Shown here: in pieces, positions 1-40,756 of the stretch | How positions within the stretch are numbered: position 1 is the first letter of the stretch | Layout: every line of letters begins with the position of its first letter | Origin: a virus | IMG/VR virus record: IMGVR_UViG_3300044699_000147 | Span: 1-40,756 of that record | DNA length: 40,756 nucleotides | Strand: one strand, 5' to 3' | Made by a program: the position numbers and the translations under genes | Notes under the pieces: model-generated | Databases searched by the model: none | Seen by the model: only the letters and a program-made list of their open reading frames with translations | Told to the model about the DNA's origin: nothing

Positions 1-79
1 CGTTCTCGATCGTTCTGGCTACGCGCAGCAGTCAGGCCAAGCACTCTCTGGCGACGTATTGATCTCCATCCAGCTGTAG
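1..79 (+). CDS. C-terminal end of small terminase candidate (duplicate of 40464-40542)
   Basis: The reading frame enters from the left edge and ends at the TAG at 77-79. It is the same sequence as the end of the gene at 40066-40542 and exists here only because the window ends overlap. It carries no independent information. Confidence 0.8.
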   Translation, partial: VLDRSGYAQQSGQALSGDVLISIQL

Positions 80-293
80 TCCTGGTTGTGCCCAGAAGGG
101 GGGCGGGTCCTTCAGGACCAGGCCTAACTGCAAAGAGCAGGCACGCCCCACAGGGCCGTGCCTCCGGGCACGTGTGAGTAGCCCACGCATGTGGGCGTTT
201 ACAACCAGGTATTACTGGCCCGTATCCGGAAGGGGCCGGGGACCAGCCGTGAGACCCCAGGGGGGTCGAAAACGGCGAGGTCCCCGGGGGACC
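1..293. repeat. Terminal direct repeat, left copy
   Basis: Bases 1-293 are identical to 40464-40756. The repeat holds the last 26 codons of the small terminase candidate and most of the hairpin-rich noncoding stretch after it. Its right edge coincides with the end of the perfect palindrome GGTCCCCGGGGGACC (279-293). This is either a real direct terminal repeat, as in T7-like phages, or the overlap of a circular assembly; the sequence alone cannot separate these. The left edge lies inside a gene, which is unusual for a physical terminus and slightly favours assembly overlap. Confidence 0.95.
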
Positions 294-394
294 CCCTCCC
301 CTTCCCATGAGTTTTCCCTGAAGGTTCGCCGGAAGCTGGTCCTCCGGCTCCCCACTGATTGATCATCGCGTCTGGGCGGCGGCGGCGGCGGCGG
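80..394 (+). ncRNA. Hairpin-rich noncoding stretch after terS, possible structured RNA or packaging site
   Basis: No convincing gene lies here. Strong stems seen directly: CCTGGT/ACCAGG (81-86/117-122); GGCACG/CGTGCC (from about 140); GCCCAC-GCAT-GTGGGC (181-196); CCGT/ACGG (247-250/272-275) around GACCCC-AGG-GGGGTC (253-267), with unpaired GA and GAAA sides; GGTCCCC/GGGGACC (279-293); and GCCGGA/TCCGGC (328-333/343-348). A short (GGC)n tract lies at 375-396. The stretch could be the structured 3' end of the terS transcript, a terminator cluster or a packaging site. No U-run follows any stem, so simple intrinsic termination is not obvious. Confidence 0.5.
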
Positions 395-724
395 CTAGAC
401 CGTCGGCGGTGGGTCTTTTGGTGAGAGCTCTGCGTTGTCGGGGTCGAGGGACCTGACGATTTTATCGTCAGGGTCCAGGATCTCGCGCACGAAGAAGCGG
501 GTGCCGGCGGCGTCGCTGCGGCACACCACGCCGTAGAAGGCGAAGTGGAAATACTGGCTGGGCTGCTTGTCGTGCTTGCGCCGGCGGCGGATCCAGGCGT
601 GGTGAGAGCGGCTGACGCGGGCGATGACGGTGCCGCGGCGGTCGGTGCAGGTCAGCACGCAGACGATGTCGCCGATCTTGAGCTTGCCCTGGTGTTCCTG
701 CAGGTCGTCGACCCAGTAGCCCAT
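395..724 (-). CDS. Hypothetical protein, 109 aa
   Basis: I do not recognise a family. The ATG at 724 lies two bases after the stop of the 727-813 gene, so the three minus-strand genes form a tight cluster. A longer frame exists upstream, but it would overlap both neighbours, and its N-terminus is Arg-rich shadow sequence. The protein begins with an acidic segment, has a basic middle (WIRRRRKHDK) and ends with an Asp/Pro-rich tail. The middle, with phrases such as KIGDIVCVLTC and GTVIARVSR, looks like a small beta-barrel fold, but that is only an impression. The cluster faces away from the structural operon. Confidence 0.65.
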   Translation of the reverse strand: MGYWVDDLQEHQGKLKIGDIVCVLTCTDRRGTVIARVSRSHHAWIRRRRKHDKQPSQYFHFAFYGVVCRSDAAGTRFFVREILDPDDKIVRSLDPDNAELSPKDPPPTV

Positions 725-726
725 GT

Positions 727-813
727 CTAGGCTCCGAGCACCACGGCGAGCAGGACGAGAAGGGCGATCGCCATCATGGCGATGCAGCCGCCGATCCACA
801 GCAGGTCGCTCAT
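727..813 (-). CDS. 28-aa single-span membrane peptide
   Basis: A very short frame, MSDLLWIGGC then a run of hydrophobic residues ending VVLGA. Nearly the whole peptide is one predicted membrane helix. Its ATG (813-811) overlaps the TGA of the upstream 810-1052 gene, and its stop sits just before the ATG at 724. This translational coupling is the main support. Such one-helix peptides are common in phage early clusters. No function can be assigned. Confidence 0.55.
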   Translation of the reverse strand: MSDLLWIGGCIAMMAIALLVLLAVVLGA

Positions 814-1052
814 GGTCCGGCCTTGCGCATCGCGGCCGCGGCGGACTCGAACTCGGCGGCGGCGGCCTCGAACCGGGATTTCATCGTGAGGCAGGCCATG
901 AGGGTCTCGAGCACGGCCTCCATGTGGGCGAGCTCGCGGTCGGCGATGTCTTGCGTCATCTTCTTGTCGAGCACGCGGCGGCGGTAGACGCTGCGGCGGA
1001 GTGCGAGCTCGCGGCGCACGCAGGCGATCTGGTCGTCGAGAGTGATCGTCAT
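810..1052 (-). CDS. Small coiled-coil phage protein, 80 aa
   Basis: Starts at ATG 1052 behind CTGGAG (1059-1064), the leader core used by many early genes of this phage. The sequence is strongly helical and charged, with CVRRELALRRSVYRR followed by KMTQDIADRELAHMEAVLETL. This matches a small family I have often seen in proteobacterial phages and prophages, for which no function is known to me. An Ala/Glu-rich helix follows to the end. It is the first gene of a three-gene leftward cluster that starts in the divergent region at 1053-1150. Confidence 0.75.
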   Translation of the reverse strand: MTITLDDQIACVRRELALRRSVYRRRVLDKKMTQDIADRELAHMEAVLETLMACLTMKSRFEAAAAEFESAAAAMRKAGP

Positions 1053-1150
1053 GAGGGTCTCCAGGAACAACGGGTGCGGGACGTGGCGGTCCTGACCGCC
1101 ACTGTCCGTGGTGAGTCGGTCTCTTCTGCATTCTTGCAGAAGGTCCCGCC
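1053..1150. promoter_or_regulatory. Divergent control region with two perfect hairpins
   Basis: Lies between the leftward 1052 gene and the rightward 1151 gene. GTGGCGGT-CCTG-ACCGCCAC (1083-1102) and CTTCTGCA-TTCT-TGCAGAAG (1123-1142) are perfect 8-bp stems with 4-base loops. Between them is GGTGAGTCGG (1110-1119), which also occurs at 3411 and 7907. The second hairpin buries AGAAGG, the ribosome binding site of the gene at 1151, in its 3' arm, so translation of that gene could depend on opening the stem. I see no convincing sigma-70 promoter. Confidence 0.6.
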
Positions 1151-1345
1151 ATGGCAAAGGCAAAGCGACCGGACCCCGGGAAGGATAAACCATGGCTACT
1201 GATCTGGCGGGCGGACCGGCCGGTGCCGAGCTTGTGGACCTTGGCGCGCGACAGGCCGCCGCGCATGAAGCCCGGCGAGCTCGCGATCGCGCCGCGGCCG
1301 GGCGTGCCGCGCAAGATGGCGCTGGCCCAGCTTACGCAACTCTGA
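1151..1345 (+). CDS. Small basic hypothetical protein, 64 aa
   Basis: ATG at 1151 follows AGAAGG by a normal distance, but the site is enclosed in the hairpin at 1123-1142. The protein is basic and proline-rich (KPGELAIAPRPGVPRK). Third-position GC becomes typical of the genome in its second half, which supports coding in this frame. A second open frame (1192-1545) overlaps nearly all of it. It is the first gene of the rightward operon, ahead of the large terminase. Function unknown. Confidence 0.55.
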   Translation: MAKAKRPDPGKDKPWLLIWRADRPVPSLWTLARDRPPRMKPGELAIAPRPGVPRKMALAQLTQL

Positions 1346-1545
1346 GCGTCGAGGCCGACGTGCCCTGGCTGCCCGACGAAGACTTCACCCAGCGCTATCT
1401 CGCGACCCTCGATGCGCTCGCGCGTCTTGTCGCGCAGGCCGGCGTGGTCGACGCGCGCTACCTGTGCTGCTCGCGCCCCGAGCGCCGCATGACCACGGCG
1501 ATGCTCGAGGGCCGCGTCCTGGTCCTGCCTGCGGCCACGGCATGA
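1192..1545 (+). CDS. Hypothetical protein upstream of large terminase; start uncertain
   Basis: The frame is open from ATG 1192 to TGA 1545. The part that looks coding begins after about 1345 (LSVEADVPWLPDEDFTQRYL, then LVAQAGVVDARYL). Before that the frame is an Ala/Arg-rich shadow of the 1151 gene. The real start may therefore be a GTG near 1362, or the two frames may be one gene split by an indel near 1340. The stop overlaps the terminase start (ATGA at 1542-1545), which suggests coupling. No family recognised. Confidence 0.5.
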   Translation: MATDLAGGPAGAELVDLGARQAAAHEARRARDRAAAGRAAQDGAGPAYATLSVEADVPWLPDEDFTQRYLATLDALARLVAQAGVVDARYLCCSRPERRMTTAMLEGRVLVLPAATA

Positions 1546-3128
1546 AGCCGCCGCCGCCGCCGGCCTTCGAGCTGAAATACGCGCCGCCCGGCGAGACCAT
1601 CCGCGCCTTCATGAAGAGCGACGCCTGGGTGCGTGGCATCCGCGGGCCCGTGGGCAGCGCCAAGTCGAGCGCGTGCGCGATCGAGATCTTCAGGCGGGCT
1701 CTGGGGCAGGCCAAGGACCGGCTGGGCGTGCGCCGCACCAAGGCGGTGATCATTCGCAACACGGGACCGGAGCTCAAGACCACCACCATCAAGACCTGGC
1801 TCGACTGGCTGCCCGAGCGCGTGTTCGGCAAGTTCAACTGGAGCCCACCCTACGGCCACCACATCCGCAAGGGCGAGATCGACCTCGAGGTCCTGTTCCT
1901 GGCGCTCGACAGCGCCGACGACCAGCGCAAGCTGCTGTCGCTCGAATGTACGTTTGCTTGGGTGAATGAAGCCCGCGAGATCGAGAAGGGCGTGATCGAC
2001 ACCCTGACCGGCCGCGTCGGGCGCTTCCCCTCGATGAAGGACGGCGGCGCCACCTGGTCGGGCATCATCATGGACACCAACGCGATGTCGCAGGACCACT
2101 GGTGGCCGATGCTCGCCGGCGAGGTCCCGGTGCCCGAGGACATGGACCCGTTCGAGGCCGAGCAGCTGGTGCGCCCGCCGGGCTGGGCGTTCTTCGTCCA
2201 GCCGCCCGGCATGCTCGAGCGCCACGACGGCCGCGGCGAGTTCCTCGGCTACGAGGACAACCCGGCCGCGGAGAACCGCGCCAACCTGCCGGCCGAGTAT
2301 TACAGCCGCATGGTCAGCGGCAAGACCCGCTCGTGGGTCAACGTCTACGTTATGAACAAGCTCGGGAGCACGACCGAAGGCCGCACGGTCTATCCCTCGT
2401 TCCGCGACGACAAGCACGTCGCGACCAAGAAGCTCCAGCCGGTTCCGGGGTTGCCGCTGCTGGTCGGCGTCGACTTCGGCCTGATGCCGGCGGCGATCAT
2501 CGGCCAGCGCCTGCGCGGCCGCTTTCTCATCCTCAAGGAAGTCGTCGCGGTGCAGATGGGCGCCGCGCGCTTCGCCCCGCATCTCAAGGCGATCCTTGCC
2601 GAGATGCTGGCCGGCATGGGCCGCCGCCCCGGCCCCGAGGGTGCCGGCTCCGATCCCGGCGTCGCGCTGTGGGGCGACCCCGCCGGCGACCACCGCGCCG
2701 AGACCGACGAGACCACGCCGTTCCAGATCTTCCGCGCCGCCGGCCTGCCGATCGTTCCCGCCCCTTCCAACGACTTCGTGATGCGGACCGAGGCCGTCAC
2801 CCTGCTGCTCGAGCGCATGGTCGACGGCGAGCCGGCCATCCTGCTCGATCCCGCCTGCATGGTGCTGCGCGCCGGCTTCGCGCGCGGCTATGCCTATCCC
2901 AAGGTGGCGGCGTCGGGCGGCACGCGCTACGCCGACCGTCCGGCCAAGGACCGCTACAGCCACCCGCACGACGCGCTGCAGTACCTCGTGCTCGGCGCCG
3001 GCGTCGGCCACATGCTGATCACCCGCCCCGGCCCGGCCGCGAAGCCCGTGGTGGCGCCGCGCGAGGGCAACATCTTCATGCGCCGCAGCGCCGCGGCCCA
3101 GCGCCAGGCCGCGCGCCGTTCGCTGTAG
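1542..3128 (+). CDS. terL: Terminase large subunit
   Basis: This 528-aa protein is the ATPase/nuclease that drives DNA packaging at the portal. A Walker A-like loop GPVGSAKSS is at residues 35-43, and the Walker B/catalytic segment FAWVNEARE is at about 138-146. The nuclease half has VGVDFGLMPA (Asp near 311), an acidic DPAGDHRAETDE segment and DRYSHPHDALQYL near the end, the usual order of acidic centres. The start chosen is ATG 1542, overlapping the preceding TGA; a frame continues upstream but looks noncoding. A proline run follows the start. The gene is unbroken, unlike most long genes here, and the small subunit candidate lies on the far side of the noncoding region at 40066. Confidence 0.93.
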   Translation: MKPPPPPAFELKYAPPGETIRAFMKSDAWVRGIRGPVGSAKSSACAIEIFRRALGQAKDRLGVRRTKAVIIRNTGPELKTTTIKTWLDWLPERVFGKFNWSPPYGHHIRKGEIDLEVLFLALDSADDQRKLLSLECTFAWVNEAREIEKGVIDTLTGRVGRFPSMKDGGATWSGIIMDTNAMSQDHWWPMLAGEVPVPEDMDPFEAEQLVRPPGWAFFVQPPGMLERHDGRGEFLGYEDNPAAENRANLPAEYYSRMVSGKTRSWVNVYVMNKLGSTTEGRTVYPSFRDDKHVATKKLQPVPGLPLLVGVDFGLMPAAIIGQRLRGRFLILKEVVAVQMGAARFAPHLKAILAEMLAGMGRRPGPEGAGSDPGVALWGDPAGDHRAETDETTPFQIFRAAGLPIVPAPSNDFVMRTEAVTLLLERMVDGEPAILLDPACMVLRAGFARGYAYPKVAASGGTRYADRPAKDRYSHPHDALQYLVLGAGVGHMLITRPGPAAKPVVAPREGNIFMRRSAAAQRQAARRSL

Positions 3129-3132
3129 CGCT

Positions 3133-3555
3133 ATGGAGCGGACCACGCTCGTCCCGCTCGGCGGCGCCGTCGAGCACTGGCTGGTCGTCTTCCTCGACAC
3201 CGAGAACGCACCGCGCTGGTGGCACCGCTTCGTCAAGCCCGGCTTCCGCCACTGCCTCGCCTTCGGCTTCGACGGCCGCTGTTGGCTGCAGGTCGACTGC
3301 CTGCTCAACCTGCTCGACGTGCGCTCCTTCGCCGTCGCCGAGATGACCTTGGTGCTCGAGATCCTCGCCAGCCACCAGGCCAGGATCCTTGCCGTGCGCC
3401 GCGCCATGCCGGTGAGTCGGCCCATGCCGCGCGGCCCCGTCTATTGCGTCTCGGCGGTCAAGCACCTGCTGGGGACGCGGAGTCACGCGCTCACGCCCTG
3501 GCAGCTCTATCGCTCCCTGTTGCGCCAGGGCGCCGTCGCCATCGATCTCACTTAG
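3133..3555 (+). CDS. Conserved phage hypothetical protein next to terL, 140 aa
   Basis: Begins five bases after terL. The N-terminal half (HWLVVFLDTENAPRWWHRF, then HCLAFGF and WLQVDCLLNLLDV) is rich in aromatic and hydrophobic residues and reads as a compact globular domain. The C-terminal part has the conserved-looking CVSAVKHLLG and LTPWQLYRSLL. I recognise the arrangement from podoviruses of proteobacteria, where such a protein follows terL, but know no function. The repeated motif GGTGAGTCGG lies inside the gene at 3411-3420. A strong ribosome binding site (TAGGAGG) for the next gene overlaps its stop. Confidence 0.75.
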   Translation: MERTTLVPLGGAVEHWLVVFLDTENAPRWWHRFVKPGFRHCLAFGFDGRCWLQVDCLLNLLDVRSFAVAEMTLVLEILASHQARILAVRRAMPVSRPMPRGPVYCVSAVKHLLGTRSHALTPWQLYRSLLRQGAVAIDLT

Positions 3556-3565
3556 GAGGCCGATC

Positions 3566-3835
3566 ATGGGCTCGTTGTTCGGCGGCGGCGGCAAGGCCGA
3601 TCAGATGCAGCAGGTCGCAGCGCAGCGCGAGGCCGACGCGGCGCAGAAGCAGAGCGAGCTCATGGACAAGCAGCAGGCCGAAAAGGACGCTCTCAAGGCC
3701 GAAGAGGATGCGACCAAGGCGCAGGTCGAGGACCGCCGCCGCCGCATAGCGTCCGGCCTGATCGGCCGGCGCTCGCTGTTCACCAACGACGAGACCGGCT
3801 ACGGCCGCACCTCGTCGGTGCTCGGAGCCAGTTGA
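3566..3835 (+). CDS. Small helical protein with C-terminal RRSLF...SVLGAS motif, 89 aa
   Basis: ATG 3566 follows AGGAGG with good spacing. After a Gly-rich start the middle is one long charged helix (QREADAAQKQ, KQQAEKDALKAEEDATKAQ), probably a coiled coil. The last 25 residues contain GRRSLFTND and end SVLGAS, a tail shared with the gene at 4299-4529. The position just before the portal suggests a minor head-completion or assembly factor, but that is inference. Its stop overlaps the ATG of the next gene (TGATG). Confidence 0.75.
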   Translation: MGSLFGGGGKADQMQQVAAQREADAAQKQSELMDKQQAEKDALKAEEDATKAQVEDRRRRIASGLIGRRSLFTNDETGYGRTSSVLGAS

Positions 3836-4299
3836 TGGGCTCCATGACCAGGTCGGTCAAGCAGCCGCCCGCGCCGTCTCCCGAGGATGACGGGAGCAAC
3901 GAATCGCTGGTGCCGCCTGGAATGATCCGCGACAAGCTCTATCCCGGCGAAGACGCGTATTTTCGCGCCAACCCCCATGTCGCCGGCATGGCCGCCGAGG
4001 ACGACAGCGTCATTCTCAATCCCTATGCGCCAGCCTCGGTTAACCGCAAGGCGGTTGCGGTCAACGAGGCGGCACGCATCGTCATGCGTACTGGCGGCCC
4101 GCAACCCAACTTCGACCTGACCGACGAACAGGACCGCGCGCTGCGCGGCACGCCCTACGAGCATGCCGCACCGGAGCATCGCCGTGCCACGGTTGCCGCC
4201 CGCATCCTCTCGGGCGATCCCAGCGGCGGCACGCCGACCGATCCGCAACAGCAGTTTGTCGCGGCTCTGCGCCGCGCAATGCGAACGAGGCCACGCTGA
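3835..4299 (+). CDS. Conserved phage hypothetical protein, 154 aa
   Basis: ATG 3835 overlaps the previous stop; a TTG at 3832 in the same frame is a less likely start. The readable core is GMIRDKLYPGEDAYFRANPH, then VILNPYAP, NEAARIVMRTG, LTDEQDRALRGTPY and ARILSGDPSGGTPTDPQQQF. I have seen this pattern in other proteobacterial podophages as an uncharacterised protein between terL and the portal. There is no signal peptide or membrane segment. It sits between the two RRSLF-tail proteins and overlaps the second one by one base (TGATG). Confidence 0.75.
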   Translation: MGSMTRSVKQPPAPSPEDDGSNESLVPPGMIRDKLYPGEDAYFRANPHVAGMAAEDDSVILNPYAPASVNRKAVAVNEAARIVMRTGGPQPNFDLTDEQDRALRGTPYEHAAPEHRRATVAARILSGDPSGGTPTDPQQQFVAALRRAMRTRPR

Positions 4300-4529
4300 T
4301 GGGCAGTCGCACCCAGACCATCCCGCGCATTCCGCCGGTCGATCCGACAAGCTCCGCCTCGCAAGCGCCCGGCGCGGCGCTCAACGGCGGCATCGACCCG
4401 GCCGCGGCGCCCGCCTCGGGCTACGACGCGCTCGCCGAAAGCCGCAAGCGCATCGCCGCCGCCGCCAATCGCCGCTCGCTCTTCGCGAGCTCCGGCACTA
4501 CGGTCTCGCCCGTGCTCGGCGCCAGCTGA
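4299..4529 (+). CDS. Small protein with C-terminal RRSLF...PVLGAS motif, 76 aa
   Basis: The first half is low-complexity (Pro, Ser, Ala, Gly). A short helix (YDALAESRKRIAAAA) leads to NRRSLFASS and the end SPVLGAS, the same tail as the 3566-3835 protein. The rest of the two proteins is unlike. The shared tail therefore looks like a docking peptide for one common partner, perhaps the portal or procapsid; that is inference. The start overlaps the previous stop. Confidence 0.7.
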   Translation: MGSRTQTIPRIPPVDPTSSASQAPGAALNGGIDPAAAPASGYDALAESRKRIAAAANRRSLFASSGTTVSPVLGAS

Positions 4530-4550
4530 ACCATCACCCAGGAGCCCTTC

Positions 4551-5150
4551 ATGCGACCGACCTTGTGCTGGATCATTCCGTTGTCGGATGCCGGCGGCGC
4601 CCCCAGTCATCCGATCGCGGAGCCGCCGCCCCATCCCGATCATAGCCTGCCGGGCGCGCCGCCGCAGCCCACGCACCCCATCGTCATTCCGCCCGGCGCC
4701 ATCGGCCCCGGCGTGCCGACCCATCCCATCGTGCTGCCGCCGCCGCAGCCCGGTCACCCCATCGTGATCCCACCCGACGCGATCTCGCCGGGGCACCCGT
4801 CGCATCCCATCGCGCTGCCGCCGGTGCAGCCGGGGCATCCCATCGTCATCCCGCCCGGCCTGATCGGTCCCGGCGTGCCGACACATCCGATCTACCTGCC
4901 GCCGCCGGTCCCCGGTCACCCGTCGCACCCGATTGCCGGCGTGCCCGGCGAGCCGCCGCTCGGCATCTGGGGCGGCGGTAACATGCCAGCACCCGGCAAC
5001 CCGATGGTGCCGGCGACCGAGGCGGTGTTCGTCGTCGGCTACACGCCGGGCTACGGCGCCACCTGGGTGCGCGCGATGCCCGCACCCACGCCGCCTGCTG
5101 CGCCGACGCATCCCATCGCCGGCCCGCCCGGTGCTGTACCCAAGAAGTAG
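4551..5150 (+). CDS. His-Pro-Ile repeat protein, 199 aa
   Basis: ATG 4551 follows CAGGAG. The protein is built mostly from repeats with the core [ST/G]HPI[VAY]-x-PP, about ten in all. The central part is three tandem 27-residue units at about residues 41-121 (HPIVIPPGAIGPGVP followed by HPIVLPPPQP, with small changes). Such a sequence should form an extended, polyproline-like rod. The C-terminal 60 residues are less repetitive (FVVGYTPGYGATWVRAM) and end with another HPIAGPP. There is no signal peptide. The position before the portal suggests a virion or assembly role, but no function is known to me. Confidence 0.8.
   Translation: MRPTLCWIIPLSDAGGAPSHPIAEPPPHPDHSLPGAPPQPTHPIVIPPGAIGPGVPTHPIVLPPPQPGHPIVIPPDAISPGHPSHPIALPPVQPGHPIVIPPGLIGPGVPTHPIYLPPPVPGHPSHPIAGVPGEPPLGIWGGGNMPAPGNPMVPATEAVFVVGYTPGYGATWVRAMPAPTPPAAPTHPIAGPPGAVPKK
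4671..4913 (+). repeat. Three tandem 81-bp coding repeats (27-aa HPI units)
   Basis: Three consecutive 81-bp units encode the 27-residue His-Pro-Ile repeats. DNA identity between units is high at the CATCCCATCGT core and lower elsewhere, so they have diverged while keeping the protein period. Confidence 0.75.
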
Positions 5151-5159
5151 GACCCGACC

Positions 5160-6778
5160 ATGCCCGACGGCTATAACGCATCGGGCCCTGCATCGCCGGG
5201 CGGGACGACCGACGACAAGATCGGCCGCCTCACCCGGCGCTTCCAGCTCGCCAAGAGCGAGCACAACAGCTGGGAACAGCTGTGGCAGGACTGCTACGAC
5301 TTCGCTTTGCCGCACCGCAAGGGCTTCACCCGCACCGACACCAGCGGCAAGGCGCTGACCGACCGCTCCTACGACATGACCGCCCGCGGTCTCGCTGCAG
5401 GAGTTCGCCTCGCGCCTCCAGGCCGGCATGACCCCGACCTTCGCGCGCTGGTCGAAGCTGATGCCCGGCGAGCTCGTCCAGGAGAAGCAGCGCGCCCAGG
5501 CCGAGGCCCGGCTCGAGGAGATCGCCGAGAGCCTCTATCGCGTCATCCACCGCTCGAATTTCGACAGCCAGATCCACGAGAGCTATCTCGATCTCGGCGT
5601 CGGCACCGGCTCGATCATCTGCGACGAGGACGTCCACGACGTCGTGCGCTTCACCGCCGTGCCGCTCACCGAGGTCTACCTCGACGCCGGCCCGTTCGAC
5701 AGCCTCGACGGGCGCTTCCGCTATCGCGAGATGACGGTGCGCGACTACAAGCTGACCTGGCCCAAAGGCACCCTGCCCGACGCGCTGCGCGCCGACGACG
5801 ACGCCACGCTCGAGAAGAAGATCCGCGTGGTCGAGGCGACCGTGCGCAACTGGGACGAGATCGCCGAGGAGGTCTACGACTACACCGTCTTCATCGAGCA
5901 GCACCGCCACATCGGCTTCGAGAGCGAGTACCGCGGCCTGGGCTCGTGCCCGTGGATCAACTTCCGCTGGTCGAAGGCCGCCGGCGAGGTCTACGGCCGC
6001 GGGCCACTGCTGCTGGCGCTGCCCGACGTCAAGGTCGCCAACCTGATCGTCGAGATGACCCTCGACTACGCCGAGATGACGCTGGCCGGCCTGTGGCAGG
6101 CCGACGACGACGGCGTGCTCAACCCGGCGACCATCACGCTGACGCCCGGCACCATCATCCCGATCGCGCAGAACTCGCGGGGCTTGCAGCCGCTCGAGCC
6201 GCCCGGCAAGTTCGATCTCTCGCAGCTGATGCTCGAGAACCTCCGCGGCAACATCAAGCGTGCGCTCTACGACGAGATGCTCGGTCCTCCCACCGGCACG
6301 CCGATGTCGGCGACCGAGGTCAGCGAGCGCTCCGCCGATCTCTATCGCCGCATCGGCAGCGCCTACGGCCGCCTGCAGCAGGAGCTCGTCCAGCCGATCG
6401 TGCGCCGCGTGCTCTACATCATGCGCAAGCGCGGCCTGGTCGACCTGCCGCTCGGCAAGGGCGCCGTCGAGGTCCACTCGGGTCTCGCCGCTCGCCAGCG
6501 CCCAGGCCCAGGAGGACGTGCTCAAGTTCCAGCAGTTCGTCCAGATGGTCTCGGGCACGTTCGGGCCGCAGATGATGACCATGCTGGTCAAGCCCGGCCC
6601 GACCGTCGACTGGCTTGCCGGCCAGCAGGGCGTGCGCAAGGATCTGCTCTACAGCCAGGAGGAGCAGGTCCAGATGATGCAGCAGATGCAGAGCATGGCC
6701 CAGGGCATGGCCGGCAATCCCGGCGGCGGCGGCGCTCCGGCCGAAGGCGCAGCACCGCCCGCCGGAGCTCCGGCCTAG
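5160..6778 (+). CDS. Portal protein (head-tail connector, T7 gp8-like), two apparent indels
   Basis: Forms the dodecameric ring through which DNA enters the head. Joined across two apparent single-base insertions, near 5384 and 6480, the product is about 538 aa, close to T7 gp8. Readable landmarks are RRFQLAKSEHNSWEQLWQDC at the start, EFASRLQAGMTPTFARW, LDLGVGTGSII, VRFTAVPLTEVYLDAGPFD, GLGSCPWINFRWSK and MSATEVSERSADLYRRIGSA, the usual portal series. The C-terminus is Met/Gln- and Gly/Ala-rich. The middle frame (5428 on) and the last frame (to TAG 6778) each continue the conserved sequence, so I read one gene. The stop overlaps the GTG start of the next gene. Confidence 0.88.
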
Positions 6779-7035
6779 TGGACCCCCGTCCGGCGCTCGA
6801 GCTCGGCCCCGACGGCATCCGTCGCCCCGAGGCCGTCGAGCGCCGCCTCAACGCCGTCATGGTCGCCGTGTTCAGCGACAGCGAAGGCCAGGAGATCCTC
6901 GACTACCTGCGCGCCATCACGCTCCACCGGGTCAACGGCCCCGAGGTCTCGACCGACGCGCTGCGCCACCACGAAGGCATGCGCTTCCTGTTCCAGGTTA
7001 TCGCCGCGCGCATCGAACGAGGCATGAGACAATGA
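6778..7035 (+). CDS. Bbp19-like phage structural protein, 85 aa
   Basis: GTG 6778 overlaps the portal stop. The core (FSDSEGQEILDYLRAITLHR, then EVSTDALRHHEGMRFLF) matches the small Bbp19 family named after Bordetella phage BPP-1, in which a helix carrying DYLR is followed by an H-x-EG motif. These proteins are encoded between portal and scaffold or capsid, as here. The molecular role is not well established. Its last bases overlap the scaffold start (ATGAG at 7032). Confidence 0.75.
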   Translation: MDPRPALELGPDGIRRPEAVERRLNAVMVAVFSDSEGQEILDYLRAITLHRVNGPEVSTDALRHHEGMRFLFQVIAARIERGMRQ

Positions 7036-7892
7036 GTGGAGACACCAGCGCCGCTGCAGGCGCAACCGGCGCAACCGAGCCCGCAACCGTCGCAACCCCA
7101 GCCGAGACCGCGCCCGCAACCGCGCCCGCAACCGCACCGGTGCAGCCGGCCGCAACGCCAGCCGCCGCCGCCCCCGCCCGGCCCGATTACATCGAGGAAA
7201 AGTTCTGGGACGCGCACAAGGGCAGCGTGCGGCTTGAAGAGCTCGCCAAGTCCTATCGCGAGATCCAGGCCAAGCAGTCGATGCGCACCGACGACCTGCG
7301 CAAGGCGGTCCGGGCCGATCTCGACAGCGAACGGCTCGGGCGGCGGCCGGCGGCGGCCGACAAGTACGTGCCGCAGCCGCCCAAGGGCGCATTGCCCGAA
7401 GGCGTCGCGTTCAAGCCCGACGTCAACAATCCGCTGTTCAAATGGTGGGGCGAGCACGCCTGGAACGCCGGCCTCAGCCAGGAGGACTACGAGCGCGGCA
7501 TCGGCGTCTATCTCGAGAGCCTGGGCTACGGCCTGCCCGACCCCCAGGAGGAGATGAAGAAGCTCGGCGACAACGCCCAGGAGCGGGTCACCCGCGCGCA
7601 CCAGTGGGCCAAGGGCAACCTCACCGACGGCTCGTACAAGATGCTCGAGCAGCTTGCCTCGACCGCCCAGGGCGTGCAGCTCGTCGAGGAGATGGTCAGG
7701 CTCACCGCCGGCCATGCCCAGGGCCGCGGCCCCGGCAGCACCGGCTACGACGCGCCGTCGCTCGAAAGCCTGCAGCAGAAGATGAAGGACCCGCGCTACC
7801 ACGACCCCTACAAGCGCGACCCGGCCTTCGTGCGCGAGATCGAGGACGGCTTCAAGCGCCTGGTCGCCGCCGGCGGCGGGCGCAAGGCCTAG
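7032..7892 (+). CDS. Capsid scaffolding protein, 286 aa
   Basis: Guides procapsid assembly and is then released. The first 50 residues are Ala/Thr/Pro low complexity. A helical body follows (YIEEKFWDAHKGSVRLEEL, FKWWGEHAWNAGLSQEDYER). The C-terminus (LQQKMKDPRYHDP, RDPAFVREIEDGFKRL) has the basic helical ending typical of T7-type scaffolds that touch the shell. The acidic, helix-rich composition, the length, and the position just before the capsid gene all agree. The gene is intact. Confidence 0.85.
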   Translation: MSGDTSAAAGATGATEPATVATPAETAPATAPATAPVQPAATPAAAAPARPDYIEEKFWDAHKGSVRLEELAKSYREIQAKQSMRTDDLRKAVRADLDSERLGRRPAAADKYVPQPPKGALPEGVAFKPDVNNPLFKWWGEHAWNAGLSQEDYERGIGVYLESLGYGLPDPQEEMKKLGDNAQERVTRAHQWAKGNLTDGSYKMLEQLASTAQGVQLVEEMVRLTAGHAQGRGPGSTGYDAPSLESLQQKMKDPRYHDPYKRDPAFVREIEDGFKRLVAAGGGRKA

Positions 7893-8082
7893 CGCCGCGA
7901 CAGGCCGGTGAGTCGGCCGTTTCCCGGCCGGCTTCTAAGCACGACGGCGCACACGGCCCCGCACAGGGTTGAGGCAGCCCCTCGGGACAACTGCTGATCC
8001 ACGCGACGGGACAACCGGGCTCAACCCCGTTTGAACCCAGACACTCGCGCCTCGCTCGCGCGAGGTCTTTTAAGGATCAGCC
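7893..8082 (+). promoter_or_regulatory. Scaffold-capsid intergenic control region
   Basis: A 190-bp gap in an otherwise tightly packed operon. It begins with GCCGGTGAGTCGGCC (7904-7918), which occurs identically at 3408-3422 and has dyad GCCG/CGGC ends. CGGCC-rich inverted sequence follows, then a run of GGGTTGA / GGGCTCAA / CCGTTTGAA-like segments. It ends in a terminator-like hairpin before the capsid ribosome binding site. The layout suggests separate control or RNA processing for the capsid gene, which must be made in large amounts. Confidence 0.5.
8050..8071 (+). terminator. Terminator-like hairpin just before capsid gene
   Basis: CCTCGC-TCGC-GCGAGG (8050-8055/8060-8065) is followed by TCTTTT. 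It lies only about ten bases upstream of the capsid ATG, with AAGGATC in between. It may terminate upstream transcripts, or it may be a 5'-end stabilising stem on capsid mRNA. Confidence 0.55.
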
Positions 8083-8898
8083 ATGTCGACCACCATTGAC
8101 CTCGTCTTTATGACGCAGTGGGAGAGTGAGGTTTTCACCGCCTACCAGCGCAAGGGCTCCCTGCTCCGCGGCACCGTCCGCGAGAAGACCGTGGTGCCCG
8201 GCGAGACCGCCAAGTTCCCGAAATACGGCACCGGGTCCGTCGGCCCCAAAGGGAAGCATGGCCTGGTCCCGGTCATGAACGCCGCCACAACATCGTCAGC
8301 GTGACGGTCAGCGACTACTACGGCGGCGAGTACATCGACGACCTCGACGAGCTCAAGACCAACATCGACGAGCGCGGCCAGGCCGCCGCAGCGCTGGCGA
8401 TGGCCGCCGGCCGCAAGGTCGACGAGCGCATCATCGCCGCGATGGAGACGATCGCCGGCGCCAGCATCGGCGTCGGCACCGCGATCTTCGACAAGAGCCG
8501 GCTGCTCGCCATGGTCAAGGCGTTCCATGCCGCCGACATCCCCGAGGACGGGCAGAAGTTCTGCGCGCTCGCACCCCAGGCGTGGACCGAGCTGCTCGAC
8601 ATCCCCGAGATCAAGAGCCGCGACTACATGACCACCATGCCGTGGATGGACGGCTACAAGATGCTCGATTTCCTCGGCATCAAGTTCATCATGCACAACG
8701 GCCTCAACATCACCGGCACCGTGCGCAACGGGCCTCGCCTGGCACCGCCCCGCGATGGGCAGCGCCTGGGTCGCCGACCTGCGATCCAACTTCGACTGGA
8801 TCGCCGAGCGCGCCGCGCACTTCGCCCAGGTCCGCATCTCGATGGAAGCTGTCGGCATCGAAGCCGCCGGCGTCTTCCTCGTGCCCTGCAAGGAGTAA
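8083..8898 (+). CDS. Major capsid protein (T7-like podovirus type), two apparent indels
   Basis: The shell subunit. ATG 8083 follows AAGGAT. The N-terminus (LVFMTQWESEVFTAYQRKGS, LLRGTVREKT) and the following YYGGEYIDDLDELKTNIDER are typical of this capsid class. The frame is lost by one missing base near 8287 and one extra base near 8727, and recovered each time; the end reads ISMEAVGIEAAGVFLVPCKE. The joined product is about 271 aa, rather short for the class. Position after the scaffold and before the tail tube genes supports the call. Confidence 0.85.
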
Positions 8899-8904
8899 GC
8901 ACGC

Positions 8905-9474
8905 ATGACGTTCGATCCCAAGCGCTTCAACCAGGTCGCGCGCGCCAGCGACTTCGCTATCTGGGTGCTGCAGACCACCGACACCGCGGCCGCGGTCGCG
9001 GTGAGCGGCTACATCAGCCCGCCGAAGTCCTATCAGGGCACGCTCAGGCCCGGCCATCTCGTGATCCGCGTGACCTATGCCACCACGGCCTACGCCACGC
9101 TCACCAGCTGGGGCATCCATTGCGTCGCCCAGGCCGACGCCGTCGCCGTCAATCTCACCGACGATCTTGCCGGCGTGGTGACCAATGCGACCGTGCTCGC
9201 CGTCGTCGAGTCAGCCGCCCGCGGCCCCGACGAGAGCGACGCGGCCTACAAGGCGCGCATCGACCTCGAGGAGACGGCCCGCCTCGACCTCGAGAAGGAG
9301 GCCAACCTCGCGCGCGAGGAAGAGCAGCGCGTCGCGGCCGAAGCCGCCGATCCGGCCGCCCGCCGGCTTGGCGAGAGCGACGAGGCCTGGACCCGGCGCA
9401 AGGACCGCGACAAGCGCGCTGCAGCCGAAGCCGCCCGTAAGGCCGAGGCCAAAGCCGTAACCCCGGCTACCTAG
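8905..9474 (+). CDS. Hypothetical virion protein after capsid, 189 aa
   Basis: Starts six bases after the capsid stop, behind AAGGAG. The first 105 residues look like a beta-rich domain (FAIWVLQTTDTAAAVAVSGY, HLVIRVTYATTAYATLTSWG). The remaining 80 residues are a long, highly charged helix rich in Ala, Glu, Arg and Lys (EKEANLAREEEQRVAAEAAD), probably a coiled coil. A head decoration or minor capsid protein is possible from position only. A strong terminator follows, so the gene may close the head transcript. Confidence 0.7.
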   Translation: MTFDPKRFNQVARASDFAIWVLQTTDTAAAVAVSGYISPPKSYQGTLRPGHLVIRVTYATTAYATLTSWGIHCVAQADAVAVNLTDDLAGVVTNATVLAVVESAARGPDESDAAYKARIDLEETARLDLEKEANLAREEEQRVAAEAADPAARRLGESDEAWTRRKDRDKRAAAEAARKAEAKAVTPAT

Positions 9475-9492
9475 GCGGTCTCCGCAGCCCCT

Positions 9493-9534
9493 GGCGGGGC
9501 CTCTTTCCCTCAACCGGGAGGCCCCGCCCTTTTT
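9493..9534 (+). terminator. Rho-independent terminator after head genes
   Basis: Perfect 11-bp stem GGCGGGGCCTC (9493-9503) / GAGGCCCCGCC (9518-9528) with a 14-base loop, followed by CTTTTT. It sits between the head genes and the tail tube genes and is the clearest intrinsic terminator in the window. Confidence 0.85.
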
Positions 9535-9546
9535 CCCGAGGCCCGG

Positions 9547-10128
9547 ATGGCCGTCAACGACAGCCGCTTCGCAATCTGCTCCCGGGCCTGCATCCTGGTC
9601 GGCGGCAAGCCGATCGGCAGCTTCGACGACGGCACCACCGAGAGCATGGTCGCCGGCAAGCTGTGGGACGTGCGCGTCGCCGAGCTGCTCACCCAGCACG
9701 ACTGGCGCTTCGCCCAGAACCTGGTGCCGCTTGGCCATCTCGCGACGCCGCCGCTGGCCCGCTGGACCCACGCCTGGCAGCTTCCTGCCGACTATCTCAA
9801 GCTGCTGAGCATCGAGGCCAACGGCGAGCTGCTGCGCGACTTCCAGATCAACGAGGACCAGCTGCACTGCGACCTCGACGAGCAGAACGAGCTGATCCTC
9901 GAGTACGTGCGCCAGGTCAACGAGAGCTATTTCCCGCCCTACTTCATCGCCGTGCTCGAGGAGCGCCTGTCGAGCGACTTCGCCGGCGTGCTGCGCGAGG
10001 ACGCCAGCCTCGCCGGCTTTCACCGCACCCAGGCCAATGGCAAGCTGCTCGAGGCCAAGCGCCTCGACCGGCTCAACCAGCCGGCGCGCAAGTTCCCGGT
10101 CGGCCGCCTGCGCATGGCCCGCCGATGA
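9547..10128 (+). CDS. Tail tubular protein A (T7 gp11-like), 193 aa
   Basis: Forms the upper tail tube or gatekeeper ring on the portal. The sequence has the family pattern: an N-terminal helix with ICSRACILVGGKPIGSF, WDVRVAELLTQHDWRFAQN, then WQLPADYLKLLSIEANGE and a C-terminal helical end. Length matches T7 gp11 (about 196 aa). The stop overlaps the start of tail tube B (ATGA), the normal gene order. Confidence 0.88.
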   Translation: MAVNDSRFAICSRACILVGGKPIGSFDDGTTESMVAGKLWDVRVAELLTQHDWRFAQNLVPLGHLATPPLARWTHAWQLPADYLKLLSIEANGELLRDFQINEDQLHCDLDEQNELILEYVRQVNESYFPPYFIAVLEERLSSDFAGVLREDASLAGFHRTQANGKLLEAKRLDRLNQPARKFPVGRLRMARR

Positions 10129-12064
10129 GGGGCCGGCGCAAGGTCATCAACTCCAACTTCAGCTCGGGCGAGCTCGACCCGCGCCTGGTGCCGCTGCGCA
10201 GCGACGTGCAGGCGTGGCAACAGGGCCTCAAGCAGATGGTCAATCTGCGCCCGCTGCTGCACGGCGGCGCCCAGACCCGTAGCGGCACCGGCTGGTGCGC
10301 CTCGCTCGCCGAAGCCTCGACCTTGGTACCGTTCGAGTTCTCCGAGACCCAGGGCTACGTGCTGGCGATGCGCACCGGCGCGATCGACATCTTCTTCGAC
10401 GACGGCACGTATTGCACCGGCGTGAGCGGCACGCCGTGGATACTCGGTTTGACCCGCGCGCTGCGCTACGCCCAGGCCGGCGACACCATCATCTTCACGC
10501 ACAACAGCATCCAGCCCTATAAGCTCACGCGCACCGGCGCCAGCACCTTCGTTCTCGCACCCTTCGCCTTTGCCCCTCATCCGATCAACGGCGCCTGCAC
10601 CACGGCGCCGTTCTACCGCTATGCGCCATCGTCGATTACTGCGGGCGCTACCGGCACGACCGGCACCGTCACCGTCAACCTGTCTGCCGCCTGGTTCAAT
10701 CCCAGCCACGTCGGCGTGCGCATCCGCCTCGGCGGCAAACAGCTTGTCATCCAGACCTTCACCAGTGCGACGTCGGTCGACGCTCTCTGGTGCGAGGCGT
10801 CCAGCACCGTCGGCACAGCCGGCCCCACCATCGACTGGGACGAGGAAGCCTTCAGCCCGGTCAACGGCTGGCCGCACGCCGTGTGCTTCCACAACGAGCG
10901 CCTGGTGTTCGGCGGCTCGCTCAAGCACCCGTCCGGCCTGTGGGCCAGCCAGGTCGGCGACTTCTTCAATTTCGATCTCGCCGACGGCACCGACGACAAG
11001 GCGATTTGGGTTGGTGTCGCCGCCGACAAGGTGGTGTCGATCCAGCACCTCGCGTCGTTCAAGCATCTCACGGTGTTCACCGACCAGGTCGAGCTCTACC
11101 AGCCCGAAGGCGACAGCCAGCCGTGGTCGCCCAAGACCGCCGCGATCAAGCAGCAGACCGGCTTCGGCTGCCATCCCGACATCCGACCGGTGCGCTTCGA
11201 CGAGGCCATGATCTTCGTGCAGAAGTACGGCCACCACGTCCGCGAGTTCCTCTACGACGCGGTGGCGCAGAACTACTCGAGCGATGCGCTCTCGGTGATG
11301 AACCCGAGCCGCATCGTCGCTCCCGTGGATATCGCCGGCGTCACCGCCTCGCGCTATTACGACGAGCAGTACGCCTACGTCGTGATGGCCGACGGCGGTC
11401 TCGCCCTGCTTCATAGCCTGCGCGCGCAACGCATCACGTCGTGGGCCTATTGGCAGACCCAGGGGCAATTCCGCCAGGTCTGCGCGGTCAACGGCAACGT
11501 GTTCTTTCTGGTCGAGCGCGTGGTCAATGGTGCCACCGTCTACTACCTTGAGATCCTCAACCCAACACGACGCTCGACAGCGCAATCGCGCTCGCGGTCA
11601 CGGTCGGCGGCACGTCGGTGTCGGGCATCCCGCATCTCGATGGTGTGCTCTGCCAGGCCGTGAACAACGGCTACGCCCACGAGCCCGACGTCGTGTCGGG
11701 CGGCGTCTACCAGCTCATCGACGACGTCTGGGGTGCCGCACCATCGGTCGTTGGCCTCGCCTACGGCGTCGTGATGGAAAGCATGCCGCCCGAAATCCAG
11801 ACCGAGGAGGGCTCGAGCCGCGGCCGCCCGGTGCGCGTCGTCAAGGCCGGCGTCCAGGTCTACGAGAGCGTGCGCCTGGTGACCGAGGGCGAAGGCGCCA
11901 ACATCACCAATATCGACGACGACTACTCGGTGCCGCCCGATCCCCAGACCGGGATGTATGATTTCGTGCTGCTCGGCTTCGACAAGGGCAAGACCGTGAC
12001 CGTGCGCTGCGACGTGCCGCTGCAGCTCACCGTGCTCGGCATGGCGCTCGAGGTCGTCGTCTAG
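10125..12064 (+). CDS. Tail tubular protein B (T7 gp12-like nozzle), one apparent indel
   Basis: Forms the tail nozzle below the gatekeeper ring. The N-terminus (INSNFSSGELDPRLVPLRSD) and GGAQTRSGTGW are hallmark phrases of this family, and INGWPHAVCFHNERLVFGGS-type sequence (VNGWPHAVCFHNERLVFGGS) follows mid-protein. One missing base near 11563 moves the frame, after which SGIPHLDGVLCQAVNNGY continues the same protein to TAG 12064. The joined length is about 646 aa, shorter than T7 gp12 (about 794). The ATG overlaps the stop of tail tube A. Confidence 0.87.
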
Positions 12065-12114
12065 ATGCGCCCCCTGCATCCTTCCACGCTAGCGCGGTGG
12101 GGAGGCGCATCCTG

Positions 12115-12712
12115 ATGGGCTCCGTCGCCCTATTGGGGATCAGCGCGATCAGCACCGGGCTGTCGATCGCCGGCAATATCAGCGCTTACAAGACCCAGGC
12201 GCAGCAGGCCGACCAGGCGCTGCGCTCGCATGATCGCCAGCTCGAGCTGGCGCGCTCGACCGGCGAGCTCCAGGCACAGCAGCAGTCGTCGGAGCGCACC
12301 CGGCGCTATGCCGATGTGCTGTCGTCGCAGACCGCGATGTGGGCGACGCGCGGCATCCAGCTGCAGATCCGGCACCGTGCGCAACATCGCGGGACACTCG
12401 ACCGCGGCCTACACCCGCGACATCGACACCATCGAGCTGAACCGCATGAACCGCATGGCCTCGATCGCGCTGCAGGGCGCCGACTTCCAGTACGCCGCCG
12501 CCAATGCCGTGGGCACGCGCACGCGCCGCATGGTCAGCGGCATCACCACCTCGCTGCTCAACTTCGGCAGCACGCTCGCCGGCGGCGGCACCAAGGGCTT
12601 CGACATGGGCACTGGCGGCAGCACGGTCAACAGCGGTTCGTTCCCGTCGGTGACGCCCGGTGCCTCGAGCGCCGCCTCGGTCACCAGCGGCATCTCGCCG
12701 GTCGCCATCTAG
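12115..12712 (+). CDS. Internal virion protein A (T7 gp14-like), one apparent indel
   Basis: ATG 12115 is behind GGGAGG; a GTG at 12097 in frame is a weaker start. The protein opens with a hydrophobic segment (LLGISAISTGLSIAG), then a long Gln-rich helix (QAQQADQALRSHDRQLELAR), which is the architecture of T7 gp14-type proteins ejected to build the outer-membrane end of the channel. An extra base near 12367 shifts the frame; the rest (SGTVRNIAGHSTAAYTRDID) continues to 12712. The joined length of about 198 aa equals T7 gp14. The tail is Gly/Ser-rich. Confidence 0.75.
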
Positions 12713-12721
12713 GAAACGCCC

Positions 12722-15700
12722 GTGGCCAACATCCCCGAGTACACCAGCGGCGTTCCGGCCGACAGCTTCCAGGTCAGGACGATCACGCCGTCGTCGGAGC
12801 CCGAGCAGCTGTTCGCCGCCGCCAATGCCGCCGGCAATGTCGCCCAGCGCTTCGGCGACATGTACCAGCAGGAGATGGTGCAGCGCTCGCGCGAGGCCGG
12901 CGCCGCGGCGATGATCTACGAGCAGCAGCCCGACGGCACCCAGCGCCTGCGGCCGCTCCAGGATCTCCAGGCGATCGACTTCGGCGCCGGCAACCAGGCC
13001 TACAACCAGGCTCTGCTGCAGCAGTACTCCGCCGCGGTGATGACCGACGTGCGGCAGGCCTACGGCCGCTTCCAGACCCAGCATGCCAACTCGCCCGGCG
13101 AGTTCAACGCCGCCGTGCGGGGCTACAACCAGACCCTGCTCGACAGCATGCCGGCCAACGCCCGCGGCACGATCAACCTGCAGCTCCAGCAGATGGCGTC
13201 GCAGTTCTCGGGCGCGATCGCCGAGCGCCAGCAGCGCGTGGCCCAGGAGCAGCTCTACTCGACCGCGGTGCGTGCCGCGGCCGACATGGTGGACGACGGC
13301 GACCGGCGGTCCCAGAGCAATCCGAACGACCCCGAGCTCCCGCTGATCCGAGGGCGGATCCTGAGCCACCTCGAGAACATGAGGATCACCCACGGCGACC
13401 GGGTGAACGACGTCACGATCCGCGACACGCTGCGCGGCTACGACCTCACGATCGAGGGCAATCGCGTCAGCCAGCAGGCGATGCAGATCTACCAGCGGGC
13501 CGGCGGCGGCGCGGCCGGCCGGGTCGCGGCGCAGCGCTTCATCGACCAGTATCGCCACCCGCCCTCGCCCGATACGCCCAACGCGCCCGGCGGCGTGTGG
13601 CGGCCGCCGCAGCAGAGCCTGATCGAGCCTCCGACCCCGGAAGACCGGCAGCGCGCGCGCGAGATCGCCGGCTCCGGTGCCTTGCGGGCGGCGCCGGGCG
13701 CCCGGCTCAACGAGGCCGGACGGCCGATCCTGCGCAATCCCGATGGCAGCGTCTCGACCGAGCGCTCGATCACGGTCGAGGATCCGCGGCTCAACGGCGG
13801 CCGTGTCACGCTGATCCCCAGCATCCAGGAGGGCCAGCAGCTCTCGCCGCGCCAGGCCATCGCCTATGCCATCCGCAGCGGCCAGCGCTATCCGTCCTTC
13901 GACAACCAGGCCCAGGCCGACGAATACGCCGTCCAGCGCTCGCATGGCCTGGGTCAGGGTCAGGTCACCGCGCCTTTGGGGTCTTCGGCGGCGGCGGCGG
14001 CGGCCCCTCCGCCTCTCGGCGCACCGCCGGTCTGGACGACGCGCGACCGCGACCAGATCGCGGCCCGGGCCAACGCCTTTATCGGCGACCAGGAGAACCG
14101 GCGCACGACGGCCGAAAGCGAGCGCCGCCAGCACGACGCCGATGTCACCCAGCGGGCCCTGGTCGAGGCCAACATCCGCCGCCAGTACGTCGCGCCCGAT
14201 GCCACGCTGGCCCAGTCCCGTATCGCCGGGGACGTCATAGCGCGCTTTGGCCCGCAGTTGTCGGGTCAGGGCGCGCGCGACGCGCTTACGGCACAGCTTA
14301 CCAGCCCGGTCTCCGCCGAGATCTGGCGCCAGCAGACCGAGCGCGAGCGCGGCCGCGATACCATCCAGCTCGTCACTGCGCTCGACGCCAACCGGGCCGC
14401 CGCCGCCGACGGCCGCCCGTTTCCCTATCCGCTGACCCAGGTGACGCAGGCCTTTCCGCCGCACATGTGGGGCGCCGCGGCGGCGCAGATCCAGGAGCAG
14501 CAGAACGCCGTCACGGCCGCGCAGGCGACCCTGCTGCGCAACCGCAACACCGTCAACACTGCGATGGAGCAGCCGACATCGACGGTGCCCGTGCCACAGG
14601 CGACCGGACAGGCGGTCTATGACCAGTCCTACGTCAATCCCCAGACCGGCGTGCGCAGCGCGCCGCCGCTCACGGTGCCCGCCGCGCGCCAGGCGCCGGT
14701 GCCATGGCGCGGACCGCCCGGTTCATCCCGACCCAGATGCGCGACGTCATCGAGGCCGGCACCACCGTCAACTCGAGCATGCAGGCGGCGATGGATGCCG
14801 ACCACGTCTTCAGCGAGCTCGTCGGCGACCAGCGCACGCGCACCACGATGGAAGGCCTGATCGGCACGCCGCTCGCCCGGCTGCAACGCAACAGCCGCGA
14901 GCTCGCGCGCATCATGCGGCCCGACAACCAGCGCACTCACAATCCGGACGGCAGCCTGAACCAGGTCGCGGCCCAGAGCGCATGGCAAGAGGTTCAGACC
15001 CGCATGCAGTCGCGGCGAACATGACCGACGCCGAGGTCACCGCCAATATCGGGCGCAACCTGGGCAATGCGGCCAATCCGCAGCAGGCCGTCCAGGAGCT
15101 GATGCAGACCACGGTCGCGACGAACCAGCCGGGCGGCATGAGCCCCGATATGCGTAGATTTACCGGCGCCACCGGGCTCACCGGCCTCGCCGAAAGCGTC
15201 GGCATGGGCTACATCGACCCCAGGCTCGACACCGGCTTGCCCGGCAACAACGCCTTCCTGTTCGAGAACATCCCGTTCGTCGGCTCGATCGAGAACCCGA
15301 ACTTCGGTTACTCGATGTTCGGCGGCACGGCCTCGATTGGCGTCGATATGAGCTCGCTCGACTGGGGTGCCGGGCAAGCCTTCCTGCAAGGCGTGCAGGA
15401 GGCCACGCGCATGGGCACCACCTCGCGCGAGGCGCTGGGGCAGGCAGGCTACGAGTACATGCGGTTGCAGGGCTACGGGGCAAGCTATATCGCGACCGGC
15501 CGGCGCGATGGCCGCCGTCATCGTGCAACATCCACCCGAGGAAGAATGGCGCCGTCTCGGCATCGAGCCGATCCAGGGCATCAGCCAGATCGTCGGCGGC
15601 ATGGTCGCCATCGAGAACGCCTACCTTGCCGCAGGCCGTGAGTCGCCGTTCCGCTATCCCGGCGACCACCTGCGCTCGCTGCAGACCAAGGAGGCATTCC

Positions 15701-16323
15701 TCCAGGTTCAGCACGGCCAGGATGGCAATCCCGTCTACGTGCTGATGGCGCGCGAGCCGCCCGGCCCCGGCGGCATATCGGGCGCGGTCAGGCCGCTCAC
15801 CTGGCTGCCCGGCATGTCCGGCGGCCGCACCCTGACCGAGGGCGCGAACGACCAGATCGTCATCCAGTTCCAGCCCAACCCGCAGACCGCCGCCGACATT
15901 GCCCGGCGCCAGGAGCTGCGCACCCGCGCCACCGAGTACGTCACCCGCGTCCATCCCGACGTGCCGACCGCGGCGCGCCGCATGCTGATCGGCCTGACCG
16001 AGATCAACATGGAGTGGGGCATGCATCGCGAGGACGCCGGCGGCCGCGCCATCCCGCCGGGCTCGCCCGTGGGCGCCCCGACCGTGAGCCCGGACGATCC
16101 GTTCTCCGGCCGGCCGCCGGCGCAGGCGGCGGGTCCGCGCATTCCGCCCGGCACCAGCCCGACCCGGCGCCGCACGGGACAGACCGAGCCGCAGGAGGCC
16201 CCGCCGCCGCCGCCGCCGCCGCCGCCCGCCCCGCCGATCCCGCCACCGAACGTCGAAGACCCGACCACCGGCTTCCGCCCGCGGGGCATCCAGGGGCCGC
16301 CGATGTCCGGCCCGAGGCGCTAG
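12722..16323 (+). CDS. Internal virion protein B (gp15 position), several apparent indels
   Basis: GTG 12722 follows AGGAAA. Joined over frame changes near 14700, 15013 and 15510 the product is about 1200 aa, longer than T7 gp15 (747). Visible parts: a helical Gln/Ala-rich N-terminus; at residues 340-410 a module with ILRNPDGSVSTERSITVED, VTLIPSIQEG and ADEYAVQRSHGLGQ that I have seen in other podoviral internal proteins; further helices (IPTQMRDVIEAGTTVNSSMQ); and a C-terminal proline tract of about nine residues. It could be two genes split at the ATG 14704, but there is no ribosome binding site there and the upstream frame runs on without structure, so I favour one. Most likely an ejected periplasmic-tunnel protein. 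Confidence 0.65.
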
Positions 16324-16326
16324 GCC

Positions 16327-19300
16327 ATGGCCGAGCCCGGCGGCGTTCCCGAGCTGCCGTTCAGCCCCGTCCTGCGCCGGCTGGGCGACGTTCCCAACGG
16401 GCCGCAGCCCGTCCTCTACGACGGCGTCGCGATCAATCCGTCGACCGGGCTGCTAGGCCGCATCGGCGCCGCGTGGCGCGACACCATGCTGGGCGCGCTG
16501 CTCAACACGCCGAGCGGGCCGACCTATGTCGAGAGCGGCTTCGATGCCGTGGGGGCCGCCAATCGCACACAGGTCCCGCCCGACGACCGGCTGTTCCTGT
16601 CGACCGCCCGCAGCCAGGCCGAGTTCGATCTGCTGTTGCAGTACTCGATGCAGCGCCGCCGGGACCGCGCGATCGCGGCCCAGGAGCCGCTGATGCACAT
16701 GCTGTTCAACACCGGGCTCGACCCCGACCACCTACCTGTTCACCGGCGCGTCCTGGGTGCGCGCGGCACCCACCGCCCTGCGCGGCATCGCGCGCGCCGG
16801 CGCCTACCAGGGCTTCATCACCGGCACCACCGAAGCCATCCGCAACGCCGCCGACCCGACAATCCCCGCCGGGGAGTCCGTTACCGCCGCTATCGGCTCC
16901 GCCGTCATGGGCGCGCTGATCGGCAGCACCGCGCGCATGACCCGGCCGGCCACCGTCGGCGTTGGCCGCTTCATCGACGGCGCGGAGGTCGATGCCGCCG
17001 CCCTGGCGCGGGCCGAGGGCACGCGCATCGTGCGGCCCGAGGCGCTGCCCGGCGAGATCACCGAGAGCATGGTCGCCTCGCGCTTCCGCTCCGCGATCAC
17101 CGCCGAGGAAGCCGCCCGCGGCGGCCATCCCACGCCGGCGATGCTGGGCCGCATGACACCGGAAGAGCGTGCCGCTTGGCAGACCCACATGCAGAAGCCG
17201 CCGCCGTTCCCGCCTGGCGGCACACGCGCCGCGGAGGCCCTGCCGACCGACGTGCCGCCGACCATCGGGCGCACGCCCCAGGGCGACGACTGGGGCGAGC
17301 TGCCCGGCGACCGCACCCGCGGCCAGGGCTCGCGCGTCACGCCGCCGGCCGACGAGCCGGCCAGCATCAAGGCCGCCAAGGCCGAGGCGCAGCAGGCCGC
17401 TGCCGCTGCCGCCACGCCAGAGGGCCGCCAGGCCGCCATGCGGCTCGCGGAGCCGGAGCGCGCCGAGCTCGCCCGTGCGCTGCGCTCGCTCTCGCCCGAG
17501 GCGGTCCAGGGCCTCTCCGACGAGGCCAAGGAGTTCTCGCCGCCAACGGCATCGCGCTGCATGGCCCGGGGGAAGGTCCGGTCCTGCGCCGCATTCAGGG
17601 CTATATCGACACCGCGGTCACCAAGGCGGACAAAGCGCTCAACCGCGCCTCCGAGCGCCTCTTCTGGCACATCGTCGACCGGGTCAGCGACTACCGGAAA
17701 CGCAAGCTGGCCGCGGAAGTCGGCGCCCCGCCTCCCGCGAAAGGCGCTCCGGCGGCGGCGGCGGCGGCCCCTTCCGAGGCACCGCGCGCGCCGGGAGCGC
17801 CGACGCATGCCGGGGCGGCCGCAACGCCGGGCGCCCAGGTCGGGCAGAGCGGCGAGTTCCAGCCGGTCGCCGCCAAGATCCCGATCATCGGCGTCAACAC
17901 CTGGCTCGAGCGCCTGCGCATGTCGCCGATGGCGCGACTGATCAGCAGCCCGATCGACGCGGTCGGCCGCGCCGTGTCGCATCTCACCGAGATCCCCTAC
18001 TTCGTGCGGCGCAACATGGTCGGGCTCGAGAACCCCGGCAATGTCAAGTCGGACCAGTATCGCTACCAGGGCCGTCTCGCCAGCGTGATCCAGAACTACA
18101 ACGAAGCCTATCTGGCCTACCGCGGCGTCAACCGCGTCCAGGCCACGGTGCAGGACGTGACGCGCAAGCGCCCGGCCGGCACGCTGTCGCCCGCCGAGTT
18201 CGACAGCCGGGTGTGGCGCCGCCTGCACTCCGAAACCGACGACCTGATCCCCGAGGTCAACCGCGCCGCCGCCCCGATGCGCGAGCTCTATCACGAGATG
18301 GGCGACGAGGCCGCCGCCCATAACTTCTTCAAGCCCGACACCGTGCGCAAGGTCCGCACCTGGCAGACCGTGAACGGCGAGATCCGCGAGCTCTACGTCA
18401 ACCGCATCTGGAACATCAACGCGATCAAGAACAACGTCGCGGCGTTCACCAAGGCGGTCGAGGACTGGCTCACGGTCTCGGGCGGCAACGTCGCCGAGGC
18501 CAAGAACATCGTCGACGGCATCCTCACCGACCGCCCGTTCCGCGCCATCGACGACGAGCACGTCGGCATGGCCTCGAGCGCCTACCAGCGCAAGTTCGAC
18601 GCGCCCTCGACGGTGTTCGAGCGCTGGATGGCGAACGATCCCCAGGAGCTCATGAGCCACTACGTGCGCACCATGGGCACGGACATCTCGCTGGTGCGCC
18701 GCGCCGGCAGCACGAGCGCCATCAGGCTGATCGACGACGCCACCGAGGAATGGTTCCTCGACATCGGCAAGCGTACCGGCCGCAACGGTCAGCAGGTCTT
18801 CGACCGGATGCAAGGCGATCTGCGCGATCTCGCGAAGAAGACCTCGCGCGACTACGACGCGCTCAACGAGCTCTACAACGGCAACCCGCCGCTCGAGCAG
18901 ATCGCGCTGATCCGCGAGGCAGGCGTGACCGACAAGGCCGCGATCATGCAGCGCGCGCGCGGCGCGCTCGACGCCAGCGATCGCGACTGGAAGAAGATGA
19001 CGCAGGACCTCGACGACATCAAAGCGACGCGCGACCTGCTGCGCGGCACCTACGGCCAGTGGGACGAGAGCATGGACTGGGTACCGCGTACGCTCGCTGC
19101 CGCGCGCAAGGTCGCCGCCATGTCGAGCCTGACCGGCGTGGTCTCGCAGCTTTCCGACGTCGGCGCTCTGGTGCTGAAGGAGGGCTTCACCCGGACGTTC
19201 GGCGCCGCGGTGGCAGGGCTCAGTGCCGGCATGTCGACGGTCAAGATGGGGCTCAAGGAGGCGCAGCTCGCCGGCACCGCGCTCGACATGATGAACGCCA

Positions 19301-20451
19301 GTCGCGTGGTCTCGATGCTCGATCTCTCGAGCGACGTCGCCGGCCGCCACAACATGTTCGAGCGCATCCTCGACCGCGCGACCCAGACCGCGATGTACGC
19401 CAACCTCATGAACCCGTGGTCGACCTTCATGAAGGGCTGGGCCAGCCTCGTGGTCAACAGCCGCATCGCCGACGACATCGCCGAGGTTGCCGGCGGCGGC
19501 GGCGGCCAGGCGATGGCGCGGCTGGCCCGCGCCGGCATCGGCCAGGACATGGCCGAGGAGATCGCCCGGCAGCTCCAGGCGCACGCCACGAAGCCCAAGG
19601 GCATGACGCTGCCCAACACCCAGATGTGGACGCACGCCGAGGCCCGCGATGCCTACCGCAGGGCTCTGGCCGAGGATATCGAGAACGCCGTGGTCTCGGG
19701 CGACGCCACCAGCCGTTCGCTCTACCTGTCGCGCCCGATCGGGCAGACCATCGGCATGTTCCACGGCTACGGCCAGGCCGTGCTGGCGAAGCTGGTGATC
19801 CCGGCGCTCCAGGTCGGCGACACCCGCCTGCTCTCGGGCGCCGCCCTGATGATCGGCGCCGGCATGATCTCGGACCAGCTGCGTCGCACCGCCACGGGAC
19901 AGACCCAGGAGCTCGGCTACGGCGATCACCTGATGCGCGGTATCGACCGCAGCGGCATCACCGGCTGGTTCGGCCAGCTCTACTCGGCCGCGAGTGGCCT
20001 GCAGGACGTGCGCTTCGGACCGGCCTTCGCCGGCGAGGCGCACACGCCCGGCCCCAGCACGCCGCAGCATGTCGCCAACAGCGCCGGCGCCAATGTCGAC
20101 GGGCTGATCCGGCTGTTCGGGCCGGCGGCGAGCTCGACCGCGAACCTGGTGCGCCTGGGCTTCGACACCGCGACGCTCAACTGGGATGCCAGCACGGCGC
20201 GCGATGCACGGCGCCTGCTGCCGCTCAACAACGTCACGCATTTCTATTCGGCGTTCGACACGCTCGAGCGCCTGACGGCAGGAGCCGGCCGCGAGCCGCC
20301 GCACAATCAGCGACTTGGCCTGCCGGTTCAGCCTGGGCAGCCGGCAGCCGCATCGCGCTTCCCGCGCCAGCCAGGTCCGACCGGCCAGCCGACGGCGGGA
20401 CAGATGCGCGGAAGTCCACCGCCTTCCGTCGTGCCAGGCATGGTGGGTTAG
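16327..20451 (+). CDS. Internal virion protein C (T7 gp16-like, 1374 aa), two apparent indels
   Basis: The largest protein, in the gene position and size class of T7 gp16 (1318 aa), the ejected protein that reaches the inner membrane. Indels near 16731 and 17540 are compensating, and the frame then stays open for 2.9 kb. The N-terminal third has hydrophobic Gly/Ala segments (AVMGALIGSTARM). Mid-protein is long and helical (LIPEVNRAAAPMRELYHEMG). The C-terminal half has several amphipathic or hydrophobic stretches (MSSLTGVVSQLSDVGALVLK, LLSGAALMIGAGMISDQL). I see no lytic transglycosylase motif. The C-terminus is Pro/Gly-rich and probably disordered. Confidence 0.72.
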   Translation: MAEPGGVPELPFSPVLRRLGDVPNGPQPVLYDGVAINPSTGLLGRIGAAWRDTMLGALLNTPSGPTYVESGFDAVGAANRTQVPPDDRLFLSTARSQAEFDLLLQYSMQRRRDRAIAAQEPLMHMLFNTGLDPDHLPVHRRVLGARGTHRPARHRARRRLPGLHHRHHRSHPQRRRPDNPRRGVRYRRYRLRRHGRADRQHRAHDPAGHRRRWPLHRRRGGRCRRPGAGRGHAHRAARGAARRDHREHGRLALPLRDHRRGSRPRRPSHAGDAGPHDTGRACRLADPHAEAAAVPAWRHTRRGGPADRRAADHRAHAPGRRLGRAARRPHPRPGLARHAAGRRAGQHQGRQGRGAAGRCRCRHARGPPGRHAARGAGARRARPCAALALARGGPGPLRRGQGVLAANGIALHGPGEGPVLRRIQGYIDTAVTKADKALNRASERLFWHIVDRVSDYRKRKLAAEVGAPPPAKGAPAAAAAAPSEAPRAPGAPTHAGAAATPGAQVGQSGEFQPVAAKIPIIGVNTWLERLRMSPMARLISSPIDAVGRAVSHLTEIPYFVRRNMVGLENPGNVKSDQYRYQGRLASVIQNYNEAYLAYRGVNRVQATVQDVTRKRPAGTLSPAEFDSRVWRRLHSETDDLIPEVNRAAAPMRELYHEMGDEAAAHNFFKPDTVRKVRTWQTVNGEIRELYVNRIWNINAIKNNVAAFTKAVEDWLTVSGGNVAEAKNIVDGILTDRPFRAIDDEHVGMASSAYQRKFDAPSTVFERWMANDPQELMSHYVRTMGTDISLVRRAGSTSAIRLIDDATEEWFLDIGKRTGRNGQQVFDRMQGDLRDLAKKTSRDYDALNELYNGNPPLEQIALIREAGVTDKAAIMQRARGALDASDRDWKKMTQDLDDIKATRDLLRGTYGQWDESMDWVPRTLAAARKVAAMSSLTGVVSQLSDVGALVLKEGFTRTFGAAVAGLSAGMSTVKMGLKEAQLAGTALDMMNASRVVSMLDLSSDVAGRHNMFERILDRATQTAMYANLMNPWSTFMKGWASLVVNSRIADDIAEVAGGGGGQAMARLARAGIGQDMAEEIARQLQAHATKPKGMTLPNTQMWTHAEARDAYRRALAEDIENAVVSGDATSRSLYLSRPIGQTIGMFHGYGQAVLAKLVIPALQVGDTRLLSGAALMIGAGMISDQLRRTATGQTQELGYGDHLMRGIDRSGITGWFGQLYSAASGLQDVRFGPAFAGEAHTPGPSTPQHVANSAGANVDGLIRLFGPAASSTANLVRLGFDTATLNWDASTARDARRLLPLNNVTHFYSAFDTLERLTAGAGREPPHNQRLGLPVQPGQPAAASRFPRQPGPTGQPTAGQMRGSPPPSVVPGMVG

Positions 20452-20514
20452 CAACGCTTAGGGCGGGCGTGCGCTGCCGCAATCCAGCGGCCTCACGTCC
20501 GGCAGGAGAACTTC

Positions 20515-22596
20515 ATGACCCACGTCATCATTCCTGACTATCCGACCCGGGTGCAGTTCACCGTCGGCGCGACGCCGACGACGGGACCGTGGGCCTTCAA
20601 TTTCACGTTCTTCGCGACCGGCGACATCGACGTGTACTTCGGCACCACGCTGATGACCGAAGGCACGCACTACACGGTCACCGGCAATCCCGGCCGGGAG
20701 GGCGGCTTCGAGGGCGGCAGCGTCAGCGCGGTCGCTGCGATCAGCAACACCACGGTGACGGTCCAACGCGTTCTGCCGCTCGAGCGGATGTCCGACTTCC
20801 CGGTCGCCGGCAGCTTCAACCGCCAGACGCTGAATAACACGCTCGACAAGCACGTCGCGATGATCCAGCAGGTCGACGAGCGCGTCGACCGCGCCTTCGT
20901 GTCGCCGCCAAGCTCGCCGCCCCTCGTGCTGGTCGCGAACTACTTCCCGCGCGTGAACGCGGCCGCGACAGGCATGGAGCTGATCGCGCCGACGCAGGTG
21001 CGCACCGAGATCGCGGCCCAGCCGCTCGATGCGACGCTGACCGCGCTTGCCGGCCTGGTGACCGCCGCCGACAAGGTGATCTATGCAACCGGGCCGGATG
21101 CCTTCGCGCTCGCGACGCTGACGGCCTATGCGCGCACGATCCTCGACGATCTCGATGCGATCGCCGCACGCGCGACACTCGGCCTCGGCACGATGGCGAC
21201 GCAGAACGCCAATGCCGTGAACATCACGGGCGGCTCGATCAGCGGCGTTGCGGTTGCGGTGCCCGGTCTCGGCACCATGTCGACGCAGAACGCCAACGCG
21301 GTGAACATCACCGGCGGCACCATCACCGGCATGCCGACGCCGGTGAACCCGTTCGATGTCGCCACGAAGAACTACGCCGACAACCTGGCATTCGGCGTGA
21401 ACAAGCGCAGCACGGTGCGCGCCGCCAGCACAACGAACGTTCTTATCAGCGGGGTCATCGGCGGCACGACGCTCGATGGCGTGGTGCTGGCTTCCGGCGA
21501 TCGCGTGCTGTTCAAGGACCAGACCAACCACGCCCAGAACGGCGTTTATCTCGTCGGTCCCCTAACGACAAACCAGCGTGCGGCCGACTTCGATACCTAT
21601 GACGAGTGTCCGGGCTCCTTGGTCACGATCCAGGAAGGCACGGTCAACCAGGATACAGTCTACCTCTGCACCTCGAATGCCGGCGGCATCCTCGACACCA
21701 CGCCGATCGACTTCAGCAAGGTCAAGGTCAGCCCGAACATTCCGGTGGTCATCGCCGAGGGCGGCACCGGCCAGACCACAGCGCCGACAGCGTTCGATGC
21801 GCTCAAGCAGCCGGCAAGCACCGCCTATGTCGGCGCGGTGCAGCTCGCGACCCAGGCCGAGGTCAACGCCGGCGTCGATGCTCTCAAGGCCGTGGTCCCT
21901 GCGACCCTGGCGACGCGGTTGACCGCCGTGGTCGTGCGACACGATTGCCGCTTCGATTACATCAGCACGACGACGTGCCGGCTGACGCGCTATGGCGGCG
22001 CACTGATCACAATCGACGCGCAGTTGCGCACGATCCCGGCGGCGGGCGTCGATCTGGCCTATGTCGGCACCTACAACACCAACGGGCTCGGTCTACGCTT
22101 ACGCTCTCATGAGCGGCAGCGTGATGCAGCTCTACGCCGATGCAAACGCACCGGTCACCGATCCGCGCGACGGCAACTCAGTCCATCCAGGCAACCCGGC
22201 CTTGACGTTCGTCGGTGGTTTCTATGGCACCACCATCTTTCGTCAGGAAGCCAGCGTTATCGGTGTTATCTCGGGGTGGAACCGTCGCGGCCGAGTGGCG
22301 GCGATTGCAGCTTCGGGCGTTGCGACGGCTCGACGGTGGCGGTATTTCTGACGCAGGCGATTGTCATCGCTACCTTTGGCGAAGATCCGATTACGGCCCA
22401 ACTCGCCGGCTTCGTAACGAACAGCGGCGGCACCACTTCCAATGTGACCGACGTTTACTCTGATGGCAGCCCAATAGGCGCGGTTACGCTCAGTCATAAT
22501 GCCGGCGTCGGTTACGGCAACAATTGCGCGACCGGATGGACGATCCTGGCGGCGCCCGGCGTGCGTTCGATAGCCGCGCGGTTATGTCGGCGCTAA
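20515..22596 (+). CDS. Tail fibre protein with T7-type N-terminal anchor, two apparent indels
   Basis: Host-recognition fibre. ATG 20515 follows CAGGAG. Residues 1-135 match the T7 tail fibre N-terminal domain (YPTRVQFTVGATPTTGPWAF, FFATGDIDVYFG, RVLPLERMSDFPV, LNNTLDKHVAMIQQVDERVD), which attaches the fibre to the tail. The shaft has a duplicated unit GLGTM[AS]TQNANAVNITGG. A collagen-free, beta-rich distal part follows (ASGDRVLFKDQTNHAQNGVY). An extra base near 22082 and a missing one near 22310 break and restore the frame; the joined product is about 693 aa. No chaperone or variable-repeat template was found downstream. Confidence 0.88.
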   Translation: MTHVIIPDYPTRVQFTVGATPTTGPWAFNFTFFATGDIDVYFGTTLMTEGTHYTVTGNPGREGGFEGGSVSAVAAISNTTVTVQRVLPLERMSDFPVAGSFNRQTLNNTLDKHVAMIQQVDERVDRAFVSPPSSPPLVLVANYFPRVNAAATGMELIAPTQVRTEIAAQPLDATLTALAGLVTAADKVIYATGPDAFALATLTAYARTILDDLDAIAARATLGLGTMATQNANAVNITGGSISGVAVAVPGLGTMSTQNANAVNITGGTITGMPTPVNPFDVATKNYADNLAFGVNKRSTVRAASTTNVLISGVIGGTTLDGVVLASGDRVLFKDQTNHAQNGVYLVGPLTTNQRAADFDTYDECPGSLVTIQEGTVNQDTVYLCTSNAGGILDTTPIDFSKVKVSPNIPVVIAEGGTGQTTAPTAFDALKQPASTAYVGAVQLATQAEVNAGVDALKAVVPATLATRLTAVVVRHDCRFDYISTTTCRLTRYGGALITIDAQLRTIPAAGVDLAYVGTYNTNGLGLRLRSHERQRDAALRRCKRTGHRSARRQLSPSRQPGLDVRRWFLWHHHLSSGSQRYRCYLGVEPSRPSGGDCSFGRCDGSTVAVFLTQAIVIATFGEDPITAQLAGFVTNSGGTTSNVTDVYSDGSPIGAVTLSHNAGVGYGNNCATGWTILAAPGVRSIAARLCRR

Positions 22597-22650
22597 CGTT
22601 GGAACGTGGTCCAGCATCGCAATCTGTGGTGCAGCACGAGGGGATGACAC

Positions 22651-23112
22651 ATGGCTGACTGGAAGATCGGTCCTACTTTCACCGACGAGTGTCGCGCGGC
22701 CGGCATCAACATGGACGGCTGGAGCTGGAGCGTCACCGACGGCAGCTTCAATTTCAACGACGACGTGCCGCAGGCGACGCGCGATGCCGTTGCCGCGGTC
22801 TATGCCGCGCACGATCCGGCGGCGCAGACCGACCCGCCGACCGTGCCCTATCCGCCGGGCAGCGGACCAATGATGCCGCCGCCGCCGCCCGAACCCTTGC
22901 CGACACGCTGGATGATCGACCGCCAGGTCGTGATCGAGCGGCTCGAGGCGGCACATTGCTTCGGGCGCTTCATGGACGTGCTCGACGACAGCAACCAGCT
23001 CACCCGCGAGCTGTGGGCGGCACGCTATCGGGTGTGGAACGACGATCCGCTGGTGGTCGGGCTGATCCAGCAGGCGAGTGCCGATCCCGCGGCAATCCTG
23101 GCGCGGCCGTGA
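22651..23112 (+). CDS. Hypothetical protein after tail fibre, 153 aa
   Basis: ATG 22651 follows GAGGGGATG. The first half (FTDECRAAGINMDGWSWSVT) is polar, followed by a proline stretch (PPPPPEPLP), then a helical C-terminal half (WMIDRQVVIERLEAAHCFGR, LWAARYRVWNDDPLVVGLI). The short second half looks like a small-fold domain that I cannot name. It could be a fibre-associated or lysis-associated protein from position. Its stop overlaps the GTG start of the next gene (GTGA). Confidence 0.65.
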   Translation: MADWKIGPTFTDECRAAGINMDGWSWSVTDGSFNFNDDVPQATRDAVAAVYAAHDPAAQTDPPTVPYPPGSGPMMPPPPPEPLPTRWMIDRQVVIERLEAAHCFGRFMDVLDDSNQLTRELWAARYRVWNDDPLVVGLIQQASADPAAILARP

Positions 23113-23294
23113 ATTACGATCTCGAGCGCCTGCGCGCCCTCGAGATCCAGGTGACCGCGTTGAAGGGCGAGCTCAACGGTCACATCACGCTCTGCGACGG
23201 CCGCTGGCGTGTGGCGTGGAAGCTGGTGACCATGATCAGCGGCGGCATCGCGCTCGCCGTGGCGCTCGCGGTCGAGATGTTGTGGAGGCCATGA
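23109..23294 (+). CDS. Small membrane protein, coiled coil plus C-terminal helix, 61 aa
   Basis: GTG 23109 overlaps the upstream stop. Residues 1-25 are a short amphipathic helix (LERLRALEIQVTALKGELNG), residues 26-38 a polar link, and residues 40-57 one hydrophobic membrane span. This N-coil, C-anchor layout is that of XhlA-type lysis accessory proteins; I infer a lysis or membrane role from layout and place only. Translationally coupled to the next gene (ATGA). Confidence 0.65.
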   Translation: MNYDLERLRALEIQVTALKGELNGHITLCDGRWRVAWKLVTMISGGIALAVALAVEMLWRP

Positions 23295-23443
23295 TGGGAC
23301 TGATCCTGATCATCATCCTCGTGCTGCTCGTCGTCGGCGGGCTGCCGGGCTGGGGCTATCACCAGTACGGCTACGGACCGAGCGGCCTCGGCGGCGTCCT
23401 GCTGCTGGTGCTGATCGTGCTGCTGCTCACCGGCCGGCTATAG
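23291..23443 (+). CDS. DUF3309 family small membrane protein, 50 aa
   Basis: Two hydrophobic stretches (LILIIILVLLVVGGLP and GGVLLLVLIVLLLTGRL) flank a Gly/Tyr loop (GWGYHQYGYGPSG). This is the DUF3309 pattern, a family of roughly 50-residue proteins found in many proteobacterial chromosomes, with no known function. In this phage it lies between two other membrane peptides downstream of the fibre gene, where holins are usual. A holin role is therefore a reasonable hypothesis. The start ATG 23291 overlaps the previous stop; a second ATG follows at 23294. Confidence 0.75.
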   Translation: MMGLILIIILVLLVVGGLPGWGYHQYGYGPSGLGGVLLLVLIVLLLTGRL

Positions 23444-23749
23444 GAGGCCGCCATGACGATAGGCTTCGTGTTCTGGCTCTTGATGCTGCTGTGGCTGATC
23501 TTCGGCGTGTACAGCCGCCGCGCCGTGATCGGCACGCCCTGGATCTGGGGCGGCGATGCCCTGCTGTTCGTGCTGATCTTCCTGCTGGGCTGGCAGGTGT
23601 TCGGCTGGCCCATCCGCGGCTAGGGCGTCGATCGCATCAAGCAGCACGTCGGTCGCGTTGAACGCTTCGTCGCTCTGCATGCCGAACGTTTGCTCCATCT
23701 TGCGGAGATGTGCCGCGAGCGCCTTCAGGTTCAGAATTACCGCATCCAT
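23438..23749 (-). CDS. Last gene of the early operon, 3' end uncertain
   Basis: ATG 23749 starts a helical protein (LNLKALAAHLRKMEQTFGMQ, then EAFNATDVLLDAIDALA) that looks real for about 45 residues. Beyond about 23620 the frame runs antisense to the membrane protein at 23453-23623 and becomes a Gln/His/Ala-rich string typical of shadow sequence. An indel may have removed a stop near 23625, or the two operons overlap tail to tail. Family not recognised. Confidence 0.45.
   Translation of the reverse strand: MDAVILNLKALAAHLRKMEQTFGMQSDEAFNATDVLLDAIDALAADGPAEHLPAQQEDQHEQQGIAAPDPGRADHGAAAVHAEDQPQQHQEPEHEAYRHGGLL
23453..23623 (+). CDS. Two-span membrane protein, holin candidate, 56 aa
   Basis: ATG 23453 has a strong ribosome binding site (TAGGAGG overlapping the preceding stop). 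The protein has two membrane spans (FVFWLLMLLWLIFGVY and ALLFVLIFLLGWQVFGW) joined by a basic loop (SRRAVIGTPW). Size and topology fit a class II holin. It is the last rightward gene. A minus-strand frame overlaps it completely on the other strand. Confidence 0.7.
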   Translation: MTIGFVFWLLMLLWLIFGVYSRRAVIGTPWIWGGDALLFVLIFLLGWQVFGWPIRG

Positions 23750-23761
23750 GCTGCAGGGTGC

Positions 23762-23860
23762 TCAGTAGCCCAGCATCAGGGCTGTAATCAGGCCCAGCAC
23801 GGCGCCGATGATCAGGCCCCGTGCGATGATCTCGGCATAGTCGCGCAGCCAGTCGGTCAT
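23762..23860 (-). CDS. 32-aa single-span membrane peptide
   Basis: MTDWLRDYAE followed by one hydrophobic helix with small residues (LIIGAVLGLITALML) and ending GY. ATG 23860 overlaps the stop of the upstream gene (ATGA), which supports translation. Function unknown; the short amphipathic start plus one span is common in phage micro-proteins. Confidence 0.55.
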   Translation of the reverse strand: MTDWLRDYAEIIARGLIIGAVLGLITALMLGY

Positions 23861-24264
23861 GGCCGTCCTTTCAGCTTGCGCCACGGAGCGCCGGCGGCGA
23901 TCTCGACCTGGGTCGCCTTCCGCCGGACATGCACGGCAATCTCGCCGTCCTCGATCACCTCGGGCGGCACCTCACCGATGCCGGCGAGCGTCATGCGGGC
24001 GAGCTTTAGCGCCTGGTCGCGGGTCTTGCGGTCCCAACGGGACACGGGCTTCGGCCGGCGTAGGGCGCGGTCGGTGACCGCAACCGAGCAGTGCCACAGG
24101 GGCGCGCCGTCGAAGAAGACCTCTCACTCGTCGCCGATGTTGTGGGTGAGAATCGCGGTGAAGTCGTCGTAGGATAGAGCAGCCGGCGGCCGAACTTGGG
24201 CTTCCTGGTCTCCTCGGCCGTGAAGCACGGATCGCGCAGGGGCAACGAGCTGGGCGGGTGTCAT
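23857..24264 (-). CDS. Hypothetical protein, damaged frame (in-frame TGA and a shift)
   Basis: From ATG 24264 the frame reads to LSYDDFTAILTHNIGDE, meets TGA at 24126-24124, and continues in the same frame as EVFFDGAPLWHCSVAV through SRWDRKTRDQALKLARMTLA and VIEDGEIAVHVRRKATQVEI to the stop at 23857. A parallel frame near the start reads RDPCFTAEETRKPKFGRRLL, which looks more protein-like, so a shift is likely near 24195. The intact gene is probably about 135 aa, with the TGA a misread Trp codon. The minimal intact piece is 62 aa from 24045. Family not recognised. Confidence 0.55.
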
Positions 24265-24269
24265 GGTAC

Positions 24270-24428
24270 TCACAGGATCTCCTTCCACATGACGCCGTAG
24301 GGACCGATGACGGCGCGCGCCGGCCTGACCGGCAGCCGCCGCCGCCGCCAGGCGCGCAGCAGCTGCTCGCGCTGCTCCTGGCGCTCCCAGTCGTCGAGCT
24401 CGCGGACCTCGTCGGCCTCGAGCCTCAC
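24270..24428 (-). CDS. Small charged protein, 52 aa, GTG start
   Basis: GTG 24428 gives an acidic helix (LEADEVRELDDWERQEQREQ), then a very basic stretch (LRAWRRRRLPVRPAR) and the end VMWKEIL. The gene lies just after SSB1 and six bases before the next ATG. A longer frame to 24545 would overlap the SSB1 end and looks like shadow sequence. The alternation of acidic and basic helices suggests a nucleic-acid or protein adaptor, but nothing specific. Confidence 0.5.
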   Translation of the reverse strand: MRLEADEVRELDDWERQEQREQLLRAWRRRRLPVRPARAVIGPYGVMWKEIL

Positions 24429-24453
24429 GCCGGCGCGACGACCAGGCCGGGGA

Positions 24454-24885
24454 TCATGCCCACGGCACTTCGTCGTCGGTGATGCTGCTGGCGCTGCGGC
24501 CCGACGGCTTGCGCGGTGCAGAGCTCTCGCGCGTGTCGTCGGCATTGCTGCGCGCCCCAGCCTCGCCGCCGAAGTCGAAGTTCACCAGCTTGATCTCGGT
24601 CGAGTACTTCTCGACGCCGCCCTGGTCGACGTACTTGCGCGTCTGCAGGCTACCCTCGATCAGCAGCCTGCTGCCCTTCTTGACGTACTTCTCGATGACG
24701 TCGACCACGGGACCGAAGGCGACGATGCGGTGCCACTCGGTCTTCTCCTTGGCCTCGCCGCTAGCGCGGTCCTTCCAGCGCTCGCTGGTCGCTAGCGCGA
24801 TGTTGGCGACGCGGCCGCCGCCGCTGCCGAGCGAACGGATCTCGGGGTCGCGTCCGACATTGCCGAACAGGATCACTCGGTTCAT
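24454..24885 (-). CDS. ssb: Single-stranded DNA-binding protein 1, 143 aa
   Basis: Binds and protects single-stranded DNA in replication and recombination. It has the OB-fold order of bacterial [74 protein letters not shown] and a beta end. The C-terminal linker is Ser/Ala-rich and ends DDEVPWA, a variant of the acidic DDxPF tail that recruits partner proteins. It is coupled to the 24882 gene (ATGA) and lies downstream of the ERF and nuclease genes. A second, divergent SSB is encoded at 34534. Confidence 0.92.
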
Positions 24886-25214
24886 TCCGGCTTCTCCTTC
24901 ATCTGCTCCGTGGCGGTGATCAGGCGATAGGCGAGCACGCTGGGCAGCCAGTCCTGCTCGCGTGCGGGGTGGTCGGTGGCGACGATCGAGCCCACCGCCG
25001 TGACGATGGCGATGAGCTCGACCGCGGCGATCTCGGCATCGGCGCAGCGCCCGCGGATCCAGGCGATCGCCGCATCGGTGCTGGCGGCGAAGTCGGCGAG
25101 CTCCTGGTCGGTGAGACCGCCCTGGGAGCCCGCCGCCACCTGGATGTGGGCACCGCGCCGCAGGCGCTTGACCAGCGCCTCGAGCATCTTCGCGATGTCC
25201 TCGACCTCGCTCAC
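24882..25214 (-). CDS. Hypothetical helical protein between ERF and SSB1, 110 aa
   Basis: The start overlaps the ERF stop and the end overlaps the SSB1 start, both as ATGA, so it is tightly coupled in the recombination module. It is helical and acidic: [39 protein letters not shown], then [17 protein letters not shown] and [17 protein letters not shown]. No signal peptide; the hydrophobic helix is too mixed for a clear membrane span. Unknown family. A role next to annealing protein and SSB is suggested by context only. Confidence 0.65.
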
Positions 25215-26073
25215 TGCTGGCTCGCGTCGATCTCCGAAGCCCGCTCCTTCATCGCGTCGAGATAGACCTTGTAGACCTCGGCATTGCGCGCCGCGATCTG
25301 CTCGCGCATCGGCTTGGTGTCGACATGGATCTGGTCAGCTGCTCCTTGCTGGTCGAGCGCGCCATGCGCAGCGTAAGGCCCTCGATGAAGGCCATGTCCT
25401 CGTCGGCCTGCTTCCTCAATAGCTCGTCGCTCTTGGCGGCGGCGGCCGGCGGCCCTTGCTGGACATTGACCGTGCCTGCTGGACGTCGACCGTGGCATGG
25501 CTCGAATTGCCGCCCGGCGTGCGGAACGTGGTGTCCTGCTCGAGATCGGGATCGTCGCCGGTCTCCATGCCCAGCGCCTTGAGCAGCGCGTACTTGACCG
25601 CGTAGCTCATCGCCTTGCCCGGCCCCTTGTCGCTCTCGTCGATGCCGTAGCCGAAGCTCTGGACGTCAATGAAGTCGGCCGGCTCGTCGATGTTGACGAA
25701 GCGCACGGTCATGAACGCCTGGGTGCGGTTGCCGAACTGCTCGGTCTGCAGGATGGCGCGGATAGTAGAGCACGCCGTACTTGACCAGCACGGGGCGCAC
25801 CTGGCGGTCACCGCGTCGTGCGACACGATGGAGTAGCGCATGCCCTGGCGCTTCTCCTTTCTGCACGTAGTCGACCTCGAGCTGCACCGCGTTGAGGCGC
25901 TGCAGCACGTTGAGCTGGGCGGCGCCGCGCGACAAAGGCATCGGCCGCGCTGACCGGATCGGCCGCCGCCGCCGCCGCCGGAACCGGATCGTTATCGACC
26001 CGGAGCAGCGGGCTTGGCCTTCTTGGCCTTGGCCGGCTTGGGCGCGAGCACTTTCTCGATGTCATCGGGACAT
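25211..26073 (-). CDS. erf: ERF-family single-strand annealing protein, multiple apparent indels
   Basis: Promotes annealing of complementary strands in phage recombination. The core is unmistakable: [67 protein letters not shown] and [20 protein letters not shown]. The start is ATG 26073 behind GGAGACGAC, giving [20 protein letters not shown] once an extra C near 26062 is removed. Further single-base shifts occur near 25990-25940, 25850, 25775, 25470 and 25340. The C-terminus ([20 protein letters not shown]) ends at 25211. Joined length about 287 aa. It sits directly behind the exonuclease gene, the classical nuclease plus annealing-protein pair. Confidence 0.85.
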
Positions 26074-26115
26074 TGTCGTCTCCTGGGTTTCGGTTCTTGG
26101 GCGCGGGCGGGTCCT

Positions 26116-26965
26116 TCACTTCAGCAGGCGCACCCGCTTGGCGCCGTTCTTGGCGATGCCGACGGTGATGCCGAAGCCCTCGACGATCTTGGCGTCGACG
26201 GGCAGCTCGAGCAGCTTGAGCTCGGCCAGCGCCTTCTCGTGCAGCTCGGCCGCGGCCCAGGTGTCGACGATCTGGCCGGCAGCCGCGGCCCAGGCGTTGG
26301 CGATCGGCCAGGTCCGCAGCTCGGCCTCGCCATAGGCGCGCTTGGGATCGAGCTTGGGTCCGGCGATGACGACTCGGCGCCGTCGGGCGGCGTGTCGTCG
26401 GCCAGGTGCTTGGCGAAGCGGTTGAGCCGGCCCAGCAGCAGCGTGAGCTGGTCCTCGCTGGGCGTGACCCGGAAGGTCTGCCACTCCTGCAGGCCGTAGA
26501 GGCAGGAGAAGTCGATCCAGGGCAGGCCGGTGAGCAGGCAGTAGTGCGCGCCCTGCCAGAAGTTGCGCTCGACTACCGCCTCGGGCGGGTTCCACTCGCT
26601 GACGGCGCCGGTGTGCTTGCTCTCGAACACGCCCCACTTGTCGGCCTCGGTGACCAGTCCGTCGAGATGGCCGACCATCCACTTGAAGCTCTTGCTTCGG
26701 AGCTTGATGCCCAGGCTGTCCTCGCCGACCACGTCGTAGTCGACCTGGACGCCGCCGGTGGGCCGCGGATCGTAGACCGTGCGCCCGGTCTTGTACTTGT
26801 AGTAGAGGCGGTTCACCTTCTCGGTCGCCAGCCCGATCATCGCGGGCAGGTACATGCGCAGGTCCCGGGCTCCTTGCGCCCGGTGTGCTCGCGCCACACG
26901 TCGAGGCCCTCGCCGGCCATGATGCGCCGGGCATCGCTGCCGCTGATCTCCAGGTTATCCACCAT
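26116..26965 (-). CDS. YqaJ / lambda-exonuclease-like PD-(D/E)XK nuclease, two apparent indels
   Basis: Probably resects DNA ends for the ERF protein. ATG 26965 begins NLEISGSDARRIMAGEGLDV; the frame shifts near 26868 and continues DLRMYLPAMIGLATEKVNRL. Catalytic positions are visible: Glu in GLATE, Asp in WMVGHLDGLV and the E-x-K of GVFESKH, as in the RecB/YqaJ nuclease fold. Then WNPPEAVVERNFWQGAHYCL and WIDFSCLYGLQEWQTFRV follow. A second shift near 26368 joins the end (AGPKLDPKRAYGEAELRTW to RVRLLK). Joined length about 282 aa. GGGCGGGTCCT on the plus strand abuts its stop. Confidence 0.82.
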
Positions 26966-27252
26966 TGTCGGTCTTGCCTTTCTTGCGATTGCTGGCCGCG
27001 TATTCCTCGACCATCAGCGGAAGTTCTGCTGCAGGGCACGCAGGAGCCATGTGACGCACATCGGGTCTGAGACAGCCCATGATCTTGGCCGCGGCCGAGA
27101 GCAGGACGTTGGCGATGGCGCCGGGGCTGATCTCAGCCTCGAAGCAGATCGTCACCGCTGTCTCGATGGCGCGGATTGCCTGACGCAGTTCGGCCCTGCT
27201 CGCGCGGCGACAGATCATCGAGCGGTTCGGGCGGCGGAATGTCGCTGTTCAT
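26955..27252 (-). CDS. Hypothetical protein upstream of the nuclease, one apparent indel, about 98 aa
   Basis: From ATG 27252 the frame reads SDIPPPEPLDDLSPREQ, then shifts near 27190 to AELRQAIRAIETAVTICFEA, ISPGAIANVLLSAAAKIMGC and ends NRKKGKTDNGG at 26955, overlapping the nuclease start by 11 bases. The Shine-Dalgarno GGAGG lies just upstream, followed by the repeated junction motif before the ATG. Mostly helical, with a Cys in each helix region. Family not recognised. Confidence 0.6.
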
Positions 27253-27301
27253 TGGGCGGGACCTCCAGGGCTCGGAAGGGTACTGCAAGCGTGCAGGACA
27301 G

Positions 27302-27796
27302 TCACGCCTGGCGCGTGGCGGTGGCATAGGCCTTGAGGCGCAGATAGTCGCTCTCCTCGACGAGCTCGGGCGCGGTGCCGGCGGCGCGCGCCGCCTCGTA
27401 GTCGACGAACTCCATCGAGGACGGAAAGCGCGTGCCGTGCGGTGTCTTCTGCCACACCGCGATGCGCGGCACCCGGACCTTGGGCTGGATGCCCGGCGGC
27501 GGCCCGGCAAGGCTCTTTGTCCCTGCCGCCTTGGCCTGTAGCCAGCTACGCTCGCCCTCGAGCCAGCGCTGCCAGACGTGCATCCAGCGCGCGCTGCGGC
27601 TGGCGACATAGTGCTGGCGGAACTTGGCCGCCTCCTTGGCGATGTCGAGATCGGGATAGAGCGCCTGGGCGCCCTGGCGGGTGTCGGCGTCGGGGAAGGT
27701 CTCCGGCAGAGGCTCGACCTGGGCCGGATGGTCGCAGGTGCTGCGGCTCGGGGCTACGCCCGCACCGCAGACGGGGCATAGCCAGCCGTGCTGCAT
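27302..27796 (-). CDS. Zinc-ribbon protein with replication-factor-like helix, 164 aa
   Basis: ATG 27796 gives WLCPVCGAGVAPSRSTCDH, a likely zinc site. The middle segment (LYPDLDIAKEAAKFRQHYVA, then RWMHVWQRWLEGERSW) resembles the C-terminal motif of phage replisome-organiser and DnaT/O-like proteins (acidic-helix, F-x-x-Y/H, W-x-x-W-x-x-W), which contacts the helicase loader. The C-terminal half (VRVPRIAVWQKTPHGTRF, SMEFVDYEAARAAG) is unassigned. A role in recruiting host replication proteins is a hypothesis based on this motif and on neighbouring recombination genes. The frame open upstream of 27796 is shadow. Confidence 0.65.
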   Translation of the reverse strand: MQHGWLCPVCGAGVAPSRSTCDHPAQVEPLPETFPDADTRQGAQALYPDLDIAKEAAKFRQHYVASRSARWMHVWQRWLEGERSWLQAKAAGTKSLAGPPPGIQPKVRVPRIAVWQKTPHGTRFPSSMEFVDYEAARAAGTAPELVEESDYLRLKAYATATRQA

Positions 27797-27804
27797 GCTG
27801 TCCT

Positions 27805-28239
27805 CTAGGGTGGCTTGAGGGTGAACACCGGAGGTTTCGGGCGGGGCCTCCGACGGCGCCGCCGGTCGATCACGAACTCGTGGACCTTGAGCTTGTAGAT
27901 CGCCTCGAACAGCTTCTTCTTGAGCCGATACTCGGGCAGCTTGCGCGTCATCTTGCTCTTGACGTCCTCGACCACGACCCGGCCGTCGGCCGTGACGTAC
28001 TGGAAGTCGGGGATGAAGTCGCAGATGTGGACGCCGGCGACCACGATCTCGTAGCGCTTGTGGATCTCGATATCGCGGATCTCCTTGAGCCGCTCGCGGA
28101 TCTTGAGCTCGCACCAGTGGCGGTGCTCGGTCTGGCTGTCGAAGATCTCGTTCTGGTCGATGACCTTGCGGCGCTGGCCGGCCCGGGTCTTCCGGCTCAG
28201 CGGCCCGATCACCAGGGCAGGGTCAGCTGTGTCGGGCAT
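27805..28239 (-). CDS. DUF1064 family protein (nuclease-like fold), 144 aa
   Basis: ATG 28239. The family signature is clear: FDSQTEHRHWCELKIRERLK, EIRDIEIHKRYEIVV, then HICDFIPDFQYVTADGRVVV and EDVKSKMTRKLPEYRLKKKL. The arrangement E, then D in DFIPDF, then E-D-V-K is that of a PD-(D/E)XK-type active site; DUF1064 proteins in phages are thought to be endonuclease-like, possibly acting on branched DNA. The C-terminus is very basic (DRRRRRRPRPKPP), as expected for DNA binding. The start overlaps the upstream HTH gene by 31 bases. Confidence 0.82.
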   Translation of the reverse strand: MPDTADPALVIGPLSRKTRAGQRRKVIDQNEIFDSQTEHRHWCELKIRERLKEIRDIEIHKRYEIVVAGVHICDFIPDFQYVTADGRVVVEDVKSKMTRKLPEYRLKKKLFEAIYKLKVHEFVIDRRRRRRPRPKPPVFTLKPP

Positions 28240-28475
28240 GGGCGGCGCTGGCGTGGCGGGGGAACGACGGCAAGCCTGGCGCCGATTGCCTCGGCCCAGC
28301 ATACGGCCAGGAACAAAGAGGGGCGCTTGTCGTCGCACTCCCAGCGTGACGCGAGGCTGTCGGTGACGCCGATGCGCAAGGACAGCTCCCGCACCGAGAT
28401 CCGGCGGCCGGTGCGCCACCGGCGCAGTTCGTCGACCAGGTCATAGTACGGGCTACCTGTCCTTGGCATGGGCAT
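28209..28475 (-). CDS. HTH transcriptional regulator (XRE-like), 88 aa
   Basis: Residues 10-55 read as a Cro/CI-type helix-turn-helix: YYDLVDELRRWRTGRRISVR, ELSLRIGVTDSLASRWECDD, with the recognition helix around DSLASRWE. The rest (FLAVCWAEAIGARLAVVPPP) is short, with no dimerisation domain. It follows directly after a second HTH gene (28453), overlapping it by 23 bases, so the two are co-expressed. A regulator of the early operon is likely; the operator is unknown. Confidence 0.72.
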   Translation of the reverse strand: MPMPRTGSPYYDLVDELRRWRTGRRISVRELSLRIGVTDSLASRWECDDKRPSLFLAVCWAEAIGARLAVVPPPRQRRPCPTQLTLPW

Positions 28476-28680
28476 GGGCAGGGCTCCGCTGGCGGCGGCG
28501 CATCGCCAGCTCCTGGATCGCGACGATGACGCGCCGGGCGCTGCTCTCGCCCATCAGCGTCGTCCGGGTGGTCCAGCGATAATACTGCGAGTCGGAGATG
28601 CCCGCGTGCAGAACGGCGGTCTTGAGATTGACCCCGGTGCGGTCGGCCAGCACCAGGACCTGGTCGAGATAGGTCTGCAT
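28453..28680 (-). CDS. HTH DNA-binding protein, 75 aa
   Basis: A small helical protein with a helix-turn-helix-like core: YLDQVLVLADRTGVNLKTAV, LHAGISDSQYYRWTTRTTLM. The segment AGISDSQYYRW matches the turn and recognition helix of phage repressor-like folds. The C-terminus is basic (AMRRRQRSPAHAHAKDR). It is the upstream partner of the 28209 regulator. Whether it acts as repressor or as a Cro-like protein cannot be told. Confidence 0.68.
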   Translation of the reverse strand: MQTYLDQVLVLADRTGVNLKTAVLHAGISDSQYYRWTTRTTLMGESSARRVIVAIQELAMRRRQRSPAHAHAKDR

Positions 28681-28718
28681 CCGGCCGGATCATGCTGCAC
28701 GGATGCGAGCCGGGTCAA

Positions 28719-30179
28719 TCAGAGTCTGGCATAGATGGGCACCCAGCCCTTGGGCCGGTGCTTCCAGATGCGCTCGACCAGCTGCTCCTTGGTGATCTCG
28801 CCCTCGACCTTGAGCTTGAGCGCCTTGGCCTCGGCGTCGAGCATGACGCGCGGCAGGCGCTTGAGCATCGCCTTGGGCCACTCGATCACCGAGAGGTCCA
28901 TGGTCTTGGCGAGGTGCTTGCGCAGCGCGGGCTGGTCGCTCCAGTGGATGTAGGCGGCGACCTGGGCCGCCAGGCTCTCGTCCTTCACGACCTTCTCCAG
29001 CAGCGTGCGGGCCAGCGCCTTGAGGTCCGGGTTCTTCTCGTCGCGCAGGTCGCGGTGGTTGAAGCTGACAATCAGCCCGAGATTGTCGGCGAGCTCCTGC
29101 GGCCGCTTGGCCATGTGGACGATCAGGGCGAGGCGGTGGAGCTGCTCGAGGTCCTGGCCGAAGGCGGCGCTGATCTCGCCGGCGTTGACCGGCTCGCCCT
29201 TGGCGAGCTTGTCCTTGGTCGCCTTCTTGGCCTTGGCCTTCTCGGCCTGGCGCTCGCTCTGCAGCGACACCGAACGCCGCATGTGGATCTCGCCGGTGTG
29301 CTCGACCCAGCACACCAGGCCGACGCCCTTGGTCTCGCCGTCGGCCGCGGCGCGGTACTGCTGGTAATAGCCCTCGTCCGGGCGGAACACGGTGAAGGCG
29401 TAGTCGTGCGCGTTCTGGACGCGCACCATCTCCTCGCCCAGCCAGCGCAGCTGTGCCTCCATCGCCGCCTTGGTGTCGACGTAGTAGGCGCCCATTGGCT
29501 TGCCGAACTCGTCTTCGTCGAACAGGTCCTCGGTGACCCGCAGGTCCTCGAGGAAGCGCGCGTGCTTGACGTAGAAGCGCGGCGCCTCGCGCTCGAACTG
29601 GTGCGCGGCGCGCTCGACGTCCATGTCCATGTCCTTGGCGAGCTTGAGCGCCTTGGCGACCTCCTTGCCGCCGGCCAGCCGGGCGAGCGCCACGGCGTCG
29701 GTGTACTCGATCTTGCCGGCGCGGTAGAGCTCACGTGCCTTGGCCGGCAGCGCCGCCAGGATCAGGCGTTGCTTGACGAAGCGCTCGCTGACGTTGAACG
29801 CGGCGGCAACCGCCGGCAGGTTCTTGCCCGCGCCGGCGAGCTTGGCGAACGCCTCGCACTCGTCGAGCGGGTGCATGTCGAGGCGCGTGACGTTCTCGGC
29901 CAGGCTGATCTCGAGCAGCTTGTCGTCGTCGAGGCCAGCCGGCAGGACGCTGCAGGGGATCGGCGTCGCCGGATCGCCGTGGACGTGATTCAGCGCGACC
30001 AGGCGGCGGTTGCCGGCGACGACCTCGTAGGTGCCGGCGCCGTTGGGCCGCACGATCAGCGGCTCGAGCAGGCCGTGCGCCGCGATCGAGGCGACCAGGT
30101 CGTCGACCCGGACGTCGCCGCGCCGCACGTGCCCGGGCCACGAGGCCAGCTTGTTCAGCGCGATGTGCTCAACCTGCAT
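28719..30179 (-). CDS. ParB-like nuclease/CTPase-domain protein, 486 aa
   Basis: The N-terminus has the ParB/Srx fold: IALNKLASWPGHVRRGDVRV, HGLLEPLIVRPNGAGTYEVV, then AGNRRLVALN (residues about 55-64, a GNRR form of the ParB GERR box) and SLAENVTRLDMHPLDECEAF. A helix-turn-helix follows (LPAVAAAFNVSERFVKQRLI). The remaining 280 residues are charged and helical with no domain I recognise; the end is WKHRPKGWVPIYARL. There is no ParA gene. Long ParB-like proteins of this type are common on plasmids. It may bind an array in this phage (see the pentamer array), act in segregation or regulate genes. The gene is intact. Confidence 0.82.
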   Translation of the reverse strand: MQVEHIALNKLASWPGHVRRGDVRVDDLVASIAAHGLLEPLIVRPNGAGTYEVVAGNRRLVALNHVHGDPATPIPCSVLPAGLDDDKLLEISLAENVTRLDMHPLDECEAFAKLAGAGKNLPAVAAAFNVSERFVKQRLILAALPAKARELYRAGKIEYTDAVALARLAGGKEVAKALKLAKDMDMDVERAAHQFEREAPRFYVKHARFLEDLRVTEDLFDEDEFGKPMGAYYVDTKAAMEAQLRWLGEEMVRVQNAHDYAFTVFRPDEGYYQQYRAAADGETKGVGLVCWVEHTGEIHMRRSVSLQSERQAEKAKAKKATKDKLAKGEPVNAGEISAAFGQDLEQLHRLALIVHMAKRPQELADNLGLIVSFNHRDLRDEKNPDLKALARTLLEKVVKDESLAAQVAAYIHWSDQPALRKHLAKTMDLSVIEWPKAMLKRLPRVMLDAEAKALKLKVEGEITKEQLVERIWKHRPKGWVPIYARL

Positions 30180-30570
30180 TGGTGTCCTCCCTGGAATTGT
30201 CGATCGTGCCGCCGGCGGCGAGCCAGCGCATGCGCGCCGCGACCATCTCCTTGGTGATCTTGCTCGGCGACGTTCGATAGTAGGTGCTGTTGTGGAATAG
30301 CCACTTGGCCTCATCATTGGTGATCTCGAAGATCTGGCATGCGGCGTTGAAGCCGCAGACCGGCTCGTATCGGATCTTGATCGTGTCCGACCATGCGATC
30401 AGACCGAACATCTCGTGAAGCGCCATCCAGCCCAGCGCGCACGCTGCGGTGCCGCACGGCTCGCCGGGCTGTTCGTACTCGATGAAGGTCGTGATATCGA
30501 AGCGTTCGTTTGCCTTGAGCTCGAGCTGCTCGAGGAACTCGGCGCCCTCGATCAATTGTTCGGTGTTCAT
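30169..30570 (-). CDS. Hypothetical protein with CGTAACALGW motif, 133 aa
   Basis: ATG 30570 lies behind GGAG with good spacing; an ATG at 30585 in frame would put GGAG inside the gene. The key segment is EPCGTAACALGWMALHEMF, a Cys-Gly-Thr-x-x-Cys-x-x-Gly-Trp motif seen in many uncharacterised phage proteins. The rest is mixed alpha/beta (FDITTFIEYEQPG, IFEITNDEAKWLFHNSTYY). Base use is less GC-biased than neighbours, hinting at a separate origin. It overlaps the ParB-like start by 11 bases. Confidence 0.7.
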   Translation of the reverse strand: MNTEQLIEGAEFLEQLELKANERFDITTFIEYEQPGEPCGTAACALGWMALHEMFGLIAWSDTIKIRYEPVCGFNAACQIFEITNDEAKWLFHNSTYYRTSPSKITKEMVAARMRWLAAGGTIDNSREDTNAG

Positions 30571-30621
30571 CTGCTTCCGCTCCATAATCTCGTTGCGACA
30601 TTTGAGACCCGGGCGGGACCT

Positions 30622-31662
30622 TCACGGAGCCGCCGCCGCCGCCGCCGAAAGCGTCGCGCGCTCGCGCGCCTTCTCCACGAGATAGCCGGTGCGCTTCTCG
30701 GCCTGGGAGGCGGCCCACACCAGGATGGCGGGATCGGCCTTGAGCACCGCGCAGTAGGATTGGAGATAGCCGACGTGCTGGAGTTCCTGGCTCGGTGGCA
30801 GGCCGAACGCCGCCATCGCCATGGCGCTGGTGAACTCGGCGCAGAGCTCCTCGCGGGCGTAGGCGGCGAGCTGCTCGGTGCGGGTGTCGCCGCGGGGCTC
30901 GCGGCCGACCCGCGTAGGATTGCCGGCGGCGTGGCCGGCCTCGTGCAGCAAGGTCGCCAGATAGGCGTCCTCGCCGACGAAGGCCTTGAACGGCGGCATG
31001 CCGATCTGGTCGAGCCGCATGTTGTAGTGCGGCATGTCGTGGGTCACGACGCCGCCGGCGAGCTTCATCTCCTCGATCGCGGCGACGATCTCGGCCGGCA
31101 CGCATTCGGGCGTCCACGGCCCGGTCGCGACCGCGGCCGCCTCCTTGAGGTCTGGCGGCAGGTTGGCGATCTGGGCGACGTTGAACACCGGGTAGGTGCG
31201 CCCGAAATACGAGCGCTTCTCCTCGGCGCCCGGCGTGCCCAGCGGCACCTTCCTGCCGTCGCGCACCCAGCGGCTGCCCTCCTTGAACACGATGACATGA
31301 CAGGGCTCCTGGCCGTGGCAGCGCCAGTCGTCGGGGCTCATCGGGATGGCGCCGGAGACGTGCAGCAGGCGCGGGCCGTCCGGGTCCTTGCCCGGGTTCA
31401 TGTCCTTGAGCTGGTTCATGGTAAGGAAGGCCGGGCTCTGCCAGCCGTTGGCCCACATCTCGAGCTCGAGCAGGAAGCGGTTGATGCCGGTGTAGACGCC
31501 CTTGAAGTTGTCGCGCACCCGGCGCACGACGTTGAAGGGCGGGCCGCCCTTGCGCTGGTAGGGGCAGATCCAGGGCACCTTGCCGTGCTCGAGCTGGTCC
31601 GCGATGCGCAGTGCCACGCGCGCGCACAGTGCCTTGACGCTGTCGCCGTAGACGATGGCCAT
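30622..31662 (-). CDS. ardC: ArdC-type antirestriction protein, 346 aa
   Basis: ATG 31662 follows AACCTGGAGG. The N-terminal ssDNA-binding part is typical of ArdC (VALRIADQLEHGKVPWICPY, GVYTGINRFLLELEMWANGW, FLTMNQLKDMNPGKD). The C-terminal zincin metalloprotease-like domain has HEAGH at residues 240-244 and YAREELCAEFTSAMA, with the third-ligand Glu near 271, as in ArdC/TraC primase-type proteins. ArdC protects incoming DNA from restriction and is a typical plasmid and phage defence-evasion gene. The C-terminus is a poly-Ala run. The pentamer array lies in the 5' leader region, and GGGCGGGACCT abuts the stop. Confidence 0.87.
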   Translation of the reverse strand: MAIVYGDSVKALCARVALRIADQLEHGKVPWICPYQRKGGPPFNVVRRVRDNFKGVYTGINRFLLELEMWANGWQSPAFLTMNQLKDMNPGKDPDGPRLLHVSGAIPMSPDDWRCHGQEPCHVIVFKEGSRWVRDGRKVPLGTPGAEEKRSYFGRTYPVFNVAQIANLPPDLKEAAAVATGPWTPECVPAEIVAAIEEMKLAGGVVTHDMPHYNMRLDQIGMPPFKAFVGEDAYLATLLHEAGHAAGNPTRVGREPRGDTRTEQLAAYAREELCAEFTSAMAMAAFGLPPSQELQHVGYLQSYCAVLKADPAILVWAASQAEKRTGYLVEKARERATLSAAAAAAP

Positions 31663-31698
31663 GTCGGCCTCCAGGTTGTCGTTGCCGTCGAAAGAAAG

Positions 31699-31724
31699 GG
31701 GCGGGACCTCCGCAGGCCCCGCCC
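31699..31724. terminator. GC hairpin between pentamer array and ArdC
   Basis: GGGCGGG (31699-31705) pairs with CCCGCCC (31718-31724) over a 12-base loop. It includes the repeated junction motif GGGCGGGACCT. There is no U-run on either side, so attenuation or mRNA protection is as likely as termination. Confidence 0.45.
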
Positions 31725-31735
31725 TCCCGCGGCTC

Positions 31736-32030
31736 GCCGGACCACACCGTGCCATGCCGTGCCGCGCCTTGCCTCGCCGTACCCAGCCCGGCCTCGCCTT
31801 GCCGTGCCACGCCGTATCCCGGCTTGCCAAGCCACGCCGAGCCCTGCCGGACCGTGCCACGTCGCACCATGGCTAGCCTCGCCAGACCACGCCGCAGCTT
31901 GCCCAGCCGCGCCTCGCCAGACCTGACCACGGTCTGGCATGCCGGACCCAGCCGGACCACGCCCGGCCCCGCCCGGCCATAGCCGGCCCAGCCACACCCG
32001 GCCATGGCGAACCGTGCCTAGCCTGGCCTT
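31736..32030. repeat. Degenerate pentamer array, consensus RCCNN (NNGGY on minus strand), about 59 units
   Basis: From 31741 to 32030 the sequence can be cut into 58 consecutive pentamers without one insertion or deletion. About 49 of 58 fit (G/A)CC followed by any two bases, and one more unit precedes. The two variable bases differ freely from unit to unit. It fills the gap between the 32030-32668 gene and ArdC. A 5-bp period is not a multiple of three, so it cannot be explained by protein coding, although open frames cross it. On the strand sense to the early mRNA it is a run of GG every five bases. Confidence 0.9.
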
Positions 32031-32668
32031 CACGCCGACTCGATGTCGGTCGTGAAGCTCGTGCAGATGAAGCGCCCGAAGCCCGGCCGGAAATCGCCGA
32101 CCCCGATCAGCCTGCCGGCATCGAACAGCAGGAGATTGAGGAAGGCGGGGCTGACGTATTCGGGCAGCATCACCTGGAATTGCATCTCGACTTTCCAGCC
32201 GGCGAGGAAGGCCGGCCGGGTGCGCGTGATCGCCGACTGGCCGACCCGCACGCGCCGGCGGTCCGCATAGTCCCAGGTCTCGGTGCCGAGCGAGGCCATC
32301 GCCGTCAGCGGCACCACCGCGGCCTTGATGATGTCCATCGCCGACTTGCGCGGGGAGCGCGGATCCTGGCGGAACTTCGCTGCGTGGATGATCGCCTGGC
32401 GCACGTACTCGCCGGGCAGGCACAGCATGTTGTTGCGATCGCGCCAGACATAGGTCTCGACGTCGTCGGTCTTCTTGGCCCGCGAGCCCTTGACCGCATC
32501 GGTCTTGGCCTGCACCGCGTCCGGGTTGTAGCGGTGGAACAGGATGTCGGCGATGCCCTCGAGCTTGACGTCGGCGATGTAGGGCCGCTGCATCATATAG
32601 ACGCTGTCGCCGCCGTTGGTCGGGGACTCGCCGCCGATCGCGGTGGCGGTGTCTTTCTTCTTCGGCAT
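32030..32668 (-). CDS. Phage protein with GVGDFRPGFGRF motif, 212 aa
   Basis: ATG 32668 follows AACCTGGAGA. Residues 30-50 read ADVKLEGIADILFHRYNPDA, then YVWRDRNNMLCLPGEYVRQA, IIKAAVVPLTAMASLG, ARRRVRVGQSAITRTRPAFL-type sequence, and at the end LLLFDAGRLIGVGDFRPGFG followed by RF. This combination, with the GDFRP-x-FGRF signature, is one I have seen in other phage and mobile-element proteins without known function; the alternation of short strands and helices suggests an RRM-like alpha/beta fold, but that is inference. Pentamer array begins right at its stop. Confidence 0.7.
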   Translation of the reverse strand: MPKKKDTATAIGGESPTNGGDSVYMMQRPYIADVKLEGIADILFHRYNPDAVQAKTDAVKGSRAKKTDDVETYVWRDRNNMLCLPGEYVRQAIIHAAKFRQDPRSPRKSAMDIIKAAVVPLTAMASLGTETWDYADRRRVRVGQSAITRTRPAFLAGWKVEMQFQVMLPEYVSPAFLNLLLFDAGRLIGVGDFRPGFGRFICTSFTTDIESA

Positions 32669-32702
32669 CTTAATTCTCCAGGTTGGGGGCGGCGGCGGCG
32701 GC

Positions 32703-32990
32703 TCAACAGTCGTTGACCGGCAGCAGCGGCGCCGCCCGAGCCATCCACTCGTCGAAGTCGGACTGATGGTGCTCCGCCAGCGGCACCCGGCCGAAACCCA
32801 CCACGATCTCGGCGCCGCAGCCGCGGCATTGCCAGAGGTCGGCGCGCCACAGCTTGTAGGGCCGCCAGCGCTCGGGCTCCGCCAGGCCCGGCGTGGCCTC
32901 GTTGGTATCGGGCATGTTCTCGAGCACGGCGACGCCGTTGCGCTTCGGCTTGAAGAAGCGCTGACAAGGCACGCATACGGGCTTGGGCAT
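32703..32990 (-). CDS. Zinc-finger-like protein, 95 aa
   Basis: Two Cys pairs frame the protein: VCVPCQRFF at the start and QCRGCGAEIVVGF in the middle. They probably bind one zinc. The acidic C-terminal part (EHHQSDFDEWMARAAPLL) follows. Two other small zinc-ribbon proteins (35083, 37420) are encoded in the same operon. Function unknown. A (GCC)n tract lies in the short gap before the next gene. Confidence 0.65.
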   Translation of the reverse strand: MPKPVCVPCQRFFKPKRNGVAVLENMPDTNEATPGLAEPERWRPYKLWRADLWQCRGCGAEIVVGFGRVPLAEHHQSDFDEWMARAAPLLPVNDC

Positions 32991-32997
32991 GGCGGCC

Positions 32998-33153
32998 TCA
33001 GAAGCAGGTTGTGGTGCAGCCGGCCGACGTGCAGCAGACGGTGCAGATGGTCATGCGGCCGTTCGGGCCGAAGATCGTGTTGGTGGTGCAGGTGGCATAG
33101 GCGACGCTCGAGCCTGCGATCAGCAGGCCGAGGACGATGATGAGCTTGCGCAT
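32998..33153 (-). CDS. Exported Cys-rich peptide, 51 aa
   Basis: Starts at ATG 33153 behind CTGGAG. Residues 1-20 form a classic signal peptide (MRKLIIVLGLLIAGSSVAYA, with an Ala-x-Ala cleavage site). The mature 31 residues begin TCTTNTIFGPNGRMTIC, then TVCCTSAGCTTTCF, with six cysteines. I have seen this compact Thr/Cys family, with the GRxTxC and CTTTCF ends, as small proteins in proteobacterial genomes and phages; no function is known to me. Export to the periplasm from an early phage operon is unusual. It may be disulfide-bonded or metal-binding. Confidence 0.8.
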   Translation of the reverse strand: MRKLIIVLGLLIAGSSVAYATCTTNTIFGPNGRMTICTVCCTSAGCTTTCF

Positions 33154-33155
33154 GG

Positions 33156-33488
33156 TCAGGGCTCCAGGTTTTCAATGACGGTGTCGAGCAGCTCGAGGAC
33201 CTCCCAGTGCTGCCGGCCGGGCGTGTCGTTGAACGCCACCAGCCGGCCGCCGGGCAGCGTGTCGTTGATCTTGTTCCAGGCGGCGTTGAGCAGCCGCGCC
33301 GCGTCGGCCTTGTTGCTGGTGTCGTAGGCCGCGCGCATCACGGCGCCCGAGAGGCACCAGCACACGGCACGGACCTCGGTGCTGATCACCTCCCGGCCCT
33401 CGGCGTCCAGGGCTGCCACGCCCTGAACCCAGCTGCCGGGCGGCGTCAGGATGGCGCGCGCCCCGAGCAGCACGTCGCGCACGCTCAT
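33156..33488 (-). CDS. DUF6197-like protein, 110 aa
   Basis: ATG 33488. The centre reads VRAVCWCLSGAVMRAAYD, a C-W/Y-C-L-x-G-A pattern typical of DUF6197 phage proteins, preceded by LTPPGSWVQGVAALDAEG and followed by LLNAAWNKI and FNDTPGRQHWEVLELLDTVI. The gene at 33694 encodes a paralogue with the same order. Function of the family is unknown. It overlaps the upstream gene by four bases. Confidence 0.72.
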   Translation of the reverse strand: MSVRDVLLGARAILTPPGSWVQGVAALDAEGREVISTEVRAVCWCLSGAVMRAAYDTSNKADAARLLNAAWNKINDTLPGGRLVAFNDTPGRQHWEVLELLDTVIENLEP

Positions 33489-33697
33489 GACGCCGCGACC
33501 TCCTGCATGGCGCCGTTCTCGTCGAGCCGGGCGTTGACCGGATCGCCGCTCATGACCACGCGGGTGTCGCGCACCAGCGTCCAGCGCCAGGACAGGTCCT
33601 TCACCCAGCGCTCCGCTTCTTCCATGGTCGCGAAGCGCAAGCCGTTGCCGGCCCACTTGCCGCTGTTGTCGGCGATGACCTCGGGGGCGTAGCTCAT
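33485..33697 (-). CDS. Small conserved phage protein, 70 aa
   Basis: The pattern VIADNSGKWAGNGLRFATME, EAERWVKDLSWRWTLVRDTR, VVMSGDPVNARLDE belongs to a small family common in proteobacterial phages and prophages, with the invariant GNxLRFAT and RDTR...DPVN phrases. Its role is not known to me. It is encoded between the two DUF6197-like paralogues, overlapping both by four bases (ATGA). Confidence 0.75.
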   Translation of the reverse strand: MSYAPEVIADNSGKWAGNGLRFATMEEAERWVKDLSWRWTLVRDTRVVMSGDPVNARLDENGAMQEVAAS

Positions 33698-34110
33698 CGG
33701 CCGGCCCCCTTGGCGTAGTGCGCCAGGATGCGGCGCAGCACGCCGTCGACCTCGTCCCAGGTGCGCTCCGGCCGGTCGTTCCAGTCGATCACTTGCTGCG
33801 ACGGCGCCGGCGGACCGTCGGCGAACTCGTCGATCGCCGCGGCAATGAAGCGCCCGGCAGCGGTCTCGTACAGGCCGCAGTCGTCTTCCATGTCGGCCTC
33901 GGGGTTGAGCGCCTTGATCGCCGCGCCGAGCAGGCAATAGCAGTGGTTCCCCTCGCGCTCGTCGCGGTGGTCGTCGAGGCGGTGATAGTCGCCCTGGACC
34001 CAGGTGTCGGGGTTGAGCAGTCCCTTCAGGGCGATCGCCGCCTCGTAGCGCTCCTCGGCGCTCATCCATCCGGCGCCGTAGCGCAGGTCGTCCTCGTCGT
34101 TGTCGTCCAT
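33694..34110 (-). CDS. DUF6197-like protein, paralogue of 33156, 138 aa
   Basis: Reads YEAAIALKGLLNPDTWVQGD, then EGNHCYCLLGAAIKALNPEA, FIAAAIDEFADGP and IDWNDRPERTWDEVDGVLRR. The order TWVQG, C-Y-C-L-x-G-A, N-D-R/T-P, W-x-E/D-V matches its neighbour at 33156, so the two arose by duplication. The N-terminus is acidic (DDNDEDDLRYGAGWMSAEER). Function unknown. Confidence 0.72.
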   Translation of the reverse strand: MDDNDEDDLRYGAGWMSAEERYEAAIALKGLLNPDTWVQGDYHRLDDHRDEREGNHCYCLLGAAIKALNPEADMEDDCGLYETAAGRFIAAAIDEFADGPPAPSQQVIDWNDRPERTWDEVDGVLRRILAHYAKGAGR

Positions 34111-34113
34111 GGC

Positions 34114-34341
34114 TTACTCCACGCAGATCGGATTGCGGGCGTTGACGTCGTTGAGCAGCCGGGTCCACAGGCCGTTGAGCACGGTGACCCTGGCCATGCA
34201 GGGCTCCGAGTCGCCCGGGTGCCCGAGGGCCTCCTGCTGGGCGGTGACGGCGCCGTCGTGCAGCGCCTCGACGACGAAGCGCAGCTCCTGCGGGCTGAGC
34301 CGCTCGAGGTGCGCGAGAAACATCGGCAGATTATGGGGCAT
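34114..34341 (-). CDS. Hypothetical small protein, 75 aa
   Basis: A helical protein: NLPMFLAHLERLSPQELRFV, VEALHDGAVTAQQEALGHPG, then ARVTVLNGLWTRLLNDVNAR. I do not recognise a family. It starts inside the last bases of the upstream TM gene (11-base overlap) and ends four bases before the DUF6197-like start, consistent with coupled expression. Confidence 0.6.
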   Translation of the reverse strand: MPHNLPMFLAHLERLSPQELRFVVEALHDGAVTAQQEALGHPGDSEPCMARVTVLNGLWTRLLNDVNARNPICVE

Positions 34342-34537
34342 GACGCTGAGTGCTCCCGCTGTAGCGGCCCTGCGGCCGGGCCCGGCGGCCCGACTTCCAG
34401 AGCCAGCGGATGTAGGAAATGCCGCGCACCAGGTCGCCGAGCGTGAGCAGCAGGGAGACCAGGTGCGAGGCGGTGAAAAGGTAAGGGCGCATCAGCTGCA
34501 AGGCCGACGCGCCCCAACGCACGAGCGCTGCGATCAC
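34331..34537 (-). CDS. Small membrane protein coupled to SSB2, 68 aa, GTG start
   Basis: GTG 34537 overlaps the SSB2 stop (GTGA); an internal ATG at 34492 would leave 53 aa. A hydrophobic segment (VIAALVRWGASALQ) is followed by FTASHLVSLLLTLGDLVRGI, with a basic C-terminus (WKSGRRARPQGRYSGSTQRH). One or two membrane contacts are likely, with the tail inside. Unknown function. Confidence 0.55.
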   Translation of the reverse strand: MIAALVRWGASALQLMRPYLFTASHLVSLLLTLGDLVRGISYIRWLWKSGRRARPQGRYSGSTQRHAP

Positions 34538-34968
34538 CAGGGCACGTCTTCGCCCAGTGCCCCGCCGCCGGCCGGCGCCGGCTCGTGCTCGCTCTCGTCG
34601 GGCACGCTCTCGGCCGCCAGCGGCTTGGCGCCGCCGAGCAGCTGCAGCGTGCCGCGCGGCCCGATGATGACCTCGGTCACCCACTTGTCCTGGCCCGACG
34701 GGTCGGTCCACTTGCGCGTGCGCAGGCTGCCCTCGACGGCGACCTGCTTGCCCTTCTTGCAGTAGGGCTGGATCACCGCCTCGATGAGCGCGCCGGCGTA
34801 GGTGACAATGCGGTGGAAGTCGGCGCGCGTCTTGCGCTCGCCCGACTGCTTGTCGATCCAGCTCTCGTTGGTGGCGAGGCGGAGGTTGGCGACCTTGCTG
34901 CCGTCCTTGGGCAGCGTGCGGATTTCGGCGTCCGCGGTCAGGTTGCCGATCAGCGTGACCTTGTTCAT
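34534..34968 (-). CDS. ssb2: Single-stranded DNA-binding protein 2, 144 aa
   Basis: A second SSB: MNKVTLIGNLTADAEIRTLP, ANLRLATNESWIDKQSGERK, RADFHRIVTYAGALIEAVIQ, YCKKGKQVAVEGSLRTRKWT and the end ALGEDVPW, an acidic tail with terminal Trp instead of Phe. It keeps the OB-fold order but is clearly diverged from SSB1 at 24454. It starts behind AACCTGGAGA in the first half of the early operon, far from the recombination genes, so the two SSBs may be used at different times or with different partners. Confidence 0.9.
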   Translation of the reverse strand: MNKVTLIGNLTADAEIRTLPKDGSKVANLRLATNESWIDKQSGERKTRADFHRIVTYAGALIEAVIQPYCKKGKQVAVEGSLRTRKWTDPSGQDKWVTEVIIGPRGTLQLLGGAKPLAAESVPDESEHEPAPAGGGALGEDVPW

Positions 34969-35009
34969 GGCGATCTTCTCCAGGTTGATCGTTCTGATAG
35001 TTGGAACAC

Positions 35010-35059
35010 AGAAACCGGGCGGGTCCTCCTTTCCGGGCTACTCACGATCCCGGGTTTCT
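35010..35059. terminator. Imperfect inverted repeat upstream of SSB2
   Basis: AGAAACC (35010-35016) pairs with GGTTTCT (35053-35059), and CCGGG pairs with CCCGG inside. The junction motif GGGCGGGTCCT lies in the loop side at 35017-35027. Read on the minus strand it follows the 35083 gene and precedes the SSB2 leader, so it may terminate or process that transcript. Confidence 0.45.
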
Positions 35060-35082
35060 TTCCAGGGGGGGTTGGGAAACTT

Positions 35083-35340
35083 TCAGGGGGCGAGGCGCAG
35101 CACCAGGTCCTCGGCGCTGTAGATCGCGATCTGCTGGCAGACCGGGCAGCGCATCGGGCTGTTGCCGGGATCGACGCCGCCGGCCTCGCTGCCGCAGCTG
35201 ATGCACAGGCCGGGGCTCTCGAGATCGAGCATCCCGGCCTTGGCCAGCGCGATGCAGCGCTCGAGCGTCACCGACGGGTGGACGATCAGCGCCGGGCGGC
35301 GCTTCACGGTCTCCCAGCTCCTGGGATAGGGCCGGTTCAC
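35083..35340 (-). CDS. Small zinc-ribbon phage protein, 85 aa, GTG start
   Basis: GTG 35340 overlaps the upstream stop (GTGA). It reads TVKRRPALIVHPSVTLERCI, ALAKAGMLDLESPGLCISCG, then PMRCPVCQQIAIYSAEDLVL. The C-x-x-C ... C-x-x-C arrangement and the AEDLVL ending match a small zinc-ribbon family widespread in proteobacterial phages. Function unknown, perhaps a transcription or protein adaptor. Confidence 0.72.
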   Translation of the reverse strand: MNRPYPRSWETVKRRPALIVHPSVTLERCIALAKAGMLDLESPGLCISCGSEAGGVDPGNSPMRCPVCQQIAIYSAEDLVLRLAP

Positions 35341-35594
35341 GGATGCACCTGGACCGGCGGCACCGGGCGCGGCGCGCGCTCGGTGTTCCAGGCCGGGCCG
35401 CTGAACATGTGGCGCTGCCAGGCGTCGAAGATCACGAAGTGCAGCGCGCTCGCCTTGGCGATGGCGCGCAGCGTGTCCTCGACGGCGGCGCCGGCGCGGT
35501 AGACGCGGCCGTCGTCGCTGAAGCAGTAGTACCAATCGAAGCGCTCGCAGGCGGCGAAGTAGTCGGCGAGCGTGGGCAGGTCATCCTTCTGCAT
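35337..35594 (-). CDS. Hypothetical protein, 85 aa
   Basis: ATG 35594 follows AACCTGGAGA. Reads DDLPTLADYFAACERFDWYY, CFSDDGRVYRAGAAVEDTLR, AIAKASALHFVIFDAWQRHM, then a Pro-rich end. It looks like a small alpha/beta domain (aromatic WYYCFSDDGRVYR strand pair). Family not recognised. It is the first gene downstream of the iteron/palindrome region. Confidence 0.65.
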   Translation of the reverse strand: MQKDDLPTLADYFAACERFDWYYCFSDDGRVYRAGAAVEDTLRAIAKASALHFVIFDAWQRHMFSGPAWNTERAPRPVPPVQVHP

Positions 35595-35630
35595 GGGGCT
35601 CTCCAGGTTGGGATTGCAGTCACACTAGAA

Positions 35631-35649
35631 TGTTTCCAATAAGGAAACA
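35631..35649. promoter_or_regulatory. AT-rich palindrome upstream of 35594 gene
   Basis: TGTTTCC-AATAA-GGAAACA is a perfect 7-bp inverted repeat in one of the few AT-rich spots in the window. It lies about 37 bp before the ATG at 35594 on the transcribed side. An operator for one of the phage HTH proteins or a duplex-unwinding site is possible. Confidence 0.6.
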
Positions 35650-35765
35650 GGAGATCGTTGCGAGATCGTCGTGAAATCGGCCGATTCGGGGCGATATCGT
35701 CGAGGACAGGGCTCGAATCGCGCAAATCCGGGGCGATATCGTCGCGAGATCGTCACGAGATCGAG
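35650..35765. repeat. Iteron-like direct repeats, core GCGAKATCGTC
   Basis: Four exact cores: 35660-35670, 35691-35701, 35733-35743 and 35744-35754. Two of them are part of an identical 15-mer GGGGCGATATCGTCG (35688-35702 and 35730-35744). Further partial copies (GAGATCGTT, ACGAGATCGAGA) lie at the edges. Together with the adjacent AT-rich palindrome this resembles a plasmid-type origin or a multi-site operator. Confidence 0.7.
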
Positions 35766-35938
35766 ACGCTGGCCGGCGTGCAGGGCTCATCTTTCCCCTC
35801 CGGGCCACGAGCGCGCTGACGCCCGGCCTGGTGCTGGATCGGGCGCCGGGTGCTGCGCTGGCCTGCCTGTCGCTGGGCCGCGGCGGGGGGATGGGGGGCG
35901 GCAGCCCCCTTCAGACGATCGCCGGGTGAACAGCCGAA
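35766..35938. other. Noncoding spacer of the iteron region
   Basis: A gene-free, GC-rich stretch between the iterons and the terminator of the DUF2493 gene. It has G-runs (GGGGGGATGGGGGGCGGC near 35886) and C-runs that may pair locally. Frames crossing it have no protein-like features. Confidence 0.5.
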
Positions 35939-35970
35939 AGGGGGGAGAGAGCCTGTGCCCTCTCCCCCCT
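35939..35970 (-). terminator. Terminator hairpin after the DUF2493-fusion gene
   Basis: AGGGGGGAGAG (35939-35949) / CTCTCCCCCCT (35960-35970), an 11-bp perfect stem seven bases after the stop at 35977. On the minus strand the stem is followed by TTTCGG, a weak U-run. Confidence 0.65.
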
Positions 35971-35976
35971 CGCCGC

Positions 35977-37314
35977 TCACGCCGTTACGGGCGGGGCCTT
36001 TGCTGCCGCCGCCGCCGCCGCCGGATCCAGATCGCGCAGATCCCAGACCCGGATGCCCTGCTTCAGGGCCAGCTCGACCAGGGCCGCCGTCGGCCCGTGC
36101 TTGGCCGGCCCGGCGACGACGATGCCGTGCGGCCGCGCCAGCGCCAGCAGGCGCTCGTTGCGGCGGAACGGTGCCGCCCGCTCGTCCTTGGGATCCAGCG
36201 GCAGCTGGATCGCCTGGCACTGCGCGCTGACCGCGAAGCGGGCGACCTGGGCCTCGATGCCCACGGTGCGGTCGCCGGTGTAGAGCGTCAGGGCCGGATG
36301 CTTCGCCTTGAGCTTCGCCAGCCCGGCGGCGAGCATCTCCGACGCGTCGCCGCCGCCGCCCATGACGATGACCCGCTGGGTCGCGTCGGGGTGGACGGGG
36401 ACATAGATCTTCGGCATCAGCCTGGCGTTAGCCAAGCCAAGCGCCGTGCTGTGCTGCTCGTTGAGGCGCTTGCTGGTGTTCCAGCCGGCGCCGACCAGCA
36501 GCTCGTAGGCGCTCCGGGCAGCGCTGAACAGCTGCCAGAAGAAATCCACCTGCTCGTGCCGCTCGATGGCGCGCTCCTCGGCCTGCTTGACCTGGGCGGC
36601 GTCGATCTCGCCGCCCTTCTGGGCGCGCTCGAGGTCCTCGTACTCGCGGCGCGCCCGGTTGTAGTCGACGTCGGCCCGCCCCCAGCGGCGCTCGAAGCCG
36701 TAGCAGATGGCATCGAGCGTCTCGGTGATCATGCCGGAGCGCTCCCACTCGCCGCTGGCGCTGCGCCGCGCCCGGCGCGGCCAGCGGTCCGCCAGGGTGC
36801 CGAGCTGGCACCAGATGTCGTGCGCCGCATGGTAGGTCTCGGTCGCATCGCTCCAGTCGGGACCGGTCTGGGCCACGTCGAGCGCGCTCTCCAGCGTGCT
36901 GGCGGCCGGGGCCATGAGCGGCTGGCCTTCCTCGCTGCGGCTCTCCGCCGAGCGCCCGGCGGGGGCGGCGGCGGCCTCGTAGGCGGTGGCAGCGGCCTCG
37001 CGCGCGAGCTGCTCGCGATCCTTCGCGGCGGCCGCCTTCTGCTCCGCGGTCGGCGCCAGCAGGCGCTCGACCTGCTGGGCGAGGGTCATGGTGGGGACGG
37101 CGTGCGCCGGCAGGTCGTAGCCCGGCGCCGCGACCAGGCGCGGCTGGCGCTTCTTCGCCGGGTTCCAGGCGGCCGGCGGCTGGCGCTCCTCGACTAGCCA
37201 GGCGCGCTCGTGGAGCACCTGCTCGACGCGGGCGCGGGCGGCACGCTCGCGCGCACGCTCGGCGAGCAGCTGGTCGGTGAGATGAACGGGATTGTGTATA
37301 CTGAGTGCGATCAT
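35977..37314 (-). CDS. Large protein with C-terminal DUF2493/SLOG-like domain, 445 aa
   Basis: ATG 37314 is favoured because GGAG lies about ten bases upstream; ATG 37323 is too close. Residues 1-60 are a charged coiled coil. A segment PAKKRQPRLVAAPGYDLP and an Ala/Glu helix follow. The middle (ETYHAAHDIWCQLGTLADRW, MITETLDAICYGFERRWGRA) is helical. The C-terminal 120 residues (RVIVMGGGGDASEMLAAGLA, GDRTVGIEAQVARFA, FRRNERLLALA, ALKQGIRVWDL) follow the order of DUF2493, a Rossmann-like SLOG family, but the usual GxARGAD is replaced. Such fusions are typical of alphaproteobacterial plasmids. Function unknown; nucleotide sensing is inferred from the fold. Confidence 0.75.
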   Translation of the reverse strand: MIALSIHNPVHLTDQLLAERARERAARARVEQVLHERAWLVEERQPPAAWNPAKKRQPRLVAAPGYDLPAHAVPTMTLAQQVERLLAPTAEQKAAAAKDREQLAREAAATAYEAAAAPAGRSAESRSEEGQPLMAPAASTLESALDVAQTGPDWSDATETYHAAHDIWCQLGTLADRWPRRARRSASGEWERSGMITETLDAICYGFERRWGRADVDYNRARREYEDLERAQKGGEIDAAQVKQAEERAIERHEQVDFFWQLFSAARSAYELLVGAGWNTSKRLNEQHSTALGLANARLMPKIYVPVHPDATQRVIVMGGGGDASEMLAAGLAKLKAKHPALTLYTGDRTVGIEAQVARFAVSAQCQAIQLPLDPKDERAAPFRRNERLLALARPHGIVVAGPAKHGPTAALVELALKQGIRVWDLRDLDPAAAAAAAKAPPVTA

Positions 37315-37352
37315 AGCGGTCATTCTCCAGGGTGATCGTTCATGGTCCGGGA

Positions 37353-37380
37353 GGGGGAGCGGTACGCCGTCCGCTCCCCC
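37353..37380. terminator. GC hairpin between 37420 gene and DUF2493-fusion gene
   Basis: GGGGGAGCGG (37353-37362) / CCGCTCCCCC (37371-37380), a 10-bp perfect stem with an 8-base loop. It lies downstream of the stop at 37420 and just before the leader of the 37314 gene. No U-run; it may stabilise or partly terminate the upstream mRNA. Confidence 0.55.
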
Positions 37381-37419
37381 TTCCACTCTCGCTCACGCCC
37401 CGACGGGCGGGGCCTCCGC

Positions 37420-37728
37420 TTACTCCCAGTAGTCGTTGATGGGGTCCAGCTCGGGCGCCCGGTGATAGCGCTCGTCGAACAGGTCGAACGCAGCCTGGCG
37501 CTCCTCGGGCCGCATCGCCGCGTACTCGGCAGCGATCTCGTTGTAGCCGGGGCAGCGCTCGCGCTGCAGCTCGCTCGCCCGGAACGCGATCTGCGCCGGC
37601 GAAGCCGGCTCGAGGACGCCGGGCGCATCGCAAGCCGGGCACGCCGGCGGCATGTCCTCGAGATCGATCAGCATGCGTTCGATGTGGCTGCAGCAGGGGC
37701 AGTAGAGGACGCGGTGCTCGATGGTCAT
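37420..37728 (-). CDS. Zinc-ribbon hypothetical protein, 102 aa
   Basis: ATG 37728 follows AACCTGGAGA. Reads EHRVLYCPCCSHIERMLIDL, EDMPPACPACDAPGVLEPAS, then a helical part (FRASELQRERCPGYNEIAAE, EERQAAFDLFDERYH). The two C-x-x-C pairs should bind zinc. Unknown function. It overlaps the DUF2493 gene stop by four bases (ATGA). Confidence 0.68.
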   Translation of the reverse strand: MTIEHRVLYCPCCSHIERMLIDLEDMPPACPACDAPGVLEPASPAQIAFRASELQRERCPGYNEIAAEYAAMRPEERQAAFDLFDERYHRAPELDPINDYWE

Positions 37729-38132
37729 GGTGCTTTCTCCAGGTTGATGGCGATGCCGAGGTTCCACACCCCGACGCCGGCCTTATGGGCGATGCGCATG
37801 GTGTGCGCGGTGCCGCGGTCGCGGGTCGGGAAGGCGACGACGCCAACCACATCGACCAGCCCCTCGCGCCGCATCTTCAGCGCGTGGTCGAGCATCTGCT
37901 GATTGCGCCGCGGCCCGGCGGACAAGCCGTAGCGCTTCCAGTCGGCCGGGAAGCGCAGGCAGGGCCGCTTCCGGGCAACCGCCCACTCGCGGCCCATGGT
38001 GTCGGCACCGCGCGCCTCGCCCTCGATGATGGTGAGATCGGGATGGCGGGCGAGCACCTTATCGAGCGCCGCGTAGAGCAGCGCCCGGTCGGTGAAGTCG
38101 AGACCGCCGCAGACGATGACAGCAGCAGGCAT
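37725..38132 (-). CDS. DUF2493 (SLOG superfamily) protein, 135 aa
   Basis: A clear single-domain member: VIVCGGLDFTDRALLYAALD, LTIIEGEARGADTMGREWAV, CLRFPADWKRYGLSAGPRRN, QQMLDHA, VVAFPTRDRGTAHTMRIAHK and the end VWNLGIAINL. GEARGAD and PADWxRYGxxAGPxRN are the diagnostic phrases. SLOG folds bind nucleotide-derived ligands; what this one binds is unknown. Its start follows CTGGAGGTAACC. It is encoded near a second, fused relative (35977). Confidence 0.88.
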   Translation of the reverse strand: MPAAVIVCGGLDFTDRALLYAALDKVLARHPDLTIIEGEARGADTMGREWAVARKRPCLRFPADWKRYGLSAGPRRNQQMLDHALKMRREGLVDVVGVVAFPTRDRGTAHTMRIAHKAGVGVWNLGIAINLEKAP

Positions 38133-38188
38133 GGTTACCTCCAGGATGGGGAGAACCCGCCCATGATGAGCGGGTCCTCCAGGGTCTA

Positions 38189-38524
38189 TCAGCGGGTCAG
38201 ATCGCGCCACGCGAAGCGCGGTCCCTTGGCGGCAAGCTCGGTCTTGGCCCAGATCGCGGCCCGGGCCAGCACGTGCCCATGGCAGGCATCGGGCGCGCAC
38301 CAGCAGCCGAGGAACTGGCCGTCGAGCGCCGCCAGGTCCTTGAGCGCGACCTGGCCGTCCTGCACCTGTTTCCACAGGTGCTTGCGGTAGGCCGCGATGA
38401 CCTGCTCTCGCGTCCCGTGCCTGCCGACCACGAACGGATTGCCCCAGCGCGAGGTGCGGTCGATTTTCACGCAAGTGCGGCGCAGCTCGTGCGATGCCTG
38501 GCGCAGGTTGATGACGGTGGCCAT
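38189..38524 (-). CDS. DUF4326 family protein, 111 aa
   Basis: ATG 38524 behind CTGGAGGTAATC. The family phrases are present: CVKIDRTSRWGNPFVVG, REQVIAAYRKHLW, LAALDGQFLGCWCAPDACHG, HVLARAAIWAK. DUF4326 is widespread in phages and some plasmids; the WGNPF and CWCAPxxCHG motifs suggest a small enzyme or metal-binding fold, with no established function known to me. It lies just upstream of the DUF2493 gene in the same operon. Confidence 0.87.
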   Translation of the reverse strand: MATVINLRQASHELRRTCVKIDRTSRWGNPFVVGRHGTREQVIAAYRKHLWKQVQDGQVALKDLAALDGQFLGCWCAPDACHGHVLARAAIWAKTELAAKGPRFAWRDLTR

Positions 38525-38526
38525 GA

Positions 38527-38643
38527 TTACCTCCAGGTGCGGAACAGGTGGACGAGGCCGGCGTGGCCGCCGGTCGCGAGTGCGACCAGCAGCCCGGCCA
38601 GAGCGATGACGATGCGCAAGGCGCGGTATTGCCGAAGGGTCAC
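38527..38643 (-). CDS. 38-aa membrane peptide, GTG start
   Basis: GTG 38643 follows AGGAGG with seven-base spacing, the best ribosome binding site of the early operon. The peptide has a basic N-terminus (TLRQYRALR), one hydrophobic helix (IVIALAGLLVALATGG) and a polar end (HAGLVHLFRTWR). The strong site and the tight spacing to both neighbours support translation. Function unknown. Confidence 0.6.
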   Translation of the reverse strand: MTLRQYRALRIVIALAGLLVALATGGHAGLVHLFRTWR

Positions 38644-38652
38644 CGATGCCTC

Positions 38653-38904
38653 CTAGCGGATGATGGTCGACTGAACCGGCGGGGCCTTCCGCTTGCGCGC
38701 GATGTCGGCCATGACGCCGGCGATGAAAGCCTGGTGCGCCCGGTCGTCGCACCAGCGGCGGAACCGCTGGGTGCCGACGATGATCGCATAGGCCAGGCCG
38801 ATCAGCCCGCCGACGACGACGAGGTACAGGGCGATGTAGAGCAGGCAGGCGACGACGAGGGCGCCGAGTGCAGCGAGCGCCAGGTTCGTGACGATGGTCT
38901 TCAT
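38653..38904 (-). CDS. First early-operon gene: two-span membrane protein, 83 aa
   Basis: ATG 38904 follows AACCTGGAGAG. The first half has two hydrophobic stretches (TNLALAALGALVVACLLYIA and LYLVVVGGLIGLAYAII); the second is a basic cytoplasmic tail (RFRRWCDDRAHQAFIAGVMA, DIARKRKAPPVQ). As the first gene after the inverted-repeat promoter region it should be among the earliest expressed. No family recognised. A host-takeover or superinfection role is possible but unsupported. Confidence 0.65.
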   Translation of the reverse strand: MKTIVTNLALAALGALVVACLLYIALYLVVVGGLIGLAYAIIVGTQRFRRWCDDRAHQAFIAGVMADIARKRKAPPVQSTIIR

Positions 38905-38921
38905 GAGGTCTCTCCAGGTTA

Positions 38922-38993
38922 TGGACGCCCCCACACAGGGAGCCTCCCGCCGACCTCCACGCCTCAGGACAGGGAGCGTGCCGTCAACCCCCG
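38922..38993 (-). promoter_or_regulatory. Inverted repeat, left arm; putative early-operon promoter
   Basis: About 72 bases that are nearly the reverse complement of 39135-39210. Read on the minus strand it contains CGGGGTTGACGGCACGCTC, then CTG and CCTGAG, then GGCGGGAGGCT and CTGTGTGGGGG, ending just before the leader of the first early gene. TTGAC matches a -35 element; no good -10 is visible. The same string in the right arm points the other way. Confidence 0.6.
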
Positions 38994-39134
38994 AGTCCGC
39001 GAGGCCGCGGTCCTCCGCGGCGCCCCGATTGCCAGGACCGGCGATCGCGGACTGTGAGCCACGCGCAACCCACGCCCCTTGGCGTGGGTGAGCATGGCGA
39101 CCGGCAGTCATGCAGCTCACGGTCTTGCACGGGG
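38994..39134. other. Spacer between inverted-repeat arms
   Basis: 141 bp with no gene. It contains a perfect 9-bp hairpin ACCCACGCC-CCTT-GGCGTGGGT (39068-39089) and CCGCGG-type palindromes near 39006-39020. It may separate two divergent promoters. Confidence 0.5.
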
Positions 39135-39210
39135 CGGGGTTGACGGCACGCTCACTGGCCTGAGACACAGTCGAAGGCGGGAGGCTTTCTGTGTGGGGGG
39201 GGGTGGGTCC
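39135..39210 (+). promoter_or_regulatory. Inverted repeat, right arm; putative rightward promoter
   Basis: Matches the reverse complement of the left arm: CGGGGTTGACGGCACGCTC, CTG, CCTGAG, GGCGGGAGGCTT and CTGTGTGGGGG are shared, with a diverged patch in the middle (39165-39175). TTGACG at 39140-39145 would be the -35 of a rightward transcript entering the structured region that follows. Confidence 0.55.
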
Positions 39211-39825
39211 ACCCCCACCGGCGAGCCGAGCGGCGAGCCGTCAACATGGAGGGCACGCGACACCACGGCCTTGTGGTGTCGTCCGCCGGCGCTCTGGCCG
39301 GCGGATGCCCGATCCGGGCGAACATCCTCGTGGGGGTGGGCCCAGCTGGCGGCGATGCGCCCCGTGATGGTGCGTGCAAGTCCGCGCAGCACGCCGCTCT
39401 CGGGGGCGCTGGTCGTCGGTCTTACCGAATCCGCAGGTGCGCGGGGGACTTCCCCCGCTCCGCCCGAAGGGCGGACAGCTCGCCACCCGGTCGCGCGCCC
39501 GCGGCCGCCAGGCCGCCCAGGATCTACGACCCGCGTCGTAGATCCTTCGCCCGCCGCTTGGGGCGGGCGATGCGCGCAGATAATCCTGTCTAGCTCGCCA
39601 GGGAGACGGCAGGCCGTCAGTCCTGCTTCAACCAGCCTGAATACCAAACCAAGGCAACTGGTCGCCTTCGACTTAGGATCGGCCTTCAGCTCCCGTCAGC
39701 CAATGACCCCCGCCCGCGCCCGGAAGGCGACGCCCCTGGCCACCTGGCCTAGCCCGGATCGTCACCCGTAGGGCGGAGACAAGGGCGCTTTGGCCCTTGG
39801 CTCCGGGAGGCCGCGCTTCGCGGCC
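39205..39825 (+). ncRNA. Candidate large structured noncoding RNA, about 620 nt
   Basis: No credible gene is present, yet the stretch folds into ordered domains. Domain 1: a 14-bp helix (39205-39218/39330-39343) encloses perfect hairpins at 39259-39280, 39283-39304 and about 39306-39327. Domain 2: 39344-39348/39476-39480 encloses 39357-39363/39403-39409, TCGGT-CTT-ACCGA (39417-39429), 39441-39458 and 39459-39475. Domain 3: 39493-39498/39572-39577 encloses 39501-39516, 39521-39544 (10-bp stem) and 39548-39569. Domain 4: about 39583-39588/39673-39678 with 39609-39626 inside. Last: CGGAG/CTCCG (39774-39778/39801-39805) around 39781-39798, then GGCCGCG-CTT-CGCGGCC (39809-39825). The strand is inferred from the upstream right-arm promoter candidate. 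Confidence 0.6.
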
Positions 39826-40065
39826 GACTAGAGCCGGTGAACGCTCCCAGTGATGACGCCGCCACCATCATCACTCACAGCGATAACGCCGCCCCGCAAC
39901 CCGCAGCGTTCTACTATGTAGAACAGAATGCTTCCAAGAAGGCCGATACGGCTCTGCGATCCCCTTGCAATTCTTAGCCCTTGACAGAACTGCACGCCCC
40001 GACCTCCCATCCCCTCGCGCGCGCGCGCACTCCAGAAGCAAGGAGCAGCCGCCATCTCTCCCGAA
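39826..40065 (+). promoter_or_regulatory. Leader region of terS candidate
   Basis: Gene-free. It has the palindrome at 39908-39924, a TTGACA at 39981-39986 with no clear -10, an alternating (CG/GC)n run near 40016-40028, and AAGGAG at 40040-40045. A promoter for terS is likely somewhere here, but I cannot place it with confidence. Confidence 0.4.
39908..39924. promoter_or_regulatory. Operator-like palindrome GTTCTAC-TAT-GTAGAAC
   Basis: Perfect 7-bp inverted repeat around TAT, in an AT-richer patch between the RNA candidate and terS. Size and symmetry fit a repressor operator for an HTH dimer. No second copy seen in the window. Confidence 0.55.
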
Positions 40066-40542
40066 ATGCCCTTCCAGCCCATCCCCGACGATCAGTCGAT
40101 CTTCCCCGATGAAGACAGGCCGCCGCCGCCAGCCGCCCAGACGATCGCCATAGGCGCCAAAGCAGAGCCCGAAATCCTCCCGCCAGCGCCCAAAGACGCC
40201 CCCCACGAGCGTCCCATCAGCAAGAAGCTCAAAACCGCCATCCGGTACATCGCCGAGGGCAACGGCGTCAGCGAAGCCGCCCGCCGCAGCCTGGTCCACC
40301 GCAACACGCTCGTGGACGCTCTCAAGCGTCCAACCGTCATTGCCCTCCTTGAGCAAACCGTCAAAGCCAACCTCGCAGCCTCCGCCGGCAAAGCCGCCGC
40401 TCGCCTCGATCACCTCATCGATGGCGCCAAGTCGGAGTATGTACAGCTCGAAGCGGCCAAGTCCGTTCTCGATCGTTCTGGCTACGCGCAGCAGTCAGGC
40501 CAAGCACTCTCTGGCGACGTATTGATCTCCATCCAGCTGTAG
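40066..40542 (+). CDS. terS: Small terminase subunit candidate, 158 aa
   Basis: Recognises phage DNA and hands it to TerL. The first 45 residues are Pro-rich and probably disordered. Then comes a helix-turn-helix-like core (KLKTAIRYIAEGNGVSEAAR, SLVHRNTLVDALKRPTVIAL) and a long helix (AASAGKAAARLDHLIDGAKS) ending AAKSVLDRSGYAQQSG, a LDR-x-G phrase common at the end of TerS proteins. The AAGGAG at 40040 is 20 bases from the ATG but 8 from an in-frame ATC at 40054, so the start is uncertain. Being far from terL is unusual. Lower third-position GC at the start differs from the structural genes. Confidence 0.65.
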   Translation: MPFQPIPDDQSIFPDEDRPPPPAAQTIAIGAKAEPEILPPAPKDAPHERPISKKLKTAIRYIAEGNGVSEAARRSLVHRNTLVDALKRPTVIALLEQTVKANLAASAGKAAARLDHLIDGAKSEYVQLEAAKSVLDRSGYAQQSGQALSGDVLISIQL

Positions 40543-40756
40543 TCCTGGTTGTGCCCAGAAGGGGGGCGGGTCCTTCAGGACCAGGCCTAACTGCAAAGAG
40601 CAGGCACGCCCCACAGGGCCGTGCCTCCGGGCACGTGTGAGTAGCCCACGCATGTGGGCGTTTACAACCAGGTATTACTGGCCCGTATCCGGAAGGGGCC
40701 GGGGACCAGCCGTGAGACCCCAGGGGGGTCGAAAACGGCGAGGTCCCCGGGGGACC
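40464..40756. repeat. Terminal direct repeat, right copy
   Basis: Exact second copy of bases 1-293. It starts inside the small terminase candidate, whose full reading frame is only seen at this end, and stops at the last base of a 15-bp palindrome. Either copy should be dropped when the genome is treated as a circle. Confidence 0.95.

Follow-up and report, generated by a model that had tools for sequence, protein, structure and literature searches.

Only a few large, ornate RNAs are known from phages, and what they do is poorly understood. REP/BIME palindromic repeats occur as dispersed copies in the 3′ regions of genes of one genome. GOLLD, from phages and prophages, is large and ornate, in many cases over 800 nt, with its function unknown, and ROOL, which is phage-encoded and multi-branched, was 659 nt in the published example and has no known protein partner (PMC12286853). 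In staphylococcal phages the structured cabRNA, about 400 nt in phi80alpha-vir, comes from the terminase region (PMC10686824), and for the Frpo/ssi single-stranded promoters the gene geometry has been described (PMC11541004). What, then, is to be made of the gene-free, richly folded sequence upstream of terS in the IMG/VR virus record IMGVR_UViG_3300044699_000147, all 40,756 nucleotides of which were analysed and are here called the window? With GOLLD it shares being large and ornate, and with ROOL being phage-encoded and multi-branched. An earlier sequence-only reading had noted the similar size of these RNAs and seen no feature assigning the new one to them, and the latter point held, an Rfam 15 scan of the window having given no match; the kinship, when tested, was not found. 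Across the window and the relatives scanned there was no GOLLD or ROOL match, the sole match being a tRNA in a terL relative (L117), with sub-threshold scores counted as chance. GOLLD is often near tRNA islands, whereas no tRNA was found in the window; its element differs from ROOL, which forms an RNA-only nanocage, in lacking an Rfam match, in not being near tRNAs and in that its 5′ domain is also on plasmids and in a chromosomal repeat set. Judged by these comparisons it is neither. It resembles cabRNA in being structured and in belonging to the terminase region of a phage, but cabRNA is transcribed from inside terS-terL, whereas this element is upstream of terS, ending before 39850 with terS starting at 40066, and its core is common to plasmids. 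Literature searches, in which subscription journals were covered only in small part, returned no paper describing it.

The ends of the record are identical (1-293 = 40464-40756), giving a circle of 40463 bp, and since it closes, terL (1464-3128, plus strand) sits downstream of terS, the terminase small subunit gene (phrog_2538; 40066-40542, plus strand). The first ORF of a leftward operon (38653-38904, minus strand, start codon at 38904) has no Pfam match, and from it to terS extends a non-coding divergent spacer of 1.16 kb (38905-40065, no strand assigned), most of which is filled by the structured part. Between about 38950 and 40000, over most of the spacer length, GC content shows no codon-phase bias, and a Pfam search of the longest ORFs there gave no match, in agreement with the earlier view that the region has no credible gene. 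A consensus scan of 38700-40300 found neither a promoter nor a plus-strand terminator. The terS-terL spacer (40543-40756 and on into 294-330, plus strand) is moderately structured (z -2.8, with z -4.2 for 181-300) and may hold a second structured element. TerS is at 33.6% to that of Pelagibacter phage Hodr, and the nearest terL proteins have 51% identity (the same phage) and 56% (viral contig L012). IMG/VR scans with TerS or terL as single protein gave no close relative covering the region, and the close relatives identified by tail protein (L091-L094) end short of it.

About 0.9 kb of this gene-free sequence folds far better than chance, and the excess is unique within the phage genome: the fold of 38931-39830 is 109 kcal/mol below that of shuffled sequences, and the 45 blocks of the genome, with that one among them, average -12.5 (sd 18). 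The sequence-only reading had confined the putative RNA to 39205-39825, and there its abundance of hairpins is real, with nine perfect ones of stem at least 6 and loop 3-8 against a shuffled mean of 1.9 and maximum of 6, or 13 against 5.35 when stems of at least 5 are allowed, and a fold well below shuffles (z -6.6). Yet the element, though indeed large, multi-branched and upstream of terS, is larger than had been supposed. It begins further left, at about 38926, and its omitted left third, 38926-39200, contains a long inverted repeat; z is -8.4 for 38915-39204 and -11.7 for 38915-39840. Judged from the window by itself, neither strand of the region folds better than the other (-574 and -577).

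Domain 1 (38926-39200, plus strand), delineated by that inverted repeat, its z of -8.4 and the MFE fold, is a long stem enclosing a conserved core. Its arms, 38928-38991 and 39136-39199, are 64 nt long and 81% matched as an inverted repeat (E 5.5e-12), the outer helix is CCGTCAACCC/GGGTTGACGG, and it has candidate kissing loops. Domain 2 (39199-39343, plus strand) has three hairpins within an outer stem, 39205-39218/39330-39343, in which 13 of 14 positions pair; it is recognized from the fold and no homologue was found. In domain 3 (39344-39480, plus strand) the perfectly paired 39344-39348/39476-39480 surrounds several hairpins, including 39441-39458 and 39459-39475 which adjoin without a gap, and in domain 4 (39493-39577, plus strand) 39493-39498/39572-39577, also perfect, surrounds three hairpins (39501-39516, 39519-39546 and one near 39548-39569); the three outer helices and the adjoining pair are those of the sequence-only reading. 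Hairpins 39780-39799 and 39809-39825 (39780-39825, plus strand) complete the array. As a homologue search for 39205-39825 found none, it is folding energy that argues for RNA in that part.

The core is a different matter. It occupies 39042-39114 on the plus strand, defined by a match to model R1, pattern scans and covariation, and its invariant part, 39056-39100, reads GAGCCACGCGCA-hairpin-GAGCATGGCGA. The order is a GGA/GA loop, GCCA/UGGC, C·A, GC/GC, a GCA/GA loop and a variable hairpin; the window has T for the first G of GGA. By eye, the window and L032, a terL relative with the core at the same place, share the exact words GAGCCACGCGCA and GAGCATGGCGACCG, a 12-mer and a 14-mer, beside unrelated hairpins, and that match preceded the building of R1. 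The window's core scores 57.2 bits (E 9e-14) with R1, of whose training set it is part, and the 13 matches above 50 bits include some that repeat one another and mostly sequences used to build the model. A pattern scan of viral contigs gave 20 matches to the core, among them those 13, where by our own estimate about two would arise by chance. Sought among terL relatives it was absent from most; it is present in L098/L108, L099, L103 and L112/L116 and weakly in L117. In L098, L099, L103 and L112 it is followed, 2.1-2.7 kb downstream and on its own strand, by an ORF the size of terL; for L099, L108 (the L098 sequence) and L116 (that of L112) the records confirmed this ORF as terL of the window's type. 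Other carriers are a phage with a phrog_38 terminase (L114), a Baseplate J phage (L104), an element with ParB/ArdC (L107) and a microvirus contig (L102), where the core is on the gene-sense strand. Folding around the core is not in excess in L103 (z -0.6), L107 (-0.7) or L114 (+1.5), so ornate surroundings are not universal. A wider viral pattern yielded mostly chance matches, with six of 44 new loci passing E 0.001 and four scoring over 40 bits, and inspection by eye led to L100, L105, L106, L110, L113 and L115 being excluded because they looked coding or were doubtful matches.

Does the core really covary? In alignment A3 there are 14 double-change cells against 4.7 in shuffled alignments, and the invariance of GCCA/UGGC among the phage members was partly imposed by the search pattern. 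That objection is removed by the genome of Acuticoccus yangtzensis (G016), in whose copies the same helix covaries. Its 32 dispersed copies (e.g., L291-L310) include several between convergent genes; further hairpins, of the form CTCGGGCTTCTTCAGCCCGA and GCGAGGGGGGAACTCCCCTCGC, then follow the core. Across 27 copies the stem is of about 30 pairs, and the arms vary from copy to copy with their complementarity kept and the mismatched loops fixed. In alignment A7, made of 26 copies and 35 pairs, both sides have changed in 20 of the 35, and the 125 double-change cells (35 when shuffled) were equalled in none of 500 shuffles; 96.7% of cells are paired, against 36-42% when the arms are slid, and RNAalifold recovers the same structure. 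On which strand does the structure form? Folding-energy and Watson-Crick-only mismatch tests, which at first seemed to favour DNA, were dropped, since an RNase P control drawn from the same genomes showed them to have no power, and the aligned Acuticoccus copies were used instead. Over 33 positions in 27 copies there are 80 G-U and 39 A-C, 26 of the latter being the fixed C·A, and within the 35 pairs of A7, which do not include it, a hand count gives about 62 G-U and 2 A-C. Covariation together with this bias argues for a folded molecule of one strand, in all likelihood an RNA with the same sense as terS.

In bacterial genomes a near-identical pattern is on at least 117 contigs, against a chance expectation of about one by our own estimate, and among the matches listed these contigs are mostly alphaproteobacterial; at least five of the matching loci (L134, L140, L142, L165, L184) looked coding or doubtful on inspection by eye and were left out. 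Nearby genes encode plasmid Rep proteins, ArdA, ArdC and resolvases, and on annotated plasmids ArdC-like zincin peptidase, SSB, ParB and giant helicase genes. The conserved domain is not peculiar to phages, as plasmids and a chromosomal repeat family carry it too. An R1 survey of the class, with filters strict enough that members may be missed, found the core in one of 190 genomes, namely that at the centre of the draw, so by this measure prevalence is low. From these alignments and matches the 5′ domain of the window's element is a member of an uncatalogued RNA family, a module of phages and plasmids, comprising a long covarying stem, stacked asymmetric purine loops (GGA/GA, GCA/GA and the fixed C·A) and a variable hairpin cap. 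L120 (5353-5411), L132 and L192 have two internal-loop units in tandem (GCCACGCGCAGCCACGCGCA ... GAGCATGGCGAGCATGG); a Chelatococcus contig (L145) has core copies at 5914-5951 and 6466-6516, about 500 bp apart on opposite strands; and L237 (MT837352, ‘Bacteriophage sp.’), which carries the element along with ArdC-like and ParA-like genes, looks by its gene content like a plasmid rather than a phage.

Upstream of terS, structure is widespread even where the core is missing. Most of 30 terL relatives with enough sequence are strongly structured there, with z down to -19, in a divergent spacer of variable size whose sequence is barely alignable to the window. A marine group without the core (L059, L064, L069, L072, L086) has its own long hairpin with a three-way junction, with double changes in 16 of 63 pairs (7.9 when shuffled); 90.4% of its cells are paired, a share that falls to 35-52% if the arms are slid. 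Covariation in homologues, proposed earlier as a check on the RNA, is thus found for the 5′ domain and for the equivalent region of marine relatives; 39205-39825 is without homologue. In Pelagibacter phage Hodr (L007, 3430-3880) a long imperfect inverted repeat is centred on the divergent spacer, and its right arm resembles the beginning of the divergent gene, copied in inverted orientation and degenerate. In L066, L073, L021, L039 and others a box resembling TTGACA and, after it, two stretches of about six Gs are just upstream of terS, possibly, from the motifs, its promoter and a binding site.

We think it somewhat better than an even chance that 38926-39840 is a large structured non-coding plus-strand RNA, with its 5′ domain from a mobile-element family absent from Rfam, acting in trans. 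The spacer RNA would be made as an independent transcript, single across the spacer, and fold into a multi-domain scaffold that, as the mobile element establishes, either targets a host factor in trans or assembles with itself; one example of such a role would be an RNA decoy against host defence. Counting against this reading are the consensus scan without promoter or plus-strand terminator, the equal folding of the two strands, the lack of a homologue in the search with 39205-39825, the members with no folding excess around the core, and the absence of the core from most terL relatives. That an RNA of mobile elements probably acts in trans, and early, is suggested by the establishment and anti-restriction genes near it on plasmids; the 32 chromosomal copies, often between convergent genes, do not fit simply with such a role. 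Those copies, with the sporadic distribution of one genome in 190 of the class, are what would be expected of a dispersed palindromic DNA repeat, REP/MITE-like, whose arms are kept complementary by template switching and not through selection on a structured molecule, and their place in the 3′ regions of genes of one genome is that of REP/BIME. Arm correction, however, would not be expected to leave 26 copies with identical mismatched loops, or to yield a bias of G-U over A-C, and a long covarying stem with fixed internal loops that is also on phages and plasmids is unlike REP/BIME, so that we consider this origin improbable. To a packaging element by terS, whether a DNA structure (pac/cos) or a packaging RNA like pRNA, we give equally little credence: the place directly upstream of terS and terL in terL relatives favours it, but the distribution is not restricted to elements whose DNA is packaged by a terminase, the core being equally on plasmids and bacterial chromosomes, and a packaging role is hard to reconcile with its presence on plasmids and in a microvirus.

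More serious, though still unlikely, is an element of single-stranded DNA, a folded promoter or priming site of Frpo/ssi type, active on ssDNA entry, by which leading-region genes would be expressed or primed. Like those promoters the core is in a structured non-coding element by such genes (those for ArdC-like zincin peptidase, SSB, ParB and the giant helicase), and its gene orientation is theirs: on all 11 annotated plasmids the first annotated gene to the left points away, so that the folded strand is the template, as in the Frpo geometry (PMC11541004). Those promoters have their -35 and -10 boxes within the stem; here 47 of 88 elements have TTGA[CT] in the 3′ flank and 4 have it on the left, so that a TTGAC in the stem may be such a box, and the consensus scan of the window gave no promoter. 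The gene-sense strand of the microvirus contig carries the core. Against this, the 11 plasmids amount to about nine independent cases as three Acetobacter plasmids are homologous, the bias over all genome loci by crude ORF calls is weaker (nearest ORFs 70 leftward to 47 rightward), no -10 box was seen by eye, and the chromosomal and tailed dsDNA phage copies have no obvious ssDNA stage. The wobble bias in covarying helices is RNA-like, but folded ssDNA also tolerates G-T, and for this reason the ssDNA proposal keeps some weight. Least probable of all, and very much so, is a minus-strand 5′ leader acting as a cis-regulatory RNA of the leftward operon; only about 22 nt separate the outer stem from the start codon of the first leftward ORF, and on plasmids too the element is upstream of a leftward gene, but the wobble bias is on the opposite strand.

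With the trans-acting RNA preferred, how far can it be generalized? A broader proposal, tentative and to our minds somewhat short of an even chance, is that of a new class of mobile-element RNA, of conjugative plasmids and both ssDNA and dsDNA phages and amplified on a chromosome, that would act in trans in anti-defence, host take-over or RNA-only assembly, the phage version being within an ornate RNA of 0.9 kb. The window adds a probable RNA absent from Rfam with a strongly covarying core and, as that core is in cultured bacteria (Acuticoccus, Acetobacter, Shinella and others), its expression, structure and function are directly testable. The ArdC-like, SSB and ParB genes of its plasmid neighbourhood provide a concrete hypothesis, that it may serve the early establishment of mobile elements.
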